Of a DNA stretch of 64,000 bases, positions 1-64,000 are shown one piece after another. This DNA comes from Acidobacteriota bacterium (lineage in GTDB: Bacteria > Acidobacteriota > Terriglobia > Bryobacterales > Bryobacteraceae), in NCBI GenBank assembly GCA_017307505.1, contig JAFKEE010000018.1, positions 122,737 to 186,736 of the forward strand. The letters run 5' to 3'. Every line of letters starts with the position of its first letter. The first letter of the stretch is position 1. Under the pieces are notes generated by a model. It did no database searches, was not told the DNA's origin, and saw nothing but the letters and a program-made list of their open reading frames with translations. Position numbers and translations under genes: made by a program.

Positions 1-876
1 TCCAGCGGGTCGTCGGCCGGTTCCGCGGCTGCCACGGGCGCCGGGCTGGTGGGCTTCGCCATTGGAACCGAGACCCGCGGGTCGATTGTTTCGCCCAGCA
101 TCCGCTGCGGCACAGTGGGGCTGCGGCCGACGTATGGGCGTGTGCCGCGGACCGGTGCGATGGGCTTGAGCTGGACGATGGACAAGGTGGGGCCCATCTG
201 CCGGTCTGTGGAAGACTGCGCGCTGGTGCTGAATGCCATGTACGGACCCGATGGGCACGACCGCACGGTCACGGCGGCGCCGTTCCATTGGGAGCCAAGG
301 TTGCCGCTGAGCAAGTTGCGGATCGGAATCGCGCAGAAGTCGTTCGACCAGATGGCGGCCGGCGAGTCGAAGGACGTCTACCTGAAGGCGATCGAGGACC
401 TGAAGCAGGCCGGGGTGAAGATGACTCCGGTGGAGGTTCCGGACTCGATGGCCGGGGCGCTGGGGTTGATTCTGACCGCCGAAGCGGCAACCGCTTTTGA
501 CGACATTACCCGGGACGGCCGGGTGGGGCAGTTGAAAGGGCAGGCGCCGGGGGACTGGCCGAACACGTTCCGGACGGCGCGCCTGATCCCGGCGGTGGAG
601 TATCTGCGGGCGCAGCGGGCGAGGACGCTGCTGATGGAGCAGATGGAGAAGTTCTTTGCGGATTGGGACGTGGTGGTGTGCCCTCCGTTCTCGAGCCTGG
701 GCTCGACGAACCTGACGGGGCATCCGCAGGTCGTGGTCCCGTGCGGATTTGTGAAAGGAATGCCGCAAGGTTTGAGCTTCCTCGGCCGATTGTGGGAGGA
801 AGGGGCTCCGCTGCGGGTGGCCCTGGCGTATGAGCAGGCCACGAAATGGCACCTGCAAAGGCCGCCGCTGGTTTAG
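1..876 (+). CDS. Amidase (GatA-like amidase signature family), 5' end cut by window
   Basis: The reading frame is open from the first base and enters inside the amidase signature: the first codons give SSGSSAGSAAA, the Gly/Ser-rich loop that holds the cis-Ser. About 20 residues on, TRGSIVSPS supplies the nucleophilic-Ser region, followed by GLRPTYGRV, typical of the family. The catalytic Lys and the N-terminal part lie upstream of the window. Family members hydrolyse amide bonds, in GatA, indole-acetamide or aryl-acylamide substrates. The absence of visible gatB/gatC neighbours argues slightly for a stand-alone amidase, but the upstream context is unseen. The stop at 876 lies 14 bases before the next gene, so the two are probably co-transcribed. 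Confidence 0.85.
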   Translation, partial: SSGSSAGSAAATGAGLVGFAIGTETRGSIVSPSIRCGTVGLRPTYGRVPRTGAMGLSWTMDKVGPICRSVEDCALVLNAMYGPDGHDRTVTAAPFHWEPRLPLSKLRIGIAQKSFDQMAAGESKDVYLKAIEDLKQAGVKMTPVEVPDSMAGALGLILTAEAATAFDDITRDGRVGQLKGQAPGDWPNTFRTARLIPAVEYLRAQRARTLLMEQMEKFFADWDVVVCPPFSSLGSTNLTGHPQVVVPCGFVKGMPQGLSFLGRLWEEGAPLRVALAYEQATKWHLQRPPLV

Positions 877-890
877 ACAACAGGACAACG

Positions 891-2303
891 ATGCCTTTAC
901 TGTCGATTATTGTGCCCGTGTTCAACGAGGAGGAGTTTCTCGGGGCATTGCTGGGGCGTGTGCTTGCGGCGCCGCTGCCGGAAGGGTTGGATCGGGAAGT
1001 GGTGGTGGTGGACGACGGTTCGGATGACGGGTCGTGGGAGATCGCCACGAGGTTCGCCAACGACTATCCCGGCCGGGTGCGGGCGTTTCGTCACACGAAG
1101 AACCGGGGTAAAGGGGCGGCCGTACGGACCGGGCTGGAGCACGTCTTGGGCGACTATACCGTGGTCCAGGATGCCGATCTGGAGTACGATCCACGGGAGT
1201 ACGCCAAACTGCTGTCTCCGCTGCTGGACGGAAAAGCGGACGTGGTCTATGGAACACGTTTCGCGGTTGGGAACGAGCGCCGCGTGCTCTACTTCTGGCA
1301 CTCTCTGGCGAACTGGTTTCTCACCAATACGGTGAATCTGTTCAGTGATCTGAACCTGACCGATGTCTGGACGTGCTACAAAGTCTTCCGCACCTCGTTG
1401 ATCAAGAGCATTCCGCTGCGCAGCGACGGTTTCGGCTTCGAGCCGGAGGTGACCATCAAGCTCTCGCAGCGGCAGGTGCACATCTACGAGACTCCGATCA
1501 GCTATCACGGGCGCACTTACGAAGAGGGCAAGAAGATCGGGAAGTGGGACGCGGTGATCGCGCTGCTGACAGTGCTGCGGTTTGCGTTTCTGCGCGACAT
1601 TTACACGGAGTCGGGCCCGGAGATTCTGGATACGCTTTCGGGCGCCATGCGGTTCAACCGCTGGATGGCGGACACGATTCGGCCCTACGTCGGGCAGCGG
1701 GTCCTGGAGATCGGCGCGGGGATCGGGAATCTGTCACGTTGCCTGGCCCCGAGGCGTGAACTGTACCTGGCGTCGGATATCGATGAGGAACATCTGGCGC
1801 GGCTGCGGTCGCGGTTGTCGCACCGGCCCAACTTCCGGGCGGTGACCTGCAACCTGAGTCATCCGCCCGATTTCGACGAGCTGGAGAATCAGGTGGACAC
1901 GATTGTCTGCCTGAACGTGCTCGAGCACGTCGAGGACGACCGGACAGGACTTTTGAACATGCACCGGGCGCTGATGCCGGAGGGGCGGGCGATTGTTCTG
2001 GTGCCCGAGGGAATGTCAGTCTACGGGGAACTGGATCGCGTGCTGGGGCACTTTCGCCGCTACTCGGAGCCCGAGCTGCGCGAGAAGGTGCTGGCGGCGG
2101 GCTTCGAGATCGAGACGCTGTTCGGGTTTAACCGGCCCACTCGGCCGGGGTGGTGGCTCAACGGACGGATTCTGCGCAAGCGCAGCTTTTCCCGGTTCCA
2201 GCTGGCGATCTTCGATCGCCTGGTGTGGTTGTGGAGGCGGATCGACGGATGGCTGCCGTGGCCGCCGACTTCGCTGATTGTGGTGGCACGGAAGCCGCGT
2301 TGA
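891..2303 (+). CDS. Glycosyltransferase family 2 fused to a class I SAM-dependent methyltransferase
   Basis: 470 aa from the ATG at 891, chosen because AGGA lies six bases upstream and the GT2 fold starts at once (LSIIVPVFNEEE). Residues 1-230 are a DPM1/polyprenyl-phosphate-sugar-synthase-like GT2 domain with VVVDDGSDDGS, the NRGKGAAVRTG loop and the metal-binding QDADLEYDP. Residues about 255-420 are a Rossmann methyltransferase with VLEIGAGIGNLS (SAM motif I) and CLNVLEHVEDD. A hydrophobic, basic C-terminal segment ends the protein. The fusion suggests a sugar is transferred and a product methylated in one pathway, perhaps on a polyprenyl-linked glycan; the substrate is unknown. Confidence 0.85.
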   Translation: MPLLSIIVPVFNEEEFLGALLGRVLAAPLPEGLDREVVVVDDGSDDGSWEIATRFANDYPGRVRAFRHTKNRGKGAAVRTGLEHVLGDYTVVQDADLEYDPREYAKLLSPLLDGKADVVYGTRFAVGNERRVLYFWHSLANWFLTNTVNLFSDLNLTDVWTCYKVFRTSLIKSIPLRSDGFGFEPEVTIKLSQRQVHIYETPISYHGRTYEEGKKIGKWDAVIALLTVLRFAFLRDIYTESGPEILDTLSGAMRFNRWMADTIRPYVGQRVLEIGAGIGNLSRCLAPRRELYLASDIDEEHLARLRSRLSHRPNFRAVTCNLSHPPDFDELENQVDTIVCLNVLEHVEDDRTGLLNMHRALMPEGRAIVLVPEGMSVYGELDRVLGHFRRYSEPELREKVLAAGFEIETLFGFNRPTRPGWWLNGRILRKRSFSRFQLAIFDRLVWLWRRIDGWLPWPPTSLIVVARKPR

Positions 2304-2312
2304 GGCGCGGCT
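2293..2312. terminator. Short GC hairpin between convergent genes
   Basis: AGCCGCG and CGCGGCT form a perfect 7-bp stem with a 6-base loop, overlapping the stop codon of the glycosyltransferase and preceding the convergent dnaJ end. There is no T tract, so it is only a candidate two-way terminator. Confidence 0.35.
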
Positions 2313-2319
2313 CCGGTTA

Positions 2320-3444
2320 CTACATCAGGTAGTCTTTGAGCTTGTCGAGGATGCTTTTCTCTTCGGGCTCGTTCTCGGCGGGCAGGGTTTCGCGCAGTTG
2401 TTCCAGGAGCTTGCGTTGTTCGCGCGTGAGCTTGCGGGGCGTGCGCACTTCGACGTGAACGATGAGGTCGCCGCGGCCGCCGCCGTTGACGAACGGCACG
2501 CCTTTGCCGCGAAGGCGGAGAGTCTCGCCGCTCTGCAGGCCCTCCGGCACCTTCATGCTTTCCAGACCCTCAAAGGTGAGGACGTGGATCTCCGTGCCTA
2601 GGGCAGCCTGGGCGAAGTTGACGGGCACCGTGCAGTGGAGGTCGTATTCCTTGCGCTCGAAAACGGGATGGGCCTTCACGGTGAGGAAGACGTAGAGATC
2701 GCCTGCCGGGCCGCCGTTTGCTCCGGGTTGGCCCTCGCCGCTGACCCGCATCTTCATGCCGGTGTCGACGCCGGCCGGGATCTTGACCTTGAGTTTCTTG
2801 GAGGTCTGAATGTAAGCTTCGCCCTTGCACTGGCGGCAGGGTCGGCGCAGGATCTTGCCGGAGCCACCGCACTGGCCGCAGCCCTTGCGGATGGAGAGAA
2901 AGCCCTGTTGGTAGAAAACTTCGCCACGGCCGCGGCAGACGCTGCAGGTGGTCCAGCCGTCTTCGCTCTCGGCGCCTGTGCCTTTGCAGGACTGGCAGGC
3001 TTCCAGGCGCGGCACCTGGATTTCCGCTTCCAGGCCGCGGATGGAGTCTTCGAACGAGATTTCGAGGTCGTAGCGGACATCGTCGCCGCGCTGGGCTCGA
3101 TTGCGGCGGCGTCCGCCGCCTCCGCCGAAGAGGTCGCCGAAGCCGAAGAAGTCGCCGAAGATATCGGCGAAATCGGAGAAGGCGTCGGGATTGAACCCCT
3201 GTTGACCGGCGCCGCTGACGCCCTGGTGGCCGTAAGTATCGTACGTGCGCTTCTTGTCGGGATCGCTGAGGACGCTATAGGCCTCGGCGGCCTCCTTAAA
3301 CTTCTCCTCTGCTTCGCCGTTGCCGGGATTACGGTCAGGGTGGTACTTCAGCGCGAGTTTCCGATAAGCGCTCTTCAGCTCCTGATCGCTGGCGCTTCGC
3401 TCGATACCCAGAATCTCGTAATAATCGCGCTTGCTCACGTTCAA
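2320..3444 (-). CDS. dnaJ: Molecular chaperone DnaJ
   Basis: 374 aa, full length for a type I DnaJ. The J domain (1-70) has YHPDRNPG with the HPD triad at about 35-37 that stimulates DnaK ATPase. A Gly/Phe-rich linker (about 75-115) follows. The zinc region has four CxxCxGxG-type repeats ([32 protein letters not shown]; the last is slightly degenerate). The C-terminal substrate-binding domains end near residue 350. The ATG overlaps the grpE stop by four bases (ATGA), so it is translationally coupled as the last gene of hrcA-grpE-dnaJ. dnaK is not in the window. Confidence 0.98.
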
Positions 3445-3995
3445 CCCTTCACCGCAACTTTCACCATCGCCGCGCGTAGCAGGCGGCTCTTGAAAATATA
3501 CCCGCGCTGGTATTCAGCCACCACGGTATCCACCTCGACGTCAGGCGATTCACAGCGGTCGATGGCGAAGTGAATATTCGGGTCGAAGGGTTTGCCCTCG
3601 GCCTCAATTGGTTCCAGCCCGAGTTTGCGCATGGCGTCGGACATTCGCTGGTAGATGAGGGCCATCCCGCGAGCGTATTCCGAGTCAGCCACTTCCATCT
3701 TCTGGGCGCGCTCGAAGTCGTCCAGAATCGGCAGCAGCGCCTTGAGAGCGTCATACGAGCCATATTCGACGGCTTCGCACTTTTCCCGCTCAGTACGCTT
3801 CCGGAAATTGTCGAATTCCGCCGCCAGCCGTAGCAGGCGTGCGTTCAATTCGGCCTTTTCTTTTTCCAGTTGATCGCGTTGCGCGGCCAGGGCTTCCAGC
3901 TGTGCAGAGGCGTCACTAATGGCTGCCACATCCTCGCCTTCGGGTGTGGGCAGAGCCTCGGCGTTGGTCGTGTCTTTCTCCATCTTTTCTTCCAA
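3441..3995 (-). CDS. grpE: Nucleotide exchange factor GrpE
   Basis: 184 aa. An acidic, flexible N-terminus (to about 30) leads into a long coiled coil (about 30-85, with [20 protein letters not shown]-like heptads), then the beta-rich domain that docks on DnaK. GrpE releases ADP from DnaK. It sits between hrcA (26-base gap) and dnaJ (4-base overlap) on the same strand, the conserved heat-shock operon order. Confidence 0.97.
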
Positions 3996-4021
3996 GTTTT
4001 AGGGTAACAGGCGTCTAACGT

Positions 4022-5044
4022 CTATTGTGGCAGAGTTTTCAAAACCAGCCCGACGTGCGTTACAGCAGCGAGCACGCGGGGATAGTTCATCCGCATGGGA
4101 CCCAGCACGGCCATTTTCGTCTGCAGGCCGCCGGGCATCTCCACAGTGATTCCAATGAGGGAAAAGTCGCGCATCGCCGGATGAGCGTCCCCTAATCCAA
4201 TCTGGACCTGAATGCCATCATTGCTGTCGGCCAGGAACTGGTCCAGCAGTTCCATGAGCCGTTTCTTCTCCTCCAGGGCGCGGAACAGATCGCGAAGCCG
4301 CTCCTTGGTGAGGTGCAGGTCAATTCCTACCAGGTTGGATGCCCCCTCCAGGTAGACCTGGGGCACTACGCCGATCTGCAACAGGCCCTGCGAGTAAAGC
4401 ACGGTGAGCTTGCGCAGGAGCGAGTCGTACGTAGCCCGCTCTTCCAGCAGCCGGCGGCCGAGTTCGCGGCGGATCTCCTGCAGGCTCCAGCCTCCGAATT
4501 CCTGATTCACGTAGTTACGAATGGAATTGAGTTCGTCCGGCGAGACGGGTTCCGTCAGGTGGGCCACCTGATTGCGCACAAAACCATCGCGGGTGACGAC
4601 CACCATCAGCACGCGAAACTCAGACAAGGGAACGAGTTCCAGGTGATCGAGGCATTGGCTGATGGCAGGAATGGCGGCGACGATGCCCACGTTCCGGGTA
4701 AGTTCGGTGAGCAGGTGGGAGCTGTGTTCCGCGCGCTCTTCCAGACTGTTTCGCTGGACCAGTTCTTCCCGCAGGCGGTCAAGATTCGTGCCAGGCACGC
4801 GGGCGGCCGCGATGCCCTGGGCGAAGTGCTTGAAGGCCAGTGGTGTAGGCACGCGCCCGGCGGAAGTGTGTGGCTGGTCGAGATAACCGAGGTCCGCCAG
4901 GTCGGCCATGATGTTGCGGATGGTGGCGGCACTCAGGTTGTCTTTACGCAGCCTCGCGATGCTGCGGGAAGCAACAGGTTCTCCGGTCTCGATGTACATC
5001 TGCACGATGGAGTGCAGCACTTCGATTGTTCGAGGAGACAACAT
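4022..5044 (-). CDS. hrcA: Heat-inducible transcription repressor HrcA
   Basis: 340 aa, the usual HrcA length. The N-terminal winged helix (1-80) contains the conserved YIETGEPVASRSIA and SAATIRNIMADL; the GAF-like domain follows, ending in MRMNYPRVLAAV. HrcA represses chaperone operons by binding CIRCE (TTAGCACTC-N9-GAGTGCTAA). I searched the 100 bases around the start for CIRCE and found none, so autoregulation may use a diverged site or the operator may lie elsewhere. The start region shares a palindromic -10 box with the divergent sulfatase gene. Confidence 0.97.
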   Translation of the reverse strand: MLSPRTIEVLHSIVQMYIETGEPVASRSIARLRKDNLSAATIRNIMADLADLGYLDQPHTSAGRVPTPLAFKHFAQGIAAARVPGTNLDRLREELVQRNSLEERAEHSSHLLTELTRNVGIVAAIPAISQCLDHLELVPLSEFRVLMVVVTRDGFVRNQVAHLTEPVSPDELNSIRNYVNQEFGGWSLQEIRRELGRRLLEERATYDSLLRKLTVLYSQGLLQIGVVPQVYLEGASNLVGIDLHLTKERLRDLFRALEEKKRLMELLDQFLADSNDGIQVQIGLGDAHPAMRDFSLIGITVEMPGGLQTKMAVLGPMRMNYPRVLAAVTHVGLVLKTLPQ

Positions 5045-5058
5045 ACCCCTATCACCAG

Positions 5059-5066
5059 ATTATAAT
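5059..5066. promoter_or_regulatory. Self-complementary -10 box shared by hrcA and the sulfatase gene
   Basis: ATTATAAT reads TATAAT on both strands. On the plus strand TATAAT (5061-5066) ends seven bases before the sulfatase GTG at 5074, with no Shine-Dalgarno sequence, suggesting a leaderless message. On the minus strand TATAAT (5064-5059) lies 14 bases before the hrcA ATG, with a purine-rich GATAGGGG in between. No convincing -35 element is seen on either side. Confidence 0.5.
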
Positions 5067-5073
5067 CACGACT

Positions 5074-6567
5074 GTGCTGACGCGAAGGGCCTTTGCGGCG
5101 GGAATTGCACCGGCGATCATCACCCGGGGCCAGTCGACAAGGCGGCCCAATCTGCTGTTTCTGATGGCAGACGACCATGCCGCCTACGTCATGGGTTGCG
5201 ACGGCAACCGGCAGGCACTGACACCGAATCTGGACCAACTGGCATCCGAGGGAGTCCGCTTCGCGGCCCACTACTGTAATTCTCCCGTATGTACGCCGTC
5301 GCGGCAATCTCTGTTGACGGGGCAAATGCCGCATTCGGCCGGGGTGACCGTGCTGAGTACGCCGCTCGCGGCGGATAAACCTACGTTGGCCAGGCAGTTA
5401 CGCACCGTTGGCTACCAGACGGCTGTGTTCGGAAAGATGCATTTCAACCGCGCTGCCGTGCCCGGCCTCCACGGGTTCGATCTGGTGGCGACGGAAGATG
5501 TGATCCAGCGCGAGTGGCAGCGGACGGTGCACCCGGCTCCTCTGCCGGAAGGCACCCGGACGAAGCAGCTTCCCTGGCGGCCGTTCCAGACTCCGGCCCG
5601 CGAGTGGCTGAACGCGGCCAAGCTTCCTTTTCCCCGGCACGATGCGGAGATGAAGGGGACTTTCATCGTCAACCAGGCCATCCAGTACCTGGAAGAGAAC
5701 GCGAACCGGCAGTTTGCCTGCTGGGTGAGCCTGATGGAGCCGCACTCGCCCTTCGACTTCCCGGTGGAGGACGCCGGCGTGATGGACCCCAGGTCGTTCG
5801 TGGTGCCGGCGGTGGGTCCGCGGGATGGCGGCCAGATTCCGCTCATCTTTCGCGACCTGTCGGCTGAGGAGAAGCAGGGGATTGCGGCGGCCTATTACAC
5901 CTCGGCCCATTTTCTTGACCGGAACATGGGGCGGGTGCTCAAGAAACTGAAGGAGTTGCGGCTGGACGAGAATACGCTCGTGGTCTACACGGCGGATCAT
6001 GGCTACGACTTGGGGCAGCATGGGCGGTTCGAGAAGCATTGCGGTTACGATCCGGCGCTGCGCGTACCCCTCATCCTGCGGCATCCGGGACGGATCCGGC
6101 CCCGGGTGGTGAAGGAACTCACTGAACATCTGGACTTGGGGCCGACGCTGCTGGAGCATCTGGATGCGCCGCCGCTGTCCGTGCAGCACGGCCAGTCACT
6201 CTACAAGGGCCGGAAATTGATCGTCAGCGAGTACCTAGAAAACGAAGAAGTGTTTGTACGAACCGTTCGGTGGAAGATGATATACGGCAGCGGGCGGCGG
6301 GCCCGGACCGACGGTTATGTTACGGACAACCCGACGCCGGGGCGCAGTACCCGCCTGTTTGACCTCGCCTCGGATCCAGGCGAGTTCCAGGATGTGGCAC
6401 GCGCCGATCCGAAACAGGCCGAGGCGCTCAAGAAAGCCGCGCTGCAGCGGTTCCGAGAGACGCATCCGGAGGCGGCCGACGAGCCGTCACAGGCAGGCCT
6501 GGACGATCTGCTGGATTTCTACCTGACGCCGAGGGACGCTAAGCCTGCACCACCGCGGCCTGCTTGA
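5074..6567 (+). CDS. Tat-exported sulfatase (alkaline-phosphatase superfamily, Cys-type)
   Basis: 497 aa from a GTG at 5074. The frame is open further upstream into hrcA, but this start gives a twin-arginine signal at once (MLTRRAFAAGIAPAI). The mature part begins with RRPNLLFLMADDHAAY (metal-binding DD at 33-34) and has CTPSRQSLLTG (Cys73), the CxPSR motif in which Cys is oxidised to formylglycine by a maturase. Later motifs YTADHGYDLGQHG and KHCGYDPALRVPLI complete the metal and sulfate site. Probably releases sulfate from sulfated glycans or other esters in the periplasm. No maturase is visible here. The end overlaps the convergent next gene by 29 bases. Confidence 0.9.
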   Translation: MLTRRAFAAGIAPAIITRGQSTRRPNLLFLMADDHAAYVMGCDGNRQALTPNLDQLASEGVRFAAHYCNSPVCTPSRQSLLTGQMPHSAGVTVLSTPLAADKPTLARQLRTVGYQTAVFGKMHFNRAAVPGLHGFDLVATEDVIQREWQRTVHPAPLPEGTRTKQLPWRPFQTPAREWLNAAKLPFPRHDAEMKGTFIVNQAIQYLEENANRQFACWVSLMEPHSPFDFPVEDAGVMDPRSFVVPAVGPRDGGQIPLIFRDLSAEEKQGIAAAYYTSAHFLDRNMGRVLKKLKELRLDENTLVVYTADHGYDLGQHGRFEKHCGYDPALRVPLILRHPGRIRPRVVKELTEHLDLGPTLLEHLDAPPLSVQHGQSLYKGRKLIVSEYLENEEVFVRTVRWKMIYGSGRRARTDGYVTDNPTPGRSTRLFDLASDPGEFQDVARADPKQAEALKKAALQRFRETHPEAADEPSQAGLDDLLDFYLTPRDAKPAPPRPA

Positions 6568-6937
6568 ACATGGCCTCGGTTTCCGGTTTGAGCAGGACCC
6601 AGAAACCATAGAGGGAGACCGCCGTACCGAACGGGAAGTGCAGCAGGTTGACTGCGGCAAGCACCAAGCCAAGGATGCGAGCCCACGGGCGCGTGTAGTA
6701 GAGGCCGAAGCCTAACACCAGGCAGGGCAACGACATCACGAGAATCAGCGTGATGATGATGGTGGAGATCAGCTGGATCAGACCCACCGGGATGGTGTTT
6801 GCTTCGTCGACCACCGCGGCCAGGAAGAGGTGCAGGAATGACGCTCCGGCGAACGTGAATACAGCGGCGAGTACCCCGATGGCGCCCAACACGATGTTGA
6901 ACCACGCGAGTATCCTGACATGGGTTGCTAAGGGCAA
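6539..6937 (-). CDS. Small four-helix membrane protein, function unknown
   Basis: 132 aa with four hydrophobic segments at about 8-30, 45-68, 72-92 and 93-113, a short charged loop (YTRPWAR) and no recognised catalytic motif. The layout resembles small DUF-type membrane proteins that recur in Acidobacteria. Its 3' end overlaps the sulfatase stop on the other strand, which is unusual but tolerable. A purine-rich stretch (GAGGAGGATCC on the minus strand) precedes the ATG and would serve as Shine-Dalgarno. Confidence 0.7.
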   Translation of the reverse strand: MPLATHVRILAWFNIVLGAIGVLAAVFTFAGASFLHLFLAAVVDEANTIPVGLIQLISTIIITLILVMSLPCLVLGFGLYYTRPWARILGLVLAAVNLLHFPFGTAVSLYGFWVLLKPETEAMFKQAAVVQA

Positions 6938-7270
6938 AGCGGATCCTCCTCGGAGACTACACTGACCATCTTACGACTGCAGGTGCTTAGCAGTGCCCCC
7001 AATGTATGCCCTAATACTGCGGGATAAATGTACCAGTGGGGTGGAGCGTCACGCGGCCTGTTGTCGGGTCCTAGGAAATCCGGACCAGACTGTTAAGGAC
7101 AATTCTGAAAGAACAGAATGACGTCCTTTGATGTAAAATGTTGAAGTTGCGAGTAATTGCTGAATCGTCCAGACCCTGCCGTCCGCAGGTGCAGCGTGTG
7201 TACCGCCCGCACCGGCGTCCTTCGATGAGTCGCAACGGCAATCGCGGTTAACGGGAGCGGGCGTAAACCT
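6938..7270. other. Intergenic region between divergent genes, with an imperfect hairpin
   Basis: 333 bases with no credible gene. At 7095-7128 there is a two-part stem: AAGGAC/GTCCTT outside and ATTCTG/CAGAAT inside, with a small internal loop and an AAAGAA apex. It lies about 145 bases before the GT2 gene and could be a 5' leader structure or a protein-binding site. I saw no match to a c-di-GMP riboswitch that I could defend, although the downstream gene is of the cellulose-synthase type. Confidence 0.4.
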
Positions 7271-8881
7271 ATGGATTTAATTGGTTCGCTGGCACTTTTC
7301 CTAGCCCCTTCAAAGGTAGATCGCTGGACCCGGGCGCTGACCGACAACACGTTCTCGGGCATCCACCAACTCAGCTGGTTCGACTGGCTGCTGCTGGTGC
7401 CGTACTTCACACTCCTGACCATTCTGGCCATCTATGGTGCCCACCGCTATGCCGTGGTGCGTGGCTATCTAAAGTACAAGCACCGTGTTCCGCAGGTTCC
7501 TGAGAAGAAGTTTGAGACTCTGCCCCGGGTGACGGTTCAACTGCCGCTCTTCAATGAGCGGAACGTGGTGGACCAGTTGCTGGAATCTGTACTCAAGCTG
7601 CGGTATCCGAAGGAACTGCTGGAGATTCAGGTCCTGGACGATTCCACCGACGACACGCATCCTTACACGGAAGCACTCGTGGCGCGGTTGAAGGCGCAGG
7701 GCCATCCCATCGAGTACATTCACCGGACCGACCGGACCGGGTTCAAGGCGGGCGCGCTGCAGGCCGGCATGGCCCAGGCGCAGGGTGAGTTCATGGCAGT
7801 GTTCGACGCCGACTTCATCCCGCCGGAAGATTTCCTCGAGAAGACCATCCACTTCTTCTCCGACCCCCAAATCGGGGTCGTTCAGACGCGTTGGACCTAC
7901 CTGAACCGTGATTTCAGCCTGTTGACGGAAGTCCAGGCGCTGATGCTGGACGGCCACTTCGCCCTGGAACATGTGGCCCGGTTCGGCCAGGGACTGTTTT
8001 TCAACTTCAACGGAACGGCGGGCATTCTGCGCCGGGCCATGATCAACGATGCTGGCGGCTGGCAGCACGACACTCTGACGGAAGACTCGGACCTGAGCTA
8101 CCGTGCGCAGCTCAACGGCTGGCGTTTCATCTACTTACCGTGGATCGAGTGCCCCAGTGAGTTGCCGGTGGATACTTACGGCTTCCAGGTGCAGCAGCAG
8201 CGCTGGGCCAAGGGGTTGACCCAGGTTGCTCTCAAACTGCTGCCTGCGATCTTCCGGGCTAAGATTGGCTGGCGTGAAAAGGCGGAGGCCTGGTTCCATC
8301 TAACCCCGAACCTGAGCTACCCGCTGATGGTGATCGTTTCGGCACTGATGCTGCCGGTGATGATCGTACGGTTCTACATTGGCTGGGGCCAGATGGTTCT
8401 GATAGATGCTCCGCTGATCGTCTGCTCCTTCTGGTCTGTGGTCACCTTCTATCTTTTGGCCGAGCACGAGTTGTACCCCAACAATTGGAAACGAGCGATT
8501 TTCATCCTCCCGTTCCTGCTGGCCATGGGCGTCGCGCTGACAATCTCGAACACCAAGGCGGTGATCGAGGCGCTGATGGGTAAGCAATCTGCGTTTGTAC
8601 GGACACCCAAGTATGCGCCCAAGGCTGCGGGCTCGCAGGGCGCCACAGCTTACAAGCGGAAGTCGGGGTGGCTGCCTTTGGCCGAAATCGGCATGGGTTG
8701 CTTCTTCCTTTTCATGGCTTTGTACTGCATTGAAGTTATGAACTTCTTTGCTCTTCCTTTCCTGATGATCTTCGTCAGCGGGTATTTCTGGGCAGGCTTC
8801 TCCACTCTGTGGCAGGAGCACCAGGCCCGGCTCCGTTATGAACGGGACTCCGCAAAGGTCGAAGTCGAGGCCGTAAGCTAA
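7271..8881 (+). CDS. Membrane-embedded processive-type glycosyltransferase family 2 (cellulose-synthase-like)
   Basis: 536 aa. Hydrophobic N-terminal segment (about 35-60), then a GT2 catalytic domain with LPLFNERNVV, VLDDSTDD, the FDADFIPP metal site, TEDSDLSYR and QQQRWAKG, the Q(Q/R)xRW motif of cellulose and mannan synthases. Four or more transmembrane helices follow (about 345-500). Such enzymes polymerise beta-linked sugars and extrude them; glucomannan (CslA-type) or cellulose-like products are equally possible. No PilZ domain and no BcsB/BcsC neighbour are present, so it is not a standard bcs operon. A weak GGGAG lies 18 bases upstream of the ATG. Confidence 0.85.
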   Translation: MDLIGSLALFLAPSKVDRWTRALTDNTFSGIHQLSWFDWLLLVPYFTLLTILAIYGAHRYAVVRGYLKYKHRVPQVPEKKFETLPRVTVQLPLFNERNVVDQLLESVLKLRYPKELLEIQVLDDSTDDTHPYTEALVARLKAQGHPIEYIHRTDRTGFKAGALQAGMAQAQGEFMAVFDADFIPPEDFLEKTIHFFSDPQIGVVQTRWTYLNRDFSLLTEVQALMLDGHFALEHVARFGQGLFFNFNGTAGILRRAMINDAGGWQHDTLTEDSDLSYRAQLNGWRFIYLPWIECPSELPVDTYGFQVQQQRWAKGLTQVALKLLPAIFRAKIGWREKAEAWFHLTPNLSYPLMVIVSALMLPVMIVRFYIGWGQMVLIDAPLIVCSFWSVVTFYLLAEHELYPNNWKRAIFILPFLLAMGVALTISNTKAVIEALMGKQSAFVRTPKYAPKAAGSQGATAYKRKSGWLPLAEIGMGCFFLFMALYCIEVMNFFALPFLMIFVSGYFWAGFSTLWQEHQARLRYERDSAKVEVEAVS

Positions 8882-9224
8882 GCCGTCCCCCGCGTTCGCC
8901 ATCCGTTCTCAAGGGACCTGCTGCGCCCAGGCTCAGTCGCGAGGGCGGGACGTATGGCAGGGCTCGAAGGTTTCTTTTTTCGCCGGATCGATTTTTTCGA
9001 TAGCGTGACAGCGACCTTCTCGCTTACAATCACAGAACATCAGGCAATAAACCGAGAACCGATTCTCCCGTCACGGTTCTCCTCGCACCTCCCTCATCGC
9101 AGAACGTCGCTCCGTAGCGATACAAGCGCTCTCAAGTTCTGAGCCCACCAAACTCATACATCCAGTTCCGGGTTTGAATGCGCCCGGGATCCGAGTTACG
9201 TGACTTCAGGGGAGATACCACCAC
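8882..9224. other. Intergenic leader of the first TonB receptor, with a perfect stem-loop
   Basis: 343 bases without a credible gene. GAGAACCG (9054-9061) and CGGTTCTC (9074-9081) form a perfect 8-bp stem with a 12-base loop, about 145 bases upstream of the receptor start. A TACAAT box at 9025-9030 could be a -10, which would put the stem in the 5' leader. GGGGAG (spacing about 11) precedes the receptor ATG. Confidence 0.4.
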
Positions 9225-12200
9225 ATGCAGTTCAATAAGTCTCTGGTAATGAGCGCATTACGGGGCATGCGAACATTGCCGCTTCTGGCGGCCATGCTTG
9301 CGACCACTATTCACGTTCAGGGGCAGTCAATTTATGGCAGTCTGCGCGGGCTGATCGCCGACAGTTCAGGGGGGACGATCGCCAACGCGAAGGTGACCAT
9401 TATCGACGAGGGGACGAATCAGTCCCGTGCGGTGATTTCGAACACCAGCGGCGAATACAGCTTTGCGTCGGTGACCCCGGCGACATACAAACTGGTGGCG
9501 GAAGCGCCTGGTTTCAAGAAGTTCGAGCGGACGGGCATTTCGATTGCGACACAGCAGGCGGTTGGCCTGGACGTGAAGATGGAAGTGGGCGCGGTGACCG
9601 AGAGCGTGATGGTGACCGAAGAGGTCCCGCTGCTGGAAACGGCATCCGCCTCTCAAGGCCAGGTGGTCGACCGGCAGAAGCTGACGGACCTGCCGAACCT
9701 GGGCCGCAACCCGTTTATGATGTCCCGCCTGGCACCAACGGTGGTGCAGGTGGGCAACCCCGCGTATAACCGCATGCAGGACCAGTCCGGTTCCTCGCAG
9801 ATCTCGATCAATGGCGGTCCGGTGCGCGGCAACAATTATCTGATCGACGGTGTGCCGATTACGGATTTCTCCAATCGGGCCATCATCATCCCTTCGCTGG
9901 AAGCGGTGTCGGAGATGAAGGTGCAATATGCGACCTATGACGCGGAGATGGGCCGCACGGGCGGCGGTGTGTTCAACACGCTGCTGAAGTCCGGCTCCAA
10001 CCAGGCGCACGGCTCACTGATGGGTTATATGCGCCAGACCGACTGGCTGGCGAACACCTTCTTCAACAACCGCAACAAGATCGGGATTACGGACCAGCCA
10101 TTCCGCAACTATGGCGGATCATTTGGCGCTCCCGTATTTATCCCCAAGGTCTACAACGGCAAAAACAAATCGTTCTTCTGGCTGGGCTTTGAAGGCTACC
10201 GCGACACGCAGGCCGCCAGCCGAGAGCAGTACACGCCGACGGCCCTCGAGCGCATCGGTGATTTCTCGCAGAGCAAGAACAGCGCGGGCGGACTGCTCAC
10301 GATCTACGATCCGCTGACGACGCTGGCCGACGGTTCCCGCACGGCGTTCGCCGGCAACGTGATTCCTTTGAGCCGGCAGGACACGGTGGGCAGGAACATC
10401 GCCGCCACTTACATGATGCCGAATAAGACGCCGAGCAAGGACGTCTATGGAACGAGCAACCTGGCCGGCGCCGGACCGTTGGCCTCCAAGGCGGACCAGT
10501 TGTTTGGGAAGTTCGACCAGCAGCTCACCTCCTGGTGGCGCGCGAGTCTGAGCTACATGCGGTACAACTCGGCCGAGCCGGGCGAGAATCCGTATCCGAC
10601 CATCTCCTCGCCGGACCAGTGGCTGCTACGGCGCTATGTCGATGCCACGGCCTTGAACACGACGATCACGCCTTCGCCCACCTGGGTGGTGACGGTTCGT
10701 TACGGATTCAACCGCTTCCCGAATATCGGCACGCAGAAGTCGCAGAACTTTAATCTGGCGACCCTTGGCTTCAGCAACGCGTTCATCAAGGACGTGCCCT
10801 CACCGACGTTCCCGAACGTGACGATGCAGAACGCCTATTCCCTGGGCACGAACAACAACTTCAACTACGTGCACCACTCGAAGAACTTCAGCACGTCGGC
10901 CGCGAAGTACATGGGCCGCCACAGCCTGAAGTTTGGGTACGACTATCGCCGAATGCACGACGACGGTCTGGACTTCGGCAACAGCGCCGGCGCCTTCACC
11001 TTCGCCGGCGTCTTCACCAGAGCCAATTCCAATTCGTCGACCAGCGCTTCCGGTGCCGACATGGCCGACATGCTGTTGGGCGCCCCGTCCGCAGCCACTG
11101 GTTTCATTCCGACGAAGCTGTATCAGTATGTCGACTACCAGGCTCTGTACCTCCATGACGACTTCCGTGTCAGCACCAAGCTGACCCTGAACATCGGCCT
11201 GCGGTGGGAGCGGGAAACCGGCCTGAAGGAGGTGAATAACAATTTGATCACGGGGTTCGATCCGAACGCAACGAACCCGATCACCACCACCTCCGGCGTG
11301 ACGACGAAGGGCGTGTTCCTTTTCGCCGGCCAGCCGGGGGCGAGCAGCACCACCGGCAACCCGAACCTGAGCAAGTGGTCGCCCCGCATCGGTGTTGCCT
11401 ACCAGTGGAATTCGAAGACCGTGATCCGTGCCGGCTACGGCATGTTCTGGGCTCCGAACTTCGCACTGGGTTCGCCGTATAACAGTGAAGGCATCACGGC
11501 CACGACGGCTCCTTCCGCGTCGAACGACGGCAACAAGACCCCGTTGATTTCGCTTTCCAATCCGTTCCCGAACGGCCTGGACAAGCCGGTGGGCAACTCG
11601 CTGGGTGGTCTGACCGGCATCGGCAAGCCGATGACGATCTTCTCGCCGACTGCGACTTCGCCGCGTGTGCAGCAGTTCTCAATCGATATCCAGCGTGAGT
11701 TGGGCAGCGGCTGGGTGGCCTCCATCGGCTACTCCGGTTCGCGGTCGGCGCACCTGACCTGGACGACGGCGACGGAGAACATCAACCAGCTGGATCCGAA
11801 ATACTTCAGCATGGGCTCCGCGCTGAACGCCGCCGTCGCGAATCCCTACTACCAGAAGGGCGGCGTGGCGGCCCTTGCCGGCGCCACGATAGCGGCGAAC
11901 CAGTTGCTGCGGCCTTTCCCGCAGTTCGCTTCAGTGAACTACACGAACAACGACAACAACACGGCCCAGTTCGACTCGATGGTAATCCGGGCCCAGAAGA
12001 GCATGTCCAAAGGCCTGACGCTGGTGACGGCGTACACCTGGGCAAAGAACTTCGATATGGGCGGCGGCGGTCCCGGCAACAACCTGAACTCTGGCAACGG
12101 CGGACCGCAGGATGTTTACTCCATGGCCGGCGAGTACGGCCTGGCGTATTCGAGCTCCCCGCATCGCTGGACGAACGCCATCACTTATGAACTGCCGTTC

Positions 12201-12710
12201 GGCAAGGGCAAGGCGATGCTGTCCGGTGTTTCCCGTGCGATGGACTACGTGGTGGGCGGCTGGTCCATCAACGCGATCTCGACCTTCCAGACCGGCTATC
12301 CGCTGATGATCTATATGAACAACAACGGCAACTCGGGTCTGGGCGCATCCCGCCAGCGTCCTAACGCGACCGGGGTTTCGCCGGAGATGTCCGGCAGCTT
12401 CGGCCAACGCATCGATGGCTGGATCAACAAGGCCGCCTTCACCGATGCAGCTCCGTTCACGCTGGGCAACGTGTCGCGTACGATTGCGATGCGCGGTCCG
12501 GGCCAGGCGAACTGGGACATCTCGGTCTTCAAGACGGCTCAGATCTTCGAGAGCCTCAAGGTGCAGTTCCGCGCCGAAGCGCTGAACGCGATGAACACGC
12601 CGCTTTTCCGCGGGCCCAACACGGCCTGGGGCAGCGGTTCTTTCGGCGCCATCACTTCGCAGGGCAACTTCCCACGCATGCTTCAGTTGGGCATGCGCGT
12701 GTACTTCTAA
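9225..12710 (+). CDS. Oar-like TonB-dependent receptor with carboxypeptidase-regulatory-like domain
   Basis: 1161 aa outer-membrane protein. A signal peptide (about 1-34, cleaved near HVQGQS) is followed by a carboxypeptidase-regulatory-like beta-sandwich (36-120: GLIADSSGGTIANAKVTI ... GEYSFASVTPATYKL), a plug domain (about 140-260: NYLIDGVPITDFSNRAI, GRTGGGVFNTLLKSGSN) and a large barrel ending in LQLGMRVYF with a terminal Phe typical of outer-membrane insertion. These receptors are very numerous in Acidobacteria and are thought to import glycans or other polymers. The ligand is unknown. A hairpin and then a Tat-exported aminotransferase and a SulP transporter follow on the same strand. Confidence 0.93.
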   Translation: MQFNKSLVMSALRGMRTLPLLAAMLATTIHVQGQSIYGSLRGLIADSSGGTIANAKVTIIDEGTNQSRAVISNTSGEYSFASVTPATYKLVAEAPGFKKFERTGISIATQQAVGLDVKMEVGAVTESVMVTEEVPLLETASASQGQVVDRQKLTDLPNLGRNPFMMSRLAPTVVQVGNPAYNRMQDQSGSSQISINGGPVRGNNYLIDGVPITDFSNRAIIIPSLEAVSEMKVQYATYDAEMGRTGGGVFNTLLKSGSNQAHGSLMGYMRQTDWLANTFFNNRNKIGITDQPFRNYGGSFGAPVFIPKVYNGKNKSFFWLGFEGYRDTQAASREQYTPTALERIGDFSQSKNSAGGLLTIYDPLTTLADGSRTAFAGNVIPLSRQDTVGRNIAATYMMPNKTPSKDVYGTSNLAGAGPLASKADQLFGKFDQQLTSWWRASLSYMRYNSAEPGENPYPTISSPDQWLLRRYVDATALNTTITPSPTWVVTVRYGFNRFPNIGTQKSQNFNLATLGFSNAFIKDVPSPTFPNVTMQNAYSLGTNNNFNYVHHSKNFSTSAAKYMGRHSLKFGYDYRRMHDDGLDFGNSAGAFTFAGVFTRANSNSSTSASGADMADMLLGAPSAATGFIPTKLYQYVDYQALYLHDDFRVSTKLTLNIGLRWERETGLKEVNNNLITGFDPNATNPITTTSGVTTKGVFLFAGQPGASSTTGNPNLSKWSPRIGVAYQWNSKTVIRAGYGMFWAPNFALGSPYNSEGITATTAPSASNDGNKTPLISLSNPFPNGLDKPVGNSLGGLTGIGKPMTIFSPTATSPRVQQFSIDIQRELGSGWVASIGYSGSRSAHLTWTTATENINQLDPKYFSMGSALNAAVANPYYQKGGVAALAGATIAANQLLRPFPQFASVNYTNNDNNTAQFDSMVIRAQKSMSKGLTLVTAYTWAKNFDMGGGGPGNNLNSGNGGPQDVYSMAGEYGLAYSSSPHRWTNAITYELPFGKGKAMLSGVSRAMDYVVGGWSINAISTFQTGYPLMIYMNNNGNSGLGASRQRPNATGVSPEMSGSFGQRIDGWINKAAFTDAAPFTLGNVSRTIAMRGPGQANWDISVFKTAQIFESLKVQFRAEALNAMNTPLFRGPNTAWGSGSFGAITSQGNFPRMLQLGMRVYF

Positions 12711-12722
12711 CCACTAACCGTG

Positions 12723-12749
12723 AGCGGCGGAACAGCAGTTTCCGCCGCT
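12723..12749 (+). terminator. Intercistronic 10-bp stem-loop
   Basis: AGCGGCGGAA and TTCCGCCGCT form a perfect 10-bp stem with a 7-base loop, 12 bases after the receptor stop. No T run follows, so it may be a leaky terminator or an mRNA-stabilising hairpin that keeps expression of the next two genes below that of the receptor. Confidence 0.45.
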
Positions 12750-12779
12750 TGCATTGAAAGTCTGTCTGGGGGCCATTCA

Positions 12780-13925
12780 ATGACTAACCTTCTCTCGCAC
12801 GAACAGAAAGTCGAATTGATCAAGCGCGGATTCAGCCGGCGCAGCATGGGCCGTCTCGGCCTTCTTCTGGGCGCCGGCTCTTCGCTGCCCTTCTTTAACG
12901 AGCCGGCGCTCGCCCAGCTCTCCAACATCGGCCGGATTGCCCCCGATGCTGTGAAGATCAACGCCAACGAGAACCCGATGGGGCCCTGCCCCGAGGCGGC
13001 GGAGGCGATTCACAGCGTCGTCCAGAAGGGCGGCCGCTACATGTACGAAGAGACGTTTGATTTCTCGAAGACGCTGGCTGACCAGGAAGGGGTGAAGCCC
13101 AATTACGTGATGCCGTTCGCGGGCTCCAGCGATCCGCTGCATCGCGCGGTGCTGGCTTTCACTTCGCCGACCAAGCCCCTGGTCATGGGTGATCCAGGCT
13201 ATGAAGCCGGCCAGCGCGCCGCTGCTTTCATTGGCTCCAAAGTCATCACCGTGCCGCTGACCAAGACCTACGCGCACGACGTGAAAGCGATGGTGGCCGC
13301 GAGCCCCGACGCCGGTGTGTTCTATATCTGCAATCCGAACAACCCGACCGGCACGATCACGAAGAAGTCCGACATCGAATGGCTGGTAGCAAACAAGCCG
13401 GCCGGCAGCATTCTGCTGTTGGACGAGGCCTACATCCACCTGAGCGGCGAAGCCTTCGGCACGGATCTGGTGGCTGCGGACAAGGATGTCATTGTCCTGC
13501 GTACGTTCTCGAAGCTGTACGGCATGGCGGGCCTGCGCGCCGGCGCCGCGATCGGCCGGCCGGACCTGCTCTCCAAGATCCAGCATTACGGGGCGGGCGC
13601 ACTGCCTGTCACCGGCATGATTGGCGCCCACGCCAGCCTCAAGGTGAAAACGCTGGTGCCCGAGCGCCGGAAGATCATCGCCGACATCCGCAATGACACG
13701 TTCGACTGGATGACCAAGAAGAACTACAGCTTCGTGCCTTCAGTCAGCAACAAGTTCATGGTGGACGTGAAGCGGCCCGGCCAGGAAGTGGTGAAGGCGA
13801 TGGCGGCCGAGAAGGTCTACATCGGCCGCGTCTGGAAGGCATGGCCCACGCACGTGCGCGTTTCGGTCGGCACCAAGGAAGAGATGGCCAAGTTTAAGGT
13901 GGCGTTCGAAAAAGTAATGGCTTAA
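12780..13925 (+). CDS. Tat-exported PLP-dependent aminotransferase (histidinol-phosphate aminotransferase-like)
   Basis: 381 aa from the ATG at 12780, preceded by GGGGG at seven bases. The N-terminus carries a twin-arginine signal (FSRRSMGRLGLLLGAG, about 18-33) with a PALAQ cleavage site near 46. The rest is a class I/II fold type I aminotransferase: NANENPMGPCPEA, YICNPNNPTGT, LLDEAYIHLSG and FSKLYGMAGLRAG, whose Lys binds PLP. Relatives include HisC, but export makes a role in histidine synthesis unlikely. PLP enzymes fold with cofactor in the cytoplasm, which fits Tat. It lies 69 bases after the receptor and 3 bases before the SulP gene. The substrate is unknown. Confidence 0.85.
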   Translation: MTNLLSHEQKVELIKRGFSRRSMGRLGLLLGAGSSLPFFNEPALAQLSNIGRIAPDAVKINANENPMGPCPEAAEAIHSVVQKGGRYMYEETFDFSKTLADQEGVKPNYVMPFAGSSDPLHRAVLAFTSPTKPLVMGDPGYEAGQRAAAFIGSKVITVPLTKTYAHDVKAMVAASPDAGVFYICNPNNPTGTITKKSDIEWLVANKPAGSILLLDEAYIHLSGEAFGTDLVAADKDVIVLRTFSKLYGMAGLRAGAAIGRPDLLSKIQHYGAGALPVTGMIGAHASLKVKTLVPERRKIIADIRNDTFDWMTKKNYSFVPSVSNKFMVDVKRPGQEVVKAMAAEKVYIGRVWKAWPTHVRVSVGTKEEMAKFKVAFEKVMA

Positions 13926-13928
13926 GCC

Positions 13929-15209
13929 ATGCAACTACCCAAACTCCGCTATACGTGGAAAACGATGGCGGGCGATCTGAGCGGCGGCTTCATTGCCGCC
14001 CTCATCGCACTGCCTTATGGACTGGCGATGGCAGCCCTGATGGGGCTGCCGCCCGTCCTTGGTGTTTTCACATCGCTTCTGACGTCACCCATCACTGCGA
14101 TTCTCGGTCGCAATCCAGTCCTGATTGGTGGAACGTCTTCAGTGACAGTCCCCTTCATTGCCGAGGCCGTGCGGTTGCACGGATTGGGCGGCGCCGCCAA
14201 AGTAAGCCTTGTCGCTTCCGTATTCATGATGGCCTTTTCTCTTATGAGGCTTGGGCGGTACGTCTCGATGGTGCCTCACTCCGTCGTCACGGGTTTTTCC
14301 TGCGGCATCGGAGGAATGATGGTGGTTTCCCAGCTGTTTACCATTACCGGGATTAAGGGTTCCGGCAGCGGCTCGATGGTGGAGATTCTGGTGGTCATCG
14401 CACAGCGACTGACGGAAGCGCGGTTTCAACCTCTGTTGCTATCGCTTCTCGTGATCGGGGTGTGTGTGTTGATTGCCAAACTCTGGCCGAGATTGCCCGC
14501 GCCGCTGATTGGGGTCGGGGTGGCCCTGGTGGCGGCGAAGGTGCTTTCGTTCCACGAGGCCCAGGTGGGCGTACTCTCGTTGGAATTGCCGCCGTTTGCC
14601 GGGTTCGCGTGGGCGCCGAAAGATGTCTTTTCGGTTCTGCCCACGGGGTTTGCCTTGGCGTTCGTATCCAGCGTCAACATCCTGATCACGTCGCGGGTTG
14701 TGGAACACTTCCGCGGCCGGCACATCAAGATGAAGAAGGTGGATGCGGACGTCGAGTTGGGCGCATACGGCATCTCCAACGTGATCGCGGGGATGTTTGG
14801 GGCTCCGATGAGCGTCGGAATTCCGGCGCGCAGTCTGGCGAGCATTCGCTGCGGCGGCACGACCCGGATGTCGAACATCTTTCATGCGGCGGTGCTGGCC
14901 GCCGTGATCGGATTCGGCTCAGGCCTTCTGGCTCAGATTCCGCTGGCCGCCCTGGCCGGGGTCACCGCCTGGATGGGGTTCTGCCTGCTGGACTGGTCCG
15001 CCTGGCGGCGCATTCCGCGCATGAAAGCGGTGGACGCCGCGTCGTTCCTGACGACCGCGCTGCTGGTGCTGTGCGTCAATGCCGTGGCGGCGGTGGCGGT
15101 CGGCTGCTCATTCTATGGGGTGGAGTACCTCTGGAGGAAATGGAAGCTGACCGATGGAGATGCGTCCCTGGGGGAACTCCAGACCGAAGCCGGCAAGCCG
15201 CGCGGCTGA
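13929..15209 (+). CDS. SulP-family inorganic anion transporter lacking the STAS domain
   Basis: 426 aa, about 100-130 shorter than usual SulP proteins. The opening matches the family (DLSGGFIAALIALPYGLAMAALMGLPPVLGVFTSLL), followed by the NPVLIGGTSSVTV core motif and about 11 membrane segments. The protein ends about 25 residues after the last helix with no STAS domain. SulP transporters carry sulfate, bicarbonate or dicarboxylates. It starts three bases after the aminotransferase stop with no Shine-Dalgarno sequence of its own, so translation is probably coupled. Short SulP proteins of this kind are known, so it need not be a broken gene. Confidence 0.85.
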   Translation: MQLPKLRYTWKTMAGDLSGGFIAALIALPYGLAMAALMGLPPVLGVFTSLLTSPITAILGRNPVLIGGTSSVTVPFIAEAVRLHGLGGAAKVSLVASVFMMAFSLMRLGRYVSMVPHSVVTGFSCGIGGMMVVSQLFTITGIKGSGSGSMVEILVVIAQRLTEARFQPLLLSLLVIGVCVLIAKLWPRLPAPLIGVGVALVAAKVLSFHEAQVGVLSLELPPFAGFAWAPKDVFSVLPTGFALAFVSSVNILITSRVVEHFRGRHIKMKKVDADVELGAYGISNVIAGMFGAPMSVGIPARSLASIRCGGTTRMSNIFHAAVLAAVIGFGSGLLAQIPLAALAGVTAWMGFCLLDWSAWRRIPRMKAVDAASFLTTALLVLCVNAVAAVAVGCSFYGVEYLWRKWKLTDGDASLGELQTEAGKPRG

Positions 15210-15233
15210 GGTGATTATCGCTGTGCCAGCGGC

Positions 15234-15851
15234 CTAGCGGGTATCCCTGTGTCTTAACGCGTGCGCACCAAGTTCGTCGAAGTCGATCCGGTCCGCGATG
15301 AGTTGGGCGCCGGTAAGGGAACGTTTCGAGACGCCTTCTTTCGTGTGTCCCTTCGTGTTCCCGGCAATGTGATAGATCTCATGGGCCAGCACGCGAGCCA
15401 TGGCGCGGCCCATGAGGGCATTGCCCCGGGCGATCTGCCCGCCGTGCATTGCGCTACGGGCTGCCACTCGGACTTTATCGCAGAGCACCTCGCTGAACGG
15501 CAGGACCTCGCCGTCGGTGGTATGCGTGAAGGCCAGCGGACCGCGTTCGTCCAGCAGCACGGGTTCCGTCTGCATCCGGCAGTTGCCGCGGAACTTGACC
15601 AGGACCAGGTCCGAGACCTCAGTGCCTTCCTTCATCTCCTCCCGCAGGCGCCACTCGACCTGAATCGAGGACTTCTGGAGTAGAGCGTTCAACTCACGGC
15701 GCATCTCCACAAGAGACTCCGCCGGGGGTTGGTTTTCATACTGTACTACCAGGGTAAGCGGAGCATTGAGAGACGGGAGGCCTTCGAAGCCCCAGGCGAG
15801 GCTCGTCGACAAAGCGACGGTAATGAGGCAAAACGCATTCAGGAAGCGCAC
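15234..15851 (-). CDS. Secreted HExxH zinc-protease-like protein, function unknown
   Basis: 205 aa from the GTG at 15851, preferred over the GTG at 15875 because AGAAGG lies seven bases upstream and a clean signal peptide follows (MRFLNAFCLITVALSTSLAWG). The body is mixed alpha/beta with VVQYENQPPAESL near the start. Near residue 155 AHEIYHIAGNTKGH gives HExxH plus a third His six residues later, resembling metzincin-type zinc sites but without the usual Gly spacing. Probably a periplasmic metallopeptidase or a remnant of one. It is on the opposite strand to its SulP neighbour. Confidence 0.65.
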   Translation of the reverse strand: MRFLNAFCLITVALSTSLAWGFEGLPSLNAPLTLVVQYENQPPAESLVEMRRELNALLQKSSIQVEWRLREEMKEGTEVSDLVLVKFRGNCRMQTEPVLLDERGPLAFTHTTDGEVLPFSEVLCDKVRVAARSAMHGGQIARGNALMGRAMARVLAHEIYHIAGNTKGHTKEGVSKRSLTGAQLIADRIDFDELGAHALRHRDTR

Positions 15852-16081
15852 AGGGCAACCTTCTGGGCCGGCCACCTCTGGGGAGCCGGTCCATCTACAG
15901 TATATTCAAGATTCCGAAGGGCGCAAGCGGCCGATCCGGACTTTTTACTCTGATATCGAATGACGGGGAGCAGGACTTTAGAGCCAAGGCTGCCGTGCAG
16001 TCCAATTTATACCTCGCCTTGGGCTGGATTCTAGCTCTCTCTAATGCGTTGATAATAAACAGATTGCGGTTGGGCCTCGGA

Positions 16082-17506
16082 CTACCAGAGGGCTAACAGT
16101 TTCCACCAGCCGAAACCGACGGTGCCCCACACCACCAGGTGGCAGAGAGAGATCACAAAACCGATACGCCACCAATCTTTCATCGAAACGTAGCCATGCG
16201 CGAAGAACATCGGAGCTGGAGTCGTGCCATAGTTCGTCAAACCGGCGCTGAGGTTGAGGAAGCAGGCCAGGCTGAATACCACCAGTCCGAGCGGGGCCCC
16301 GCTGTGGGCCAACAGGACGAGGAAGGGTGCATACATGGCCAGCATGTGGGCGGTGATACTGGCGAAGAAGTAGTGGGAGTAGTAGAAGATCAGCACTGCG
16401 ATGATGAGCAGCGCGAGCCAGTGCAGCCCTTCAAACCGGGCTCCTACTGCTTTGGCGAAGGTCTCAGTAACTCCGTTTTCGTTCAGCGCCTTGCCCAGCC
16501 GCAGCAGGCCGCCGTACCAGAGGAAGATGTCCCAGGCCGCGTGTTCGCTGATGATGTGCTCCCATTGGAGGACTCCGGTGACCAGCAGAACCATGCTGCC
16601 CAGGAGCGCGGCGACAGTTATGTCGATCCCGGTCCAACTGGACGAGACCCAGGCTCCACAGACTCCGGCAAAGACCAGGGACAGGAGCTTCTCTTTGGGA
16701 GAGAGCGGGCCCATCTTCTCCAGTTCCGCGCGAGCAAACTCGGCGGCTTCCGGCGTGCGCCGGACCTCCGGCGGGAACAGCTTCAGGACCACCCAGGGGA
16801 CGAGCGCCAGGGAAACCAGTCCAGGGACGATGCCAGCGACGAGCCAACCGCCCCACGTGACACGGTATCCCAGGTTTCCGGCCATCTGAGCAGCCAGCGG
16901 GTTGCTCGCCTGGCCGGTATAAAACATCGCGGCTGTAACGCAGATTGCCTGGTAGACGCTGGCCATCAGAAAGGCGCCCACACGATTGGCGGTGACGCCT
17001 GGGGTGGAGCCATAGAGCTCCGCGATCGACCGGACAATGGGCAGGATCACGCCGCCGGAGCGCGCTCCGTTGGAGGGGATGATTGTCGCCAGCACCATGT
17101 CGGACAGAGATAAGGCGTAGGAGACCCCCAGCGTGCTCTGTCCGAAGAGGCGGACGAAGCCGAGAGCGATGCGGCGGGCGAGGCCTGTGTTGATGAGCGC
17201 GCGCGAAATGAAGAAGGCTGCCTGGACGAGCCAGACGGTGGAGTCGGCATAGCCGCCCAGCGCGTCGGAGAGCTTCATCGTGGTCAGCAGCGGAGTGAGG
17301 GTGATGGCCAGCAGGACGAGGCCGCCTCCGGGAATTGGCCGTATGATCAGGCCGGCGACGGTGGCGAAAAAGAGGCCCGTCAGGTGCCAGGCCGAATGGG
17401 TGAGGTTCGACGGGCGGGGCAGGAGTTCGGTGAAGACGAGATAAATGGCGATGAGAACCGCGAAGCCCAACACCGTGTGGCGCCAGTTGCGATCGGGTGC
17501 CGGCAC
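16082..17506 (-). CDS. DASS/SLC13-family anion transporter (dicarboxylate/citrate type)
   Basis: 474 aa with about 12 membrane segments. LSDALGGYADSTVWLVQAAFFISRAL and MVLATIIPSNGARSGGVILP contain the SNT-like sodium/substrate loop of the CitT/YflS branch (here SNG); a second loop ends in LTNYGTTPAP. These carriers move malate, 2-oxoglutarate, citrate or tartrate. The GTG start at 17506 has GAGG five bases upstream. It lies 94 bases downstream of the DtxR-type regulator on the same strand, so co-transcription is possible; if so, a citrate/metal link would make sense, but that is inference. Confidence 0.88.
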   Translation of the reverse strand: MPAPDRNWRHTVLGFAVLIAIYLVFTELLPRPSNLTHSAWHLTGLFFATVAGLIIRPIPGGGLVLLAITLTPLLTTMKLSDALGGYADSTVWLVQAAFFISRALINTGLARRIALGFVRLFGQSTLGVSYALSLSDMVLATIIPSNGARSGGVILPIVRSIAELYGSTPGVTANRVGAFLMASVYQAICVTAAMFYTGQASNPLAAQMAGNLGYRVTWGGWLVAGIVPGLVSLALVPWVVLKLFPPEVRRTPEAAEFARAELEKMGPLSPKEKLLSLVFAGVCGAWVSSSWTGIDITVAALLGSMVLLVTGVLQWEHIISEHAAWDIFLWYGGLLRLGKALNENGVTETFAKAVGARFEGLHWLALLIIAVLIFYYSHYFFASITAHMLAMYAPFLVLLAHSGAPLGLVVFSLACFLNLSAGLTNYGTTPAPMFFAHGYVSMKDWWRIGFVISLCHLVVWGTVGFGWWKLLALW

Positions 17507-17600
17507 TAGACCTCACTCCGCGTGGTGATCGCAGCGGCGGAGGGTCGGACGTGCCTGAGAGGCCGTGGCATAGATCACAGTATATGCAGTTTCCGGATGG

Positions 17601-18290
17601 CTACTGGCTGACGTAGATCGCGCTGGAGAGGCGGACGGTGAGGGGAATGTCCTGGCTGGCCGGACCGATGCGGACCCGCATGGGACGGCTGCCGGCGCGG
17701 CGTTCGGTCACTGTGAGATGGGCGCGGGGCACAATGCCCAGATTCTTGAGTTCCCGCAGGACGTCGGGCCGGCGGTCGGAGACACTGGTTACTACGCCCG
17801 TGTTGCCGGCGGCCAGCTCAGACAGGCAGACTTCGCGGCGTTCGGGCAGGCTGCCGTCCTTGCGGGGAATGCCGTGGCCGTGCGGATCGATGAGCGGGTC
17901 GCCAAGCTTGGCTGCGATTCGTTCTTCCATGCGTTCCGAAATGAAGTGTTCCAGGCGTTCGGCCTCGGCGTGAACCTCATCCCAGGGGTAGTCGAGGATG
18001 TCGTGCAGGAAGAGTTCAATCAGGCGGTGGTGGCGAATGACCTCCAGCGCCCTACGTTTGCCGGCGGGCGTCAGACGGGCGCCGCGGTGCTTTTCGTACT
18101 CGACGAGCGGCGTTTCCTGGCCCGAGAGCTTCTGGAGCATGCCGGTGATCGAGGCCGGTCGTACCTGCAGGTGCTCCGCCAGGGCGTTGCCGGTGACGCG
18201 GTCTTCCTGCGGTCCGCCGATGGTAAGGATGGCTTTCAGGTAATCGTCGGTCGATTCGCTGTTCGCGCGGGTCGTGCTCTTCTTTGCCAC
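17601..18290 (-). CDS. DtxR/MntR-family metal-dependent transcriptional regulator
   Basis: 229 aa. Residues 14-75 form the winged helix (STDDYLKAILTI, VRPASITGMLQKL as recognition helix, VEYEKHRGARLTPAGKR). Residues 76-140 are the dimerisation and metal-binding domain (RHHRLIELFLHDILDYPWDEVHAEAERLEH with conserved His/Glu ligands). The C-terminal part is a FeoA/SH3-like domain. These repressors bind DNA when loaded with Fe(II) or Mn(II). The GTG start faces the TonB receptor at 18471, whose promoter holds a matching palindrome. Confidence 0.92.
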   Translation of the reverse strand: MAKKSTTRANSESTDDYLKAILTIGGPQEDRVTGNALAEHLQVRPASITGMLQKLSGQETPLVEYEKHRGARLTPAGKRRALEVIRHHRLIELFLHDILDYPWDEVHAEAERLEHFISERMEERIAAKLGDPLIDPHGHGIPRKDGSLPERREVCLSELAAGNTGVVTSVSDRRPDVLRELKNLGIVPRAHLTVTERRAGSRPMRVRIGPASQDIPLTVRLSSAIYVSQ

Positions 18291-18292
18291 TC

Positions 18293-18305
18293 AACCTAAA
18301 CCTAG
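18293..18305. promoter_or_regulatory. Tandem ACCTAA/ACCTAG half-sites next to the regulator start
   Basis: AACCTAAACCTAG holds two direct copies of the same half-site found in the palindrome at 18424-18443, immediately upstream of the regulator GTG. It could serve autoregulation. Its complement also supplies AGG runs that might act as Shine-Dalgarno, so the resemblance may be chance. Confidence 0.25.
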
Positions 18306-18392
18306 CCCATGCTGCCGGAGAGCCGCAACCTGTCCGATGACAGAGGAAAAGTGACCGTTCCCGGGCGGAATTGGCCCGAATGCGGGAAGTGC

Positions 18393-18421
18393 TTGCTAAA
18401 CCGGCCCAGTCCGCTTAGAAT
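18393..18421 (+). promoter_or_regulatory. Sigma-70-like promoter of the second TonB receptor
   Basis: TTGCTA (18393-18398), a 17-base spacer and TAGAAT (18416-18421) match the -35/-10 consensus at 4/6 and 5/6. The expected start of transcription, near 18428, falls inside the adjoining palindrome, so a bound repressor would block it. Confidence 0.6.
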
Positions 18422-18423
18422 GC

Positions 18424-18443
18424 AATTTAGGCACACCTAAATT
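18424..18443. promoter_or_regulatory. DtxR/MntR-like operator palindrome
   Basis: Perfect 8-bp inverted repeat AATTTAGG-CACA-CCTAAATT. The TTAGG/CCTAA core matches known binding sites of the DtxR/IdeR/MntR family. It overlaps the predicted transcription start of the receptor gene, and the divergent gene encodes a regulator of that family. Confidence 0.7.
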
Positions 18444-18470
18444 CTGGGGACGGGGACAACTGAACACTGC

Positions 18471-20873
18471 ATGCGCCACCACTTTCGCTGGTTCTGGCCG
18501 ATCTATTTCTGTGTCTGTTCGTGCGCCTTTGGGCAGAGCACCGCTTCCGTGGCGGGGACGGTGCACGACCAGACAGGGGCGCCTGTCTCCGGAGCGCACG
18601 TGGTTGTGAAGAGCCCCTTGACGAATTTCGAGCGAAGCTCCGTGTCCGACGCGGACGGCGCATTCCAGCTCACGAATATCCCGGCCAGGAACTACGAAGT
18701 GAGTGTCCAGGCGCCCGGATTCCGGCCCTTTGAGACGACGGTCATGCTGGCCGCGCGTCTCACCGCGGAACTGCAGGTGAAGCTCGAACTGGCGGCGAAC
18801 GAAACGCATGTCAGCGTGACGGCGAATGACCGGGCACTGCTCGTGAATGCGGAAGAGACGGGGACGCGCGCTCAGTTGAGCGAGACCGACATCGGCAAGA
18901 TGGCCCTCCAGGTGGGCAATCGAGGACTGGAGGCCGTGGTCGTCAGCTTCCCCGGGTTCGCGCAAAACGCCAATGGAGCCATCCATCCGCGGGGCGCGCA
19001 CAACCAGATGTCATTCATCATTGACGGCATGCCGATCACGGATCAGCTTACCGGTGCGTTTGCCAATTCCGTGGATCCTAACATTGTCCAAAACGTGGAG
19101 CTGTTCACAGGAAATATCCCGGCGGAGTTCGGGAATAAAGTTTCGGCCGTGGTGAATGTGACGAGCAAGACCGGCCTGGGCACGGGCCGGTTGCTGGGCG
19201 GATCGATCGCGGTGAGCGGAGCCGGGTTCGACACATTGTCCCAGGTGACTCAGGTGGCCGGAGAGAAGGGGAGACTCGGGTTCACGTTTTCGCTGAACAC
19301 GATGAAGTCCAATCGCTACCTGGACCAGGTCTCCCTCGACAACCTGCACAACGGCGGCAATTCGCAGCGGGCATTCTCGAGACTGGACTACCAGGCCGGC
19401 GCGCACGATGTACTGCGGTTGAACATGCTGGCCGGGCGGTCGTCCTTCGAACTGGCTAACCTGCGCTCCCAGCAGGCGCGAGGGATGGACGAGCGCCAGG
19501 AACTGCGGGATATTTCCGCCGCTCTCGGGTGGGTGCATACGTTCAACGCGAATACGCTGTGGAGCAGCAACTCCTCCTACCGGACGACGGTGGCTCAACT
19601 GTTCCCCAGTGCCGTCGACTTTCCGGTGACGGCGGCGCAGGCCCGGCATCTCTCGACGGTGTCTCTTCTCAATCAGTTGAGCATTGTGCGCGGGCGGCAC
19701 AATATCCGCTTCGGCGCCGACGTTCAGCATTTCCCGGTGAGTGAGAATTTCTCGTTCGGCATTACGGACCCGCTGTTCAACGCGCCTGAATCGACGGCCT
19801 ATTTACCTAATCTGCTGGCCTTCGACCTGAGCCGCGGCGGCCGGTTATTCCAGTTCTCCAAGCGCGCCTCGGGGTCGCTCTACTCCAGTTACCTGCAGGA
19901 TGAGATCAACCTGGGCGACCTGCATGTCTCAGTCGGGCTCCGCTTCGACAATTACCGGTTCCTGGTGCATGGCAGCCAGTTCCAGCCCCGGCTCGGAATC
20001 TCCTACAACATCCGCCGGACCGGGACGGTGTTGCGGGCATCCTACAACCGGCTGTACCATACGCCGCCCAACGAGAATCTACTCATCTCGAACTCCAATG
20101 AATCGAGCGTGCTGGTGGCGCCCGACATCCGCGAGACAGTTGGGAGTGCCGTGGTGCTGATCCGGCCGGAGCGGCAGAACCTCTACGAAATGGGGCTGCA
20201 GCAAGCGGTGGGGCGGCGGGTCAGCCTGAACGCGTCGTTCTATCACAAGGACGCGAAAGACCAGCAGGACAACAACAGCTTCTTCAATACGCCCATCATC
20301 TTTCCGATGCAGTTGAAGTCGATCCGAGTGAACTCGGTGGAAGGCCGCATGGTGCTGACTCCCGTGAATGGGTTTTCGGGATCGGTGAGTGTGACTCATG
20401 CCCGGGCGATCTCCACGCCACCGTTCACGGGCGGACTCTACATTGGCAACGGCGACGTCGCACTGCTGAACTCAGGGCCCTTCGTAATCGATCACGACCA
20501 GGTGCTGAGCCTGCAGACGATTTTGAACTACACCAGCAGGAAGGGCTTCTACGCGACCTGCTCAATGCGCTATGACAGCGGTCTGGTGACGGCGGCCGCG
20601 GATCCGGTGCAAGTGGCGAGCGATCCTGACTACGCCGACCTGCTGCCGCTGGTGAACCTGGCCTCGGCTCCGCCCCGCACCAGGCCGCGCGCCGTGACAG
20701 ACCTGGTGCTGGGCTACCAGCGTCTGCGCGGAGAGAAACGGCAGTGGGAGGCCTCTGTGCAGATTTCAAACCTCACGAACGAGCGCGCGCTGTACAACTT
20801 CCAATCCGCTTTCGTGGGCACACGCCTGGTGCAACCGCGGACAACGGGCGTCCGGCTTTCCTGGTTCTTCTGA
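18471..20873 (+). CDS. TonB-dependent receptor, probably metal-regulated
   Basis: 800 aa. Signal peptide ends near CSCAFGQS (about 22). A carboxypeptidase-regulatory-like domain (28-105: VAGTVHDQTGAPVSGAHVVV ... FQLTNIPARNYEVSV) precedes the plug (MSFIIDGMPITDQLTG, VELFTGNIPAEFGNK) and a barrel ending in TGVRLSWFF. It is shorter than the Oar-like receptor at 9225. The promoter, the DtxR-like palindrome and the divergent DtxR-type gene suggest it is repressed by iron or manganese, so the cargo may be a metal chelate. No FecR or sigma-factor partner is seen. Confidence 0.9.
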   Translation: MRHHFRWFWPIYFCVCSCAFGQSTASVAGTVHDQTGAPVSGAHVVVKSPLTNFERSSVSDADGAFQLTNIPARNYEVSVQAPGFRPFETTVMLAARLTAELQVKLELAANETHVSVTANDRALLVNAEETGTRAQLSETDIGKMALQVGNRGLEAVVVSFPGFAQNANGAIHPRGAHNQMSFIIDGMPITDQLTGAFANSVDPNIVQNVELFTGNIPAEFGNKVSAVVNVTSKTGLGTGRLLGGSIAVSGAGFDTLSQVTQVAGEKGRLGFTFSLNTMKSNRYLDQVSLDNLHNGGNSQRAFSRLDYQAGAHDVLRLNMLAGRSSFELANLRSQQARGMDERQELRDISAALGWVHTFNANTLWSSNSSYRTTVAQLFPSAVDFPVTAAQARHLSTVSLLNQLSIVRGRHNIRFGADVQHFPVSENFSFGITDPLFNAPESTAYLPNLLAFDLSRGGRLFQFSKRASGSLYSSYLQDEINLGDLHVSVGLRFDNYRFLVHGSQFQPRLGISYNIRRTGTVLRASYNRLYHTPPNENLLISNSNESSVLVAPDIRETVGSAVVLIRPERQNLYEMGLQQAVGRRVSLNASFYHKDAKDQQDNNSFFNTPIIFPMQLKSIRVNSVEGRMVLTPVNGFSGSVSVTHARAISTPPFTGGLYIGNGDVALLNSGPFVIDHDQVLSLQTILNYTSRKGFYATCSMRYDSGLVTAAADPVQVASDPDYADLLPLVNLASAPPRTRPRAVTDLVLGYQRLRGEKRQWEASVQISNLTNERALYNFQSAFVGTRLVQPRTTGVRLSWFF

Positions 20874-20893
20874 CAGACGGGCCCGTTTCCATG

Positions 20894-20899
20894 TATGTA
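20894..20899 (+). promoter_or_regulatory. Possible -10 box of a leaderless kinase message
   Basis: TATGTA ends six bases before the GTG at 20906. The in-frame codon two before the GTG is TAA, so no earlier start exists, and the only purine run (AAAGG) touches the start codon and cannot act as a normal Shine-Dalgarno. Confidence 0.3.
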
Positions 20900-20905
20900 T
20901 AAAGG

Positions 20906-21886
20906 GTGAATCCGCTCCGCTTACTGGCGCTGGCCGATGACCTGACGGGCGCACTGGAAGCAGGCGCGCGTTTCCGTGATTCCGTCGTTCTGCTGAAGCC
21001 GCGACCGGACCGGCCGGAGAGTGTGATCGTGATGGACACGGAGTCCCGCCATCTGGCACCCGACGTGGCCGCATTCCGGCTGCTGGGCGCCATGGAGAAT
21101 GTGGTCTCCGACATCGTCTACAAAAAGACCGATTCCACATTACGCGGCAACATTGGGGCGGAGTTCAAAGCGCTGCTTGGAGCCTACCCCGAGTCCACGA
21201 TCTGTTATGTGCCCGCCTACCCGGAGCTTGGGCGAACCGTCCGCGGCGGCGTACTGCTGGTGGACGGTGTCCCTGTTCACCAGACCAGCTTTGCCCGGGA
21301 TCCGTTGAACCCAGTAACTGAAAGCCACATAAGCAGGGTGCTGGCTGCGCAGGGCTGCGATCTGGAGCGGGTGCGGATTTTCGATGGGGAGACGCCCGAG
21401 GATGTTCAAGCGGCGGCCGCGGAGGCGTTGTCAGGGCCTCGACCGGTCGTGATGGCAGGGCCCGCGGCGTTGGCTGGAGCGCTCGCACAGGCTCTGAGCA
21501 TAGTGCGGGCCGCGCCTACGAAGTGGCCGGAAGTTTCCGACTGTGTCGTGATTAACGGCAGCGCACACCCCGCGTCCGCGGCCCAGGTCCAGATGGCCCT
21601 GGCCAAAGGAATCCCGTGGGCCTTTGACCGGGTGGCGGGCGCACACGACACCTTCATTATTTTTGGCGGCGATACGGCGCGCGGGGTCCTGCATCGGCTG
21701 GACGATCCGTTGCTGTTCCCTCTGGGCGAAGTGCTGCCGGGCGTTCCGGTCTCGCTGTTTGAACATGAGGGGCGGAAGCGGGTGCTTGTCAGCAAAGCCG
21801 GCGGTTACGGCGCGCCGGATCTGCTGCTGCGGTTGTACGAACGGCTCTGCCAGACTGAAAAGGAATCATGGAACTGCTCGGCATAA
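20906..21886 (+). CDS. Four-carbon acid sugar kinase family protein (DUF1537, OtnK/DtnK-like)
   Basis: 326 aa. The N-terminal sugar-binding domain opens with LALADDLTGALEAGARF and contains YKKTDSTLRGNIGAE. The C-terminal nucleotide-binding domain has FGGDTARGVL, LGEVLPGVP and LVSKAGGYG. Typical members are about 410-430 aa; the shortening lies in the middle, between the domains, so the fold may still be complete. Members phosphorylate D-erythronate, D-threonate or related acids. The last 19 bases overlap the PdxA-type dehydrogenase, the usual partner that oxidises the 4-phosphate. Confidence 0.85.
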   Translation: MNPLRLLALADDLTGALEAGARFRDSVVLLKPRPDRPESVIVMDTESRHLAPDVAAFRLLGAMENVVSDIVYKKTDSTLRGNIGAEFKALLGAYPESTICYVPAYPELGRTVRGGVLLVDGVPVHQTSFARDPLNPVTESHISRVLAAQGCDLERVRIFDGETPEDVQAAAAEALSGPRPVVMAGPAALAGALAQALSIVRAAPTKWPEVSDCVVINGSAHPASAAQVQMALAKGIPWAFDRVAGAHDTFIIFGGDTARGVLHRLDDPLLFPLGEVLPGVPVSLFEHEGRKRVLVSKAGGYGAPDLLLRLYERLCQTEKESWNCSA

Positions 21887-22830
21887 CCATGGGCGACTCC
21901 AGCGGAGTCGGCCCGGAGATCCTCCTGAATGCCTTTCAGCGAGGGGAGATCACGTGCCCGTTCGTCGCTTATGGCGACACTGCGGCGCTGGAACGCTACA
22001 ACACGCACGGAGTGGAGCTGCGTTCCATCCTGCAGCCGGACGATTACCGGCCGGGTGTCCTCAACGTGGTCAACTCGGCCCTGATGAGCGGCGCCGATGT
22101 CACGCCCGGGGTCATCAATGCGAAGTCGGGCCACGCCGCGCGGGAATATGTCATCGCCGCTACGAACGCGGCTCTGGCCGGGCAGATCGCGGCTATGGTG
22201 ACGCTGCCGATGAACAAGGAAGCGACTCAACTGACGGATCCGGGCTTCACGGGCCACACCGAGTTGATCGGCGCACTCTGCGGAGTGGAAGACGTCACGA
22301 TTATGCTGGCGTCGGACCAGTTGATTGTGACTCACGTGAGCACGCACTGTTCTTTGGCCGAGGCCATTGCGCGGGCAAAATTCGACCGGATCCGCACGAT
22401 TATCCGGATGACCAGCGAGGCAGTGCTCCGGCTGAAGCCCGGTGCGAAGATCGCTGTGGCCGGCCTGAATCCACACGCCGGGGAGAACGGGCTCTTCGGT
22501 GATGAGGAGATCCGCGAGATCCGTCCTGCCGTGGAATGGGCGCAGGCGCAGGGGATGCCTGTCGATGGGCCGTTTCCACCAGACACAGTGTTTTTTCTGG
22601 CCGTGCGCAAGAAGCGTTACGACGCAATCGTGTGCATGTACCACGACCAGGGCCATATCCCACTGAAACTGCTGGATTTCGAAGCGGGGGTGAATGTCGC
22701 CCTGGGGCTGCCGATTATCCGGACTTCCGTGGACCACGGCACAGCCTTCGACATCGCGGGGCAAGGCATCGCTTCGACGGTCAGCCTGCTGCGGGCGATC
22801 GAATTCGCGCAGCGCCTGATCAGAACTTGA
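21868..22830 (+). CDS. pdxA: 4-hydroxythreonine-4-phosphate dehydrogenase family (PdxA/PdxA2)
   Basis: 320 aa, standard length. Begins ITMGDSSGVGPEI, the family hallmark, and has MNKEA, FTGHTELIG and CMYHDQGHIPLK with the His residues that bind the divalent metal. PdxA acts in vitamin B6 synthesis, while PdxA2 dehydrogenates D-threonate or D-erythronate 4-phosphate. The overlap with a DUF1537 kinase favours the PdxA2 role, but the gene could serve both. It overlaps the convergent acyltransferase end by 11 bases. Confidence 0.88.
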   Translation: MELLGITMGDSSGVGPEILLNAFQRGEITCPFVAYGDTAALERYNTHGVELRSILQPDDYRPGVLNVVNSALMSGADVTPGVINAKSGHAAREYVIAATNAALAGQIAAMVTLPMNKEATQLTDPGFTGHTELIGALCGVEDVTIMLASDQLIVTHVSTHCSLAEAIARAKFDRIRTIIRMTSEAVLRLKPGAKIAVAGLNPHAGENGLFGDEEIREIRPAVEWAQAQGMPVDGPFPPDTVFFLAVRKKRYDAIVCMYHDQGHIPLKLLDFEAGVNVALGLPIIRTSVDHGTAFDIAGQGIASTVSLLRAIEFAQRLIRT

Positions 22831-23908
22831 GGAACCACTGCTTTCGCCACAGCGCCCAGGCGATGAGGTAGAGGATCAGGACATTCGCCAGGGCGTAGAG
22901 CAGGCTCGCGTTGATCGGCGAGGCGACAGCCAGGCAGACATTCTGGTGGAACCAGGCTCCGGCTCCGCTCCCGGCGGCGATCTTGGCCAACGCCCCGCTC
23001 AGCAGGAACATCAGGATTGCGTTGGAGCCGAAGATCTCGAAGGGCCGGAACCCGTGGCCGAAGCCGCGCACATCGCTGATGTAATACCAGGCTCCGAAAA
23101 GTAGGGAGGCGAGACCCGCCATCAGAACCGAGTAGGACGTCGTCCACAGGTTCTTGTTGAATGGCATCCAGATGGCGAGCAAATAGGCGAGGGCCAGCAG
23201 GCCGGCACCCGCGCCAAACAATATGCGCAGCCTCTGCAACGGCACCGGAAAGCGGCGCAGCAGGTGGCCGGTGAGGATCCCAAAGAAGACGGTTCCGATG
23301 GCGGGCAGGGTGCTGACAATGCCCTCGGGATCCCAAACTTTCGTCACGCGCCACATGTGGCCGCTGAGGAACTGGGTGTCGACATAGCGGGCGAAATTGC
23401 ACTCCTTCGTGAGAGAGCCGGGGCCGCACTCCGGAGTGGGATACAGCGTCATCAGGCACCAATAGAGGATATTCAGGCCGACCAGCCAGGCGATCTGGCC
23501 GCGTACCTTGGTGAACAGAAAGACGACTCCGGCGATCAGATAGCAGACAGCGATGCGCTGCAGGACGCCAGGAATGCGGATGGTGGCAAAGTGGATGTTT
23601 GGGAACGGGCCCAGCAGGAAGCCCAGCAGAAAGATGATGACGGCTCGCTGGATTGTGTGGCGCAGCAGGGCCCGGCGATCGTCGCCGCGTTCCATCCGGC
23701 GGGCGGTGGAGAGCGTCATGGCCACGCCGACAATCCACAGGAAGAACGGAAAGACGGTGTCGGTGAAGGTCCAACCGTGCCATTCGGCGTGTTCCAGCGG
23801 TGCGTAGGTGGGGCCGGGTCCGGGATTGTTGACCAGAATCATCGAAGCGATGGTCGCGCCTCGAAATAGATCGAGTGCCTGGAGTCTTGCTCTCGGGGCG
23901 GTGGTCAT
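22820..23908 (-). CDS. HGSNAT-like membrane acyltransferase (DUF5009/NagX-type)
   Basis: 362 aa with about ten membrane helices. The N-terminus ALDLFRGATIASMILVNNPG and FTDTVFPFFLWIVGVAMTLS are hallmarks of the heparan-alpha-glucosaminide N-acetyltransferase-like family (NagX in gut and soil bacteria). It may transfer acetyl groups across the membrane to amino sugars. The start is 26 bases from the divergent small gene at 23935. Confidence 0.85.
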   Translation of the reverse strand: MTTAPRARLQALDLFRGATIASMILVNNPGPGPTYAPLEHAEWHGWTFTDTVFPFFLWIVGVAMTLSTARRMERGDDRRALLRHTIQRAVIIFLLGFLLGPFPNIHFATIRIPGVLQRIAVCYLIAGVVFLFTKVRGQIAWLVGLNILYWCLMTLYPTPECGPGSLTKECNFARYVDTQFLSGHMWRVTKVWDPEGIVSTLPAIGTVFFGILTGHLLRRFPVPLQRLRILFGAGAGLLALAYLLAIWMPFNKNLWTTSYSVLMAGLASLLFGAWYYISDVRGFGHGFRPFEIFGSNAILMFLLSGALAKIAAGSGAGAWFHQNVCLAVASPINASLLYALANVLILYLIAWALWRKQWFLKF

Positions 23909-23921
23909 CTCAGTGAGACGC

Positions 23922-23927
23922 TACCAT
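23922..23927 (+). promoter_or_regulatory. Possible -10 box of a leaderless message
   Basis: TACCAT ends seven bases before the ATG at 23935, in a divergent gap of only 26 bases with no Shine-Dalgarno sequence. The match to TATAAT is weak. Confidence 0.25.
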
Positions 23928-23934
23928 ATCGGAC

Positions 23935-24249
23935 ATGACCGAAGAGGTGGGGCTGCTGGTGTGCGGGGAAAATCACTTCATCGTGAGAGGTCCGCGGCCG
24001 ACCTTGGAGGAGGCTGTGGCGCTTGCCCGGCGCTGGTCGGTGATTACCATCGGCAGCGGCATCGTCGCGACCGCGGAACGGCTTCCCTGGCGTGTTTCGA
24101 CTCGGGCGTTCCGCGAAGAGTTGAGTTGGGCCGTCCAGGTGGACGACAGCCCGCCGTCGGAAGCCGTGGCCCAGTTGTTGAGGGAACTGGAGCAGCGCGG
24201 AGTCGAGATCCGGAGGCCCAATCGCGCTAGCCTAAAGACAGAATCGTGA
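23935..24249 (+). CDS. Conserved-looking small protein of unknown function
   Basis: 104 aa, soluble, no signal peptide or membrane segment. It contains LLVCGENHFIVRGPRPTLEEAVALARRW and a C-terminal helix (EAVAQLLRELEQRGVEI). I do not recognise the family. Its stop overlaps the GTG of the M1 peptidase by four bases, so the two are translationally coupled and probably functionally linked. Confidence 0.65.
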   Translation: MTEEVGLLVCGENHFIVRGPRPTLEEAVALARRWSVITIGSGIVATAERLPWRVSTRAFREELSWAVQVDDSPPSEAVAQLLRELEQRGVEIRRPNRASLKTES

Positions 24250-25898
24250 CCGACATCCACTCCTACTCGAATCCCACGGAATCCCGTGTGCGCCACGTCG
24301 AACTCGATCTGGCGGTCTCCTTTGCCGAGAAAAAGCTGCGGGGGGCTGCGACCCTGACGCTGGACCCGGCCGGCAAGACGCTGGTCCTGGATACGCGCGA
24401 TCTCAACATACTGCGCGTGAACGGCTCGTCGTCGGGCTTTACTCTGGGAGCGAGAGACAAGTTTCTGGGCGCCCCGTTGACCATCCCGCTGGCGCCGGGT
24501 GTTCGGAGCGTGGTGGTCGAGTACGAGACCTCGCCGGAAGCGTCCGGCTTGCAGTGGCTGGAGCCGCCGCAGACCGCGGGGAAGAAGCACCCCTTCCTGT
24601 TTTCTCAATCGCAGGCGATCCATGCCCGGTCGTGGATCCCGATTCAGGATTCGCCCGGCGTCCGGGTGACCTACTCGGCGCGGATTCACGCTCCGGTGCC
24701 GCTGATCCCATTGATGTCGGCGCGCGTAGTGCGGCCCGGCCATTTCCATCTGCCTGAGCCGATTCCGCCGTATCTCATCGCCCTCGCGGTGGGCGATCTG
24801 CAGTTCCAGGCGATTGGCCAGCGCTGCGGCGTCTGGGCCGAACCTTCGGTCCTGAAGGGCGCGGCCTGGGAGTTCGCCGACATGGAAAAGATGGTGGCCG
24901 CCGCGGAGAGCCTCTACGGGCCTTACCGCTGGGGCCGTTACGATCTGCTGGTACTGCCTCCGTCGTTCCCGTTCGGAGGCATGGAGAATCCCTGTCTGAC
25001 CTTTGCCACGCCAACCGTGATCGCAGGCGACCGGTCTCTGGTCTCGCTGGTTTCGCATGAGCTGGCGCATTCGTGGTCGGGCAATCTGGTGACGAATGCG
25101 ACTTGGTCCGACTTCTGGCTGAATGAGGGATTCACCACGTACATCGAACGCCGGATTCAGGAGGCGCTGTATGGGCGCCGCCAATCCGAGATGGAGTTCG
25201 CCATCGAGGTGGGAGAGCTCAAGGAGGAGATGAAGGATCTGCCGCCGGCCGATCAGCACCTGGCTGTCGACCTGAAAGGCAGGGATCCGGATGATGGCAT
25301 GACACAGGTGCCCTACGGCAAGGGTGCGCTGCTGCTGCGGAAGTTGGAAGAGAAGTATGGCCGCGAGAAGTTCGACGCCTGGATCCGGTCCTATTTCGAC
25401 CACTTCGCGTTCCAGTCGATCACGACGGACCAATTTGTGTCCTACCTGCATCAGTCGTTCCCCAACGAAAACCTGGACAGCTGGATTCATCAGCCAGGAT
25501 TGCCGCCGGACGCTCCGAAGATCAGCTTCGACTTCGAGACGAAGCCCCGCAAGGCCTGGGTCACGGCGGAATGGCTGCACTGGCTGCGATCGCTGCCGGA
25601 GAATCTGAGTGCAGCGAAGATGGCCGAATTGGACCAGCAATGGGACTTCACTCACGCCGGCAACAGTGAGGTGGCGGCCCAGTGGCTGTTGATGGCCGTG
25701 CGCGCGAAGTACGAGCCGGCCTATCCTCGGCTGCAGGAGTTCCTCGTGCACGTAGGGCGCAGGAAGTTCGTGAAACCCTTGTTTGATGCGCTTGTGAAGA
25801 CGTCCGACGGCAGGGCGCTGGCACAAGCCATCTACAAGCAGGCGCGGCCTGGGTATCACCCGATCACTCAGGCGACGGTAGATGCTGTATTGAAATAA
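24246..25898 (+). CDS. M1-family zinc aminopeptidase (leukotriene-A4-hydrolase-like)
   Basis: 550 aa. The exopeptidase motif GGMEN (about 245-249) precedes HELAHSWSGN (about 271) and NEGFTTYIERR, which supply the two His, the catalytic Glu and the third ligand Glu. The C-terminal part (about 400-550) is all-helical, as in LTA4H-type aminopeptidases, and slightly short for the family (about 600). It has no signal peptide, so it probably acts in the cytoplasm on small peptides. The GTG start overlaps the preceding small gene by four bases. Confidence 0.9.
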   Translation: MTDIHSYSNPTESRVRHVELDLAVSFAEKKLRGAATLTLDPAGKTLVLDTRDLNILRVNGSSSGFTLGARDKFLGAPLTIPLAPGVRSVVVEYETSPEASGLQWLEPPQTAGKKHPFLFSQSQAIHARSWIPIQDSPGVRVTYSARIHAPVPLIPLMSARVVRPGHFHLPEPIPPYLIALAVGDLQFQAIGQRCGVWAEPSVLKGAAWEFADMEKMVAAAESLYGPYRWGRYDLLVLPPSFPFGGMENPCLTFATPTVIAGDRSLVSLVSHELAHSWSGNLVTNATWSDFWLNEGFTTYIERRIQEALYGRRQSEMEFAIEVGELKEEMKDLPPADQHLAVDLKGRDPDDGMTQVPYGKGALLLRKLEEKYGREKFDAWIRSYFDHFAFQSITTDQFVSYLHQSFPNENLDSWIHQPGLPPDAPKISFDFETKPRKAWVTAEWLHWLRSLPENLSAAKMAELDQQWDFTHAGNSEVAAQWLLMAVRAKYEPAYPRLQEFLVHVGRRKFVKPLFDALVKTSDGRALAQAIYKQARPGYHPITQATVDAVLK

Positions 25899-26007
25899 AG
25901 AAATTGTGTACGGATTGATTGGGCCATCCCAAAGCTCGATTGTCGTAATTTATTGCGCTTCCTTCATCATCGACTGCACTTTTGTCTGCATGTTTTGAGG
26001 AATGCGT

Positions 26008-26013
26008 TATAAT
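26008..26013 (+). promoter_or_regulatory. -10 box (TATAAT) just before the VWFA gene
   Basis: An exact TATAAT ends nine bases before the ATG at 26023, in an AT-rich gap (25899-26022). No Shine-Dalgarno sequence lies between them, so the message would be nearly leaderless and the in-frame ATG at 26002 would not be used. No clear -35 element is seen. Confidence 0.5.
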
Positions 26014-26022
26014 TGCGGCCAA

Positions 26023-27705
26023 ATGGCTATTAAGAGTTACGCCTTCGTCCTCGTTGGTTTATCCGTCCCGCTTTGCCTGTTCTCTGCCCTCGCTCTTCAG
26101 CAGGACCCAGTGTTCACGACCACGACAAGAATGGTGGAGGTGACCGCGGTCGTGACGGATGCCAGTGGGCGCCCCGTCACCGGACTGAAAAAGGATGACT
26201 TCACTGTCCTCGAAAACGGGAAGCCCCAGACGATTGCACAGTTTGTCACGGAAGAGTCGTTGCGCCTCGATCGGCGCGCCCTTAAATTGCCGCCGAACAT
26301 TTACACCAACAAAGCTGAGGCCCTGCCCTATGCGCAGCGCAGTGTGAATGTGCTCGTACTGGATTACCTCAACTCCTCTTGGGGTTCCCAAGTAGCAACT
26401 CGCGAGCAGATCATGAAATTCCTGCGGGCACTCAAGGGGGATGACGTGGTGGCCATCTACACCATGGGGCAGACGCTGCGGCTGTTGCATGATTTCACCT
26501 CCGATCGCGAGTCGCTGCTGCAGAAACTCGATAAATCCCCAGGGTTGCTGACTCCCCTCACGAAGTCGCCGAATGAGATTGTCAACCTGGACTCAGACCG
26601 ATGGGTCCGTTCTTTTGGAGAGAGCCGATTTGACGCGGAACGATTCTATACCAGCACCATGCAAAGGACGCGTACGCTGCTGACCGTGCAGACGCTAAGC
26701 CTGATCGCGCGTCACATGGCGGGGTTTCCGGGACGGAAGAACCTCGTCTGGCTTTCTTCGGGATTTCCCATTACCATTCTGGCCACGGAACACACCACCC
26801 CTACCGTCATCGTTTCCTCCGCCGCGGGTAATCGAATCATGAATATGCCCAGGCCGAGTGAGATCGTGGGCACGAGCGGGGAAGCGACTCTCTTCCTGGA
26901 TTCAATGAACAAATCCTTGGACACGATCAACGCGGCAGGGGTTGCGGTGTACGCGATCGACGTTTCCGGACTAATCGTACCCATTGACGAGGCCTCAATC
27001 GGGTTTGGGTACAAAGTGACGAATTCTGAGCTCGGCGCCACGCCCATCAACATTTCCAACCAGACTGCGCTGATTACCTTTGCCGAGAAAACGGGAGGCC
27101 GTGCCAGGATTGGCGGCAATGACATCGAAGGAATGCTGAATCAGGCGCTCAGCGATTCGCGGGACTACTATCTGCTGGCATACCACACCACCAATCCCAA
27201 GATGGACGGGAAGTTCCGCAAGATCGAGATCAAGGTGAACCGGCCGGGTGTGAAGGTTCAGAATCGTCCGGGCTATACGGCCTACGAGCCGGAAAAGGAT
27301 GAGACGCCGCAGTTGAAGGGCGATCTGGAGGAGGCCGGACAGAGCCCCGTTTCGCAGTCGGCGATTCTGCTGACCGCACAGGCTCTGCCAGGGGAAAACG
27401 GCAATCTGAATGTCACCTTGCAGATCGATGCCAGCAAAGTTTCGTTTCGAGCGGACAAGGACTCGTGGCTTGGTGTGCTGGATCTTGTCTTCTACGTGAA
27501 GTCGCCCGATGGAAAGATGACTGGCACCAAAGCTAACATGCCCCTCAAGCTAACGGCCGAGCAATACAGCACGGTGATGCGCAAGGGAATTCTTTACCGG
27601 CGCAGTGTACAGATTACTCCAGGGGCAGCCGTTCTGCGCATCGGGGTCCGCGACTCCGGCAGCGGCCTGGTCGGAACCCTGGATATCCCGTTGAACAAAT
27701 CCTGA
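26023..27705 (+). CDS. Secreted VWFA-related Acidobacterial protein
   Basis: 560 aa from the ATG at 26023. Signal peptide MAIKSYAFVLVGLSVPLCLF, cleaved near SALALQ. Residues 35-85 form a DUF-like beta domain (VTAVVTDASGRPVTGLKKDDFTVLENG), then a von Willebrand factor A-like domain (about 105-390: VNVLVLDYLNSSWGSQ, DDVVAIYTM, KNLVWLSSGFP). The MIDAS acid cluster is degenerate (LDYLNSS). A C-terminal beta domain follows. This family is found mainly in Acidobacteria and its role is unknown, though adhesion or complex assembly is often assumed. Confidence 0.88.
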   Translation: MAIKSYAFVLVGLSVPLCLFSALALQQDPVFTTTTRMVEVTAVVTDASGRPVTGLKKDDFTVLENGKPQTIAQFVTEESLRLDRRALKLPPNIYTNKAEALPYAQRSVNVLVLDYLNSSWGSQVATREQIMKFLRALKGDDVVAIYTMGQTLRLLHDFTSDRESLLQKLDKSPGLLTPLTKSPNEIVNLDSDRWVRSFGESRFDAERFYTSTMQRTRTLLTVQTLSLIARHMAGFPGRKNLVWLSSGFPITILATEHTTPTVIVSSAAGNRIMNMPRPSEIVGTSGEATLFLDSMNKSLDTINAAGVAVYAIDVSGLIVPIDEASIGFGYKVTNSELGATPINISNQTALITFAEKTGGRARIGGNDIEGMLNQALSDSRDYYLLAYHTTNPKMDGKFRKIEIKVNRPGVKVQNRPGYTAYEPEKDETPQLKGDLEEAGQSPVSQSAILLTAQALPGENGNLNVTLQIDASKVSFRADKDSWLGVLDLVFYVKSPDGKMTGTKANMPLKLTAEQYSTVMRKGILYRRSVQITPGAAVLRIGVRDSGSGLVGTLDIPLNKS

Positions 27706-27722
27706 CGGCTGCGCGCCGCCGT

Positions 27723-29270
27723 TTAGCGGAACACGACCAAATTGCTGAGGGCGATCTTCGATCCCTTGGATCCCTGATAAGGCTCGCCCTTTACCACCAG
27801 TTTCAGCGTGTGTTTGCCGGGCTTCAGCGCGAAGTCGTGGTAGACGCTTTCTCCACCCTTGCTCGCTTCCTCGTCAGGGTAGACGTCGACCGTCGAGGCG
27901 AGCTTACCATCCATGTACACGTCGGCGAGGCCACCGTCAGGCAGGTAGAGCCCCACCAGGATAACGCCGCGGCCTTCAAAAGCAATCTCGGCTGATGCGC
28001 CCTTTTCGGAGGCGACGCGTGATCCCGTGTTGCGGCTCGATTCCTCGGCCCACTGTCCGCTCCACTGCCAGCGAGGGTCGTTGATCGCCACACGCTCAGC
28101 CGGTGAGCCGTAGTCGTCCCAAACCTCCAGCTTGGGAGCCTTGGCGGCCTGGGCAGGGACCGTGAGCTTATCGCCTTCCACCTTGCCTCCTGCTCGCTTG
28201 ACCACGGCCAGGGCGCGGTTGTACGTGCTGTCCACGATGGTCTCGAACGTGAAGTCGGTGTACTGGAACTTGCGGTTAGCAAGCGGCGGGATGCCGCTCT
28301 TCCATTGATCCGGAATTCGATTCCACCCCAGCATCGTGCCCAGCACCCCGGCGGCTGAGGATGGATTGCAGTCGGAATCCTGCCCGGCGCGCGTCGAGAT
28401 CTGGATGGTCTTCGTCATATCTCCATCGCCATAGAGCAAGCCCAGGGCGATGTAGGCCCCATTGATCTTGGCGTCGATGTTAAAGGGCTTCAGCGCGCCT
28501 TCGGGACAGGGTTCCCGCTTGTTCCACTTTCCCTCAATGAGCTGCCACGCCTTCTCCCAGTCGTTCGGGTTCTGCTTGTGCCAGGTCATGAGGTCCGAGA
28601 TCAACTGTCCGTAGGGGCTCTTGGCCGGAATGCAGGCCAGGCCGGCTTCGACCACTTTGTGAGGGTCGGATTCGAAGAACGCGGCGGCGTACATGCAGCC
28701 CACGAACATACCGCCATTGATGCCATCGCCGTAGTTCATGACCCGGCCGGCCCGCCAGGCAATGTCGTTGGCAACCTGCGGCAGGCCAGGCGTCATCAGG
28801 CCAATGAAGTCGGCTTCGATCTGGAAGTCGATGTCGTTCGCATGTGCGTTGTACTTGGGAGTGCCGGATAGTGTAGCCGGCACACCGCGCTTCAGGGCCC
28901 GGCGGGCGGCCAGGTTTGCATGCCACAGGTTGTAGCGGGCATTTTTGAACATGGCGCCGAAATCGTCGGTGGTGGCGTCGAGACCTTTGTCGTCCAGGAC
29001 CTTGGCGAACGTCATGTCGACATAGAGGTCGTCCTGGTTCAGCGCGTTGTCGACCTTGGAGGGCTTCCACTCGGGCAGTTTGTCGACGGGAATGATCTTC
29101 TCGTTAAAGCGGAACTCGGTAGGCGCGCCGTAGCTGACCCCGAACATCTGTCCGGCCCATCCGCCGCGAATGCGGTCTTTCAGGTCGGACAGGGAGATCG
29201 TCCTGGTCTTGGCCGGCTGGGCGGCGCAGAGGGCAATCGACAAAACAAAGGCGGCACTGAACCGGTTCAT
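27723..29270 (-). CDS. Secreted ADP-ribosylglycohydrolase-family protein with C-terminal beta module
   Basis: 515 aa. Signal peptide MNRFSAAFVLSIALCAAQPA. The main domain (about 28-360) has the DraG fold motifs RIRGGWAGQMFGVSYG and, near 290, AGQDSDCNPSSAAG with the metal-binding Asp pair. After about 370 comes a galactose-binding-like beta module (VWDDYGSPAERVAI ... GKHTLKLVVKGEPYQG). Family members remove ADP-ribose, but export and the added sugar-binding-like module suggest another substrate such as an extracellular glycoside. It is convergent with the VWFA gene (17-base gap). Confidence 0.82.
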   Translation of the reverse strand: MNRFSAAFVLSIALCAAQPAKTRTISLSDLKDRIRGGWAGQMFGVSYGAPTEFRFNEKIIPVDKLPEWKPSKVDNALNQDDLYVDMTFAKVLDDKGLDATTDDFGAMFKNARYNLWHANLAARRALKRGVPATLSGTPKYNAHANDIDFQIEADFIGLMTPGLPQVANDIAWRAGRVMNYGDGINGGMFVGCMYAAAFFESDPHKVVEAGLACIPAKSPYGQLISDLMTWHKQNPNDWEKAWQLIEGKWNKREPCPEGALKPFNIDAKINGAYIALGLLYGDGDMTKTIQISTRAGQDSDCNPSSAAGVLGTMLGWNRIPDQWKSGIPPLANRKFQYTDFTFETIVDSTYNRALAVVKRAGGKVEGDKLTVPAQAAKAPKLEVWDDYGSPAERVAINDPRWQWSGQWAEESSRNTGSRVASEKGASAEIAFEGRGVILVGLYLPDGGLADVYMDGKLASTVDVYPDEEASKGGESVYHDFALKPGKHTLKLVVKGEPYQGSKGSKIALSNLVVFR

Positions 29271-29334
29271 AGCTTCTCCGTCCCAAACAGTATCATTCGA
29301 GCTCCAACGGCGTCAAAGCAATACCGGCGGGAAC

Positions 29335-29736
29335 TCAGGCCGCGCGGAACGAGGGCTTGCCGGCCCTCAGCCAGCCCCCGAGGCAGACCGCAGGCGTCCA
29401 TAGAATCAGCAGTCCGACCTGGTACCACAACTGAACCTGGCCCCATGTGAGCGCGGCCGAGACAAAGCCCAGCAATTCACCCCAGAGGATGAGCCCAAGA
29501 ATATGGTGCCAGGGCTTGAATGGCGCCAGGCGGGCGGTCACCCAGCCGCCGGCGGTCGACCACAAAGTGCTGGTGGCGAGGCTCAGGGCAGCCAGGGAGT
29601 CCGGCGGCAGGCGTCCCGCAACATAGCGGTCTGGAAACAATGCCATCAGCAACCCGTCTGTCGCGACCACCAGAGCCCCCACCGTGGCCCATCCGGCCAG
29701 GACGGAGAGGACGCTACGGACGGTGGTGCTTGCCAT
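29335..29736 (-). CDS. Small membrane protein, function unknown
   Basis: 133 aa from the ATG at 29736 (MASTTVRSVLSVLAGW), preferred over a start at 29793 because that would read through the CRP-like site and a -10 box. Four hydrophobic segments at about 8-28, 45-65, 73-95 and 100-120. No family recognised. It is divergent from the RIC protein and may share its regulatory gap. Confidence 0.6.
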   Translation of the reverse strand: MASTTVRSVLSVLAGWATVGALVVATDGLLMALFPDRYVAGRLPPDSLAALSLATSTLWSTAGGWVTARLAPFKPWHHILGLILWGELLGFVSAALTWGQVQLWYQVGLLILWTPAVCLGGWLRAGKPSFRAA

Positions 29737-29743
29737 GCGGAGT

Positions 29744-29749
29744 ATCTTA
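29744..29749 (-). promoter_or_regulatory. -10 box (TAAGAT) of the small membrane protein gene
   Basis: On the minus strand TAAGAT ends seven bases before the ATG at 29736, with no Shine-Dalgarno sequence, the same layout as at 5061 and 26008. Confidence 0.35.
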
Positions 29750-29778
29750 CTCGCCGTGCGGCTGATTTCCAAGTCCAT

Positions 29779-29794
29779 TGTGATCCTGGTCACA
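29779..29794. promoter_or_regulatory. CRP/FNR-family binding palindrome
   Basis: TGTGA-TCCTGG-TCACA is an exact match to the CRP consensus TGTGA-N6-TCACA. It sits in the 105-base divergent gap, 47 bases before the RIC start and 42 bases before the small membrane protein start. In RIC (YtfE/ScdA) systems a CRP/FNR-family nitric-oxide or oxygen sensor is a usual controller. Which of the two genes it serves is unclear. Confidence 0.6.
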
Positions 29795-29841
29795 GACCCG
29801 GGAGGGCCACCGGGCGGAGACTGGCATCAGGAGAACGACCG

Positions 29842-30573
29842 ATGAATCAAGCCGCCGTCGCTGGAACCGTTGGAGATTGGACCGCCCGCAATTTCCGTTG
29901 CGTCGTGGTTGTGGAAAAGTATGGCATCGACTTTCACCAGGAGGCGGATGTCCCTCTGGAGGAAGCGTGCCGGCAGCGCGGGCTGAACGTGGAAGCCGTT
30001 CTCAGCGAGCTACAGGCCGCGGCGGCGCCCCGGCAGGCAATGTCCGGTGACTGGGCGAACATCTCCCTGCGGGAACTGACGAAGCACATCAATGCCCGCC
30101 ACCACGAGTATCTGAAGCTGGAACTGCCCCGGTTGCGGCAGCGACTGGACCGCATGGCCGCACGCCACGGCGAACGCGACGGCGCCCTGTTGAGCCGGCT
30201 GCACGCCGTCTATTGCGGGCTGCAGGAGGAGTTGGAGTTGCACCTGCACAAAGAGGAGTTGATCCTCTTTCCGGTCATCAACCGGTATGACTCAGCCGCG
30301 GAAACCGGCTATCCGATTGGCGCGCCGCCTTTCGGGACCGTGCGCAATCCAATCCAGATGATGCTGCGCGAACACGACGGCGCCACCGAAGCTCTGCAGC
30401 AGATGCGCACCATTACCCGCGATTACGTGGCGGCCGACTACGCCTGTGCGAACTTCCGTGCCGTGTTCGCCTCCCTCGAAGAGCTGGAAGCGGACCTGCT
30501 GGAGCACATTCGGGTCGAGAACGAGTTTCTGTTCCCCCGCGCCGCGGAGCTCGAGAAAGCACTGTTGGGGTGA
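29842..30573 (+). CDS. RIC-type di-iron protein (YtfE/ScdA/DnrN-like) with altered N-terminal motif
   Basis: 243 aa from the ATG at 29842 with AGGAG eight bases upstream. Residues 10-60 correspond to the ScdA_N/DUF542 domain, but where relatives have YGIDFCCGG this protein has YGIDFHQEADVP, so the cysteine pair is gone (one Cys remains at 20 and one at about 43). Residues 75-240 are a hemerythrin-like four-helix bundle with ligands in LTKHINARHHEYL, LHLHKEELILFPVI, REHDGATEA and LLEHIRVENEFLFPR. RIC proteins repair iron-sulfur clusters damaged by nitric oxide or peroxide. The CRP/FNR-like site upstream fits that role. Confidence 0.85.
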   Translation: MNQAAVAGTVGDWTARNFRCVVVVEKYGIDFHQEADVPLEEACRQRGLNVEAVLSELQAAAAPRQAMSGDWANISLRELTKHINARHHEYLKLELPRLRQRLDRMAARHGERDGALLSRLHAVYCGLQEELELHLHKEELILFPVINRYDSAAETGYPIGAPPFGTVRNPIQMMLREHDGATEALQQMRTITRDYVAADYACANFRAVFASLEELEADLLEHIRVENEFLFPRAAELEKALLG

Positions 30574-30576
30574 GCC

Positions 30577-32112
30577 TCAAGTCACTGGGCCGGGGTTAAA
30601 GAGGGCCGGGGCGTTGTGCAGTTGCCACGTCTCGGCCCAGGTCTTTTTACGGCCGCTGGCGACCTCCAGAATCAGGTCGAACAATTCCTGTCCTACCTGC
30701 TGGATGGAGGCGTCACCTGTCGCGATGCGGCCCGCGTTGACGTCGATTAAGTCTGGCCAGCGCTCGGCCAGGGCGGTGCGGGATGAGACTTTGATCACGG
30801 GTGCCATCGCGAGGCCGTAAGGCGTGCCTTCCCCCGTTGTGAAGACATGCATATTCATCCCTGCCGCGAGCTGCAGCGTGCCGCAGATGAAGTCGCTGGC
30901 CGGAGTGGCGGCAAAGACTAGACCCTTCGTGGTGACGCGCTCGCCCGGTCCGGAAACGCCCATCAGCGCGCTGGTTCCGGCCTTGGCAACAGATCCGAGT
31001 GCCTTTTCGACGATATTGGCCAGGCCGCCCCGTTTGTTGCCCGGCGTGGGATTGGCGCTGCGATCGGCGAAGCCGCGCTCCAGATAATCGTCATACCAGG
31101 CCATCTCCCGGATCAGTGCCTGGGCCACCTCCTCATTAACGGCCCGTGGCGTCAGCAGGTGGACGGCATCCCGAACCTCGGTCACCTCGGAGAACATCAC
31201 CGTGGCGCCCGCCCGCACCAGCAGGTCCGCGGCATGGCCGACGGCTGGATTGGCAGTGACTCCGGAGAAGGCGTCGCTCCCACCGCACTGCAGCCCGACA
31301 CTCAGCTGCGACGCCGGGCAGGGTACCCGGCGCCGGCGGTTCAATTCTTCCAGGCGCCGCTCGGCGAAGCGCAGGATCTCCGTGATCATGTCCTGGAAGC
31401 CATGCTGATCCTGAAGCCGCACGACGAACGGGTCTTCGTTCTGCAATACGGGCAATTCCGGTGAGACAGGGAAAAGCTTGGCTGGCTGCAGTTTCTCGCA
31501 GCCCAGGCTTACGATCAGCGGTGATTCGCCCAGATTCGGGTTGAGTGCGAGGTTGCGGATGGTGCGGATCGGGACCGCCGCACCGGGGGCCTGGATGGCG
31601 ACGCCGCAGCCGTAGGTGTGCGTAATGGCGACGACGTCATCCACGTTGGGGTAGTGCGGCAACAGTTCCTGCTTGATCCGTTTAACCGCGTAGTCTACGG
31701 TGGGCGCCACGCATTGCACCGTGGTCGTGATACCCAGGATGTTGCGGGTGCCCACGGTGCCATCAGGATTGGGATAGCCGTCGAAGGTGATGCCCTCCAA
31801 CGGAGGCAGAGCGGCCGGAACGGCGGTGGCCCGCGGCAGTTGGTCGAGCGCCGGGGCGGAAGGCAGGCTCAATAGTTCTTCGCGCACCCAGGACCCCTGC
31901 TCTATGGCACGGCTGGCCAACCCAATGACCTCTCCGTAGCGGATCACGGGTTGTCCCGCATCAATCTCTGTCAGTGCCACTTTGTGGGCCTGTGGGATGA
32001 ACTCCGTCAAGGTCAGGCCATCGGAAAACGACGTCCCGGCCGGCAGCCCCTCTGGATTCACGATGATGGCGACATTGTCGCGCGCATGGACGCGTACGTA
32101 GAGGGGCTGCAT
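30577..32112 (-). CDS. garD: Galactarate dehydratase
   Basis: 511 aa, close in length and very similar in sequence to E. coli GarD as I recall it: [14 protein letters not shown] and [12 protein letters not shown] (SAF domain, 1-90), then [73 protein letters not shown] and [13 protein letters not shown]. It dehydrates meso-galactarate to 5-keto-4-deoxyglucarate with an iron-type centre. It follows garR by 12 bases on the same strand, so the two form an operon. Confidence 0.95.
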
Positions 32113-32124
32113 CGGCTTGGTTCC

Positions 32125-33015
32125 TTATTCCGGCTTGCGGACCTGGCACTGCGCCATGTCTTCGATCATGTTGACGATGGCGGAGTGGTCGAGATCGCCG
32201 CGGCCGTTATTTATCGAGGCCACGAGCATCTGCTGCACCATGCTGGTGAAAGGCAGTGCGACTTTCATCGACTCGGCCGCCAGCAGGGCGTTGCGCAGGT
32301 CTTTCTGGTGCAGGCGGATGCGGAAGCCGGGCTTGAAGTTGCGGCCGATGACCATGGGCGCCTTGGCGTTCAGCACCGTGCTCCCCGCGAGCCCGCCCTT
32401 GACGGCATTGAACACAACATCGGGATCCAGGCCCGCCTTGGTAGCCAGCACCAGCGCTTCGCCCATCGCGGCGATGTTGCACGCGACCATGATCTGATTC
32501 GCCAGCTTGGTGACGTTGCCGGCTCCTACGGGGCCCGTCAAAGTCGCACTGGAGCCCAGGGACTTCAGTACAGGCAGGGCCTTTTCGAAGGTCGCCTGGC
32601 TACCCCCAACCATGATGGCCAGGGTCGCATCGATGGCCTTGGGCTCGCCGCCGCTGACCGGGGCATCGAGGAATTCCACGCCCTTCTCCGCGCAGGCGGC
32701 GCCTACCTTCTGCGCCGTCACCGGATTGATCGAGCTCATGTCCACGATGATGGAGCCTGCCGCCGCACCTTCCAGCACGCCGCCCGGGTTCAACACCGCG
32801 GCTTCGACGTCCGGTCCGTCCGGCAGCATAGTGATGGTCAGTTCGGAACGTGCGGCCGCCTCGGCGGCCGAGGACGCGGCTGTCGCGCCGGCGGCGGTCA
32901 GTTCCTCAACTGATGCGGTAACGATGTCGTACACGGTCAACTTGTGGCCGGCCTTCAGGAGATTCTTGGCCATGGGCTTGCCCATGATGCCGAGCCCGAC
33001 AAATCCGATGTTCAT
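32125..33015 (-). CDS. garR: 2-hydroxy-3-oxopropionate (tartronate semialdehyde) reductase
   Basis: 296 aa from the ATG at 33015; a longer open frame upstream adds an unrelated tail. It is a beta-hydroxyacid dehydrogenase: MNIGFVGLGIMGKPMAKNLLKAG (NAD(P) binding), the substrate motif DAPVSGGEPKA, the catalytic Lys in VGAGNVTKLANQ, and the helical C-terminus with FKPGFRIRLHQKDLRNAL. Converts tartronate semialdehyde to glycerate. Its placement directly before garD supports the GarR assignment over related 3-hydroxyisobutyrate dehydrogenases. Confidence 0.92.
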   Translation of the reverse strand: MNIGFVGLGIMGKPMAKNLLKAGHKLTVYDIVTASVEELTAAGATAASSAAEAAARSELTITMLPDGPDVEAAVLNPGGVLEGAAAGSIIVDMSSINPVTAQKVGAACAEKGVEFLDAPVSGGEPKAIDATLAIMVGGSQATFEKALPVLKSLGSSATLTGPVGAGNVTKLANQIMVACNIAAMGEALVLATKAGLDPDVVFNAVKGGLAGSTVLNAKAPMVIGRNFKPGFRIRLHQKDLRNALLAAESMKVALPFTSMVQQMLVASINNGRGDLDHSAIVNMIEDMAQCQVRKPE

Positions 33016-33129
33016 TTTGTGGTGAATGCCTCGCTTCGAACAGAGTATCGGAACCGGGCATCCTTCGGTGAGCTGCAATGGTGTCCGCTCCATGCGGCGG
33101 GGCTTCTCCGGGGTATAACCAAAAGAGCG

Positions 33130-34089
33130 ATGCAGACAAAACAACTTGGAAACAGCGACCTACACATCACCCCACTCGGCGTGGGAGCCTGGGCCATGGG
33201 GGGCGGCGGCTGGGCTTTTGCCTGGGGTCCGCAGGACGACAGCGAATCGATTGCGGCCATTCGCGCTGCGCTGGACGCGGGCATCAATTGGATCGATACC
33301 GCGGCGGTATATGGCCTGGGCCACTCCGAGGAAGTTGTCGCGAAAGCGCTGGAAGGCCGGGCGCAGAAGCCCTATGTATTCACCAAGTGCGAACGCTGCT
33401 GGGACGAGAATCGCCAGATCTACAAGAGCCTCAAGAGCGACTCCATCCGGAAGGAGTGCGAGGCGTCCCTGCGCCGTCTGAAACTCGATGTGATCGACCT
33501 CTACCAGATCCATTGGCCCGAACCCGATGAGGACATCGAAGAGGGCTGGGAGACGATGGTGCGGCTGAAGGAGGAAGGCAAGGTCCGCTGGATTGGCGTC
33601 TCCAACTTTAACGCCGCCCAGATGAAGCGCATCCAGAAGTTCGGCCCCATCACCTCGCTGCAGCCGCCCTATTCCATTCCCTCGCCTGACATCGAAGCCG
33701 CGGCCATGCCCTTCTGCGCCGAAAACAACATCGGCATCATCGTCTACTCGCCCATGAAGTCCGGACTGCTCACAGGCAAAATGACTCGGGAACGCATCCA
33801 GAACCTGCCGGCCGACGATTTCCGCAAGAATGCGCTCAGTTTCAAGGAGCCGCACCTGACGCGCAACCTGGCGCTGGTGGAACTTATCCGCGAGATCGGC
33901 AACCGGCATGGGCGTACACCCGGGGAAGTGGCCATCGCCTGGACGCTCCGTCGCCCCGAGATTACGGCCGCGATCGTCGGATTGCGCTCGCCCGCACAGT
34001 TGGAAGGTGTGATCGGTGCGGCCACGTTCCGGCTGTCGCCCGAGGAGATCGCGGAGATCACTTCGTTCATGGCGGCCAATCCGGTCTAG
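33130..34089 (+). CDS. Aldo/keto reductase
   Basis: 319 aa from the ATG at 33130, with AAGAG close upstream and a TATAAC box at about 33113. TIM-barrel reductase with the catalytic tetrad in NWIDTAAVYGLGHSEEVV (Asp, Tyr), FTKCERCWD (Lys) and YQIHWPEPDEDIEEG (His). The C-terminal motif GLRSPAQLEGVIGAA belongs to the NADPH-binding region. Its place between garR and the aldolase gene suggests a sugar or sugar-acid substrate, but this is not provable here. It overlaps the convergent methyltransferase by four bases. Confidence 0.9.
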   Translation: MQTKQLGNSDLHITPLGVGAWAMGGGGWAFAWGPQDDSESIAAIRAALDAGINWIDTAAVYGLGHSEEVVAKALEGRAQKPYVFTKCERCWDENRQIYKSLKSDSIRKECEASLRRLKLDVIDLYQIHWPEPDEDIEEGWETMVRLKEEGKVRWIGVSNFNAAQMKRIQKFGPITSLQPPYSIPSPDIEAAAMPFCAENNIGIIVYSPMKSGLLTGKMTRERIQNLPADDFRKNALSFKEPHLTRNLALVELIREIGNRHGRTPGEVAIAWTLRRPEITAAIVGLRSPAQLEGVIGAATFRLSPEEIAEITSFMAANPV

Positions 34090-34706
34090 CGTCCGGTTTT
34101 CGGCTTTTGGAGCCACACGTAGCAGTGATTACCCAATCGGGCTGCGTGTGGCGTCTTCATCAGCCAGGGATCCAGGTAGCGCAGCGGCCACAGCACCAGC
34201 CCGAGAAATCCATGCGCGAGAATGCGCCACCAGCGCCAGGGCAGCAGCATCTTCGCGAACTCCATGGTGAAGAGGATCCAGGTGGCCGCGGGTCCGGTGC
34301 GCCAGCCGGTTTTCACTACCTTCAGCCCGCCGGCCATCGAGGCCAGGCCGTCCGGAGTGAACCGCCGGTAATCTTTGGGGTACTCGTGAAACGGGTGGCA
34401 GAACGGTGTTACGACATGAGCAAAGCCGCCCGGGGCAAGCACTCGTTCGATCTCCCGCATCACGCGCTGCGGCGTATACACGTGCTCCAGCACGGCGTCG
34501 CATTCCACGCGTTGGAAAATCTCATCCGGGAAGGGCAACTCATGCGCGTCGGCCAGGATGTCGACCCCCGGCGTCGCCAGAATGTCGAGATTCACATAAC
34601 CCGGTACATGCCGGCGCGCTCCGCCGATATACAGATTCCAGCGGCCCAGCGGAGCGTCGATCCGCTGTTCATCCGGATTGTGCAGGTATGGGTCGGGTAG
34701 CTTCAC
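34086..34706 (-). CDS. Class I SAM-dependent methyltransferase
   Basis: 206 aa. RWNLYIGGARRHVPGYVNLDI stands in for motif I, followed by VDILADAHELPFPDEIFQRVECDAVLEHV and IERVLAPGGFAHVVTPF (methyltransferase-11 type). A hydrophobic patch near the end (LLPWRWWRILAHGFLGLVLWPLRYL) may anchor it to the membrane. The start codon overlaps the aldolase stop by four bases, so it belongs to the bshC-aldolase operon. The substrate is unknown; bacterial relatives often act on lipids or capsule sugars. Confidence 0.82.
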   Translation of the reverse strand: MKLPDPYLHNPDEQRIDAPLGRWNLYIGGARRHVPGYVNLDILATPGVDILADAHELPFPDEIFQRVECDAVLEHVYTPQRVMREIERVLAPGGFAHVVTPFCHPFHEYPKDYRRFTPDGLASMAGGLKVVKTGWRTGPAATWILFTMEFAKMLLPWRWWRILAHGFLGLVLWPLRYLDPWLMKTPHAARLGNHCYVWLQKPKTGR

Positions 34707-35467
34707 CGCAGCGCGTTCGTGATTTCCAGGCCCCGTTCGTAGAGCATCGCAGTCTCACTGCTGCAGCCGACGAAGAGCATCCCCATCTTCTTCCAGCGCT
34801 GGGCCAATGCGAGATTCCGGGCCTGGGCACCGGGCGCCACGCCGTGCGCGACGCAGCTCTCGATAATCTTCTCCACCGTGGCTAGCATCTTCGGATGCTC
34901 AAATTCGCCGGGGACGCCCAGGCTGATCGTGAGGTCCACCGGTCCGATCATCACCGCGTCCACGTTGGCCACGGAAAGCAGCTCATCGCGCGCTTCAAAG
35001 GCCTTCACGGTTTCAATCTGGAGCACCACCATCTGTTCGCGATTCAGGTGCTCCATCATCTGCGGGATCGTGACGGGTTCGAAGTCGAACGACATGGTTG
35101 TCAGGCCCATGCCGCGCATTCCGACTGGCGGGAACTTCGTCCAACTGACAGCCTTTTCGAGCAGGGCAGGGTCTTCCACCCGCGGAAAAATCACACCTTC
35201 GGCGCCGCAGTCCAGGGCCCGCGCGACGAGCGAATACTGGAGGTCTGCCACGCGCACGATGGGGCTCAGGCCGACCTTCACGGCGATTCGGCACAGATCC
35301 TGCAGCGTTTCCTGGTCGAATCCGCCGTGCTCCCCATCCAGGAACGCCCAATCGAATCCGGCTGCCGCCAGGATGCGCGCCACGTCCTGGGAACGCAATT
35401 GAGCGAAGGCGGTGCCGAGCTGGAGCCTGCCCTCGCGCAGAGCCTGTTTGACGGAGTTGGTTTTCAT
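34703..35467 (-). CDS. garL: HpcH/HpaI-family aldolase (2-dehydro-3-deoxyglucarate aldolase-like)
   Basis: 254 aa from the ATG at 35467, which overlaps the bshC stop by four bases. TIM-barrel class II aldolase with LGTAFAQLRS, WAFLDGEHGGFD (catalytic His region), GAEGVIFPRVEDP, VLQIETVKAFEARDEL (metal-binding Glu) and VMIGPVDLTISLG. GarL splits 5-keto-4-deoxyglucarate into pyruvate and tartronate semialdehyde, which is exactly the step between GarD and GarR encoded next door. Other members act on 4-hydroxy-2-oxo acids, so the symbol rests on context. Confidence 0.8.
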   Translation of the reverse strand: MKTNSVKQALREGRLQLGTAFAQLRSQDVARILAAAGFDWAFLDGEHGGFDQETLQDLCRIAVKVGLSPIVRVADLQYSLVARALDCGAEGVIFPRVEDPALLEKAVSWTKFPPVGMRGMGLTTMSFDFEPVTIPQMMEHLNREQMVVLQIETVKAFEARDELLSVANVDAVMIGPVDLTISLGVPGEFEHPKMLATVEKIIESCVAHGVAPGAQARNLALAQRWKKMGMLFVGCSSETAMLYERGLEITNALR

Positions 35468-36999
35468 ACGGTCAACAACAGATGGTCCGGACACCCGCGG
35501 TGGACATTTTCGTAAATCGTATCGATCAGGTCGAAGCCGTGCCGCGCCAGGAAGGGCAGCAACGAGAACAGCCGCTCCTGCAGATGGCGCTCTGGGAACA
35601 CCAGGCCGCTCAAATGCGCGGCGCCTTCCGTCACCTGGAGGTTGCGGCGCATCGCCTCGCGCGAGGTCTTGCGGCGATTCTTTTCCAGCTGATAGAGGAT
35701 CTTCGCCCGGCTCTTCACCAGAGCTGCCCCCAGCGTGGGGTCGAAGCTTTGGAGTTCGCGCTCCAGGCGCTCCAGCGAGCTGCGCACTTCACTCGAGACA
35801 TCTTCAAACGTAGCGCCCAGAGATTCGGGGATCAGCCGCGAGGCGATCCTCTCCTTCAGAGAGTCTGCTCCGTGAAAACAGTCCGTCAGCGTGATGTGGA
35901 ACTTGTCCATCAGGGTGTGCGCTCGATCATCAAGCAAGGTGAACCCGCTGCGCGGCACTGCCATGGGCATACGGCCCAGCAGGGTCTGGTAGAGCACCTG
36001 CGACTGCGCGAGATAAGCGAGCTCGGCCGGCCCGCCGATGTAGGCTGCCGTGGGCAGCAGGTAGTCCTGCATGACCGGACGCAGCAGTGCATTCGGAGAG
36101 AGCGAAGCCGAATCGGCCGGGACCTCGTTCGATGCCAGCTTCAGTCGTCGGCCGCCCTCCAGCTTGAAGAAGAGCGATGTGTCCTTGTCGACAAGGACTT
36201 GCGCGTGATAGCCGGCCGCTTCCAGTTCCTTGCCGCGGGCCATCAGGGCCTGGGTCAACTCGTCGCGGCGTTCCAGTGCCGCATGCAACATGGGCGCCGC
36301 AACTTCCCGCAGTGCGGGTTCCAGTGGATCCAGGAAAACCAGGCCGTGGCCGGCCAGCAACCGCTGGATCAACAGCCGGAACGCCTCGCCAAAGGTACGG
36401 CCCGGCTTGTAGGCGTCATCCACCAGTTCCATCACTTCGTCGGCGTAGAGGAAGCCGCGCAGGGTCTCGCGCAGCTGGTCTACGGGCGCCGCTGTGATGG
36501 GTATGGAACCGACCGGCTGGCCGGGTTGTCCGGCTCCGGTTGCTTCCAGGCGGGCTGCGCGCTGCCGCGGGTCGAACATCCAGGCGTGCTGGATCTCCTG
36601 GAAATCGTGATCCTCAGTGGCCAGCCAGAAAACGGGGACGGCCCGGATGCCGGAATCGGTCAACTGACGCGCCAGTTTGGCCGCTGTCAATGCTTTGTAA
36701 ACTGTGTAGGCCGGGCCGGAGAACAGGCCCACTTGCTGGCCTGTGACGATCGCCACCGTGTCGGGCAGTTCCAACTGCGCCAGCGAGGCCGACTCGCCAT
36801 TGATCTTGCGCAAGGCCGCCACGACCTTTTGCCGCCGCTCGTCCGGAATAGCCGCCGCGATCGCCGCACGCCGGACAGACTCGGGATCGTGCGGGTTGTG
36901 CGCATAGAATTTCGCTACCCGCTCGAAGCGGTACAGATAGTCAGCGAAAAGCGCGCTGGTACCCGGCAGTTCGGTATGCGGAATGCAGGTGCTTCTCAT
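35464..36999 (-). CDS. bshC: Bacillithiol biosynthesis cysteine-adding enzyme BshC
   Basis: 511 aa from the ATG at 36999, with GGAG seven bases upstream; an in-frame TTG at 37011 is less likely. Family features: SALFADYLYRFERVAKFYAHNP at the start, VTGQQVGLFSGPAYTVYKALTA (Rossmann-like core), VFWLATEDHDFQEI and YIGGPAELAYLAQS, then a coiled-coil region (about 390-450). BshC adds cysteine to GlcN-malate to make bacillithiol, the low-molecular thiol of Firmicutes and several other phyla including Acidobacteria. bshA and bshB are not in the window. It heads an operon with the aldolase and the methyltransferase. Confidence 0.9.
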   Translation of the reverse strand: MRSTCIPHTELPGTSALFADYLYRFERVAKFYAHNPHDPESVRRAAIAAAIPDERRQKVVAALRKINGESASLAQLELPDTVAIVTGQQVGLFSGPAYTVYKALTAAKLARQLTDSGIRAVPVFWLATEDHDFQEIQHAWMFDPRQRAARLEATGAGQPGQPVGSIPITAAPVDQLRETLRGFLYADEVMELVDDAYKPGRTFGEAFRLLIQRLLAGHGLVFLDPLEPALREVAAPMLHAALERRDELTQALMARGKELEAAGYHAQVLVDKDTSLFFKLEGGRRLKLASNEVPADSASLSPNALLRPVMQDYLLPTAAYIGGPAELAYLAQSQVLYQTLLGRMPMAVPRSGFTLLDDRAHTLMDKFHITLTDCFHGADSLKERIASRLIPESLGATFEDVSSEVRSSLERLERELQSFDPTLGAALVKSRAKILYQLEKNRRKTSREAMRRNLQVTEGAAHLSGLVFPERHLQERLFSLLPFLARHGFDLIDTIYENVHRGCPDHLLLTV

Positions 37000-37087
37000 G
37001 CCTTGCTCCAACCCAGACTAGCAAATCCGATCATTGCCTCTCCTTCGGCTGCGCTTTTGGCGCCTCGGTCGCCCCTGCACAAGCGGC

Positions 37088-37093
37088 TAAACT
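37088..37093 (+). promoter_or_regulatory. -10 box of the cyaY-hemW operon
   Basis: TAAACT ends four bases before ATG 37098 and seven before the second ATG at 37101. No Shine-Dalgarno sequence is present, so initiation may be leaderless from 37101. Confidence 0.35.
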
Positions 37094-37097
37094 ATAG

Positions 37098-37427
37098 ATG
37101 ATGCTTACCGACCAGGAATTCCAGCAGCGGGTCGATCAGACCCTCGAAACCGTTTTCGCCAAACTGGCCGGAGCCAGCGACGATTATGATTTCGACGTCG
37201 ACATGAACAACGGCGCGCTCACTGTCGAGTTCGACGAACCCCGGGAGCGGTTTGTTGTGAGCCCGAACAGTCCTGTGAAACAGATCTGGGTTTCAGCCCA
37301 CGTCCAAAGTTACAAGTTCGACTGGAAGCCCGAGGCTGGCGCCTTTGTTCTCCTCGACTCCGGTCAAACCCTGGAGGACCTGCTGGTGTCCGCCATCCAG
37401 AAGCGGATTCCGGACTTTCATCTCTAG
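37098..37427 (+). CDS. cyaY: Frataxin-like iron donor protein CyaY
   Basis: 109 aa, typical length. An acidic N-terminal helix (QEFQQRVDQTLETVFAKL) is followed by DDYDFDVDMNNGALTVEF, the beta sheet QIWVSAHVQSYKFDW and the C-terminal helix LEDLLVSAIQKRI. Frataxins bind iron and tune the cysteine desulfurase during iron-sulfur assembly. Its stop overlaps the hemW start (TAGTG), linking iron supply to a haem chaperone. The second ATG (37101) may be the real start. Confidence 0.8.
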   Translation: MMLTDQEFQQRVDQTLETVFAKLAGASDDYDFDVDMNNGALTVEFDEPRERFVVSPNSPVKQIWVSAHVQSYKFDWKPEAGAFVLLDSGQTLEDLLVSAIQKRIPDFHL

Positions 37428-38512
37428 TGGCCGGCGTCTACATCTCCTGGCCCTTCTGTGCGCAGAAGTGCACCTACTGCAATTTCGCCTCCGGGGTCTT
37501 CCCGCGTGAATTGGAACAACAGTATTTGGATGCACTGACTCGCGAAATCCGCTCCACAATCTGGCGTTGGACTCCGGAAACTGTGTACCTGGGCGGTGGC
37601 ACGCCTGCTTCGATGGATCCAGCGGGGCTTGCCGCCATCCTTAGCCAGGTTCCCGGCGGCACCTGGACCGAGGCGACCATAGAAGCGGCTCCGGGCGCCA
37701 TCTCGCGGGAACAGGCGCAGTCCTGGATTCGTCTGGGGCTGAACCGCGTCAGCCTGGGCGTGCAGTCGTTTGTGGAAACGGAATTGCGCCGGACCGGCCG
37801 CCGGCACACCGCCGCCAACGTGGCGGAAGACATCGCCATGCTTCGGTCCGAGGGCCTCTCTGAGGTCAATATCGACCTCATTGCCGGCCTGCCCGGCCAG
37901 ACCGCCCGCGGTTGGTCCAGTTCGCTCGATCACGTGGAAAGCCTGGACGTGCCCCACGTCTCCGTCTACATGCTGGAGGTGGACGAGGATTCCCGGCTGG
38001 GCAAGGAACTTCTGCTGGGCGGCGTGCGGTATGGGGCCATGGACGTGCCCGGTGAGCAGCAGATAGTCGAATGTTACGAACAGGCGGCGGAACGCCTGGC
38101 GGAGATGGGCCTCCAGCGCTACGAAATCTCCAACTTCGCACGGCCCGGTTCGGAGTCTCTGCACAATCTGAAATATTGGCAACTGGAGCCTTATCTGGGA
38201 TTTGGCGCGGATGCTCACTCGTTCGACGGCCGCCTCCGCTGGCAGAATGTGGAATCGCCCGCTGAGTATGTGAATGCGACCGATCCGCGCTTGAGTTCCG
38301 TCGAAGCAATCCTCGCCGAAGAGCGGTTCTTCGTGGGCCTGCGCCTGATGAAAGGCATCCAACCCTCCCCGGATGAGTGGGCGGAGCACCGCGCTGTCAT
38401 CGATCAGTTTGTAACGGATGGCCTGCTGGCCACAGACGGGCAGACGCTGCGGTTGACCCCGCGCGGCATCCTGCTCTCCAACGAAGTGTTTGAGGAATTC
38501 ATTCATGCCTGA
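37427..38512 (+). CDS. hemW: Radical SAM haem chaperone HemW
   Basis: 361 aa from a GTG that shares one base with the cyaY stop. [10 protein letters not shown] (11-20) holds the CxxxCxxC that binds the [4Fe-4S] cluster; [11 protein letters not shown] and [18 protein letters not shown] are conserved in HemW, and [22 protein letters not shown] separates HemW from HemN, which has coproporphyrinogen oxidase activity. The C-terminal HemN_C-like domain follows. It probably delivers haem to respiratory proteins. It overlaps the threonine aldolase start by eight bases. Confidence 0.93.
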
Positions 38513-39542
38513 AACCACGATTGACCTGAGATCCGACACCGTGACGCGACCCACCGCGGAAATGCGCCGCGCGATGGCGGAGGCCGAGGTCGGTGATGAC
38601 GTCTACCGCGAAGATCCCACCATCAATCTGCTGGAAACCCGCGCGGCCGAGACCTTCGGCAAGGAAGCAGCCTTGTTTCTGCCCACCGGGACAATGGGCA
38701 ACAGCATCGGCGTCAAGTGCCTGACTACACACGGCCAGGAGGTGATCTGCGACGCACGCGGCCACCTGCTGAACTATGAGCTCTCCATGACGTCCTGGTT
38801 CTCGGGGTGCCAGATCAGGGCCATCCACACCAGCGACGGCATCCTCACCTGGGACGCCATCCAGCGCGAAATCCGGCACCTTGGCCCGCATGCCGCCGAC
38901 ACCGGCTGCATCGAATTGGAAAACACCCATAACATGGCCGGCGGCACGGTCTATCCGCAGGCTGTGATCGACGACATTTGCGTCCGTGCCCACGAGCGCG
39001 GCATCGCGATTCACATGGACGGCGCCCGCATCTTTAACGCAGCTGCTGCCTCCGGCATCGCCGTTAAGCAAATGTGCGCCAAGGTCGACACGGTCCAGTT
39101 CTGCCTCTCCAAAGGCTTGGGTGCGCCCGCCGGATCCATGCTCGTCGGAACCGAGGCGCACATGAAGCGGGCCCGCCTGTACCGCAAACGTCTGGGCGGC
39201 GGCATGCGGCAGGTGGGGATCCTCGGCGCAGCCGGACTCATCGCCCTCGAAACCATGCCCCACCGGCTTTCGATGGATCACGAAAACGCGCGAACCCTGG
39301 CGGTCGGCCTGTCCGGCATTCCAGGAATCCAGGTGGTCAACCCGGAGCCAGCCACAAACATCGTGATCTTTGACGTCTCCGCCACCGGCAAAACCAGCGC
39401 CGAAATCAGCGCCGCCCTGAAACTGCGCGGCGTGCTCATTAACGGCATCAATCCCACAACCATGCGCGCCGTTACCCACTACGACGTCACCGCCGGCCAA
39501 TGCACGCAGGCCCTTACGGCCCTCACTGAAGTCTTGTCCTGA
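38505..39542 (+). CDS. ltaE: Low-specificity L-threonine aldolase
   Basis: 345 aa from the ATG at 38505 (TTG at 38490 rejected). Fold type I PLP enzyme: [53 protein letters not shown], and [13 protein letters not shown], whose Lys binds PLP. Splits threonine and allo-threonine to glycine and acetaldehyde. The 8-base overlap with hemW suggests coupling, and glycine supply for haem is a possible reason in organisms using the C4 route, though this is inference. Confidence 0.92.
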
Positions 39543-39699
39543 TCCGGATGAAGCGGCGAAAACCGGCAGGCGGAATTACTGCCTGTCTGGTGGCAAGATT
39601 TGCCTGTTTGCCTCTGTAACGGCAGCCTCGGGCCGTCATTGCCTCCGTATACCCAACAAAACAGGCCCATTTCAACTATGGCTGCTTGCTTGCACCTAC

Positions 39700-39724
39700 T
39701 GTGCTGTGTAAGGAGAACAGCACA
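39700..39724 (+). promoter_or_regulatory. Hairpin presenting the Shine-Dalgarno sequence in its loop
   Basis: TGTGCTGT (39700-39707) and ACAGCACA (39717-39724) form a perfect 8-bp stem. The 9-base loop GTAAGGAGA contains the ribosome-binding site, and the stem ends at the ATG at 39725. The stem could hold the start region closed until melted or bound, or could display the site to ribosomes. Confidence 0.6.
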
Positions 39725-40306
39725 ATGGCAAGCAAGAATCTGGCAGTCATGGCCACCTACGTGTCCCTCAATGATGCGGAAAACGCCCTGAATCTCCTGC
39801 GTCGTGCCGGGTTTCGTGGCACCGATCATTCTCTTCTGCTGTCCATCAACGAGGGCACCAAAGATCTGGTCCACGTGAAGAGCAGCAAGGCCCCGGAAGG
39901 CGCAGTCGCGGGTTTCGCGGCGGGTGCCTTCATCGGCGCGGTCGTTGCCTGGCTTCTGGCCGGCGGGTCCATTCATGTCCCCTACCTGGATAGCTATCTT
40001 GCCGCCGACCCCGCCCTGGTCATCCTGGCCGGCATGAGCATCGGCGCAGTGATCGGCGGACTCGTTGGCTCCCTGGCCGGCTGGGTAATTCCCGAGTACG
40101 AGACCCGGCGTTGTGCCGGCCGCCGCCGGCGTGGCGCCATTCTTTTATCCGTCCATTGCGACAATAAACAATGGCGCAATCAGGCCGTCTCCCTGCTGCG
40201 TACCTCGGGCGCCGACGACATCGGCTGCGTGCGTGAATCCTCAGCCGATTTCGCACGCACCGACAAGCCCATGCCGCGCAACGTCGAACACGAATCAATT
40301 GTCTAG
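39725..40306 (+). CDS. Putative stress-type membrane protein with glycine-zipper segments
   Basis: 193 aa. A soluble N-terminal domain (5-55: VMATYVSLNDAENALNLLRRAGF) resembles the YflT/general-stress 17M-like ferredoxin fold. Two Gly/Ala-rich hydrophobic segments follow (AVAGFAAGAFIGAVVAWLLA and LVILAGMSIGAVIGGLVGSL). An Arg-rich patch (ETRRCAGRRRRGA) leads to a second ferredoxin-like unit (AILLSVHCDNKQWRNQAVSLL). The architecture is known from stress or DUF1269-type proteins, but function is unknown. AAGGAG lies in a hairpin loop before the ATG, suggesting translational control. Confidence 0.65.
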   Translation: MASKNLAVMATYVSLNDAENALNLLRRAGFRGTDHSLLLSINEGTKDLVHVKSSKAPEGAVAGFAAGAFIGAVVAWLLAGGSIHVPYLDSYLAADPALVILAGMSIGAVIGGLVGSLAGWVIPEYETRRCAGRRRRGAILLSVHCDNKQWRNQAVSLLRTSGADDIGCVRESSADFARTDKPMPRNVEHESIV

Positions 40307-40435
40307 AAATCAATGAGATAGCGGAGCCGCCGGGCACGATGGGTGCAAATAGGCACAACCCCGGGCCCGGCCGCCCCAACGGGGAGGGGTTCGTTTGCTA
40401 CGATGAGTTTTCTCCCGCAGGAGGAACTCTCTCTC

Positions 40436-40780
40436 ATGTCCGTCCACATTCAGACTCGCGAAGTAAACGGTGTTACGGTGATGGCCTGCACCGGCACCAT
40501 CACGCTGGGGGAATCCACCAGTCTTTTTCGTAACACTCTGCGCGAATTGCTCCAGAAGGGAACCAGGAAGCTGTTGCTCGATCTCGGCGGAGTGACTTAC
40601 CTGGATTCAACGGGGATTGGTGAATTGGTGGGCGCTTACACCTCAGCCCGCAACGTTTCCGCCCAGATCAAATTGGCCCGGTTGCCTGAGAAGATCTACA
40701 ACCTCCTCCAGATCACCAAGCTCATCACCGTCTTCGAAATTTTCGAAGATGAGGCTGAGGCCGTCAAGAGCTTCAAGTAG
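40436..40780 (+). CDS. STAS-domain anti-sigma factor antagonist
   Basis: 114 aa. A single STAS domain of the SpoIIAA/RsbV type: VTVMACTGTITLGESTSLFRNTL, KLLLDLGGVTYLDSTGIGELV, with the phosphorylatable Ser in DSTGIG, and a C-terminal helix. Unphosphorylated antagonists bind an anti-sigma kinase and free a sigma factor. AGGAGG lies 11 bases before this ATG; an in-frame ATG at 40403 would add 11 residues. No kinase or sigma factor is adjacent. Confidence 0.88.
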   Translation: MSVHIQTREVNGVTVMACTGTITLGESTSLFRNTLRELLQKGTRKLLLDLGGVTYLDSTGIGELVGAYTSARNVSAQIKLARLPEKIYNLLQITKLITVFEIFEDEAEAVKSFK

Positions 40781-40826
40781 AGCCCCCGCCCCCTGGGCGT
40801 GTGACGCCGGCGACTGCTGGACTTCG

Positions 40827-40846
40827 ACCATACAGTGATGTATGGT
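40827..40846. promoter_or_regulatory. Inverted repeat, probable operator of the TetR/fad operon
   Basis: ACCATAC and GTATGGT are perfect 7-bp arms around a 6-base centre. The right arm includes TATGGT (40841-40846), which could be the -10 box and ends seven bases before the ATG at 40854. The position fits autorepression by the TetR-type regulator. Confidence 0.5.
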
Positions 40847-40853
40847 ACTCACA

Positions 40854-41465
40854 ATGCTCATTCACGGCAGCCCTGACCTGGGTGTCAGGAGCCTGCGCGC
40901 CGCCAAAGCCGGATCGCCTGGTCCTCTCAGTCCAACTGACTGGCTCAAGCACGGTTTGTCCGCCCTGGCTGCCGGCGGACCCCGTGCCCTACGGGCGGAC
41001 GTCCTGGCCCGTGAACTGGGCGTGTCGCGCGGATCGTTCTACTGGCACTTCCAGTCTCTCGACGACTTCCACGCGCAACTGCTCTCCTTCTGGACACACG
41101 TCGCTGTCGACAAGATGATCGACCAGCACGAGCGCTCCGCCGCCTCTCCGCAAGCGCGCCTCAAGGCCATCGTCCTTCACGCCTTCACGACGGACCTGCG
41201 CTTTGAACGGGCCATGCGCGCCTGGTCGCTCGAGGCTGATCGTGTTGCTAATGCCCTGGCCGAAATCGACACCCGGCGCACCACCTATCTCAGCCGCCTG
41301 TTGCGCGCCGCGGGCCACGGGCAGAAGAGCGCCGCCGCCCGGGCCCGTCTGATGTATACGGCTTTTGTCGGATTCGTGGTGCGGCCCGCGCCGTCCGGCT
41401 CAGAAGGCGAGCAGATCGCGAACTCCATACTTTCCACGCTGTTGAAGAGGACTCCCACAACATGA
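40854..41465 (+). CDS. TetR/AcrR-family regulator of the beta-oxidation operon
   Basis: 203 aa from the ATG at 40854. The in-frame ATG at 40842 lies within the operator palindrome and would add four residues. The helix-turn-helix is at about 30-75 (LSALAAGGPRALRADVLARELGVSRGSFYWHFQSLDDFHAQLL), with a ligand-binding helical domain after it. Position at the head of fadN-fadA-acyl-CoA dehydrogenase suggests a fatty-acyl-CoA-responsive repressor, like FadR of Bacillus. The stop overlaps the next ATG by four bases. Confidence 0.85.
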   Translation: MLIHGSPDLGVRSLRAAKAGSPGPLSPTDWLKHGLSALAAGGPRALRADVLARELGVSRGSFYWHFQSLDDFHAQLLSFWTHVAVDKMIDQHERSAASPQARLKAIVLHAFTTDLRFERAMRAWSLEADRVANALAEIDTRRTTYLSRLLRAAGHGQKSAAARARLMYTAFVGFVVRPAPSGSEGEQIANSILSTLLKRTPTT

Positions 41466-43621
41466 AGCCAATCCGCCAGGTCGCGGTGCTCGGCGCCGGT
41501 ACCATGGGCGCGCGCATTGCCGCGCACTTTGCCAATGCGCGCATTCCTGCTCTGCTGCTCGACCTGACAACGGCCCTCGCCGCCAAGGGCATCGAAGCCG
41601 CGCGCAAGCAGTCGCCCGGCGCGTTTTACACCGAGCAGGGCGCGGCACTGGTGACGCCCGGCAACTTCGATGAACACCTGGCCCAACTCAACGGCGTCGA
41701 CTGGGTGATCGAAGCGGTGACGGAGAACCTCGAAGTGAAGCGGTCGCTCTGGTCCCGGGCGCTGGCACACGCCCCTGCCGGTGCGATCCTCACCACCAAC
41801 ACCTCCGGCATTCCTCTACGATCCATCTGTGAGGGTTGGCCCGAAGAACGGCGACGCCGGTTCCTGGGCACGCACTTTTTCAATCCCCCGCGTTACCTCC
41901 ACTTGCTGGAACTCATACCCGGCCCCGCCACGGAGGCGCAACTGCTGGTGGACGTCGGCGCCTTCGCTGACCGTGTCCTCGGCAAGGGCGTCGTCATCTG
42001 CAAGGACACGCCCAATTTCATCGCCAATCGCATCGGCTCGTTCTTCGGCGCGACCATCTATCAGCTCATGCAGAAGCTGGACCTCACCATCGAGGAGGTG
42101 GATGCGCTCACCGGTCCCGTAATCGGGCTGCCCAAGTCCGCCTCGTTCCGCCTGCTGGATATCGTGGGTTTGGACGTCTGGAACCTGGTCTCGAAGAATC
42201 TTTACGACCTCGTGCCGGACGATCCGTGGCGTGAACGTTTCCTGCCGCAGCCCTTCCTTGGCGAGATGCTCAGACGCGGCTGGCTCGGCGACAAGACAGG
42301 GCAGGGCTTCTTCCAGCGCCGCGGCCCGAAAAAAGAGATTTGGGCGATCGACTGGAAGACCTTTGAATACCATCCAGCCGCCAAGGTCAGGCTGCCCGCG
42401 CTCGAAAATGCGAAGCTCATCGAAGATCTGCCCACTCGCCTGCGCACGCTCTACGCCGACACCTCGAAAGCCGGCGAGTTTTATCGCGGCCTCTTCGATG
42501 ACGTCTATGCCTACGCCTCGGCCATGCTGCCGCAGATTGCGCACTCCGCCGGCGACATCGATCACGCCATGCAATGGGGCTATGCGCACACCGTCGGCCC
42601 GTTCGGTATTGCGCGCATCCTCGGCCTGCAGCCGCCCCCACCCGAAGCCGCGGAAACGCCATGCCCCGGCGTCGTCGTGCTGAAGCAGCAACCGGTCGTC
42701 CAGGCTAATTCCGGAGCCTCGCTGCGCGATCTCGGCGATGGCTGCCTCTGTCTGGAGTTCCACTCCAAGATGAACTCGCTGGGCGACGACGGCCTCTCGA
42801 TGATCTATTCCGGCCTGCAGCGTCTGGAAAGCGATTTCGACGCCCTGGTGATCGCCAACCAGGGCGAGAACTTCAGCGTTGGCGCGAATCTCATGATGGT
42901 GCTGCTGGCGGCCCAGGAGCAGGAGTGGGACGAGCTCAACGCCGCCATTCATCGCTTCCAGCAGGCCAGCATGGCCATTAAATACGCAGTGAAGCCGGTG
43001 GTGGTGGCGCCGCACCAGCGCGCCCTCGGCGGCGGCTGTGAACTGGTTCTGCACGCGCCGCGCGTGCAGGCCGCGGCCGAACTCTACATGGGGCTGGTCG
43101 AAGTGGGCGTTGGCGTCATTCCCGGCGCCGGGGGCTGCAAGGAACTCCTCGCCCGCCTCAAAGACCCGCGCAAGGTCTTTGAGTTGATCGGCATGGCCAA
43201 GGTCTCCAGTTCGGCCGAGAATGCCCGCGATCTCGGCCTGCTCGACAAATCCGCTGCCGTGACCATGAATCCAAGGCGGCTCGTCGGCGACGCCAAGCAG
43301 TCTGCCCTCTCCATGGTCTCCTCCTACCGGCCCGGCACGCCGCGCAACGACATTAAGGTCGGCGGCGATCCGGCCTTTGCCGCCCTGCGCATCGGCGCCT
43401 GGCTCATGCGCCAGGCCGAGTACATCAGCGATCACGACATGCTGATTGCGGAGAAACTCGGGCGCGTTCTCACTGGCGGCGAGTCTCCGGGGGAGCGTCT
43501 CGTCTCCGAACAGCATCTGCTCGACCTGGAGCGCGAAGCGTTCCTCAGCCTGTGCGGCACTGTCAAAACTCAGGAACGCATCGCCTTCATGCTCAAGAAC
43601 GGGAAGCCTCTCCGTAACTAG
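41462..43621 (+). CDS. fadN: 3-hydroxyacyl-CoA dehydrogenase/enoyl-CoA hydratase (FadN-like)
   Basis: 719 aa. Residues 1-300 are the NAD-dependent dehydrogenase (VAVLGAGTMGARIAAHF; TNTSGIPL; GTHFFNPPRYLHLLE; PNFIANRIG), then a second 3HCDH_C-like helical unit to about 400. Residues about 415-620 form the crotonase fold (SLGDDGLSMIYSGL, GENFSVGANLMMVL, ALGGGCELVLHA). Domain order, dehydrogenase before hydratase, is that of Bacillus FadN and opposite to E. coli FadB. Catalyses hydration and oxidation of enoyl-CoA in beta-oxidation. Confidence 0.9.
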   Translation: MKPIRQVAVLGAGTMGARIAAHFANARIPALLLDLTTALAAKGIEAARKQSPGAFYTEQGAALVTPGNFDEHLAQLNGVDWVIEAVTENLEVKRSLWSRALAHAPAGAILTTNTSGIPLRSICEGWPEERRRRFLGTHFFNPPRYLHLLELIPGPATEAQLLVDVGAFADRVLGKGVVICKDTPNFIANRIGSFFGATIYQLMQKLDLTIEEVDALTGPVIGLPKSASFRLLDIVGLDVWNLVSKNLYDLVPDDPWRERFLPQPFLGEMLRRGWLGDKTGQGFFQRRGPKKEIWAIDWKTFEYHPAAKVRLPALENAKLIEDLPTRLRTLYADTSKAGEFYRGLFDDVYAYASAMLPQIAHSAGDIDHAMQWGYAHTVGPFGIARILGLQPPPPEAAETPCPGVVVLKQQPVVQANSGASLRDLGDGCLCLEFHSKMNSLGDDGLSMIYSGLQRLESDFDALVIANQGENFSVGANLMMVLLAAQEQEWDELNAAIHRFQQASMAIKYAVKPVVVAPHQRALGGGCELVLHAPRVQAAAELYMGLVEVGVGVIPGAGGCKELLARLKDPRKVFELIGMAKVSSSAENARDLGLLDKSAAVTMNPRRLVGDAKQSALSMVSSYRPGTPRNDIKVGGDPAFAALRIGAWLMRQAEYISDHDMLIAEKLGRVLTGGESPGERLVSEQHLLDLEREAFLSLCGTVKTQERIAFMLKNGKPLRN

Positions 43622-43630
43622 GATCTCCAC

Positions 43631-44761
43631 ATGACCACGCCCGTCATCATCGACTGTCTACGAACCCCCGCCGGCAAGGCGCCCAAAGGCGCGCTGCGCC
43701 AGATGCGGCCCGACGACATGGCCGCCGCCGTCTTCCGGGCGCTGGCCGGCCGTTACCCGCAGGTGGCGCTGGAATCCATCGACGACGTGATCCTCGGTTG
43801 CGCCATGCCCGAAGGGGAGCAGGGGATGAACGTGGCCCGCATCGCCGCGCTCGCGGCCGGCTTGCCGGTCACCGTGCCCGCCGTTACCATCAATCGATTC
43901 TGCTCCTCCGGCCTTCAGGCCATCGCCATGGCGGCCGAGAAGATCACCGCCGGGAGCGCCGACATCGTGCTCGCCGGGGGCGCCGAGTCCATGAGCATGG
44001 TGCCCATGGGCGGCTACAAATTCGCTCCAAATCCACGGTTGGCCATGGAATGGCCCGAGATCTACATCTCCATGGGCTTGACCGCGGAGAACCTTCAACG
44101 CCAGTACAATATCACCCGTGAGGACCAGGACGCGTTCTCCTACCGCTCCCACCAGAACGCCCTGCGCGCCCAGCAGGAAGGGAAGTTCGACGAGGAACTC
44201 GTCCCGGTAAACGGGCTGGCAAAAGACGAAGGCCCGCGTGCCGACACCTCGCTGGAAGCTCTGGCAAAGCTCAAACCGGTCTTCCATGCCCGGGGCACGG
44301 TGACGGCCGGCAACGCCTCGCAGACCTCAGACGGTGCGGCCGCCGCTCTCGTCATGTCGGAAGACAAGGCCCGCGAACTCGGGCTGAAACCGATGGCCCG
44401 GTTTGTCTCCTTTGCGGTGGCGGGCTGTGCGCCAGAGGTGATGGGCATCGGTCCTGTCTTCGCCATCCCGAAGGCACTGAAGCGGGCCGGCCTGCGACTC
44501 GAAGACATCGATGTGATTGAATTGAACGAAGCATTCGCGGTGCAGGCCCTGGCGGTGATGAGAGAGGCGGGCCTGAACCCGGATAAGGTCAATGTGAATG
44601 GCGGGGCCGTTGCACTGGGCCATCCCCTGGGCTGCACTGGTGCGAAGCTGACGGCGACCATCCTGCGCGAAATGAAACGCCGTGGCGCACGCTACGGCAT
44701 GGTGACTATGTGTATCGGGGGCGGCCAAGGCGCCGCGGGCATTCTGGAGAACATGCAATGA
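43631..44761 (+). CDS. fadA: Acetyl-CoA C-acyltransferase (thiolase)
   Basis: 376 aa. The nucleophile is in [16 protein letters not shown] (about residue 91). [17 protein letters not shown] gives the catalytic His, and [14 protein letters not shown] the second Cys. It cleaves 3-ketoacyl-CoA. It lies ten bases after fadN and overlaps the acyl-CoA dehydrogenase start (ATGA), so the three beta-oxidation enzymes are made together. Confidence 0.95.
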
Positions 44762-46482
44762 GCACCATCGCACCAACCACGCCCACACTGAAGGGCGGCG
44801 AGTTTCTCATCCGTTCAGCGGACTCCCGGGAGATTTTCACGCCCGAGGATTTCACTGACGAACACCGGGCCATCGCCAGGACAACCGACGAATTCTGGAA
44901 CAAGGAAGTGGTGCCGAATCTGGAGGCGATTCAGCACCAGGATCACGAGGCTGCGGCGCGAGTCCTCAAGAAATCGGCGGAACTGGGCCTCACCGCCGTC
45001 GTCGTCCCGGAATCCTACGGCGGCATGGAGATGGATCTCATCTCCGCCATGATTGTCGCCGAAGGACTCGCCAGGGATGGCTCCTACGCCGGTTGGCACG
45101 GCGCCCATGCCGGCATCGGTACGCTGCCCCTGCTGTTGTTCGGGACCGATGAACAGAAGCAGCAGTACCTGCCCCGGCTCACCTCCGGCGAATGGATCGG
45201 CGCGTACGCTTTAACCGAACCTCATGCCGGCTCGGACGCGCTGGCCGCCAAGACCCGGGCCGATCTCTCCCCTGACGGTTCCCACTATGTGCTCAACGGT
45301 TCGAAGATGTGGATCACGAACGCCGGCAAGGCGGACCTCTTCACCGTCTTCGCCAAGGTGAACGGCGAGAAGTTCACCGCCTTCCTGGTCGAACGCAACG
45401 TCGCCGGGCTCACCGTCGGGCAGGAAGAGAAGAAGATGGGCATCAAAGGCTCATCCACTTGCGCCGTCTACTTCGACAACGTCCGCGTGCCCGCCGCCAA
45501 CCTGCTGGGTGAAATCGGCCGCGGCCACATCATCGCTTTCAATATTCTCAATCTCGGCCGGCTGAAACTCGGCCCGTTCGCAGTCGGCGGCTCGAAGAAC
45601 GTCATCCAGTCCTGTATCCGGTACGCCAAGGAGCGCAATGCCTTCGGCGGCCCCATTGCCCGCTTCGGTGTAATCCAGTACAAGCTGGCCGAGATGATGA
45701 TTCGCACCTTTGCCGCCGAAACCATCAGCTACCGCGTCGCCGGGGAAGTCGAGCGGTATGGCGATGTGCTCAAAGGCGCCGAAGAATTCGCCATCGAGTG
45801 CAGCTACGTGAAAGTCTTCGCCTCCGAAGTCCTCGACTATGTCGTCGACGAGGGCGTTCAGATCCACGGCGGCTACGGTTACCATCAGGACTACATGGTG
45901 GAGCGCGCCTATCGCGACTCCCGCATCAACCGTATCTTTGAAGGCACCAACGAGATCAACCGTCTCCTCGCCACCGGCATGCTGCTGAAGCGGGCTATGC
46001 GCGGCCAGTTGCCTCTGGTGGCCGCCGTCAAGCAGGTGCAGGACGAGATCCTCTCGCCTTCTCTTGCTCCTGCGGCGCCCGACCTTGTTTCGAACGCTCG
46101 CAAGATCACTCTCATCGCGCTCGGCATCGCTTTCCAGCGCTTCCGCGAGAAGCTCGACGAACAGCAGGAAGTCGTCGCCGCCCTGACGGATTGCGCCATG
46201 AACACCTTCGCCATGGAGAGCGTGGCGCTGCGCTGCGAGCGGCTGCAGGCTACCCCGAAGGCCTCTTTCTCGGCCGATGTGCGCGATGTGTTCCTGCGCG
46301 ATGCATTGAACACAGTGGAAGACAGCGCCCGGATGGTACTCTCCGCCGCCTCCGAAGGCGACAGCCTGCGGACGAATATGGCCGTACTCCGCCGCTTCGC
46401 CAAATACGAACCAGTGGATTCCGTGACGGCGCGCCGCCGGCTCGCCACGCGGATGCTGGAAACCGGCCGGTATCTGTTCTAA
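44758..46482 (+). CDS. fadE: Acyl-CoA dehydrogenase
   Basis: 574 aa from the ATG at 44758. Canonical N-terminal helical domain, then [14 protein letters not shown] and [17 protein letters not shown] (FAD/substrate region), [36 protein letters not shown], and the catalytic Glu region [13 protein letters not shown]-terminal extension of about 170 aa is like that of very-long-chain dehydrogenases and Bacillus FadE. The substrate chain length is not determinable here. Likely uses an electron-transfer flavoprotein encoded elsewhere. Confidence 0.93.
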
Positions 46483-46949
46483 TGCGACTGGTGATCCTGG
46501 TGGGCCTGCCTGCTTCCGGCAAGTCCACCTGGGCCCAAAAACAGGCCCTGCCCATCCTGTCCTCTGACGCCGTCCGGGTACTGCTCACCGGTGACGTCAC
46601 GCATCAGGGCGCAAACCGGCTCATCTTTCATACCTTGCGCCAGTTGGCCGCGGCTCGCCTGCAGGCCGGCATGAAGGTCACCTGCATCGACTCAACCGCA
46701 CTCACGCAATGGGAGCGGCGCTGTTGGGTTCGTTTCGCTCAGCTCCACAACTGCGAAGCCGAAGCCGTCTATTTCGACGTTCCTCTCGGGGAGTGCAAAC
46801 GGCGCAATGCCGCGCGCGATCGGGTCGTGCCGGACCCTGTGATGGATCTCATGGCCGCGCGCCTGCAGCCGCCCGATGTCGGCGAAGGCTTCAGCCGGAT
46901 TACGGTTGTCCGCCCGGACCCGCAACCTCCTTCCAGCTCCTCTGCATAA
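46482..46949 (+). CDS. P-loop kinase (AAA_33/polynucleotide-kinase-like)
   Basis: 155 aa; the ATG at 46482 shares its A with the last base of the acyl-CoA dehydrogenase stop (TAATG). Walker A is GLPASGKST (8-16). Then LSSDAVRVLLTGD, TCIDSTALTQWERRCW and FDVPLGECKRRNAARDRVVPDPVMDLMAARL, the lid of zeta-toxin/T4-PNK-like kinases. The substrate may be RNA 5' ends or a small metabolite. Its place at the end of a beta-oxidation operon is unexplained. It overlaps the convergent MFS gene by 50 bases. Confidence 0.75.
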   Translation: MRLVILVGLPASGKSTWAQKQALPILSSDAVRVLLTGDVTHQGANRLIFHTLRQLAAARLQAGMKVTCIDSTALTQWERRCWVRFAQLHNCEAEAVYFDVPLGECKRRNAARDRVVPDPVMDLMAARLQPPDVGEGFSRITVVRPDPQPPSSSSA

Positions 46950-48210
46950 CCAGCCAGATCGCCGCCGGAACCAGCCCCAGGCACCCGCTGACGAAGGCCA
47001 CCGTCCGCACGGAGAGGCCCAGGTCTACCGCCTGCGATGCCAGGAAGCTCATGCAACTCATTACCAGGAACAACCCGCTGAAGTCCGCCGAAAAGACACG
47101 GCCCCGGTAGCGGTCTTCCGTCATGCCCTGCAGCATCGTCGTGGAAAAGACCCAGGCGATCGATGTACCCGCATGGCCCAGCGCCACCGCCGCGCAGGCC
47201 AGGGCCAGCGTTGGCGCGGCACTCAACAGACAGTACGAGGCGGCCGCAATCAGAAAGGCGAACAGAATGCCCGCACGCATTCTTTTCTCGTTATTCCGGG
47301 CCCAATAGCCCGACGAGAACGAGCCAATCAGTGATCCGATCCCTCTCGCCCCCAGCAGCAGGCTCATGCTCAGGGTGCCGCCGCGCACCAGGTCCGCGCC
47401 TTGTCCTGCAATCGGAAAAACTCGCTCCCCATAGATCGGCAGGATCACCCAATGCGCGCCCAGCAGGCCCATGCCCGCCTTCACCATCAGCGTCGCCGTC
47501 AGCCGGCGGTCCCTCCGGATGTATCGGATGCCTTCCATCACGGGCGTGAAATCGATCATGTCCTTCAGGCAGAACGCGGGTAGATGGGAGGCATGCGTCT
47601 CCTTCAGCTTCATCGCCGCCAGCAGCAGCGCGGAGATCACAAACGACAGCGCGTTCACCAGGAACAGGACATCCCGTCCGAACTTATACGCAATCAAGCC
47701 GCCCAGCCCGCTGCCGATGGCGAAATTGATGGCCCAGGTGGTGGACGACAGCGCGTTGGCTACCATCACTTCGCCATCGTCCCGCGCGATGTTCGGCACA
47801 ATGGCGCTGCGGCCCGGCTCAAACAGCGCCCACATGATGGTTTCCAGGAACAGCAGGATCCACACCAGCCAGACCATGCTGGCCGACTTCACAAACACCA
47901 TGGCCAGCACGATGAAGAAGCGGCAGCAATCGGCGAAGATCATGATCGTGCGCCGGTTCAGCCGGTCGTTCAGAACGCCGGCCGTGGGCGCCATCAGCAC
48001 CTGAGGCAGAAGTTGCAGCACCACCGCGAAGCCTACGGATTTGGCCTCGCCGGTGAGTTCCAGCAGCAGGCTGTAGATGGCGACCGCATACAGCCAGTCG
48101 CCCATCTCGCTCACCACCTGGGCGAACCACAGCAGGCGGAAGTTGCGGTTCTCCCGCAGAATCCGGCCATAGGCCGCGAGCGAGTACGATCTGGCTGCGG
48201 CCGCGCTCAT
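46900..48210 (-). CDS. Major facilitator superfamily transporter (EntS/MFS_3-type)
   Basis: 436 aa with about 12 transmembrane helices. NFRLLWFAQVVSEMGDWLYAVAIYSLLLELTG in helix 1 and the helix 2-3 loop motif DRLNRRTIMIFADCCRF are typical of the MFS_3 group that includes enterobactin exporter EntS and many efflux pumps. The substrate is unknown. It is immediately downstream of trpS on the minus strand, with seven bases between, and overlaps the kinase end. Confidence 0.87.
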   Translation of the reverse strand: MSAAAARSYSLAAYGRILRENRNFRLLWFAQVVSEMGDWLYAVAIYSLLLELTGEAKSVGFAVVLQLLPQVLMAPTAGVLNDRLNRRTIMIFADCCRFFIVLAMVFVKSASMVWLVWILLFLETIMWALFEPGRSAIVPNIARDDGEVMVANALSSTTWAINFAIGSGLGGLIAYKFGRDVLFLVNALSFVISALLLAAMKLKETHASHLPAFCLKDMIDFTPVMEGIRYIRRDRRLTATLMVKAGMGLLGAHWVILPIYGERVFPIAGQGADLVRGGTLSMSLLLGARGIGSLIGSFSSGYWARNNEKRMRAGILFAFLIAAASYCLLSAAPTLALACAAVALGHAGTSIAWVFSTTMLQGMTEDRYRGRVFSADFSGLFLVMSCMSFLASQAVDLGLSVRTVAFVSGCLGLVPAAIWLVMQRSWKEVAGPGGQP

Positions 48211-48217
48211 GGCCGGT

Positions 48218-49204
48218 CTAATCCGTGTAGATGCCCATGCGCTCTTTCACCAGACGCACGGTATCGTTGGCGACCGGCGCGACACGCTCGGCCGCCTCGC
48301 GCAGGACGCCCTTCAGGTAGGCTGGGTCCGCGGTGATTTCCTTGTACCTTTGCTGGATCGGTTCCAAACCGGCCACCACGGCTTCAGCCACCGTTTTCTT
48401 CAGGTCGCCATAGCGCAGCCCGCTGAAGTGGTTCCGCACCTGATCGTCTGTCCAGCCCGTGAACGCCTGGTGAATGGTCAGCAGGTTGGCCACACCCGGC
48501 CCCATGGAATCGAAATCGACGCCGCTGCCGGAGTCCGTGGTGGCCCGCATGATCTTCTTCTTGATCTGGGAAGGCTCGTCCAGCAATGCGATTGCATGAC
48601 CCGAGCCGGTCTCCGACTTGCTCATTTTCTTCGTCGGATCGTCCAGCCCCATGATGCGCGCGCCGACCATCGGCAGTTTCGTTTCCGGCATCACAAAGGT
48701 GTCGCCGTACTGTGAGTTGAAGCGCTGCGCGAGGTCGCGAGTCAGCTCCAGGTGCTGCGTCTGGTCATCGCCCACCGGCACCGCGTTGGCTTTGTAGAGC
48801 AGGATGTCGGCGGCCATCAGCACCGGATACTGCAGCAGACCGTCGCTGATGCTCTCCTGCTTCGCCGATTTGTCCTTGAACTGGGTCATCCGCTCCAGCC
48901 AGCCCAGCGGCGTCACGCAGGTCAGCAGCCAGCACAACTCGGCATGGGCCGCCACCGTCGACTGCACGACGACAGAGGAAATCTTGGGATCGATGCCGGC
49001 GGCCAGAAAAATTGCGGCGGTTTGCTCAATCTTCCGGCGCAGTTCCGCCGGGTCCTGATAGAGCGTGATCGCGTGCAGATCCACGATGCAAAACACGCAT
49101 TCGTAGTCGTGCTGCATGCGGACCCAGTTTTTCAGGGCGCCCAGATAGTTTCCGATGTGGAGGCTTCCAGTGGGCTGGATTCCGGACAGGACTCGTGGTT
49201 TCAT
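48218..49204 (-). CDS. trpS: Tryptophan--tRNA ligase
   Basis: 328 aa, standard bacterial size. Class I synthetase motifs: PTGSLHIGNYLGALKNW (HIGH-like HIGN) and DPTKKMSKSET (KMSKS). The Trp pocket segment YQDPAELRRKIEQTAAIF is present. No Shine-Dalgarno is obvious; TATCAG on the minus strand ends six bases before the ATG, so leaderless initiation is possible. Divergent from the methyltransferase at 49249. Confidence 0.97.
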   Translation of the reverse strand: MKPRVLSGIQPTGSLHIGNYLGALKNWVRMQHDYECVFCIVDLHAITLYQDPAELRRKIEQTAAIFLAAGIDPKISSVVVQSTVAAHAELCWLLTCVTPLGWLERMTQFKDKSAKQESISDGLLQYPVLMAADILLYKANAVPVGDDQTQHLELTRDLAQRFNSQYGDTFVMPETKLPMVGARIMGLDDPTKKMSKSETGSGHAIALLDEPSQIKKKIMRATTDSGSGVDFDSMGPGVANLLTIHQAFTGWTDDQVRNHFSGLRYGDLKKTVAEAVVAGLEPIQQRYKEITADPAYLKGVLREAAERVAPVANDTVRLVKERMGIYTD

Positions 49205-49248
49205 GCTGAACTGATAGAGAAGAGTAATTTTTATCGTAAGGGATGCGC

Positions 49249-50448
49249 ATGGCTGAAGTGAAGATCGAGAAGTGGGTTTACGGCGGCGCGGGCCTTGGCA
49301 GGACGGAAGGCCAGGTCACACTGGTTCCGTTCGTCATGCCCGGCGAGCAGGTGCGCGTCGAGCCTGTCAAACAGAAGACGGGCATGGTAGAAGGCCGCGC
49401 GGCGGAATGGATTGAACGCAGTGAGGCCCGGATTGAGCCGGCCTGCGCCTATTTCGAAAAGTGCGGGGGCTGCCACTACCAGATGGCGCCGTATGAAATG
49501 CAGGTCGCCCAGAAGGCCGAGATCCTGCGCGAAGTCCTGCGTCGGGTAGGCAAGATTGACGCTCCGGAAAAGATCGACACCATCAGCGCCGAGCCGTGGG
49601 GTTATCGCAATCGCAGCCAGTTCCACTTTGGTCCCCAGCACACCCTGGGATTCAAAGCGGCCGGCAGTGACCGTGTGGTCGATGTGGACAAATGCCCCAT
49701 CTCCGCACCGCCTATCAATGAGGCCCTGAAGAAACTGCGCGGTCTGCGCCGCGACAAGCACTTCCCCCGCTTTCTCAAGGAGATAGAGCTATTCACCAAT
49801 GGCGAACAAACCATGGTGAATGTGCTCTCAACTGAGGGCAGCCGAGGCGTCGCCAAGGGCTTTTTCGAGTGGCTGGGCCAGCACATCCCCGGTGCCTCCG
49901 AAGGATCCCTGGAGTATGCGGTAGCCGGCGAGAAGTTTCGCGTCAGCCATAAGTCGTTCTTCCAGGTGAACCGCTTTCTTGCCGCTGAGATGGTGACATG
50001 CGCACTGGATGGTGTCGAGGGCAAGACCGCCCTCGACCTCTACGCCGGGGTGGGGCTCTTCACCCTTCCTCTGGCCCGCCGGTTCGAGAAGGTAACCGGC
50101 GTGGAGAGCGACGGCTCGGCCGTACGTGACCTCGAGTTCAATGCGGAACGCAGCGGCATCAAGGCGAAGGCCATCCGGCTGCAGTCCGAGCAATACCTGG
50201 AGAACCTCACCGTCACCCCCGATTTCGTCCTCGCTGACCCGCCGCGCAGCGGCCTCGGCAAAGCCGTCGTCAAACACCTGGTCCGGTTGCTGCCGCCGCG
50301 CCTTAGCCTGGTCTCCTGCGATCCCGCCACTCTGGCGCGCGACGCTGCCGTGCTGGTTGGCGCCGGTTACCGCTTTGAGAAGATGACGATGGTCGATCTC
50401 TTTCCGCAGACCTATCACATTGAAACCATTGTGCAGATGGTTCGCTGA
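49249..50448 (+). CDS. RNA (uracil-5-)-methyltransferase, TrmA/RlmCD family
   Basis: 399 aa from the ATG at 49249, with AAGGG five bases upstream (the ATG at 49243 is too close). TRAM-like N-terminus (IEKWVYGGAGLGRTEGQVTLVPFVMPGEQV), an iron-sulfur motif starting CAYFEKCGGCHYQ, a Rossmann core with DLYAGVGLFTLPLA, and the catalytic Cys in SCDPATLARD. It methylates uracil-5 in 23S rRNA or tRNA; which is not decidable from this sequence alone. Confidence 0.92.
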   Translation: MAEVKIEKWVYGGAGLGRTEGQVTLVPFVMPGEQVRVEPVKQKTGMVEGRAAEWIERSEARIEPACAYFEKCGGCHYQMAPYEMQVAQKAEILREVLRRVGKIDAPEKIDTISAEPWGYRNRSQFHFGPQHTLGFKAAGSDRVVDVDKCPISAPPINEALKKLRGLRRDKHFPRFLKEIELFTNGEQTMVNVLSTEGSRGVAKGFFEWLGQHIPGASEGSLEYAVAGEKFRVSHKSFFQVNRFLAAEMVTCALDGVEGKTALDLYAGVGLFTLPLARRFEKVTGVESDGSAVRDLEFNAERSGIKAKAIRLQSEQYLENLTVTPDFVLADPPRSGLGKAVVKHLVRLLPPRLSLVSCDPATLARDAAVLVGAGYRFEKMTMVDLFPQTYHIETIVQMVR

Positions 50449-50457
50449 TCCGGTCGG

Positions 50458-50503
50458 AACCCAGCGGCCGCCCGGGCCTCCTCCCGGACGGCCGCCTTGG
50501 GTT
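50458..50503. terminator. Strong bidirectional hairpin between convergent genes
   Basis: AACCCA/TGGGTT, GCGGCCG/CGGCCGC and CCGGG/CCCGG pair in one long GC-rich stem with small bulges around CCTCCT. It lies between the convergent methyltransferase and Gly-rich gene ends. No T run follows on either strand. Confidence 0.5.
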
Positions 50504-51383
50504 AGAGTTCCAGTTTCCCGCCCATCACCATCTCAGACAGTTTGAACTTCCGCTTCACCATCATCGGACCGACGTTGGTGACAAACTCCACTTCCTTGTC
50601 GTCCAGACTGATGGGATCCTGCTTCGGGAAAAGGAAGTAGATCACTCGAGGACCGTCGCGGTTCGGCATCAGCACGTCTTCGGGATGCAGCGGATCATGG
50701 CCCTTCCGGTTGAGCTGGGTCTGCGCCTTGAGGCGCGTCTTCATCTGCTCCGGATCAGGTCCGCGCCGCTGTCCGCCTTCCTGGAACTGTTGCGGCTGCA
50801 TACCCGGTCTCCTGCCGCCGCGCATGCCTCCGCCCATCGCCGGCAGCCCTTCCACGGCAATCACGTAGTTCTTGCTGGGCTCGTTCAAGGTTGCCTTGGC
50901 CGCGCTGGCTTTGTCCGGCTCCGTGGTGGACTTCAGCTGGACCATCGCCTGGCGGACGGGCAGGGAACTCTGCCAGCGAACCACCGCGGACATGGAGGCA
51001 ACGCCTCCTCCACCCACGCCTCCTCCACCCATGCCTCCGCCGCCGGGGCCACCCATTCCTCCACCGCCAGGGCCGCCCATGCCTCCGCCGCCGGGCCTGC
51101 CCATGCCGCCTTCGCCGCCGCCTCCGGGGCCACCCATTCCTCCGCCGCCTGGGCCGCCCATACCCCCGCCGCCGGGCCTGCCCATTCCGCCCTCCCCGGT
51201 CTCACCCACGCCGCCGCCGAATGTCACGTTGGCGTTGCGCGCCCATGGAGAATCCGTCAGCACGCGCCGGGCTTCCTTTTCAGTCCACTCGGTATACGGC
51301 TTCTTTTCCCAGAAGTCTGCCGCAAACAACAGTGCGGCCCCCGTGAGGAGGCCGCCGGTCACTGCTGCGATCTTCAGTTGCAT
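50502..51383 (-). CDS. Secreted Gly/Met-rich repeat protein, last gene of the receptor operon
   Basis: 293 aa. Signal peptide about 1-21 (LLTGAALLFAAD). Residues 23-50 carry FWEKKPYTEWTEKEARRVLTDSPWA, a segment I associate with Acidobacterial secreted proteins of unknown function. Residues 56-129 are tandem GGMGGPGGG/GGMGRPGGG units. A folded C-terminal part (133-293) has WQSSLPVRQAMVQL, LMPNRDGPRVIYFLFPKQDPI and FVTNVGPMMVKRKF. Placed 20 bases after the TonB receptor on the same strand. The Gly/Met repeats occur in all three genes of this operon. No function can be assigned. Confidence 0.75.
   Translation of the reverse strand: MQLKIAAVTGGLLTGAALLFAADFWEKKPYTEWTEKEARRVLTDSPWARNANVTFGGGVGETGEGGMGRPGGGGMGGPGGGGMGGPGGGGEGGMGRPGGGGMGGPGGGGMGGPGGGGMGGGGVGGGGVASMSAVVRWQSSLPVRQAMVQLKSTTEPDKASAAKATLNEPSKNYVIAVEGLPAMGGGMRGGRRPGMQPQQFQEGGQRRGPDPEQMKTRLKAQTQLNRKGHDPLHPEDVLMPNRDGPRVIYFLFPKQDPISLDDKEVEFVTNVGPMMVKRKFKLSEMVMGGKLEL
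50997..51218 (-). repeat. Tandem repeat encoding GGMGGPGGG units
   Basis: About 222 bases of near-identical CCTCC/GCCGCC triplet runs on the plus strand, coding residues 56-129 of the secreted protein as GGMGGPGGG, GGMGRPGGG and GGGVGGGG units. Such DNA is prone to slippage, so copy number may vary between strains. Confidence 0.8.
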
Positions 51384-51403
51384 GGTGTTTCCCTCTACAA
51401 CAA

Positions 51404-54388
51404 TTAGAACGAAAGTCTGAGCTGCAGGTCGATCCGGCGATTGCCGGCGCCACCGCCGCCTCCCATGCCACCAGGGCCAAAGCCGCCCCCGATGGAGTTG
51501 GATTCCCCAAACAGCGGAGAACTCAGGTTGCCGATCGGCAATCCGTAGTTGACGTGATTCAACAGGTTACGGGCCGACGCCGAGGCCGTCAGGCTGAATC
51601 GTTTGCCGGACGAGGAGTCGAACATGCCGCCGGGGCCTCCGGGACCGCCGCCGCCGCGCATGCCGCCACCCCCGCGCATTCCACCCCCGCCGCCCATCGG
51701 GCCCATCCCGCCGCGCATCGGACCATCGCCGCCCGTTTGTGTGGTCGTACCCGAGGTTCGTTCACCAAAGCCCCAGGTCCGGCTGGCCCGCAGATTCACT
51801 GTGAACTGCACCGGTCCGCGGCCGTAGTTGCGAGGGATCAGCACGTCGTTCTGGCCTGGCGTCAGGTTGAACACCCCGAACGCCGTGCTCACGATGTTGG
51901 CGCCCGTGGCGCCGGCCGCCGCGAACGACGGACGGTCGTTGAACAGCGTGTCACGGTTGTTGTCGCGCCCGGTCGTGATGTTGAAGGGCATGCCTGAGCT
52001 GGCCATGATGAACGGGTTGAGTGCGACGCCCCACTTCATGCGGATCGATCCGCCCAGCATCATGCGGTGCCGCACGTCATAGGCTGCATTCCCGTACTCA
52101 GAGGCGAGGTTGTATTGGTTCACCGGGAACGAACCCACTCCATCGGTGTCGCTCTTCGCCTGGCCCAGCACGTAGAAGCCGAACAGCGTGACGTGCCGGT
52201 TGAATCGGGACGTGATATTGATCATCAACTGCTTCTGCGTGAGGAAGCCGGTCGATTCGTATTGATAGACGTTGCCGATCTCGCCCATCGGGAACGTGCC
52301 ATCGGCCAGCGGAGCATTCACGTTCCGCGTGCGCAGCATGTGCAAGCCGCGCGAGTAAATGAAGTTCGTCGAAATCGAAGTGTTCTTCGGCAGCTGGCGG
52401 TCTACACCAACGATCGTCTGCGCGATGTAGGGCGCCCGGATATCATTCACCAGCGTACGCCGCGTGGGATCCACCACGTTCCCGGCCAGGGTATTGAGAT
52501 CGGGAACCGTTGGGTAGAAGTCCGGGTTCGTCACGAAGTACTGCTGCTGTGTCGTGCCGTTGAAACGCAGGGACTGCAGCGTCAGGTTGTCCGCAATCCG
52601 GTCGTAGAACATGCCGAAACCAGTGCGAACCACGGTCTTTGTCTGGGCCGGGGACTTGCCCAGTCCATAGGCAATGCTGATGCGCGGCGCCAGATCCTTG
52701 TAGTCGCTGATGTTCGACTGCGTCTCGTAGCGCAGCCCATAGCTCAGGTTCAGGTTCGGCCGCATCCGCCAGGTATCTTCCGCGAACAGGCCCACATCCG
52801 TCTGTGCGACGTTCGTCAGCGGAGTGCCGCCGGTGAGTGTAAACTGGCTCGCGCCGCCACCCAGCGTCCGGATCGTCGCTGCCGGCAACCCTGCCGACTG
52901 GAAGTACAACGTCCGGCGGTAGCGCTCCAGCGAGGTGATCTGCACCATGGTCGGCAGTCCGTCCGGCCCGTTCACAACATTGTTCGAACTGTCCAGCAAC
53001 GGAGCCAGTCCGCCTGCAAACGTGTAGGATCCGTTGAAATTGGAATCCGAGGTATCGCCGATGCGATCGTAACGCAGACGCCCGCCGAGCTTGATCATGT
53101 GCGCCCCATGCGTGATCGACGTGATGTTCTGCCACTCGAAGCGGTTCTCGCGGCTGCCGGAATCCCTGATCAGCGAGCCACCGCTGTTGAACGATTCCAG
53201 CACATTCAAGGCTGGCGTACTGTTGTCGCCCATCATCAGGGCATTGCTGCGGTTGTATTGGAACCGCGTTTCATTCACCGCATGCGTGCCGAGAATCGCG
53301 GTCTCGGTCATCTGCAGGATATGGTCGCTGGTCTCTGAGTTGGTCGCCCGCGAGGGCAGAGTGAACTGGCCCAGACCCTGGTTCTGATTGTTGTTGCGTG
53401 CCTCGCTGTAGCGGACAACGAGAGTGTTGTTCTGGCTCAACTGGTAGTCCAGGCGCGGATTGATCGACCAGTGCCTCAGCGGCGTCACGATGGTCTGCTG
53501 GAAGGGCGTTTCCAGTAGATTGCTGTCCAGCACAGTCGCCGAAATCACCGCATTCTCATCGATCTCGCGGCGGTCGACGTCGACGAACCAGGACGCTTTC
53601 TTCGAGAGCGGGCCGCCGAGGTTCAAACCGTAGTGCCGCATGCTGTACGGCGCACGCGTTGTCGCGAACGGATTCCGCGAATTCAGGTTCTCGTTGCCGA
53701 AGTTGAAAAACGCCTGGCCCCGCAGCTTGTCCGTGCCGGGTTTGGTCAGAATCTCGATGCGGCCGAAACCGAGGCGGTCATATTCGGCCGAGAAGGGATT
53801 CTGGTTCACGCGCACTTCGCGAATGGAGGACTTCGGAGGCAGCTTGCCGCCGCTGAATCCGTCCACATAGATGTCGCCGCCGTTCGGACCGGCTGAGGGA
53901 CCGGCCAGCGCCTGAAGATCCGAGGCCAGATCGTCCGGATCGTCCGACAGAACATCCAGGTCTTCGCCTCGCAGCACGATGGCCCCGGCTACACTCGACG
54001 TCTCCACCGACACCGCGGTATAGTCCGCCACGGTCACAGACTGCGTCTCGGACGCAATCACCAGCTGGCTCTTCAACGAGATCGGCTTGCCGCCTTCCAG
54101 GCTGAGGTTGCGCAGCTCCAGCGGGGTAAAACCGGTTGCTGCAATCCGCAGCTTGTATTTGCCCGGAGGCAGCGGTTCAAATTCATAGGCGCCCACCTCA
54201 TTGGTGGTGATGGTCTTGGTGAACCCTTTGCCCCCGGAGAGAGTCACCTGCGCGCCCGGAACGAACGAACCCGACGGATCATCGACTTCCCCCTTGACCA
54301 CCGTCATGCTCTGCGCGGCCGCCACCAGGGCGAGCGCCATCACAAGCAGCACGGCCATAAACACACCACGAGCGTAGTTGTTGTTCAT
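51404..54388 (-). CDS. TonB-dependent receptor with Gly/Met-rich insertion
   Basis: 994 aa. Signal peptide ends at ALVAAAQS. A carboxypeptidase-regulatory-like domain (about 30-115), then an unusual plug with DDPDDLASDLQALAGPSAGPNGGDIYVDGFSG and NPFSAEYDRLGFGRIEILTKPG, and a barrel ending LQLRLSF. A Gly/Met-rich stretch of about 35 residues (around 885-920, with repeated GGMRGGG units) lies near the last barrel strands, where a surface or periplasmic loop would be, and a second one (GGFGPGGMGGGGGAGN) lies before the last strand. Such loops are not typical of the family. Ligand unknown. Confidence 0.9.
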   Translation of the reverse strand: MNNNYARGVFMAVLLVMALALVAAAQSMTVVKGEVDDPSGSFVPGAQVTLSGGKGFTKTITTNEVGAYEFEPLPPGKYKLRIAATGFTPLELRNLSLEGGKPISLKSQLVIASETQSVTVADYTAVSVETSSVAGAIVLRGEDLDVLSDDPDDLASDLQALAGPSAGPNGGDIYVDGFSGGKLPPKSSIREVRVNQNPFSAEYDRLGFGRIEILTKPGTDKLRGQAFFNFGNENLNSRNPFATTRAPYSMRHYGLNLGGPLSKKASWFVDVDRREIDENAVISATVLDSNLLETPFQQTIVTPLRHWSINPRLDYQLSQNNTLVVRYSEARNNNQNQGLGQFTLPSRATNSETSDHILQMTETAILGTHAVNETRFQYNRSNALMMGDNSTPALNVLESFNSGGSLIRDSGSRENRFEWQNITSITHGAHMIKLGGRLRYDRIGDTSDSNFNGSYTFAGGLAPLLDSSNNVVNGPDGLPTMVQITSLERYRRTLYFQSAGLPAATIRTLGGGASQFTLTGGTPLTNVAQTDVGLFAEDTWRMRPNLNLSYGLRYETQSNISDYKDLAPRISIAYGLGKSPAQTKTVVRTGFGMFYDRIADNLTLQSLRFNGTTQQQYFVTNPDFYPTVPDLNTLAGNVVDPTRRTLVNDIRAPYIAQTIVGVDRQLPKNTSISTNFIYSRGLHMLRTRNVNAPLADGTFPMGEIGNVYQYESTGFLTQKQLMINITSRFNRHVTLFGFYVLGQAKSDTDGVGSFPVNQYNLASEYGNAAYDVRHRMMLGGSIRMKWGVALNPFIMASSGMPFNITTGRDNNRDTLFNDRPSFAAAGATGANIVSTAFGVFNLTPGQNDVLIPRNYGRGPVQFTVNLRASRTWGFGERTSGTTTQTGGDGPMRGGMGPMGGGGGMRGGGGMRGGGGPGGPGGMFDSSSGKRFSLTASASARNLLNHVNYGLPIGNLSSPLFGESNSIGGGFGPGGMGGGGGAGNRRIDLQLRLSF

Positions 54389-54420
54389 ACTGAATTCCTC
54401 GAAAAGAAAACGAAGCTGAT

Positions 54421-55536
54421 TTACTGCCCTGGCATAGACATCTCGGTGCTCCAGTTCCCGAGTGCCTGATTCACTTGCGCCGCCGAAGCGCGCAACAGGA
54501 AGTCCACGCCTGCTACCAGCGAGATCGCGTTCGGGGCAGCGTTTCCCCCTGCTTTCGCCACTGAAACGATGACCGCATCGCCAGGCTTCACGTCAGCCAG
54601 GCCAGCCACCGGCAACCGCTCAAACATCTGCGCAAAATCCGGAGTGCGGCCGCCCATGGGTCCGCCAGGACCACGGCCGCCTCCACCCTGCATTCCTCCG
54701 CCGGCAGCGCCTTGCCCGCCGCCATTCATCCCGCCCGGCCTCATCATCCCCCCGCCTGCGCCACCACCGAAGTTGGGCATCCGCCGGATACTCGTATCCG
54801 CCGTCAGGTGGATCACCACGGGCTTCTTGGTCTGAACATCCTTCATCGTCATTTCGCCGGTTTCGGCCTTCAGGGAGATCACCTCTCCACCCATCGTGCG
54901 GAATGAGCCGGAGACGATCTGTTCCGCGACGATCTTCAACGCCGCTTCGTCCTTGGTCCCCAGCACCCGGATCTGGTCTCCGGCTTCGATGGCGCTGATT
55001 GGGGCTACCTCCGAATCGGCGAACTTGACTGACCCGTTGGCGTAGCGCCGCAATACCGCCGACGCCGGTACGCTCACGGTCCACTCCTTGGCCGAAGCAT
55101 TGGCTCCGGTAGAGATCTGCAACTCCCCGCCGGCTGCATTCACGGCCTTTACGACTCCGCGCACGCCGCGCGTCTTCCACTCCGCCTGCTCCTTGGCATT
55201 CTTCTCCGCCAGGGAGGCCTTGCTCATCACTACGAGCGTAGTCACCGTGAGCTTCTCCTCGGCCAGCGTGCCGCGTGCGATCACACGGTCGCCGACGGAG
55301 ACCCCCGATATTTCCATCGGGGCTGCCTTGCTCAAATCCTTCTCGCCGGGTTCGACCCTCATCAGGCGGCAGTTATCGGCGACATGAGCCGCCACCGCCT
55401 TGCCGGCATCGGTCTGTATCGTCAGTTCCCGGTCCGCGGCCGTAATCGCCTTCACCGCGCCCACGACCCGCTCCTGCTGCTGGGCAACAAGCAGACCGGC
55501 AGCGGTCAACACAAGAGTAATGAATCTTCGAATCAT
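54421..55536 (-). CDS. Secreted DUF5666-like protein with Gly/Met-rich segment
   Basis: 371 aa from the ATG at 55536 (an upstream in-frame start lacks a signal peptide). Signal peptide MIRRFITLVLTAAGLLVAQQ. Three repeated OB-like units resemble DUF5666: VVGAVKAITAADRELTIQTDAG (about 25-90), GVRGVVKAVNAAGGELQISTGAN (about 120-200), FRTMGGEVISLKAETGEMTM (about 215-265). Residues 270-310 are Gly/Met-rich ([20 protein letters not shown], then GGMQGGGGRGPGG). It is the first gene of the operon, 32 bases before the TonB receptor. Function unknown. Confidence 0.8.
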   Translation of the reverse strand: MIRRFITLVLTAAGLLVAQQQERVVGAVKAITAADRELTIQTDAGKAVAAHVADNCRLMRVEPGEKDLSKAAPMEISGVSVGDRVIARGTLAEEKLTVTTLVVMSKASLAEKNAKEQAEWKTRGVRGVVKAVNAAGGELQISTGANASAKEWTVSVPASAVLRRYANGSVKFADSEVAPISAIEAGDQIRVLGTKDEAALKIVAEQIVSGSFRTMGGEVISLKAETGEMTMKDVQTKKPVVIHLTADTSIRRMPNFGGGAGGGMMRPGGMNGGGQGAAGGGMQGGGGRGPGGPMGGRTPDFAQMFERLPVAGLADVKPGDAVIVSVAKAGGNAAPNAISLVAGVDFLLRASAAQVNQALGNWSTEMSMPGQ

Positions 55537-55842
55537 TCCAGAAAACCGCTCTCTTACGAGACGGCTATTGATTAAGTCGCGCTTTCGTCGCCGGATGGTT
55601 ACGACACGACGCGGCCCCAAAGGTAAAGAAGTGTGAAGCGATTGTTACATCGTCACTCTTCGCGGTGCCTTCTGGCAGGGCCAGAGCTGTCCGAAATTCT
55701 GCATGGAATCAATAGTTTGTGAGCCGTACCCAGCCCTACGGAAAGACCGGAAGAGAGGCTCCGCCAGGCAGGGCGGTCTCCATTTGGCCATGTCCAAAGA
55801 CAGGCCATTTGGGGATAGTTTTTAATCGGAACAATACTGCGA
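55537..55842. other. Intergenic region with possible minus-strand terminator
   Basis: 306 bases without a credible gene, between two minus-strand genes. A hairpin at 55755-55780 (CCGCC/GGCGG core with flanking GAG/CTC) could end the monooxygenase-like transcript; no T run follows. CCATTTGG occurs twice (55780 and 55805), 25 bases apart. The promoter of the DUF5666-like gene should be in the right-hand end as read on the minus strand. Confidence 0.35.
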
Positions 55843-57045
55843 TTAACGGACGAAATAAGCGGTTTTGTCCAGCTTCGGATCCACCGCTACATCGAAGAAA
55901 CCAATCATCATCTCTTCCCACGATTGTTCGCCGTAGCTCACTTCTTTTGTCGGATCGGGGTTGAAAGGATTCGAGGCGGAGTTATCGAACCAACCCGTGA
56001 ACCGCAGGTGGGTTCCCTTGCGCAGCAACCGCGGCTTCTCCAATACGTAGTTCAATTGCCACTGGAAGGAATACGGATCCACTTTCAGCAGCGTCTCGGA
56101 GCGGCCGCCCTCCGCCGTGATCTCATATTCGAATGCCTTGCCCCGCAAATGCATATGAGGAAACATGCTCAGCAGCAGGGCATCGTTCGGTAGCGTGCCC
56201 CCGGCGGATACCCGGTAATTCGCCTCGCCAGGCGGTATGTGAAATCCCGCATTGCCGATCTGCAAGGTCAACACCCGCTTGTTGGGCGCCTTCGAACTGA
56301 ACACCAGGCCCACGCTCGTCTGGTCCAGTTCCTCGGTGCCGTTCGGTGTGTAGTGGAATTGCAGCACCAGTTCCGACCCCGCCGGCAGCCACTTCGCCAT
56401 CCCTTCCGGCGCCTGGAACGGTGCCTGGCCCGGGGTGTAGATCGCCAGGATGTCGCTGGTCGTCACGCCTTGGGCCCGGAACGCCTGGTTTCGCGGAGCA
56501 TCTTTCAGCCACACCGAGCCCGGTTCCCGGATGTAAGCCACAATATGGTGCACGGCCGAGCGCGCTCCAGGCCGGATCTCCGCTGCCGTGACCCAATGAT
56601 CCTCCATCGTGCGCAGCGGCAGAATGACGAACTGATAGTCCACCGTTCCACGAGCCGGCACCGCAAACGGCCTTTGCGCCGCCACCACCAGGTCGGGCGA
56701 CCGGATGTTCCAGCCATCCGTCCAGTGCACGGGCGGCGGTGCTTCCCGGGAGGATCCGCGCGGCGCTCCTGCTTCGGCCCATGCCGAGATCGTCTTGATC
56801 TCCTCTGCTGTCAGTGAGGGGTTGTTGTGGAACGGGCCGCCTTCGCTGGCGAACCACGGCGGCATCTTCTTCAACTCCACCGCCTGTCGCATCGCCTTGG
56901 CCCAGGGTCTCACCTGTTGATAGGTAAGCAGTGGCATCGGACCAATCTCCCCCGGCCTGTGGCACGACTGGCACCGGCGCTGCAGGATCGGTTCTACGTC
57001 CTGGTGAAACGTAACTGTGGCGAGAAGGAGAAATGCCGCGATCAC
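55843..57045 (-). CDS. Haem c plus copper monooxygenase-like secreted protein
   Basis: 400 aa. Short hydrophobic start (MIAAFLLLATVTFHQ). A cytochrome c domain (12-95) has CQSCH (about 26-30) and KKMPPWFA, with the Met likely to be the axial ligand. The rest resembles the two copper domains of type II ascorbate-dependent (PHM-like) monooxygenases: ARSAVHHIVAYIREPG carries a His pair, VLQFHYTPNG a further His, and FPHMHLRGKAFEY the HxH site. The pairing of haem and copper domains suggests an oxidative enzyme on organic substrates in the periplasm. The ATG overlaps the cinA stop by four bases. Confidence 0.8.
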   Translation of the reverse strand: MIAAFLLLATVTFHQDVEPILQRRCQSCHRPGEIGPMPLLTYQQVRPWAKAMRQAVELKKMPPWFASEGGPFHNNPSLTAEEIKTISAWAEAGAPRGSSREAPPPVHWTDGWNIRSPDLVVAAQRPFAVPARGTVDYQFVILPLRTMEDHWVTAAEIRPGARSAVHHIVAYIREPGSVWLKDAPRNQAFRAQGVTTSDILAIYTPGQAPFQAPEGMAKWLPAGSELVLQFHYTPNGTEELDQTSVGLVFSSKAPNKRVLTLQIGNAGFHIPPGEANYRVSAGGTLPNDALLLSMFPHMHLRGKAFEYEITAEGGRSETLLKVDPYSFQWQLNYVLEKPRLLRKGTHLRFTGWFDNSASNPFNPDPTKEVSYGEQSWEEMMIGFFDVAVDPKLDKTAYFVR

Positions 57046-58274
57046 TGCAACTGGAACCGCAGGAGATTCAGCGCCGTCTGCACGGCCATCTTCCGGACCC
57101 GATTCCGGCCGCTGAAGAACCGGAACATTTTGGCTTCCACCCCATTAGGCGAGGCCAGCCCAATCCACACAATACCCGGATCAACGCCCGGTGTTTGAGA
57201 CTCCGGGCCAGCCTCCCCGGTGATCGAGAGCGCGTACGTCGCGCCTGTCCTGTCCCGGGTCGAGTCCGCCATCGCTTTCGCGACAACCTCACTCACCGCG
57301 CCGTGCTCGGCCAGTGTCTTCTGGTCCAACCCCAGCATCCGTGCCTTCATCTCCGGCGCATAGACCTGGAAGCCGCCCAGGAACCATGCTGACGAACCAG
57401 GAACATCTGTAATGCGAGCCCCCAGCATGCCGCCCGTACAGGATTCAGCCACCGCTATAGTCTCCTTGCGGTCGCGCAACATGTGGCCCACTACCGTCTC
57501 CAGGGGATCGCCGTTCTGCGAGTAGACCCGCGAGCCCAGTGTCTCCAGAATCTTGACACCCAGTTCGTCCGCCAGGGCCTCCGCTGCCTCTGCCGTTTCA
57601 CAGCGCGCGCGCAGGTGGATCTGCACGTCCCCCTCGGCGGCCAGGATCGTCGTCACCGGATTCAGGTATGGCTTGTAGATGGGCGAGATCAGCGCATCGA
57701 GGTCCGACTCACCCATGCCCGCCACGCGGAAGAACCGCTTGCGGATCGCCATCTGCGGCAGGCGCGCCGACAGGCGCGGCAGGCAGATGTCGCTGAACAT
57801 GGGCATCATCTCCCGCGGCGGACCCGGCAGCAGCATTAGCATGCCGCCCGGCAGGTCGATCCACAACCCGGGCGCCGTTCCGTTGGGATTGCTCAGCTTC
57901 TCAGCGCCCTCCACTACGAAAGCCTGGCGCTTGTTGATGTCCGCCATCTGCCGCCCGGCGCGTGCGAATCGCGCTTTGATTTCGTCGCAGATCTCTTGCG
58001 AGAACAGGAGCCGCCGGTGCAGCGCCTGCGCCACCGCCTCGCGCGTCACGTCATCCTCCGTCGGGCCCAGCCCTCCAGTCAGGATCAGCAGCGGCACCCG
58101 CTGCAGCGACTCCGCGATCGCCGTCGACAACCGGTCCCGGTCATCCCCGAGAATGGACTTCTGCGTCACCTCGACGCCGAGCTCGTTCAATTGAGCAGTG
58201 AGCCAGAGCGAGTTCGTATCCGAGCGCTCGGGGGTGAGCAGTTCACTGCCGACTGCGATAATTTCAGCGTTCAT
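57042..58274 (-). CDS. cinA: CinA family protein (NMN deamidase/competence-damage inducible)
   Basis: 410 aa. The N-terminal COG1058 domain (1-170) starts AEIIAVGSELLTPERSDTNSLWL and contains TGGLGPTEDDVTREAVAQAL and LLPGPPREM. The C-terminal deamidase domain (about 255-405) has ETIAVAESCTGGMLGARITDVPGSSAW. CinA hydrolyses ADP-ribose and deamidates NMN for NAD recycling. Member of the minus-strand run from rimO to the monooxygenase-like gene. Confidence 0.95.
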   Translation of the reverse strand: MNAEIIAVGSELLTPERSDTNSLWLTAQLNELGVEVTQKSILGDDRDRLSTAIAESLQRVPLLILTGGLGPTEDDVTREAVAQALHRRLLFSQEICDEIKARFARAGRQMADINKRQAFVVEGAEKLSNPNGTAPGLWIDLPGGMLMLLPGPPREMMPMFSDICLPRLSARLPQMAIRKRFFRVAGMGESDLDALISPIYKPYLNPVTTILAAEGDVQIHLRARCETAEAAEALADELGVKILETLGSRVYSQNGDPLETVVGHMLRDRKETIAVAESCTGGMLGARITDVPGSSAWFLGGFQVYAPEMKARMLGLDQKTLAEHGAVSEVVAKAMADSTRDRTGATYALSITGEAGPESQTPGVDPGIVWIGLASPNGVEAKMFRFFSGRNRVRKMAVQTALNLLRFQLQ

Positions 58275-58289
58275 GAGGGTGCAAACAGG

Positions 58290-59318
58290 CTATGGTAGCG
58301 GCCGGCCCTGGATCCCGGCGGGTATACGGTAGAGCGCCCCCGTCGTGGTGACCACCAGATCGCCGCCCGGCGCAAATGCGCAGCCAACGATATTCGGCCC
58401 CGACACAAACAACGACGCCTCGCGGTTGGGAGTGATGCGGACGATACCTTTCCGCCCTTCCAGAGATGCCGCGACATACAGATTCTCGTCAATGTCGAAT
58501 GCCATGCCCTGCGGACGGCCCAACCCGCGGTAGAACGTCTCTACCTCTCCGGCGGGCGATATGCGGTGCACCGCGTCGAAGCTTGAGGTCGTCGGACCCG
58601 TGACGTAGAGGTAACCTTCGGCGCCAAACGCCAGGTGATACGCCGAGATCGAAGCCTCCAGCGTCGCGTAGACATAAATCTGGCGCGAGGGGCTGATCTT
58701 GAAGATCGTGCCGGAACGGTCGCCTACGTACAGGTTTTCCTTGCCGTCGAACGCGATGCCCGTCGCCACGCCCATGCCTTCGACATAAACGCCCATCTCG
58801 CCGCTGCGCGTGGCCTGGTACACCACGCCATCAAACCGCGAGGAGATCAGCAGCCGCCCTTCGGCGTCGAAAGCCAGGCCGGTGGCATTCATCAGGTCGG
58901 TCAGGAACGGCGTGATCACGCCGGCTGTATCCACGCGGTAAACGGCTACGGGCGTCTTCTGGCCGCGCGAGCCGCTGAAGGTGACATAGACGTTTCCGTC
59001 CTGGTCCACCGCCGGATTCGCCACCGGATGCAGGCTCTCCGCAATCTGCTTGCCTATGGCCACGGGCGCGGGAGCACTGTCCATCTCGCCGTTGCTGACG
59101 ATCACTTCGCCGCGCCCCGCCGCCTCTGGCACGCGCGCCACCACCAGGGAGTTCGAGCCGACAATCAGGGGTGCGGCTACCCCGCCAATTGCCACGGACG
59201 GCCGCGGTGCGGCAAGGAACGATCGGCCGCGGATCTGAAAGTCACCTCCGGCAATCGCTGCCTGGGGCGTGACCGATTCGATGATGGGACGCTCAATGGC
59301 GCTGTTCTTAAATGACAT
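58290..59318 (-). CDS. IPT/TIG and NHL/SMP-30 beta-propeller protein
   Basis: 342 aa from the ATG at 59318; the longer open frame overlaps pgpA. Residues 12-85 form an immunoglobulin-like IPT/TIG domain (PIIESVTPQAAIAGGDFQIRGRSF). The rest is a six-blade propeller with repeats such as AVDQDGNVYVTFSG, GLAFDAEGRLLIS, GIAFDGKENLYVGD, AFGAEGYLYVTG and AFDIDENLYVAAS. No signal peptide is visible. A lactonase-type (SMP-30) or binding role is possible. The gap to pgpA is 22 bases. Confidence 0.82.
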   Translation of the reverse strand: MSFKNSAIERPIIESVTPQAAIAGGDFQIRGRSFLAAPRPSVAIGGVAAPLIVGSNSLVVARVPEAAGRGEVIVSNGEMDSAPAPVAIGKQIAESLHPVANPAVDQDGNVYVTFSGSRGQKTPVAVYRVDTAGVITPFLTDLMNATGLAFDAEGRLLISSRFDGVVYQATRSGEMGVYVEGMGVATGIAFDGKENLYVGDRSGTIFKISPSRQIYVYATLEASISAYHLAFGAEGYLYVTGPTTSSFDAVHRISPAGEVETFYRGLGRPQGMAFDIDENLYVAASLEGRKGIVRITPNREASLFVSGPNIVGCAFAPGGDLVVTTTGALYRIPAGIQGRPLP

Positions 59319-59340
59319 CCGAGACGAATTTAGCTTCCAT

Positions 59341-59805
59341 CTAGAATTGAACCACGAATCGCAGCGCCACAAGCACCGCCGCGCCGTAGACTCCGGCGGC
59401 CAGGTCGTCCGCCACGATACCCGTACCCGCCGGCAGCGACTCCAGTTTACGCACGGGCCACGGCTTCGTGATGTCGAACAGCCGGAACAGCAGCAGGGCC
59501 GCTGCGATGTGCGGCAGGTCCAGCACCGATGCGCCGGATAGCGTGATCCACTGGCCTAGAACCTCGTCCACCACCACGATCTGTGGATCCTTCATCCGCC
59601 GGATCTCTGCCGTCCGCGTCGATGCCCAGATCCCCAGCGGGGTCAACAACACCGCCAGAACCGCAAAATGCCAGGGCTGCATCGACAGCCGGGAGATCAG
59701 CGGCCAGGCCACCAGCAGGGCCCCAATCGAACCCGCCGTACCCGGACCTTTCGGCCAGAATCCGCAGCCGAACCACGTCGCGATGGCCAGTGCCACCTTA
59801 TTCAT
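59341..59805 (-). CDS. pgpA: Phosphatidylglycerophosphatase A
   Basis: 154 aa with three or four membrane segments. [20 protein letters not shown] near the start, [12 protein letters not shown] in the middle and [33 protein letters not shown] are the PgpA hallmarks. It dephosphorylates phosphatidylglycerol phosphate in membrane lipid synthesis. Its ATG overlaps the yacG stop by eight bases. Confidence 0.95.
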
Positions 59806-59968
59806 CGTCTTCGTCTTCTGGTTTCGGCGCGGTCTCCACCGAGGGCCCGGGAATCCTGTACTCTTCCGCCGACCACATGCCGAGGTCTATTAAGCGGCAG
59901 CGCTCGCTGCAGAAGGGCATCTCCGGGTCGCCCAGCTTCACTTCTTTCTTGCAGATTGGACACTTCAT
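59798..59968 (-). CDS. yacG: DNA gyrase inhibitor YacG
   Basis: 56 aa, typical YacG. CPIC (3-6) and CSERC (20-24) provide the four zinc ligands, and [17 protein letters not shown] is the gyrase-binding region. The start at 59968 gives a normal protein but has no Shine-Dalgarno sequence. An in-frame ATG at 60049 has GAAGG five bases upstream and would add 27 residues, so the true start is unsettled. Confidence 0.88.
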
Positions 59969-60165
59969 AAATCTTTGCGGCACAGTTTCCGGCAGGGTGA
60001 GTTCCTGGGGCCGAGTCAGGTAGTCCGGTTCCGTACCTTGCACCACCATCACGACCTTCGCCGCCGCTTCAATACGCCCGGCCGCTCCAGCCACCGGCAA
60101 CACAAGTATATGTAGATCCGCAGCGGCGGGGCAGCCTTCGCTACCGGCTTGCCAGCCCGCCGGAC

Positions 60166-61575
60166 TCACTGATGTTGGTGCTGATGCCCCGCGTTCGTGG
60201 AGATGATCGGAAATGGATTCAATACCGCCGCCGGTTCGCTCGGCGGCTCGTCGATCAGGTCGCCCACCAGGTCGTAATCGTGTGCCTGCGTCACCCGCAT
60301 CATCCGGAATTGACCTGCCCGGGGCTCTACCTCGCCCACGTCGCTCAGGTAGCAGACCCCGTCGATATCGGGAGCCTGAGTCGCCAGCCGCGCCTGCCAC
60401 ACCAGTTCGCTCTCTTCTGACCGGCCTTCGATCAGCACCGGCAGCTCCTGGCCCACCAGCCCGCGGTTGATCTTCCGCGAGATCTTGCGCTGCAGCGACA
60501 TCAGCTTCCGCTTGCGGTTGTAGATCGTCCGGCCGTCTACCTTGCCGTCCAGGTGGTAGCTCTTGCTCGTCTCTTCATCGGAATACGTGAAGACGCCCAG
60601 CCGGTCGAACCGCGCCTCTTCCACAAACTGGCACAGCTCCTCGAAGTCCTTCTCCGTCTCGCCCGGGAAGCCCACAATCATCGACGTCCGGATCGACACG
60701 CCCGGAATCCGCTTCCTGATCTTTTCCAGCGTTTTCAGGAAGATCTCGCCCGAAGCCCCGCGCTTCATGTTCTTCAGCACGCCGGCCGCCGCGTGCTGCA
60801 GCGGCATGTCGATGTACTTCACCAGCGACTCGTGCTCCGCAATCGTGTCCAGCAGCTTGTTGGTGATCCGGTTCGGGTAGCAGTAGAGAAAACGAACCCA
60901 CTTCTGCTGCGCCGTCTCGATCTCCGCCAGCCGCCCCAGCAGCAGCGCCAGGCCGTCCTTGATGCCCAGGTCGTCGCCGTATGCAGTGGTGTCCTGGCCG
61001 ATCAGGTTGATCTCCCGCACGCCCTGCGCGAACAGCCGTTGCGCCTCGACGATCACCGACTCGAACCGCCGGCTGCGGAACGACCCCCGGAACTGCGGAA
61101 TCACGCAGAAGGTGCAGGGATGATCGCAGCCTTCATTAATCTTGATGTAGGCGTAGTGGCGCGGCGTGGCCAGGATCCGCGGCGTCAGGTCGTGGTACAG
61201 ATACGGCTCGAACGGATTCGCCTGTTTCTCGCCTGTTTCGCAGACCGACACGATGGCGTCCAGCTCATTGGTACCCACCACGGCGTCCACGTCCGGGATC
61301 TCCTGGCGGATGTCTGCGCCGTAGCGCTCCACCAGGCACCCAGCCACGATCAGCCGCCTGGCCTTTCCAGTCCGCTTGAACTCGGCCATCTCCAGAATCG
61401 TATCCACCGATTCCTGCTTGGCCGGTCCGATAAACGAGCACGTATTCACAACGATGGCGTCCGCATCCTCGGGCGAGCTGGTGAGCTCGTGGCCGCGGGC
61501 GTTCAACTGGCCCATCATGACTTCGGTGTCCACAAGATTCTTGGGACAACCCAGGCTGACAAATCCGATTTTCAA
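60166..61575 (-). CDS. rimO: Ribosomal protein S12 methylthiotransferase
   Basis: 469 aa. N-terminal UPF0004 domain with [34 protein letters not shown] and GCL. Radical SAM core with [15 protein letters not shown] (CxxxCxxC), [15 protein letters not shown] and [18 protein letters not shown]-terminal TRAM domain after about 375. It inserts a methylthio group on Asp of S12. It is first of the run rimO, yacG, pgpA, IPT/NHL, cinA; 197 bases separate it from the yacG core start, a stretch with no separate gene that I can support. Confidence 0.95.
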
Positions 61576-61623
61576 GGGTGTTTCCAGAGAACAACTGGCG
61601 TGAACTTCCAGTTTATCACGCGC

Positions 61624-62691
61624 TCACTCGGCTTCCACCATCCGCATCACGCCCTTGATATACCCCATGGCGAAAGCCATTCCCGCATGCCACGGCGCCG
61701 CACAGTTCATCTGCGGCGTATGGTCGGCAATGATCACGCCGTCATAGCCGTTCTTCTTGTAGATCCGCAGGCACCGCGCGATATCCACATCTCCTTCATC
61801 GATAAAGACTTCGTGGTACTTCGGCACTTTGCCGCGCACATTGCGCATGTGCACATAGGCGATCTTGCCCTGGCTGCTGTACTGCTCGATCGCCTCGTAC
61901 AGATCGCCCTCCGTCATCTCGGCGATCGTCCCCTGGCAGAACTCCAGCGCGTTGTTGTAGCTCGGCACGATATCGAGCAGTTTCTGATAAAGCTGGGGCT
62001 GATTCACCAGCCGCGCCGTACCTCGGATCGACGGCATCGGCGGGTCGTCCGGATGCGCCGCCAGCCGCACACCCGCCTCCTCGGCCACCGGCACCACCGC
62101 CTTCAGGAAATCTTCCAGCCGGCCCCATAGCTGCTCAGTGGTGACCGTCCCGACGGTCCCGGGCCCCGCTTCCGGATCATAGATCATGTTCCAGACCTGC
62201 CCGTTCGGAATCGGCCGCTCCGCCGGGCCATCCGGCCCCAGGAACCCCACCGACGGAGCCCCGCCTCGCGCATACGGACCCTCCACATGGCCCCAGACCC
62301 CGGCGATACTGAAGTTGTAGCCCATCACCGGGATGCCCGCTTTGCCCATGTTCCGGATGATCGTCTTGATGTCTTCCAGTTGCTGTTGCTTCTTCGGCCC
62401 GTCCAACAGGATGTCGTACCAGTGCGAAGGGTCGAAGTTCTCAATGGCCGCCAGTTCCAGACCCTCGGCATGGACCGCTTGCTTCAGCGCGGCTAACTCC
62501 TCATAGGTCCACAGCTTCCCGCGATTGTCGCTGACGCCCCAACATGTATCGCTGTCAGTCTCCGGGATCCTCGGGCCATGACTGAAGTAGTCCACCCAGT
62601 GCGCCACGATGTGCGTCGCTCCGGCCTGTTTCGCAAACCGGAAATTGTCTGCCGTCAGCATGTGTCGATAGAGCCCGAGTCCCAGTTTCAT
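61624..62691 (-). CDS. uxuA: Mannonate dehydratase
   Basis: 355 aa. TIM-barrel with LAAHPDDPPMPSIRGTARLV, CQGTIAEMTEG, YVHMRNVRGKVPKYHEVFIDEGDVD and IIADHTPQMN, all conserved in UxuA, including the metal-binding His, Cys and Asp residues. It makes 2-dehydro-3-deoxygluconate from mannonate in uronate catabolism. AGGAA precedes the ATG. The usual length is about 390, so this is a slightly short form. It complements the galactarate genes at 30.6-35.5 kb as a sugar-acid pathway. Confidence 0.92.
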   Translation of the reverse strand: MKLGLGLYRHMLTADNFRFAKQAGATHIVAHWVDYFSHGPRIPETDSDTCWGVSDNRGKLWTYEELAALKQAVHAEGLELAAIENFDPSHWYDILLDGPKKQQQLEDIKTIIRNMGKAGIPVMGYNFSIAGVWGHVEGPYARGGAPSVGFLGPDGPAERPIPNGQVWNMIYDPEAGPGTVGTVTTEQLWGRLEDFLKAVVPVAEEAGVRLAAHPDDPPMPSIRGTARLVNQPQLYQKLLDIVPSYNNALEFCQGTIAEMTEGDLYEAIEQYSSQGKIAYVHMRNVRGKVPKYHEVFIDEGDVDIARCLRIYKKNGYDGVIIADHTPQMNCAAPWHAGMAFAMGYIKGVMRMVEAE

Positions 62692-62756
62692 AACCGTTCC
62701 TTAGTGTATAGCGGCCTCATGTCACACTGGCAATCAGGAAGGGACCGCCCGCGACC

Positions 62757-62951
62757 TTGACGACACCGCCCAATGGTCTGTGCGAAGTCTGCGCATGGGT
62801 GCGGCGCATCGAGAACGACCGCGGCGCCGTCTTCCTGCTTTGCCGGCGCGCTCTGACTGACCCCTCTTATCCGAAGTACCCCCGCCTGCCGGTCCTCCGT
62901 TGCCTGGGCTACGAACCTGCTCCTCCACCGCCCAGCCCTACAGGGAAGTGA
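62757..62951 (+). CDS. Small cysteine-containing protein, TTG start
   Basis: 64 aa. CEVC (9-12), Cys29 and Cys49 could bind zinc, with a Pro-rich motif DPSYPKYPRLPVLRCLGYE that recalls a conserved small-protein family. The start is a TTG, with AGGAAGGG 13 bases upstream; no other start is in frame. It lies between uxuA (divergent) and the DUF192 gene. Function unknown. Confidence 0.55.
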   Translation: MTTPPNGLCEVCAWVRRIENDRGAVFLLCRRALTDPSYPKYPRLPVLRCLGYEPAPPPPSPTGK

Positions 62952-63003
62952 AGAAAAAGTCGATAAACTCAGTGTTGTCCGCCGGTTCCAGGCACCAGCA
63001 AAA

Positions 63004-63363
63004 ATGAAGATCCGAGTCCACAACCGAACCAAAGACACGCTGGTGGCCGACGCCGCCGACGTAGCCAACTCCAGCGAAACCCGCCGCGAAGGATTGCTGA
63101 AGCGCACCGGCCTCACCCCGGGCGAAGGTCTCTGGATCACCCCTTGCGAGGCGGTTCACTGTTTCTTCATGAAGTTCACCATCGACATCGTCTTCCTGAA
63201 CAAGGCAAAGCAGGTGGTGAAGGTGAGCCCGTCGGTAAAGCCCTGGCGCATCGCGGGTTGTCTGCGAGCCCACTCCGTCCTGGAGCTTCCGGAAGGCCAG
63301 ATCCGCGCCACCGGCACCATGCCAGGCGACCAGCTCGAAATCGAGAAGCTTACCGTCGCCTGA
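63004..63363 (+). CDS. DUF192 family protein
   Basis: 119 aa with TLVADAADVANSSETRREGLLKRTGLTPGEGLWI, HCFFMKFTIDIVFLN and SVLELPEGQI, the DUF192 core. Structural relatives are small secreted or membrane-attached beta proteins. The signal peptide seen in many DUF192 proteins is absent here. Function unknown. Confidence 0.82.
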   Translation: MKIRVHNRTKDTLVADAADVANSSETRREGLLKRTGLTPGEGLWITPCEAVHCFFMKFTIDIVFLNKAKQVVKVSPSVKPWRIAGCLRAHSVLELPEGQIRATGTMPGDQLEIEKLTVA

Positions 63364-63365
63364 CA

Positions 63366-63436
63366 GCCTGAAACTCCTTTGCATTCAGGCGCAAGCCGCT
63401 GCAAACGCAGCATCTCTTCCCGGCTTTCTTCGTTTT
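63366..63436 (+). terminator. Stem-loops with T tract after the DUF192 gene
   Basis: GCCTGAA/TTCAGGC (63366-63390) is followed by a second stem, AAGCCG/CGGCTT (63393-63426), with an inner GCTGC-AAAC-GCAGC hairpin, and then a TCTTCGTTTTT run. The T run makes termination credible. Confidence 0.45.
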
Positions 63437-63469
63437 TCGCCCCGTTGCTGGAGCCGCTCCCGCGCCCAA

Positions 63470-63478
63470 TGCTATATT
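63470..63478 (+). promoter_or_regulatory. Extended -10 promoter of tRNA-Leu
   Basis: TGCTATATT matches the extended -10 pattern TGN-TATAAT at 5/6, ending 25 bases before the mature tRNA. No good -35 at 17 bases is seen, as expected for extended -10 promoters. Confidence 0.5.
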
Positions 63479-63503
63479 GGAGGACGGCCCTGCCCACCCT
63501 TCA

Positions 63504-63592
63504 GCCGGAGTGGCGGAACTGGCAGACGCACGGGACTCAAAATCCCGCGACCTTCACTGGTCATGTGGGTTCGACCCCCACCTCCGGCACCA
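63504..63592 (+). tRNA. tRNA-Leu (anticodon CAA)
   Basis: Acceptor stem GCCGGAG/CTCCGGC, anticodon arm CGGGA-CTCAAAA-TCCCG giving anticodon CAA (reads UUG), a long variable arm (GACC/GGTC), the T arm with GGTTCGACCCC and an encoded CCA end. The long variable arm is diagnostic for Leu, Ser and Tyr; the anticodon fixes Leu. Confidence 0.95.
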
Positions 63593-63625
63593 CCCTCGAT
63601 TCCTGCCCGCCAGTCCCGTTCAGCC

Positions 63626-64000
63626 TCAAAAGTCCAGGTCGAAAGGCTTCAGCAGTTCCGGCTTCGTCAGCGCCCAGTGCGTGTGCACAATCTTCCACTG
63701 GCCGTTCTTCCGCCGGTAGACCTCTGTCGTGTTCCAACGCACCGTCTGCCCCTTGGTGTGACTGGCAAAATTGAAAGTCAGTACCCCCATGTCGCCCGAG
63801 ACCATCACCCTCGGATTGATCATCTCCCACCGGTCGACCTGCACCTTTCCCTGCATCTTGCTGTACAGGGCGCGCAGCGCCGGCAGGCCCACCAGCCGGG
63901 TCTCGAGAAATGGGTCGAAGTAATCCACCTCCGGATCGGATGCCTCCAGGAACCCTTCCAGGTCGCCTTTTGCCCAGCGCTCAAAGGCGGCGCGTTCCAC
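63626..64000 (-). CDS. SnoaL/NTF2-like protein (DUF4440-type), 5' end cut by window
   Basis: At least 124 aa; the frame runs to the last base with GTG as first codon, so the real start is probably beyond the window. A cone-shaped NTF2-like fold is suggested by RWAKGDLEGFLEASDPEVDYFDPF, LRALYSKMQG, GDMGVLTFNF and GQWKIVHTHWALTKPE. Such proteins are cyclases, isomerases or orphan binding proteins. No catalytic motif is clear. Confidence 0.7.
   Translation of the reverse strand: MERAAFERWAKGDLEGFLEASDPEVDYFDPFLETRLVGLPALRALYSKMQGKVQVDRWEMINPRVMVSGDMGVLTFNFASHTKGQTVRWNTTEVYRRKNGQWKIVHTHWALTKPELLKPFDLDF

What the first reader, a model, noticed from the sequence alone, without database searches (positions are those of the whole stretch)
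17601..20873. DtxR/MntR-type repressor, perfect operator palindrome and TonB receptor form one switch
Between the divergent regulator and receptor lie a -35/-10 promoter with a 17-base spacer (TTGCTA/TAGAAT) and, overlapping the expected transcription start, AATTTAGG-CACA-CCTAAATT, an 8-bp perfect palindrome with the TTAGG/CCTAA half-site of this family. Tandem half-sites at 18293-18305 adjoin the regulator start. A DASS carrier follows the regulator, so a metal-citrate circuit is possible.
Basis: partly seen in the sequence, partly recalled or inferred. Interest (0 to 1): 0.7.

Follow-up and report, generated by a model that had tools for sequence, protein, structure and literature searches.

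The report
Manganese-type repressor switch controlling outer-membrane receptor
In an unnamed bacterium that looks like an acidobacterium, a manganese/iron-sensing repressor very probably switches an outer-membrane nutrient receptor together with the cell's manganese importer, and in many relatives the same receptor and importer share another DNA box.

Summary
AATTTAGG-CACA-CCTAAATT lies at 18424-18443, just after a TTGCTA-17-TAGAAT promoter, between a DtxR/MntR-type repressor and a TonB-type receptor. Both congeners that have the regulator keep palindrome and promoter. A box with at most 2 mismatches stands upstream of 39 of 40 regulator orthologues in 200 family genomes.

(2) Two receptor orthologues far from the regulator carry the box exactly; none of 63 receptor upstreams from genomes without this regulator does. 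(3) 26 of 71 receptor orthologues carry instead a palindrome near CTTAACTATAGTTAAG, also found before mntH, which goes with a second DtxR-type regulator. Receptor and mntH agree in box class in 38 of 42 genomes, never crossed.

Best reading: an outer-membrane uptake switch for Mn(II) or a Mn/Fe chelate. The regulator shares features with the dual Mn/Fe sensor DR2539, so Fe(II) is not excluded. Binding and cargo are unproven. The metal-citrate idea is only partly borne out: a DASS carrier is a divergent neighbour of at least 21 of 71 receptors, but 16 of these have no metal box.

The parts
17601..18290 (-). MntR/DtxR-type metalloregulator (229 aa; HTH, metal-binding/dimerisation and FeoA/SH3-like domains)
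   Evidence: Pfam, all three domains above cut-off; nearest solved chain 8pvt, 146 bits; orthologues 95% and 92% in two congeners, about 50-64% in 37 further genomes
18293..18305 (.). tandem half-sites AACCTAAACCTAG at the regulator start; possible degenerate autoregulatory operator
   Evidence: sequence; identical in two congeners; same position as a second box over the start codon in relatives
18393..18421 (+). receptor promoter TTGCTA-17-TAGAAT
   Evidence: TTGCCA/TAGAAT and TTGCAT/TAAGAT at the same columns in the two congeners
18424..18443 (.). class I operator AATTTAGG-CACA-CCTAAATT
   Evidence: a one-mismatch version of the box before mntH in the same genome and two congeners
18471..20873 (+). 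TonB-type outer-membrane receptor (800 aa, N-terminal CarboxypepD_reg domain)
20906..21886 (+). short four-carbon acid-sugar kinase homologue (DtnK/DUF1537-like), probably in the receptor's operon (32-bp gap)
   Evidence: SBD_N and NBD_C; D-threonate kinase model only partly matched, 126.8 of 450 bits; follows the receptor also in both congeners and in G002
21868..22830 (+). PdxA-family gene, overlaps the kinase end
   Evidence: PF04166, 314.8 bits; a PdxA gene follows the kinase also in G002; not checked in the other two congeners
16082..17506 (-). DASS-family sodium-coupled anion carrier, downstream of the regulator
   Evidence: TIGR00785 373 bits; divergent neighbour of the receptor in relatives without the regulator

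Best explanation
The regulator is an MntR resembling Deinococcus DR2539. With Mn(II) (and perhaps Fe(II)) bound, it sits as a dimer on AATTTAGG-CACA-CCTAAATT, which covers the start region of the receptor promoter, and blocks RNA polymerase; when metal runs low it leaves and the receptor, probably with the kinase and pdxA genes behind it, is made. The same regulator represses mntH through TTTAGGCTAGACTAAA elsewhere in the genome, so the outer-membrane and inner-membrane steps of metal uptake rise together. Shown by sequence: box, promoter, conservation, second box at mntH, boxes at distant receptor orthologues, agreement with mntH. Inferred: binding, direction (repression), metal, cargo (Mn(II) or a Mn/Fe chelate), operon. 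The half-sites at the regulator start may add autoregulation.
For: Congeners keep box and promoter. Box I with one mismatch directly before mntH in G000, G001, G007 (Nramp 466 bits). Box at up to 2 mismatches upstream (-450..+60) of 39 of 40 regulator orthologues, exact in 18. At least five of the 40 have the regulator directly followed by mntH. In three Acidobacteriaceae genomes (two Granulicella, KBS 89) a version with 1-2 changes lies over the start of a divergent mntH. A matrix trained on 36 sites outside the genus scores 25.4-30.3 at receptor upstreams of G000, G001, G007, G015, G141 and at most 6.2 at the rest. Receptor box I: 5 of 9 upstreams from genomes with this regulator, 0 of 63 without, Fisher p 9e-6. 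Receptor and mntH agree in box class in 38 of 42 genomes, never crossed; 0 of 10000 shuffles as high. Ligand positions: E111-x-x-E114-H115, Glu where the aligned IdeR chain has Cys and ScaR has Glu; Lys19 and His107 stand where the DR2539 paper reports Lys and His98 (residue numbering partly recalled).
Against: No binding or expression data. Four of nine receptor upstreams from genomes with the regulator lack box I within -300..+60 (G086, G120, G180, G198); G198 has one upstream of a prephenate dehydratase gene that abuts the receptor. Of 27 mntH upstreams read from genomes with this regulator, mntH lying apart from it, only the window trio's 3 carry box I; many carry the other box, so control of mntH by this regulator is lineage-specific. 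G015 and G141, which have box I at the receptor, have no mntH match at all. Relatives share ancestry, so the Fisher and shuffle values overstate independence. 40 of 71 receptor orthologues have neither box. All MntR and DtxR equivalog models of NCBIfam stay below cut-off. DR2539 is reported to respond to Mn and Fe alike, so the metal is open.
Confidence: 0.78

Rival explanations
1. It is an iron switch: the regulator senses Fe(II) in the cell and the receptor takes up a ferric chelate (siderophore, citrate), with mntH serving as a divalent-metal importer for Fe as well.
For: DR2539, which shares the Lys and His positions, is described as Mn- and Fe-dependent. In G015 and G086 the regulator heads a run with a second DtxR-type gene and a split FeoB (Pfam run on G015 only). 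The receptor has weak similarity to siderophore-receptor models, all far below cut-off.
Against: No Cys at the ligand position where the IdeR chain has it. The box is shared with mntH, and regulator and mntH are linked in several genomes.
Confidence: 0.22
2. The receptor serves uptake of a carboxylate or four-carbon sugar acid, with DASS as inner-membrane carrier and kinase plus PdxA as catabolism; the metalloregulator is a passenger and the palindrome serves its autoregulation only.
For: DASS is a divergent neighbour of at least 21 of 71 receptors, 16 of them without a metal box. The kinase follows the receptor in the window, both congeners and G002, with PdxA next in the window and G002.
Against: The box lies on the receptor's promoter, 151 bp from the regulator start. 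It precedes receptor orthologues far from any regulator in G015 and G141. A second box class stands before 26 of 71 receptors.
Confidence: 0.1
3. The palindrome is a chance inverted repeat or the site of an unrelated factor.
For: The reversed control pattern is commoner than the real pattern in these genomes.
Against: 0 of 100 shuffles; kept through flank divergence; 18 of 25 exact family-wide places lie beside the regulator.
Confidence: 0.02

Closest known systems
Deinococcus radiodurans DR2539 (Mn/Fe-dependent DtxR/MntR-type repressor of mntH; PMC3327659, start of abstract, passages and one section seen)
   Same: SH3-like domain present, Lys in place of MntR Glu11, His98 kept (passages; our alignment); control of mntH through an inverted repeat (section).
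   Different: Here the regulon also holds an outer-membrane receptor. The letters of the DR2539 repeat and protein were not seen, so operators and identity are not compared.
Stenotrophomonas maltophilia MntR-controlled TBDR-pTFP locus (PMC13217887, abstract and passages seen)
   Same: An MntR box before mntH and before a TonB-dependent receptor near the regulator.
   Different: That receptor has a CQNC plug motif and a thioredoxin-fold partner; the 800-aa receptor here has no CQNC (translation) and its neighbours matched other families; 25-bp box there, 16-20 bp here.
MnoT of Burkholderia thailandensis (TonB-dependent Mn transporter; seen only as cited in PMC13217887 and in search listings)
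   Same: Mn uptake across the outer membrane, as proposed here.
   Different: Works with a secreted Mn-binding protein TseM, which was not looked for here; sequences not compared.
DtxR/IdeR of actinobacteria (iron) with the 19-bp tox/iron box (box recalled, from no call)
   Same: Protein family and TTAGG half-site.
   Different: Glu here where the IdeR chain has Cys; shorter box with a 4-bp spacer.

Membership tests
DtxR/MntR metalloregulators | HTH plus metal-binding/dimerisation domain | tested here: met
   PF01325 47.3 bits, PF02742 95.3 bits, both above cut-off
DtxR/MntR metalloregulators | metal ligands of the MntR type (E-x-x-E-H, no Cys) | tested here: met
MntR (Mn-selective) in the narrow sense | Glu11 of the binuclear site | tested here: not met
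   Lys19 at that position, as reported for DR2539; hence Mn-selectivity is not claimed
MntR and DtxR (NCBIfam equivalog models) | score above curated cut-off | tested here: not met
   NF047407 199.2 of 350; NF053665 85.3 of 290; NF003025 57.1 of 138; NF008273 38.8 of 153
MntR regulon | box before mntH of the same genome | tested here: met
   TTTAGGCTAGACTAAA begins 24 bp before the mntH start; counterparts in two congeners
MntR regulon | metal-dependent binding and repression | not testable with these tools
   needs gel shift and RNA
TonB-dependent receptors | plug and beta-barrel domains | tested here: inconclusive
   barrel model above cut-off over part of its length; Plug 21.9 against 23.9 bits; profile of 20 orthologues matches solved TonB-dependent receptor 6ofr over 135 positions, E 1.4e-5
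S. maltophilia-type CQNC TBDR | CQNC motif in the plug | tested here: not met
   no CQNC in the translation
DASS carriers | TIGR00785 above cut-off | tested here: met
   373 against 198.6 bits; substrate not testable

The most novel reading that the evidence does not exclude
One receptor family is the outer-membrane partner of manganese uptake across this acidobacterial family, and it has been rewired between two DtxR-type regulators with different operators (TTTAGGNNNNCCTAAA and TTAACYATAGTTAA), the class I box arising at least twice on the receptor tree, and in step with mntH in 38 of 42 genomes where both were read. With its DASS carrier and four-carbon acid genes, the receptor may import Mn as a complex with a small carboxylic acid.
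Probability: 0.35. Interest if true: 0.7.

Novelty: new variant of a known kind. Interest (0 to 1): 0.55.

Why it matters
Few outer-membrane manganese receptors are named in the papers I saw (MnoT; the Stenotrophomonas candidate), and manganese control in acidobacteria is little described there: a Granulicella paper (PMC7315648, passages seen) lists ORFs 44-60% identical to mntR in its results, yet its discussion says no common mntR was found and supposes another regulator. Here a defined regulator, two defined boxes and one receptor family make the question testable. The matched operator class at mntH and receptor would be a clean case of regulatory rewiring.

Tried and rejected
Rejected: chance palindrome. 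Rejected: citrate as the specific partner; no evidence, DASS substrate unknown. Rejected: claiming Mn-selectivity, because Glu11 is replaced by Lys as in the dual Mn/Fe DR2539. Rejected: that this regulator generally controls mntH; outside the window's trio, mntH genes lying apart from it carry the other box or none. Led nowhere: the other two one-mismatch sites of the own genome, one overlapping the 3' end of an ORF and one inside an ORF; the class II box upstream of 19 sampled second-type regulators, none closer than 5 mismatches; six box strings in papers, 0 papers; paper searches on MntR or DtxR with TonB receptors (20 of 22, 12 of 27 and 8 of 23 papers listed) gave the Stenotrophomonas paper as the only close match in the rows seen. 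Not done: structure prediction; relatives from the genome search are outside that tool's stated permission, and a lone 800-aa sequence would probably give a poor model. Errors of mine: the third row (L048) and the row L008 were given on the wrong strand, and fetched one useless 100-base stretch; none is used. The segment is 18425-18444, one base off the palindrome.
Full report
What is there. The stretch 16082-22830 holds, from left to right, a DASS carrier (-), a DtxR/MntR-type regulator (-), a 180-bp divergent spacer, an 800-aa receptor (+), a short acid-sugar kinase homologue (+) and a PdxA-family gene (+). In the spacer a TTGCTA-17-TAGAAT promoter (18393-18421) is followed by AATTTAGG-CACA-CCTAAATT at 18424-18443. 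The 14-bp core occurs once in the window and in none of 100 shuffles; the 20-bp pattern has one exact place in the genome. The nearest named carriers of the regulator (56-61%) are acidobacterial (L289-L292, L295), so I call it an acidobacterium by inference.

Conservation. Of the 9 genus genomes searched (own included), 4 have a regulator match; two congeners have orthologues at 95% and 92%, the fourth match is only 34%. Both orthologue-bearing congeners keep palindrome and promoter. In the more distant one the core keeps 15 of 16 bases while 18346-18424 keeps 42 of 79. A 60-bp block beside the regulator start, with the tandem half-sites, is also well kept (53 of 60).

The regulon. At one mismatch the own genome has four places for TTTAGGNNNNCCTAAA: the receptor, mntH, and two that look like chance. 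The mntH site, TTTAGGCTAGACTAAA, ends about 8 bp before the start codon, with counterparts at the same place in both congeners. The protein is Nramp, 466 bits. Among 200 family genomes, 40 have a regulator orthologue (50% identity or more). The best box upstream has 0 mismatches in 18, 1 in 14, 2 in 7 and 4 in 1. Neighbours were read in 30 of the 37 loci outside the trio: in 20 a different large receptor lies divergent (about 1150 aa where complete; some are cut by contig ends or short; Pfam for one), in 4 mntH follows the regulator, in 4 of one genus a second DtxR-type gene follows (with a split FeoB in the two looked at), one has a receptor relative downstream, one has none of these. A fifth mntH follower is G173. 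In divergent loci a second, degenerate box often overlaps the regulator's start codon, e.g. TTTAGTGCCACCTAGA at -4; the window's half-sites lie at that place. In three Acidobacteriaceae genomes a box with 1-2 changes lies over the start of a divergent mntH.

The receptor away from the regulator. Exact TTTAGGNNNNCCTAAA occurs at 25 places in 23 of 200 family genomes. Eighteen lie beside the regulator (coordinates). Of the other seven, two lie before distant orthologues of the 800-aa receptor (G015, G141), one before a prephenate dehydratase gene that abuts such an orthologue (G198), two at the start of other large receptors (G189, G086), one inside an unrelated ORF (G021) and one before an unrelated gene (G032). 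The reversed control pattern is commoner than the real one, so counts alone prove nothing. A matrix from 36 sites outside the genus gives 25.4-30.3 at five receptor upstreams, all from genomes with the regulator, and at most 6.2 at the rest. In one search, 72 receptor upstreams: box I in 5 of 9 with the regulator and 0 of 63 without. Left out of that count: four fetched loci without a usable start (L167, L170, L234, L236) and five partial or contig-end orthologues that were not fetched (G029, G106, G113, G161, G196).

A second box class. Many receptor orthologues and mntH genes have instead a palindrome near [CG]TTAACTATAGTTAA[CG]. It goes with a second DtxR-type regulator found in 107 of 200 genomes: at up to 3 mismatches, receptor upstreams 25 of 45 with it and 1 of 27 without; mntH 16 of 18 with it and 7 of 36 without (54 mntH upstreams taken of 177 genomes with a match). 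That the second regulator binds this box is inference; the 19 sampled second-type regulators do not carry it upstream, and it is absent at one mismatch from all nine genus genomes, G002 with a second-type regulator among them. In the 42 genomes where both upstreams were read (of 71 receptors and 74 mntH), receptor and mntH agree in class in 38 (II/II 18, none/none 17, I/I 3); the four exceptions have box II at mntH and none at the receptor; no crossed pair; 0 of 10000 shuffles as high, the largest 29. Shared descent makes these genomes less than independent. On a quick tree of 72 receptors class I needs two separate changes, and the window trio's receptor groups with another genus, not with its congeners. 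The second class I group, G015 and G141, has no mntH match, so there the pairing with mntH cannot be seen.

DASS and the acid-sugar genes. DASS is a divergent neighbour of at least 21 of 71 receptors, 16 of them without a metal box (several loci had under 800 bp of upstream, so this is a lower bound; in the trio the regulator lies between). In G003 and G006, of the same genus, DASS and receptor are about 100 bp apart with no regulator between. In G002, again the same genus, the second-type regulator, receptor, kinase and PdxA form one same-strand run. So the receptor has two faces, a carboxylate-type neighbourhood and metal control, and the window's locus has both. A receptor for a metal-carboxylate complex would fit, but this is a guess.

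Which metal. E111, E114, H115 and no Cys are as in ScaR rather than IdeR; Lys19 and His107 are as reported for DR2539, a Mn- and Fe-dependent repressor. The company of mntH favours manganese. I hold repression by a Mn/Fe-sensing MntR as likely, Mn as the main signal as somewhat likely, and Mn as cargo as open.

Known or new. MntR boxes before a TonB-dependent receptor are already proposed in Stenotrophomonas, with a different receptor type. I saw no account of this receptor family, these boxes or the class change in the listings; these listings were partly capped and most subscription papers are not held there. Hence a new variant of a known kind.

Noticed in passing
L210, L213, L214, L235 and others; e.g. 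L214, from 34 bp before mntH: Perfect or near-perfect palindrome CTTAACTATAGTTAAG before mntH and 26 of 71 receptor orthologues in family genomes; goes with a second DtxR-type regulator.
   Followed up: partly
L096:1989-6084 and L098: Regulator orthologue followed by a second protein with Fe_dep_repr_C and FeoA but no HTH domain found in Pfam (352 aa), and a FeoB split into two genes; no mntH match at E 1e-60 in G015 and G086.
   Followed up: partly
window 20906-22830: Short acid-sugar kinase homologue plus PdxA behind the receptor; the kinase is about 100 aa shorter than the D-threonate kinase model and may be altered in function.
   Followed up: partly
L139:1246-6267: In a congener a different DtxR-type regulator, the receptor orthologue, kinase and PdxA form one same-strand run.
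   Followed up: partly
window 18286-18345: A 60-bp block next to the regulator start is 53 of 60 identical in the distant congener, more than the rest of the spacer apart from the palindrome.
   Followed up: no
L045:1525-3016 and relatives: The mntH product runs on past the Nramp domain (open frames of about 614-624 aa in most congeners), with a stretch that looks like a universal-stress-protein domain (recalled, not tested).
   Followed up: no
window 15234-15875: 213-aa ORF with no Pfam or NCBIfam match, between the SulP permease and DASS genes.
   Followed up: no
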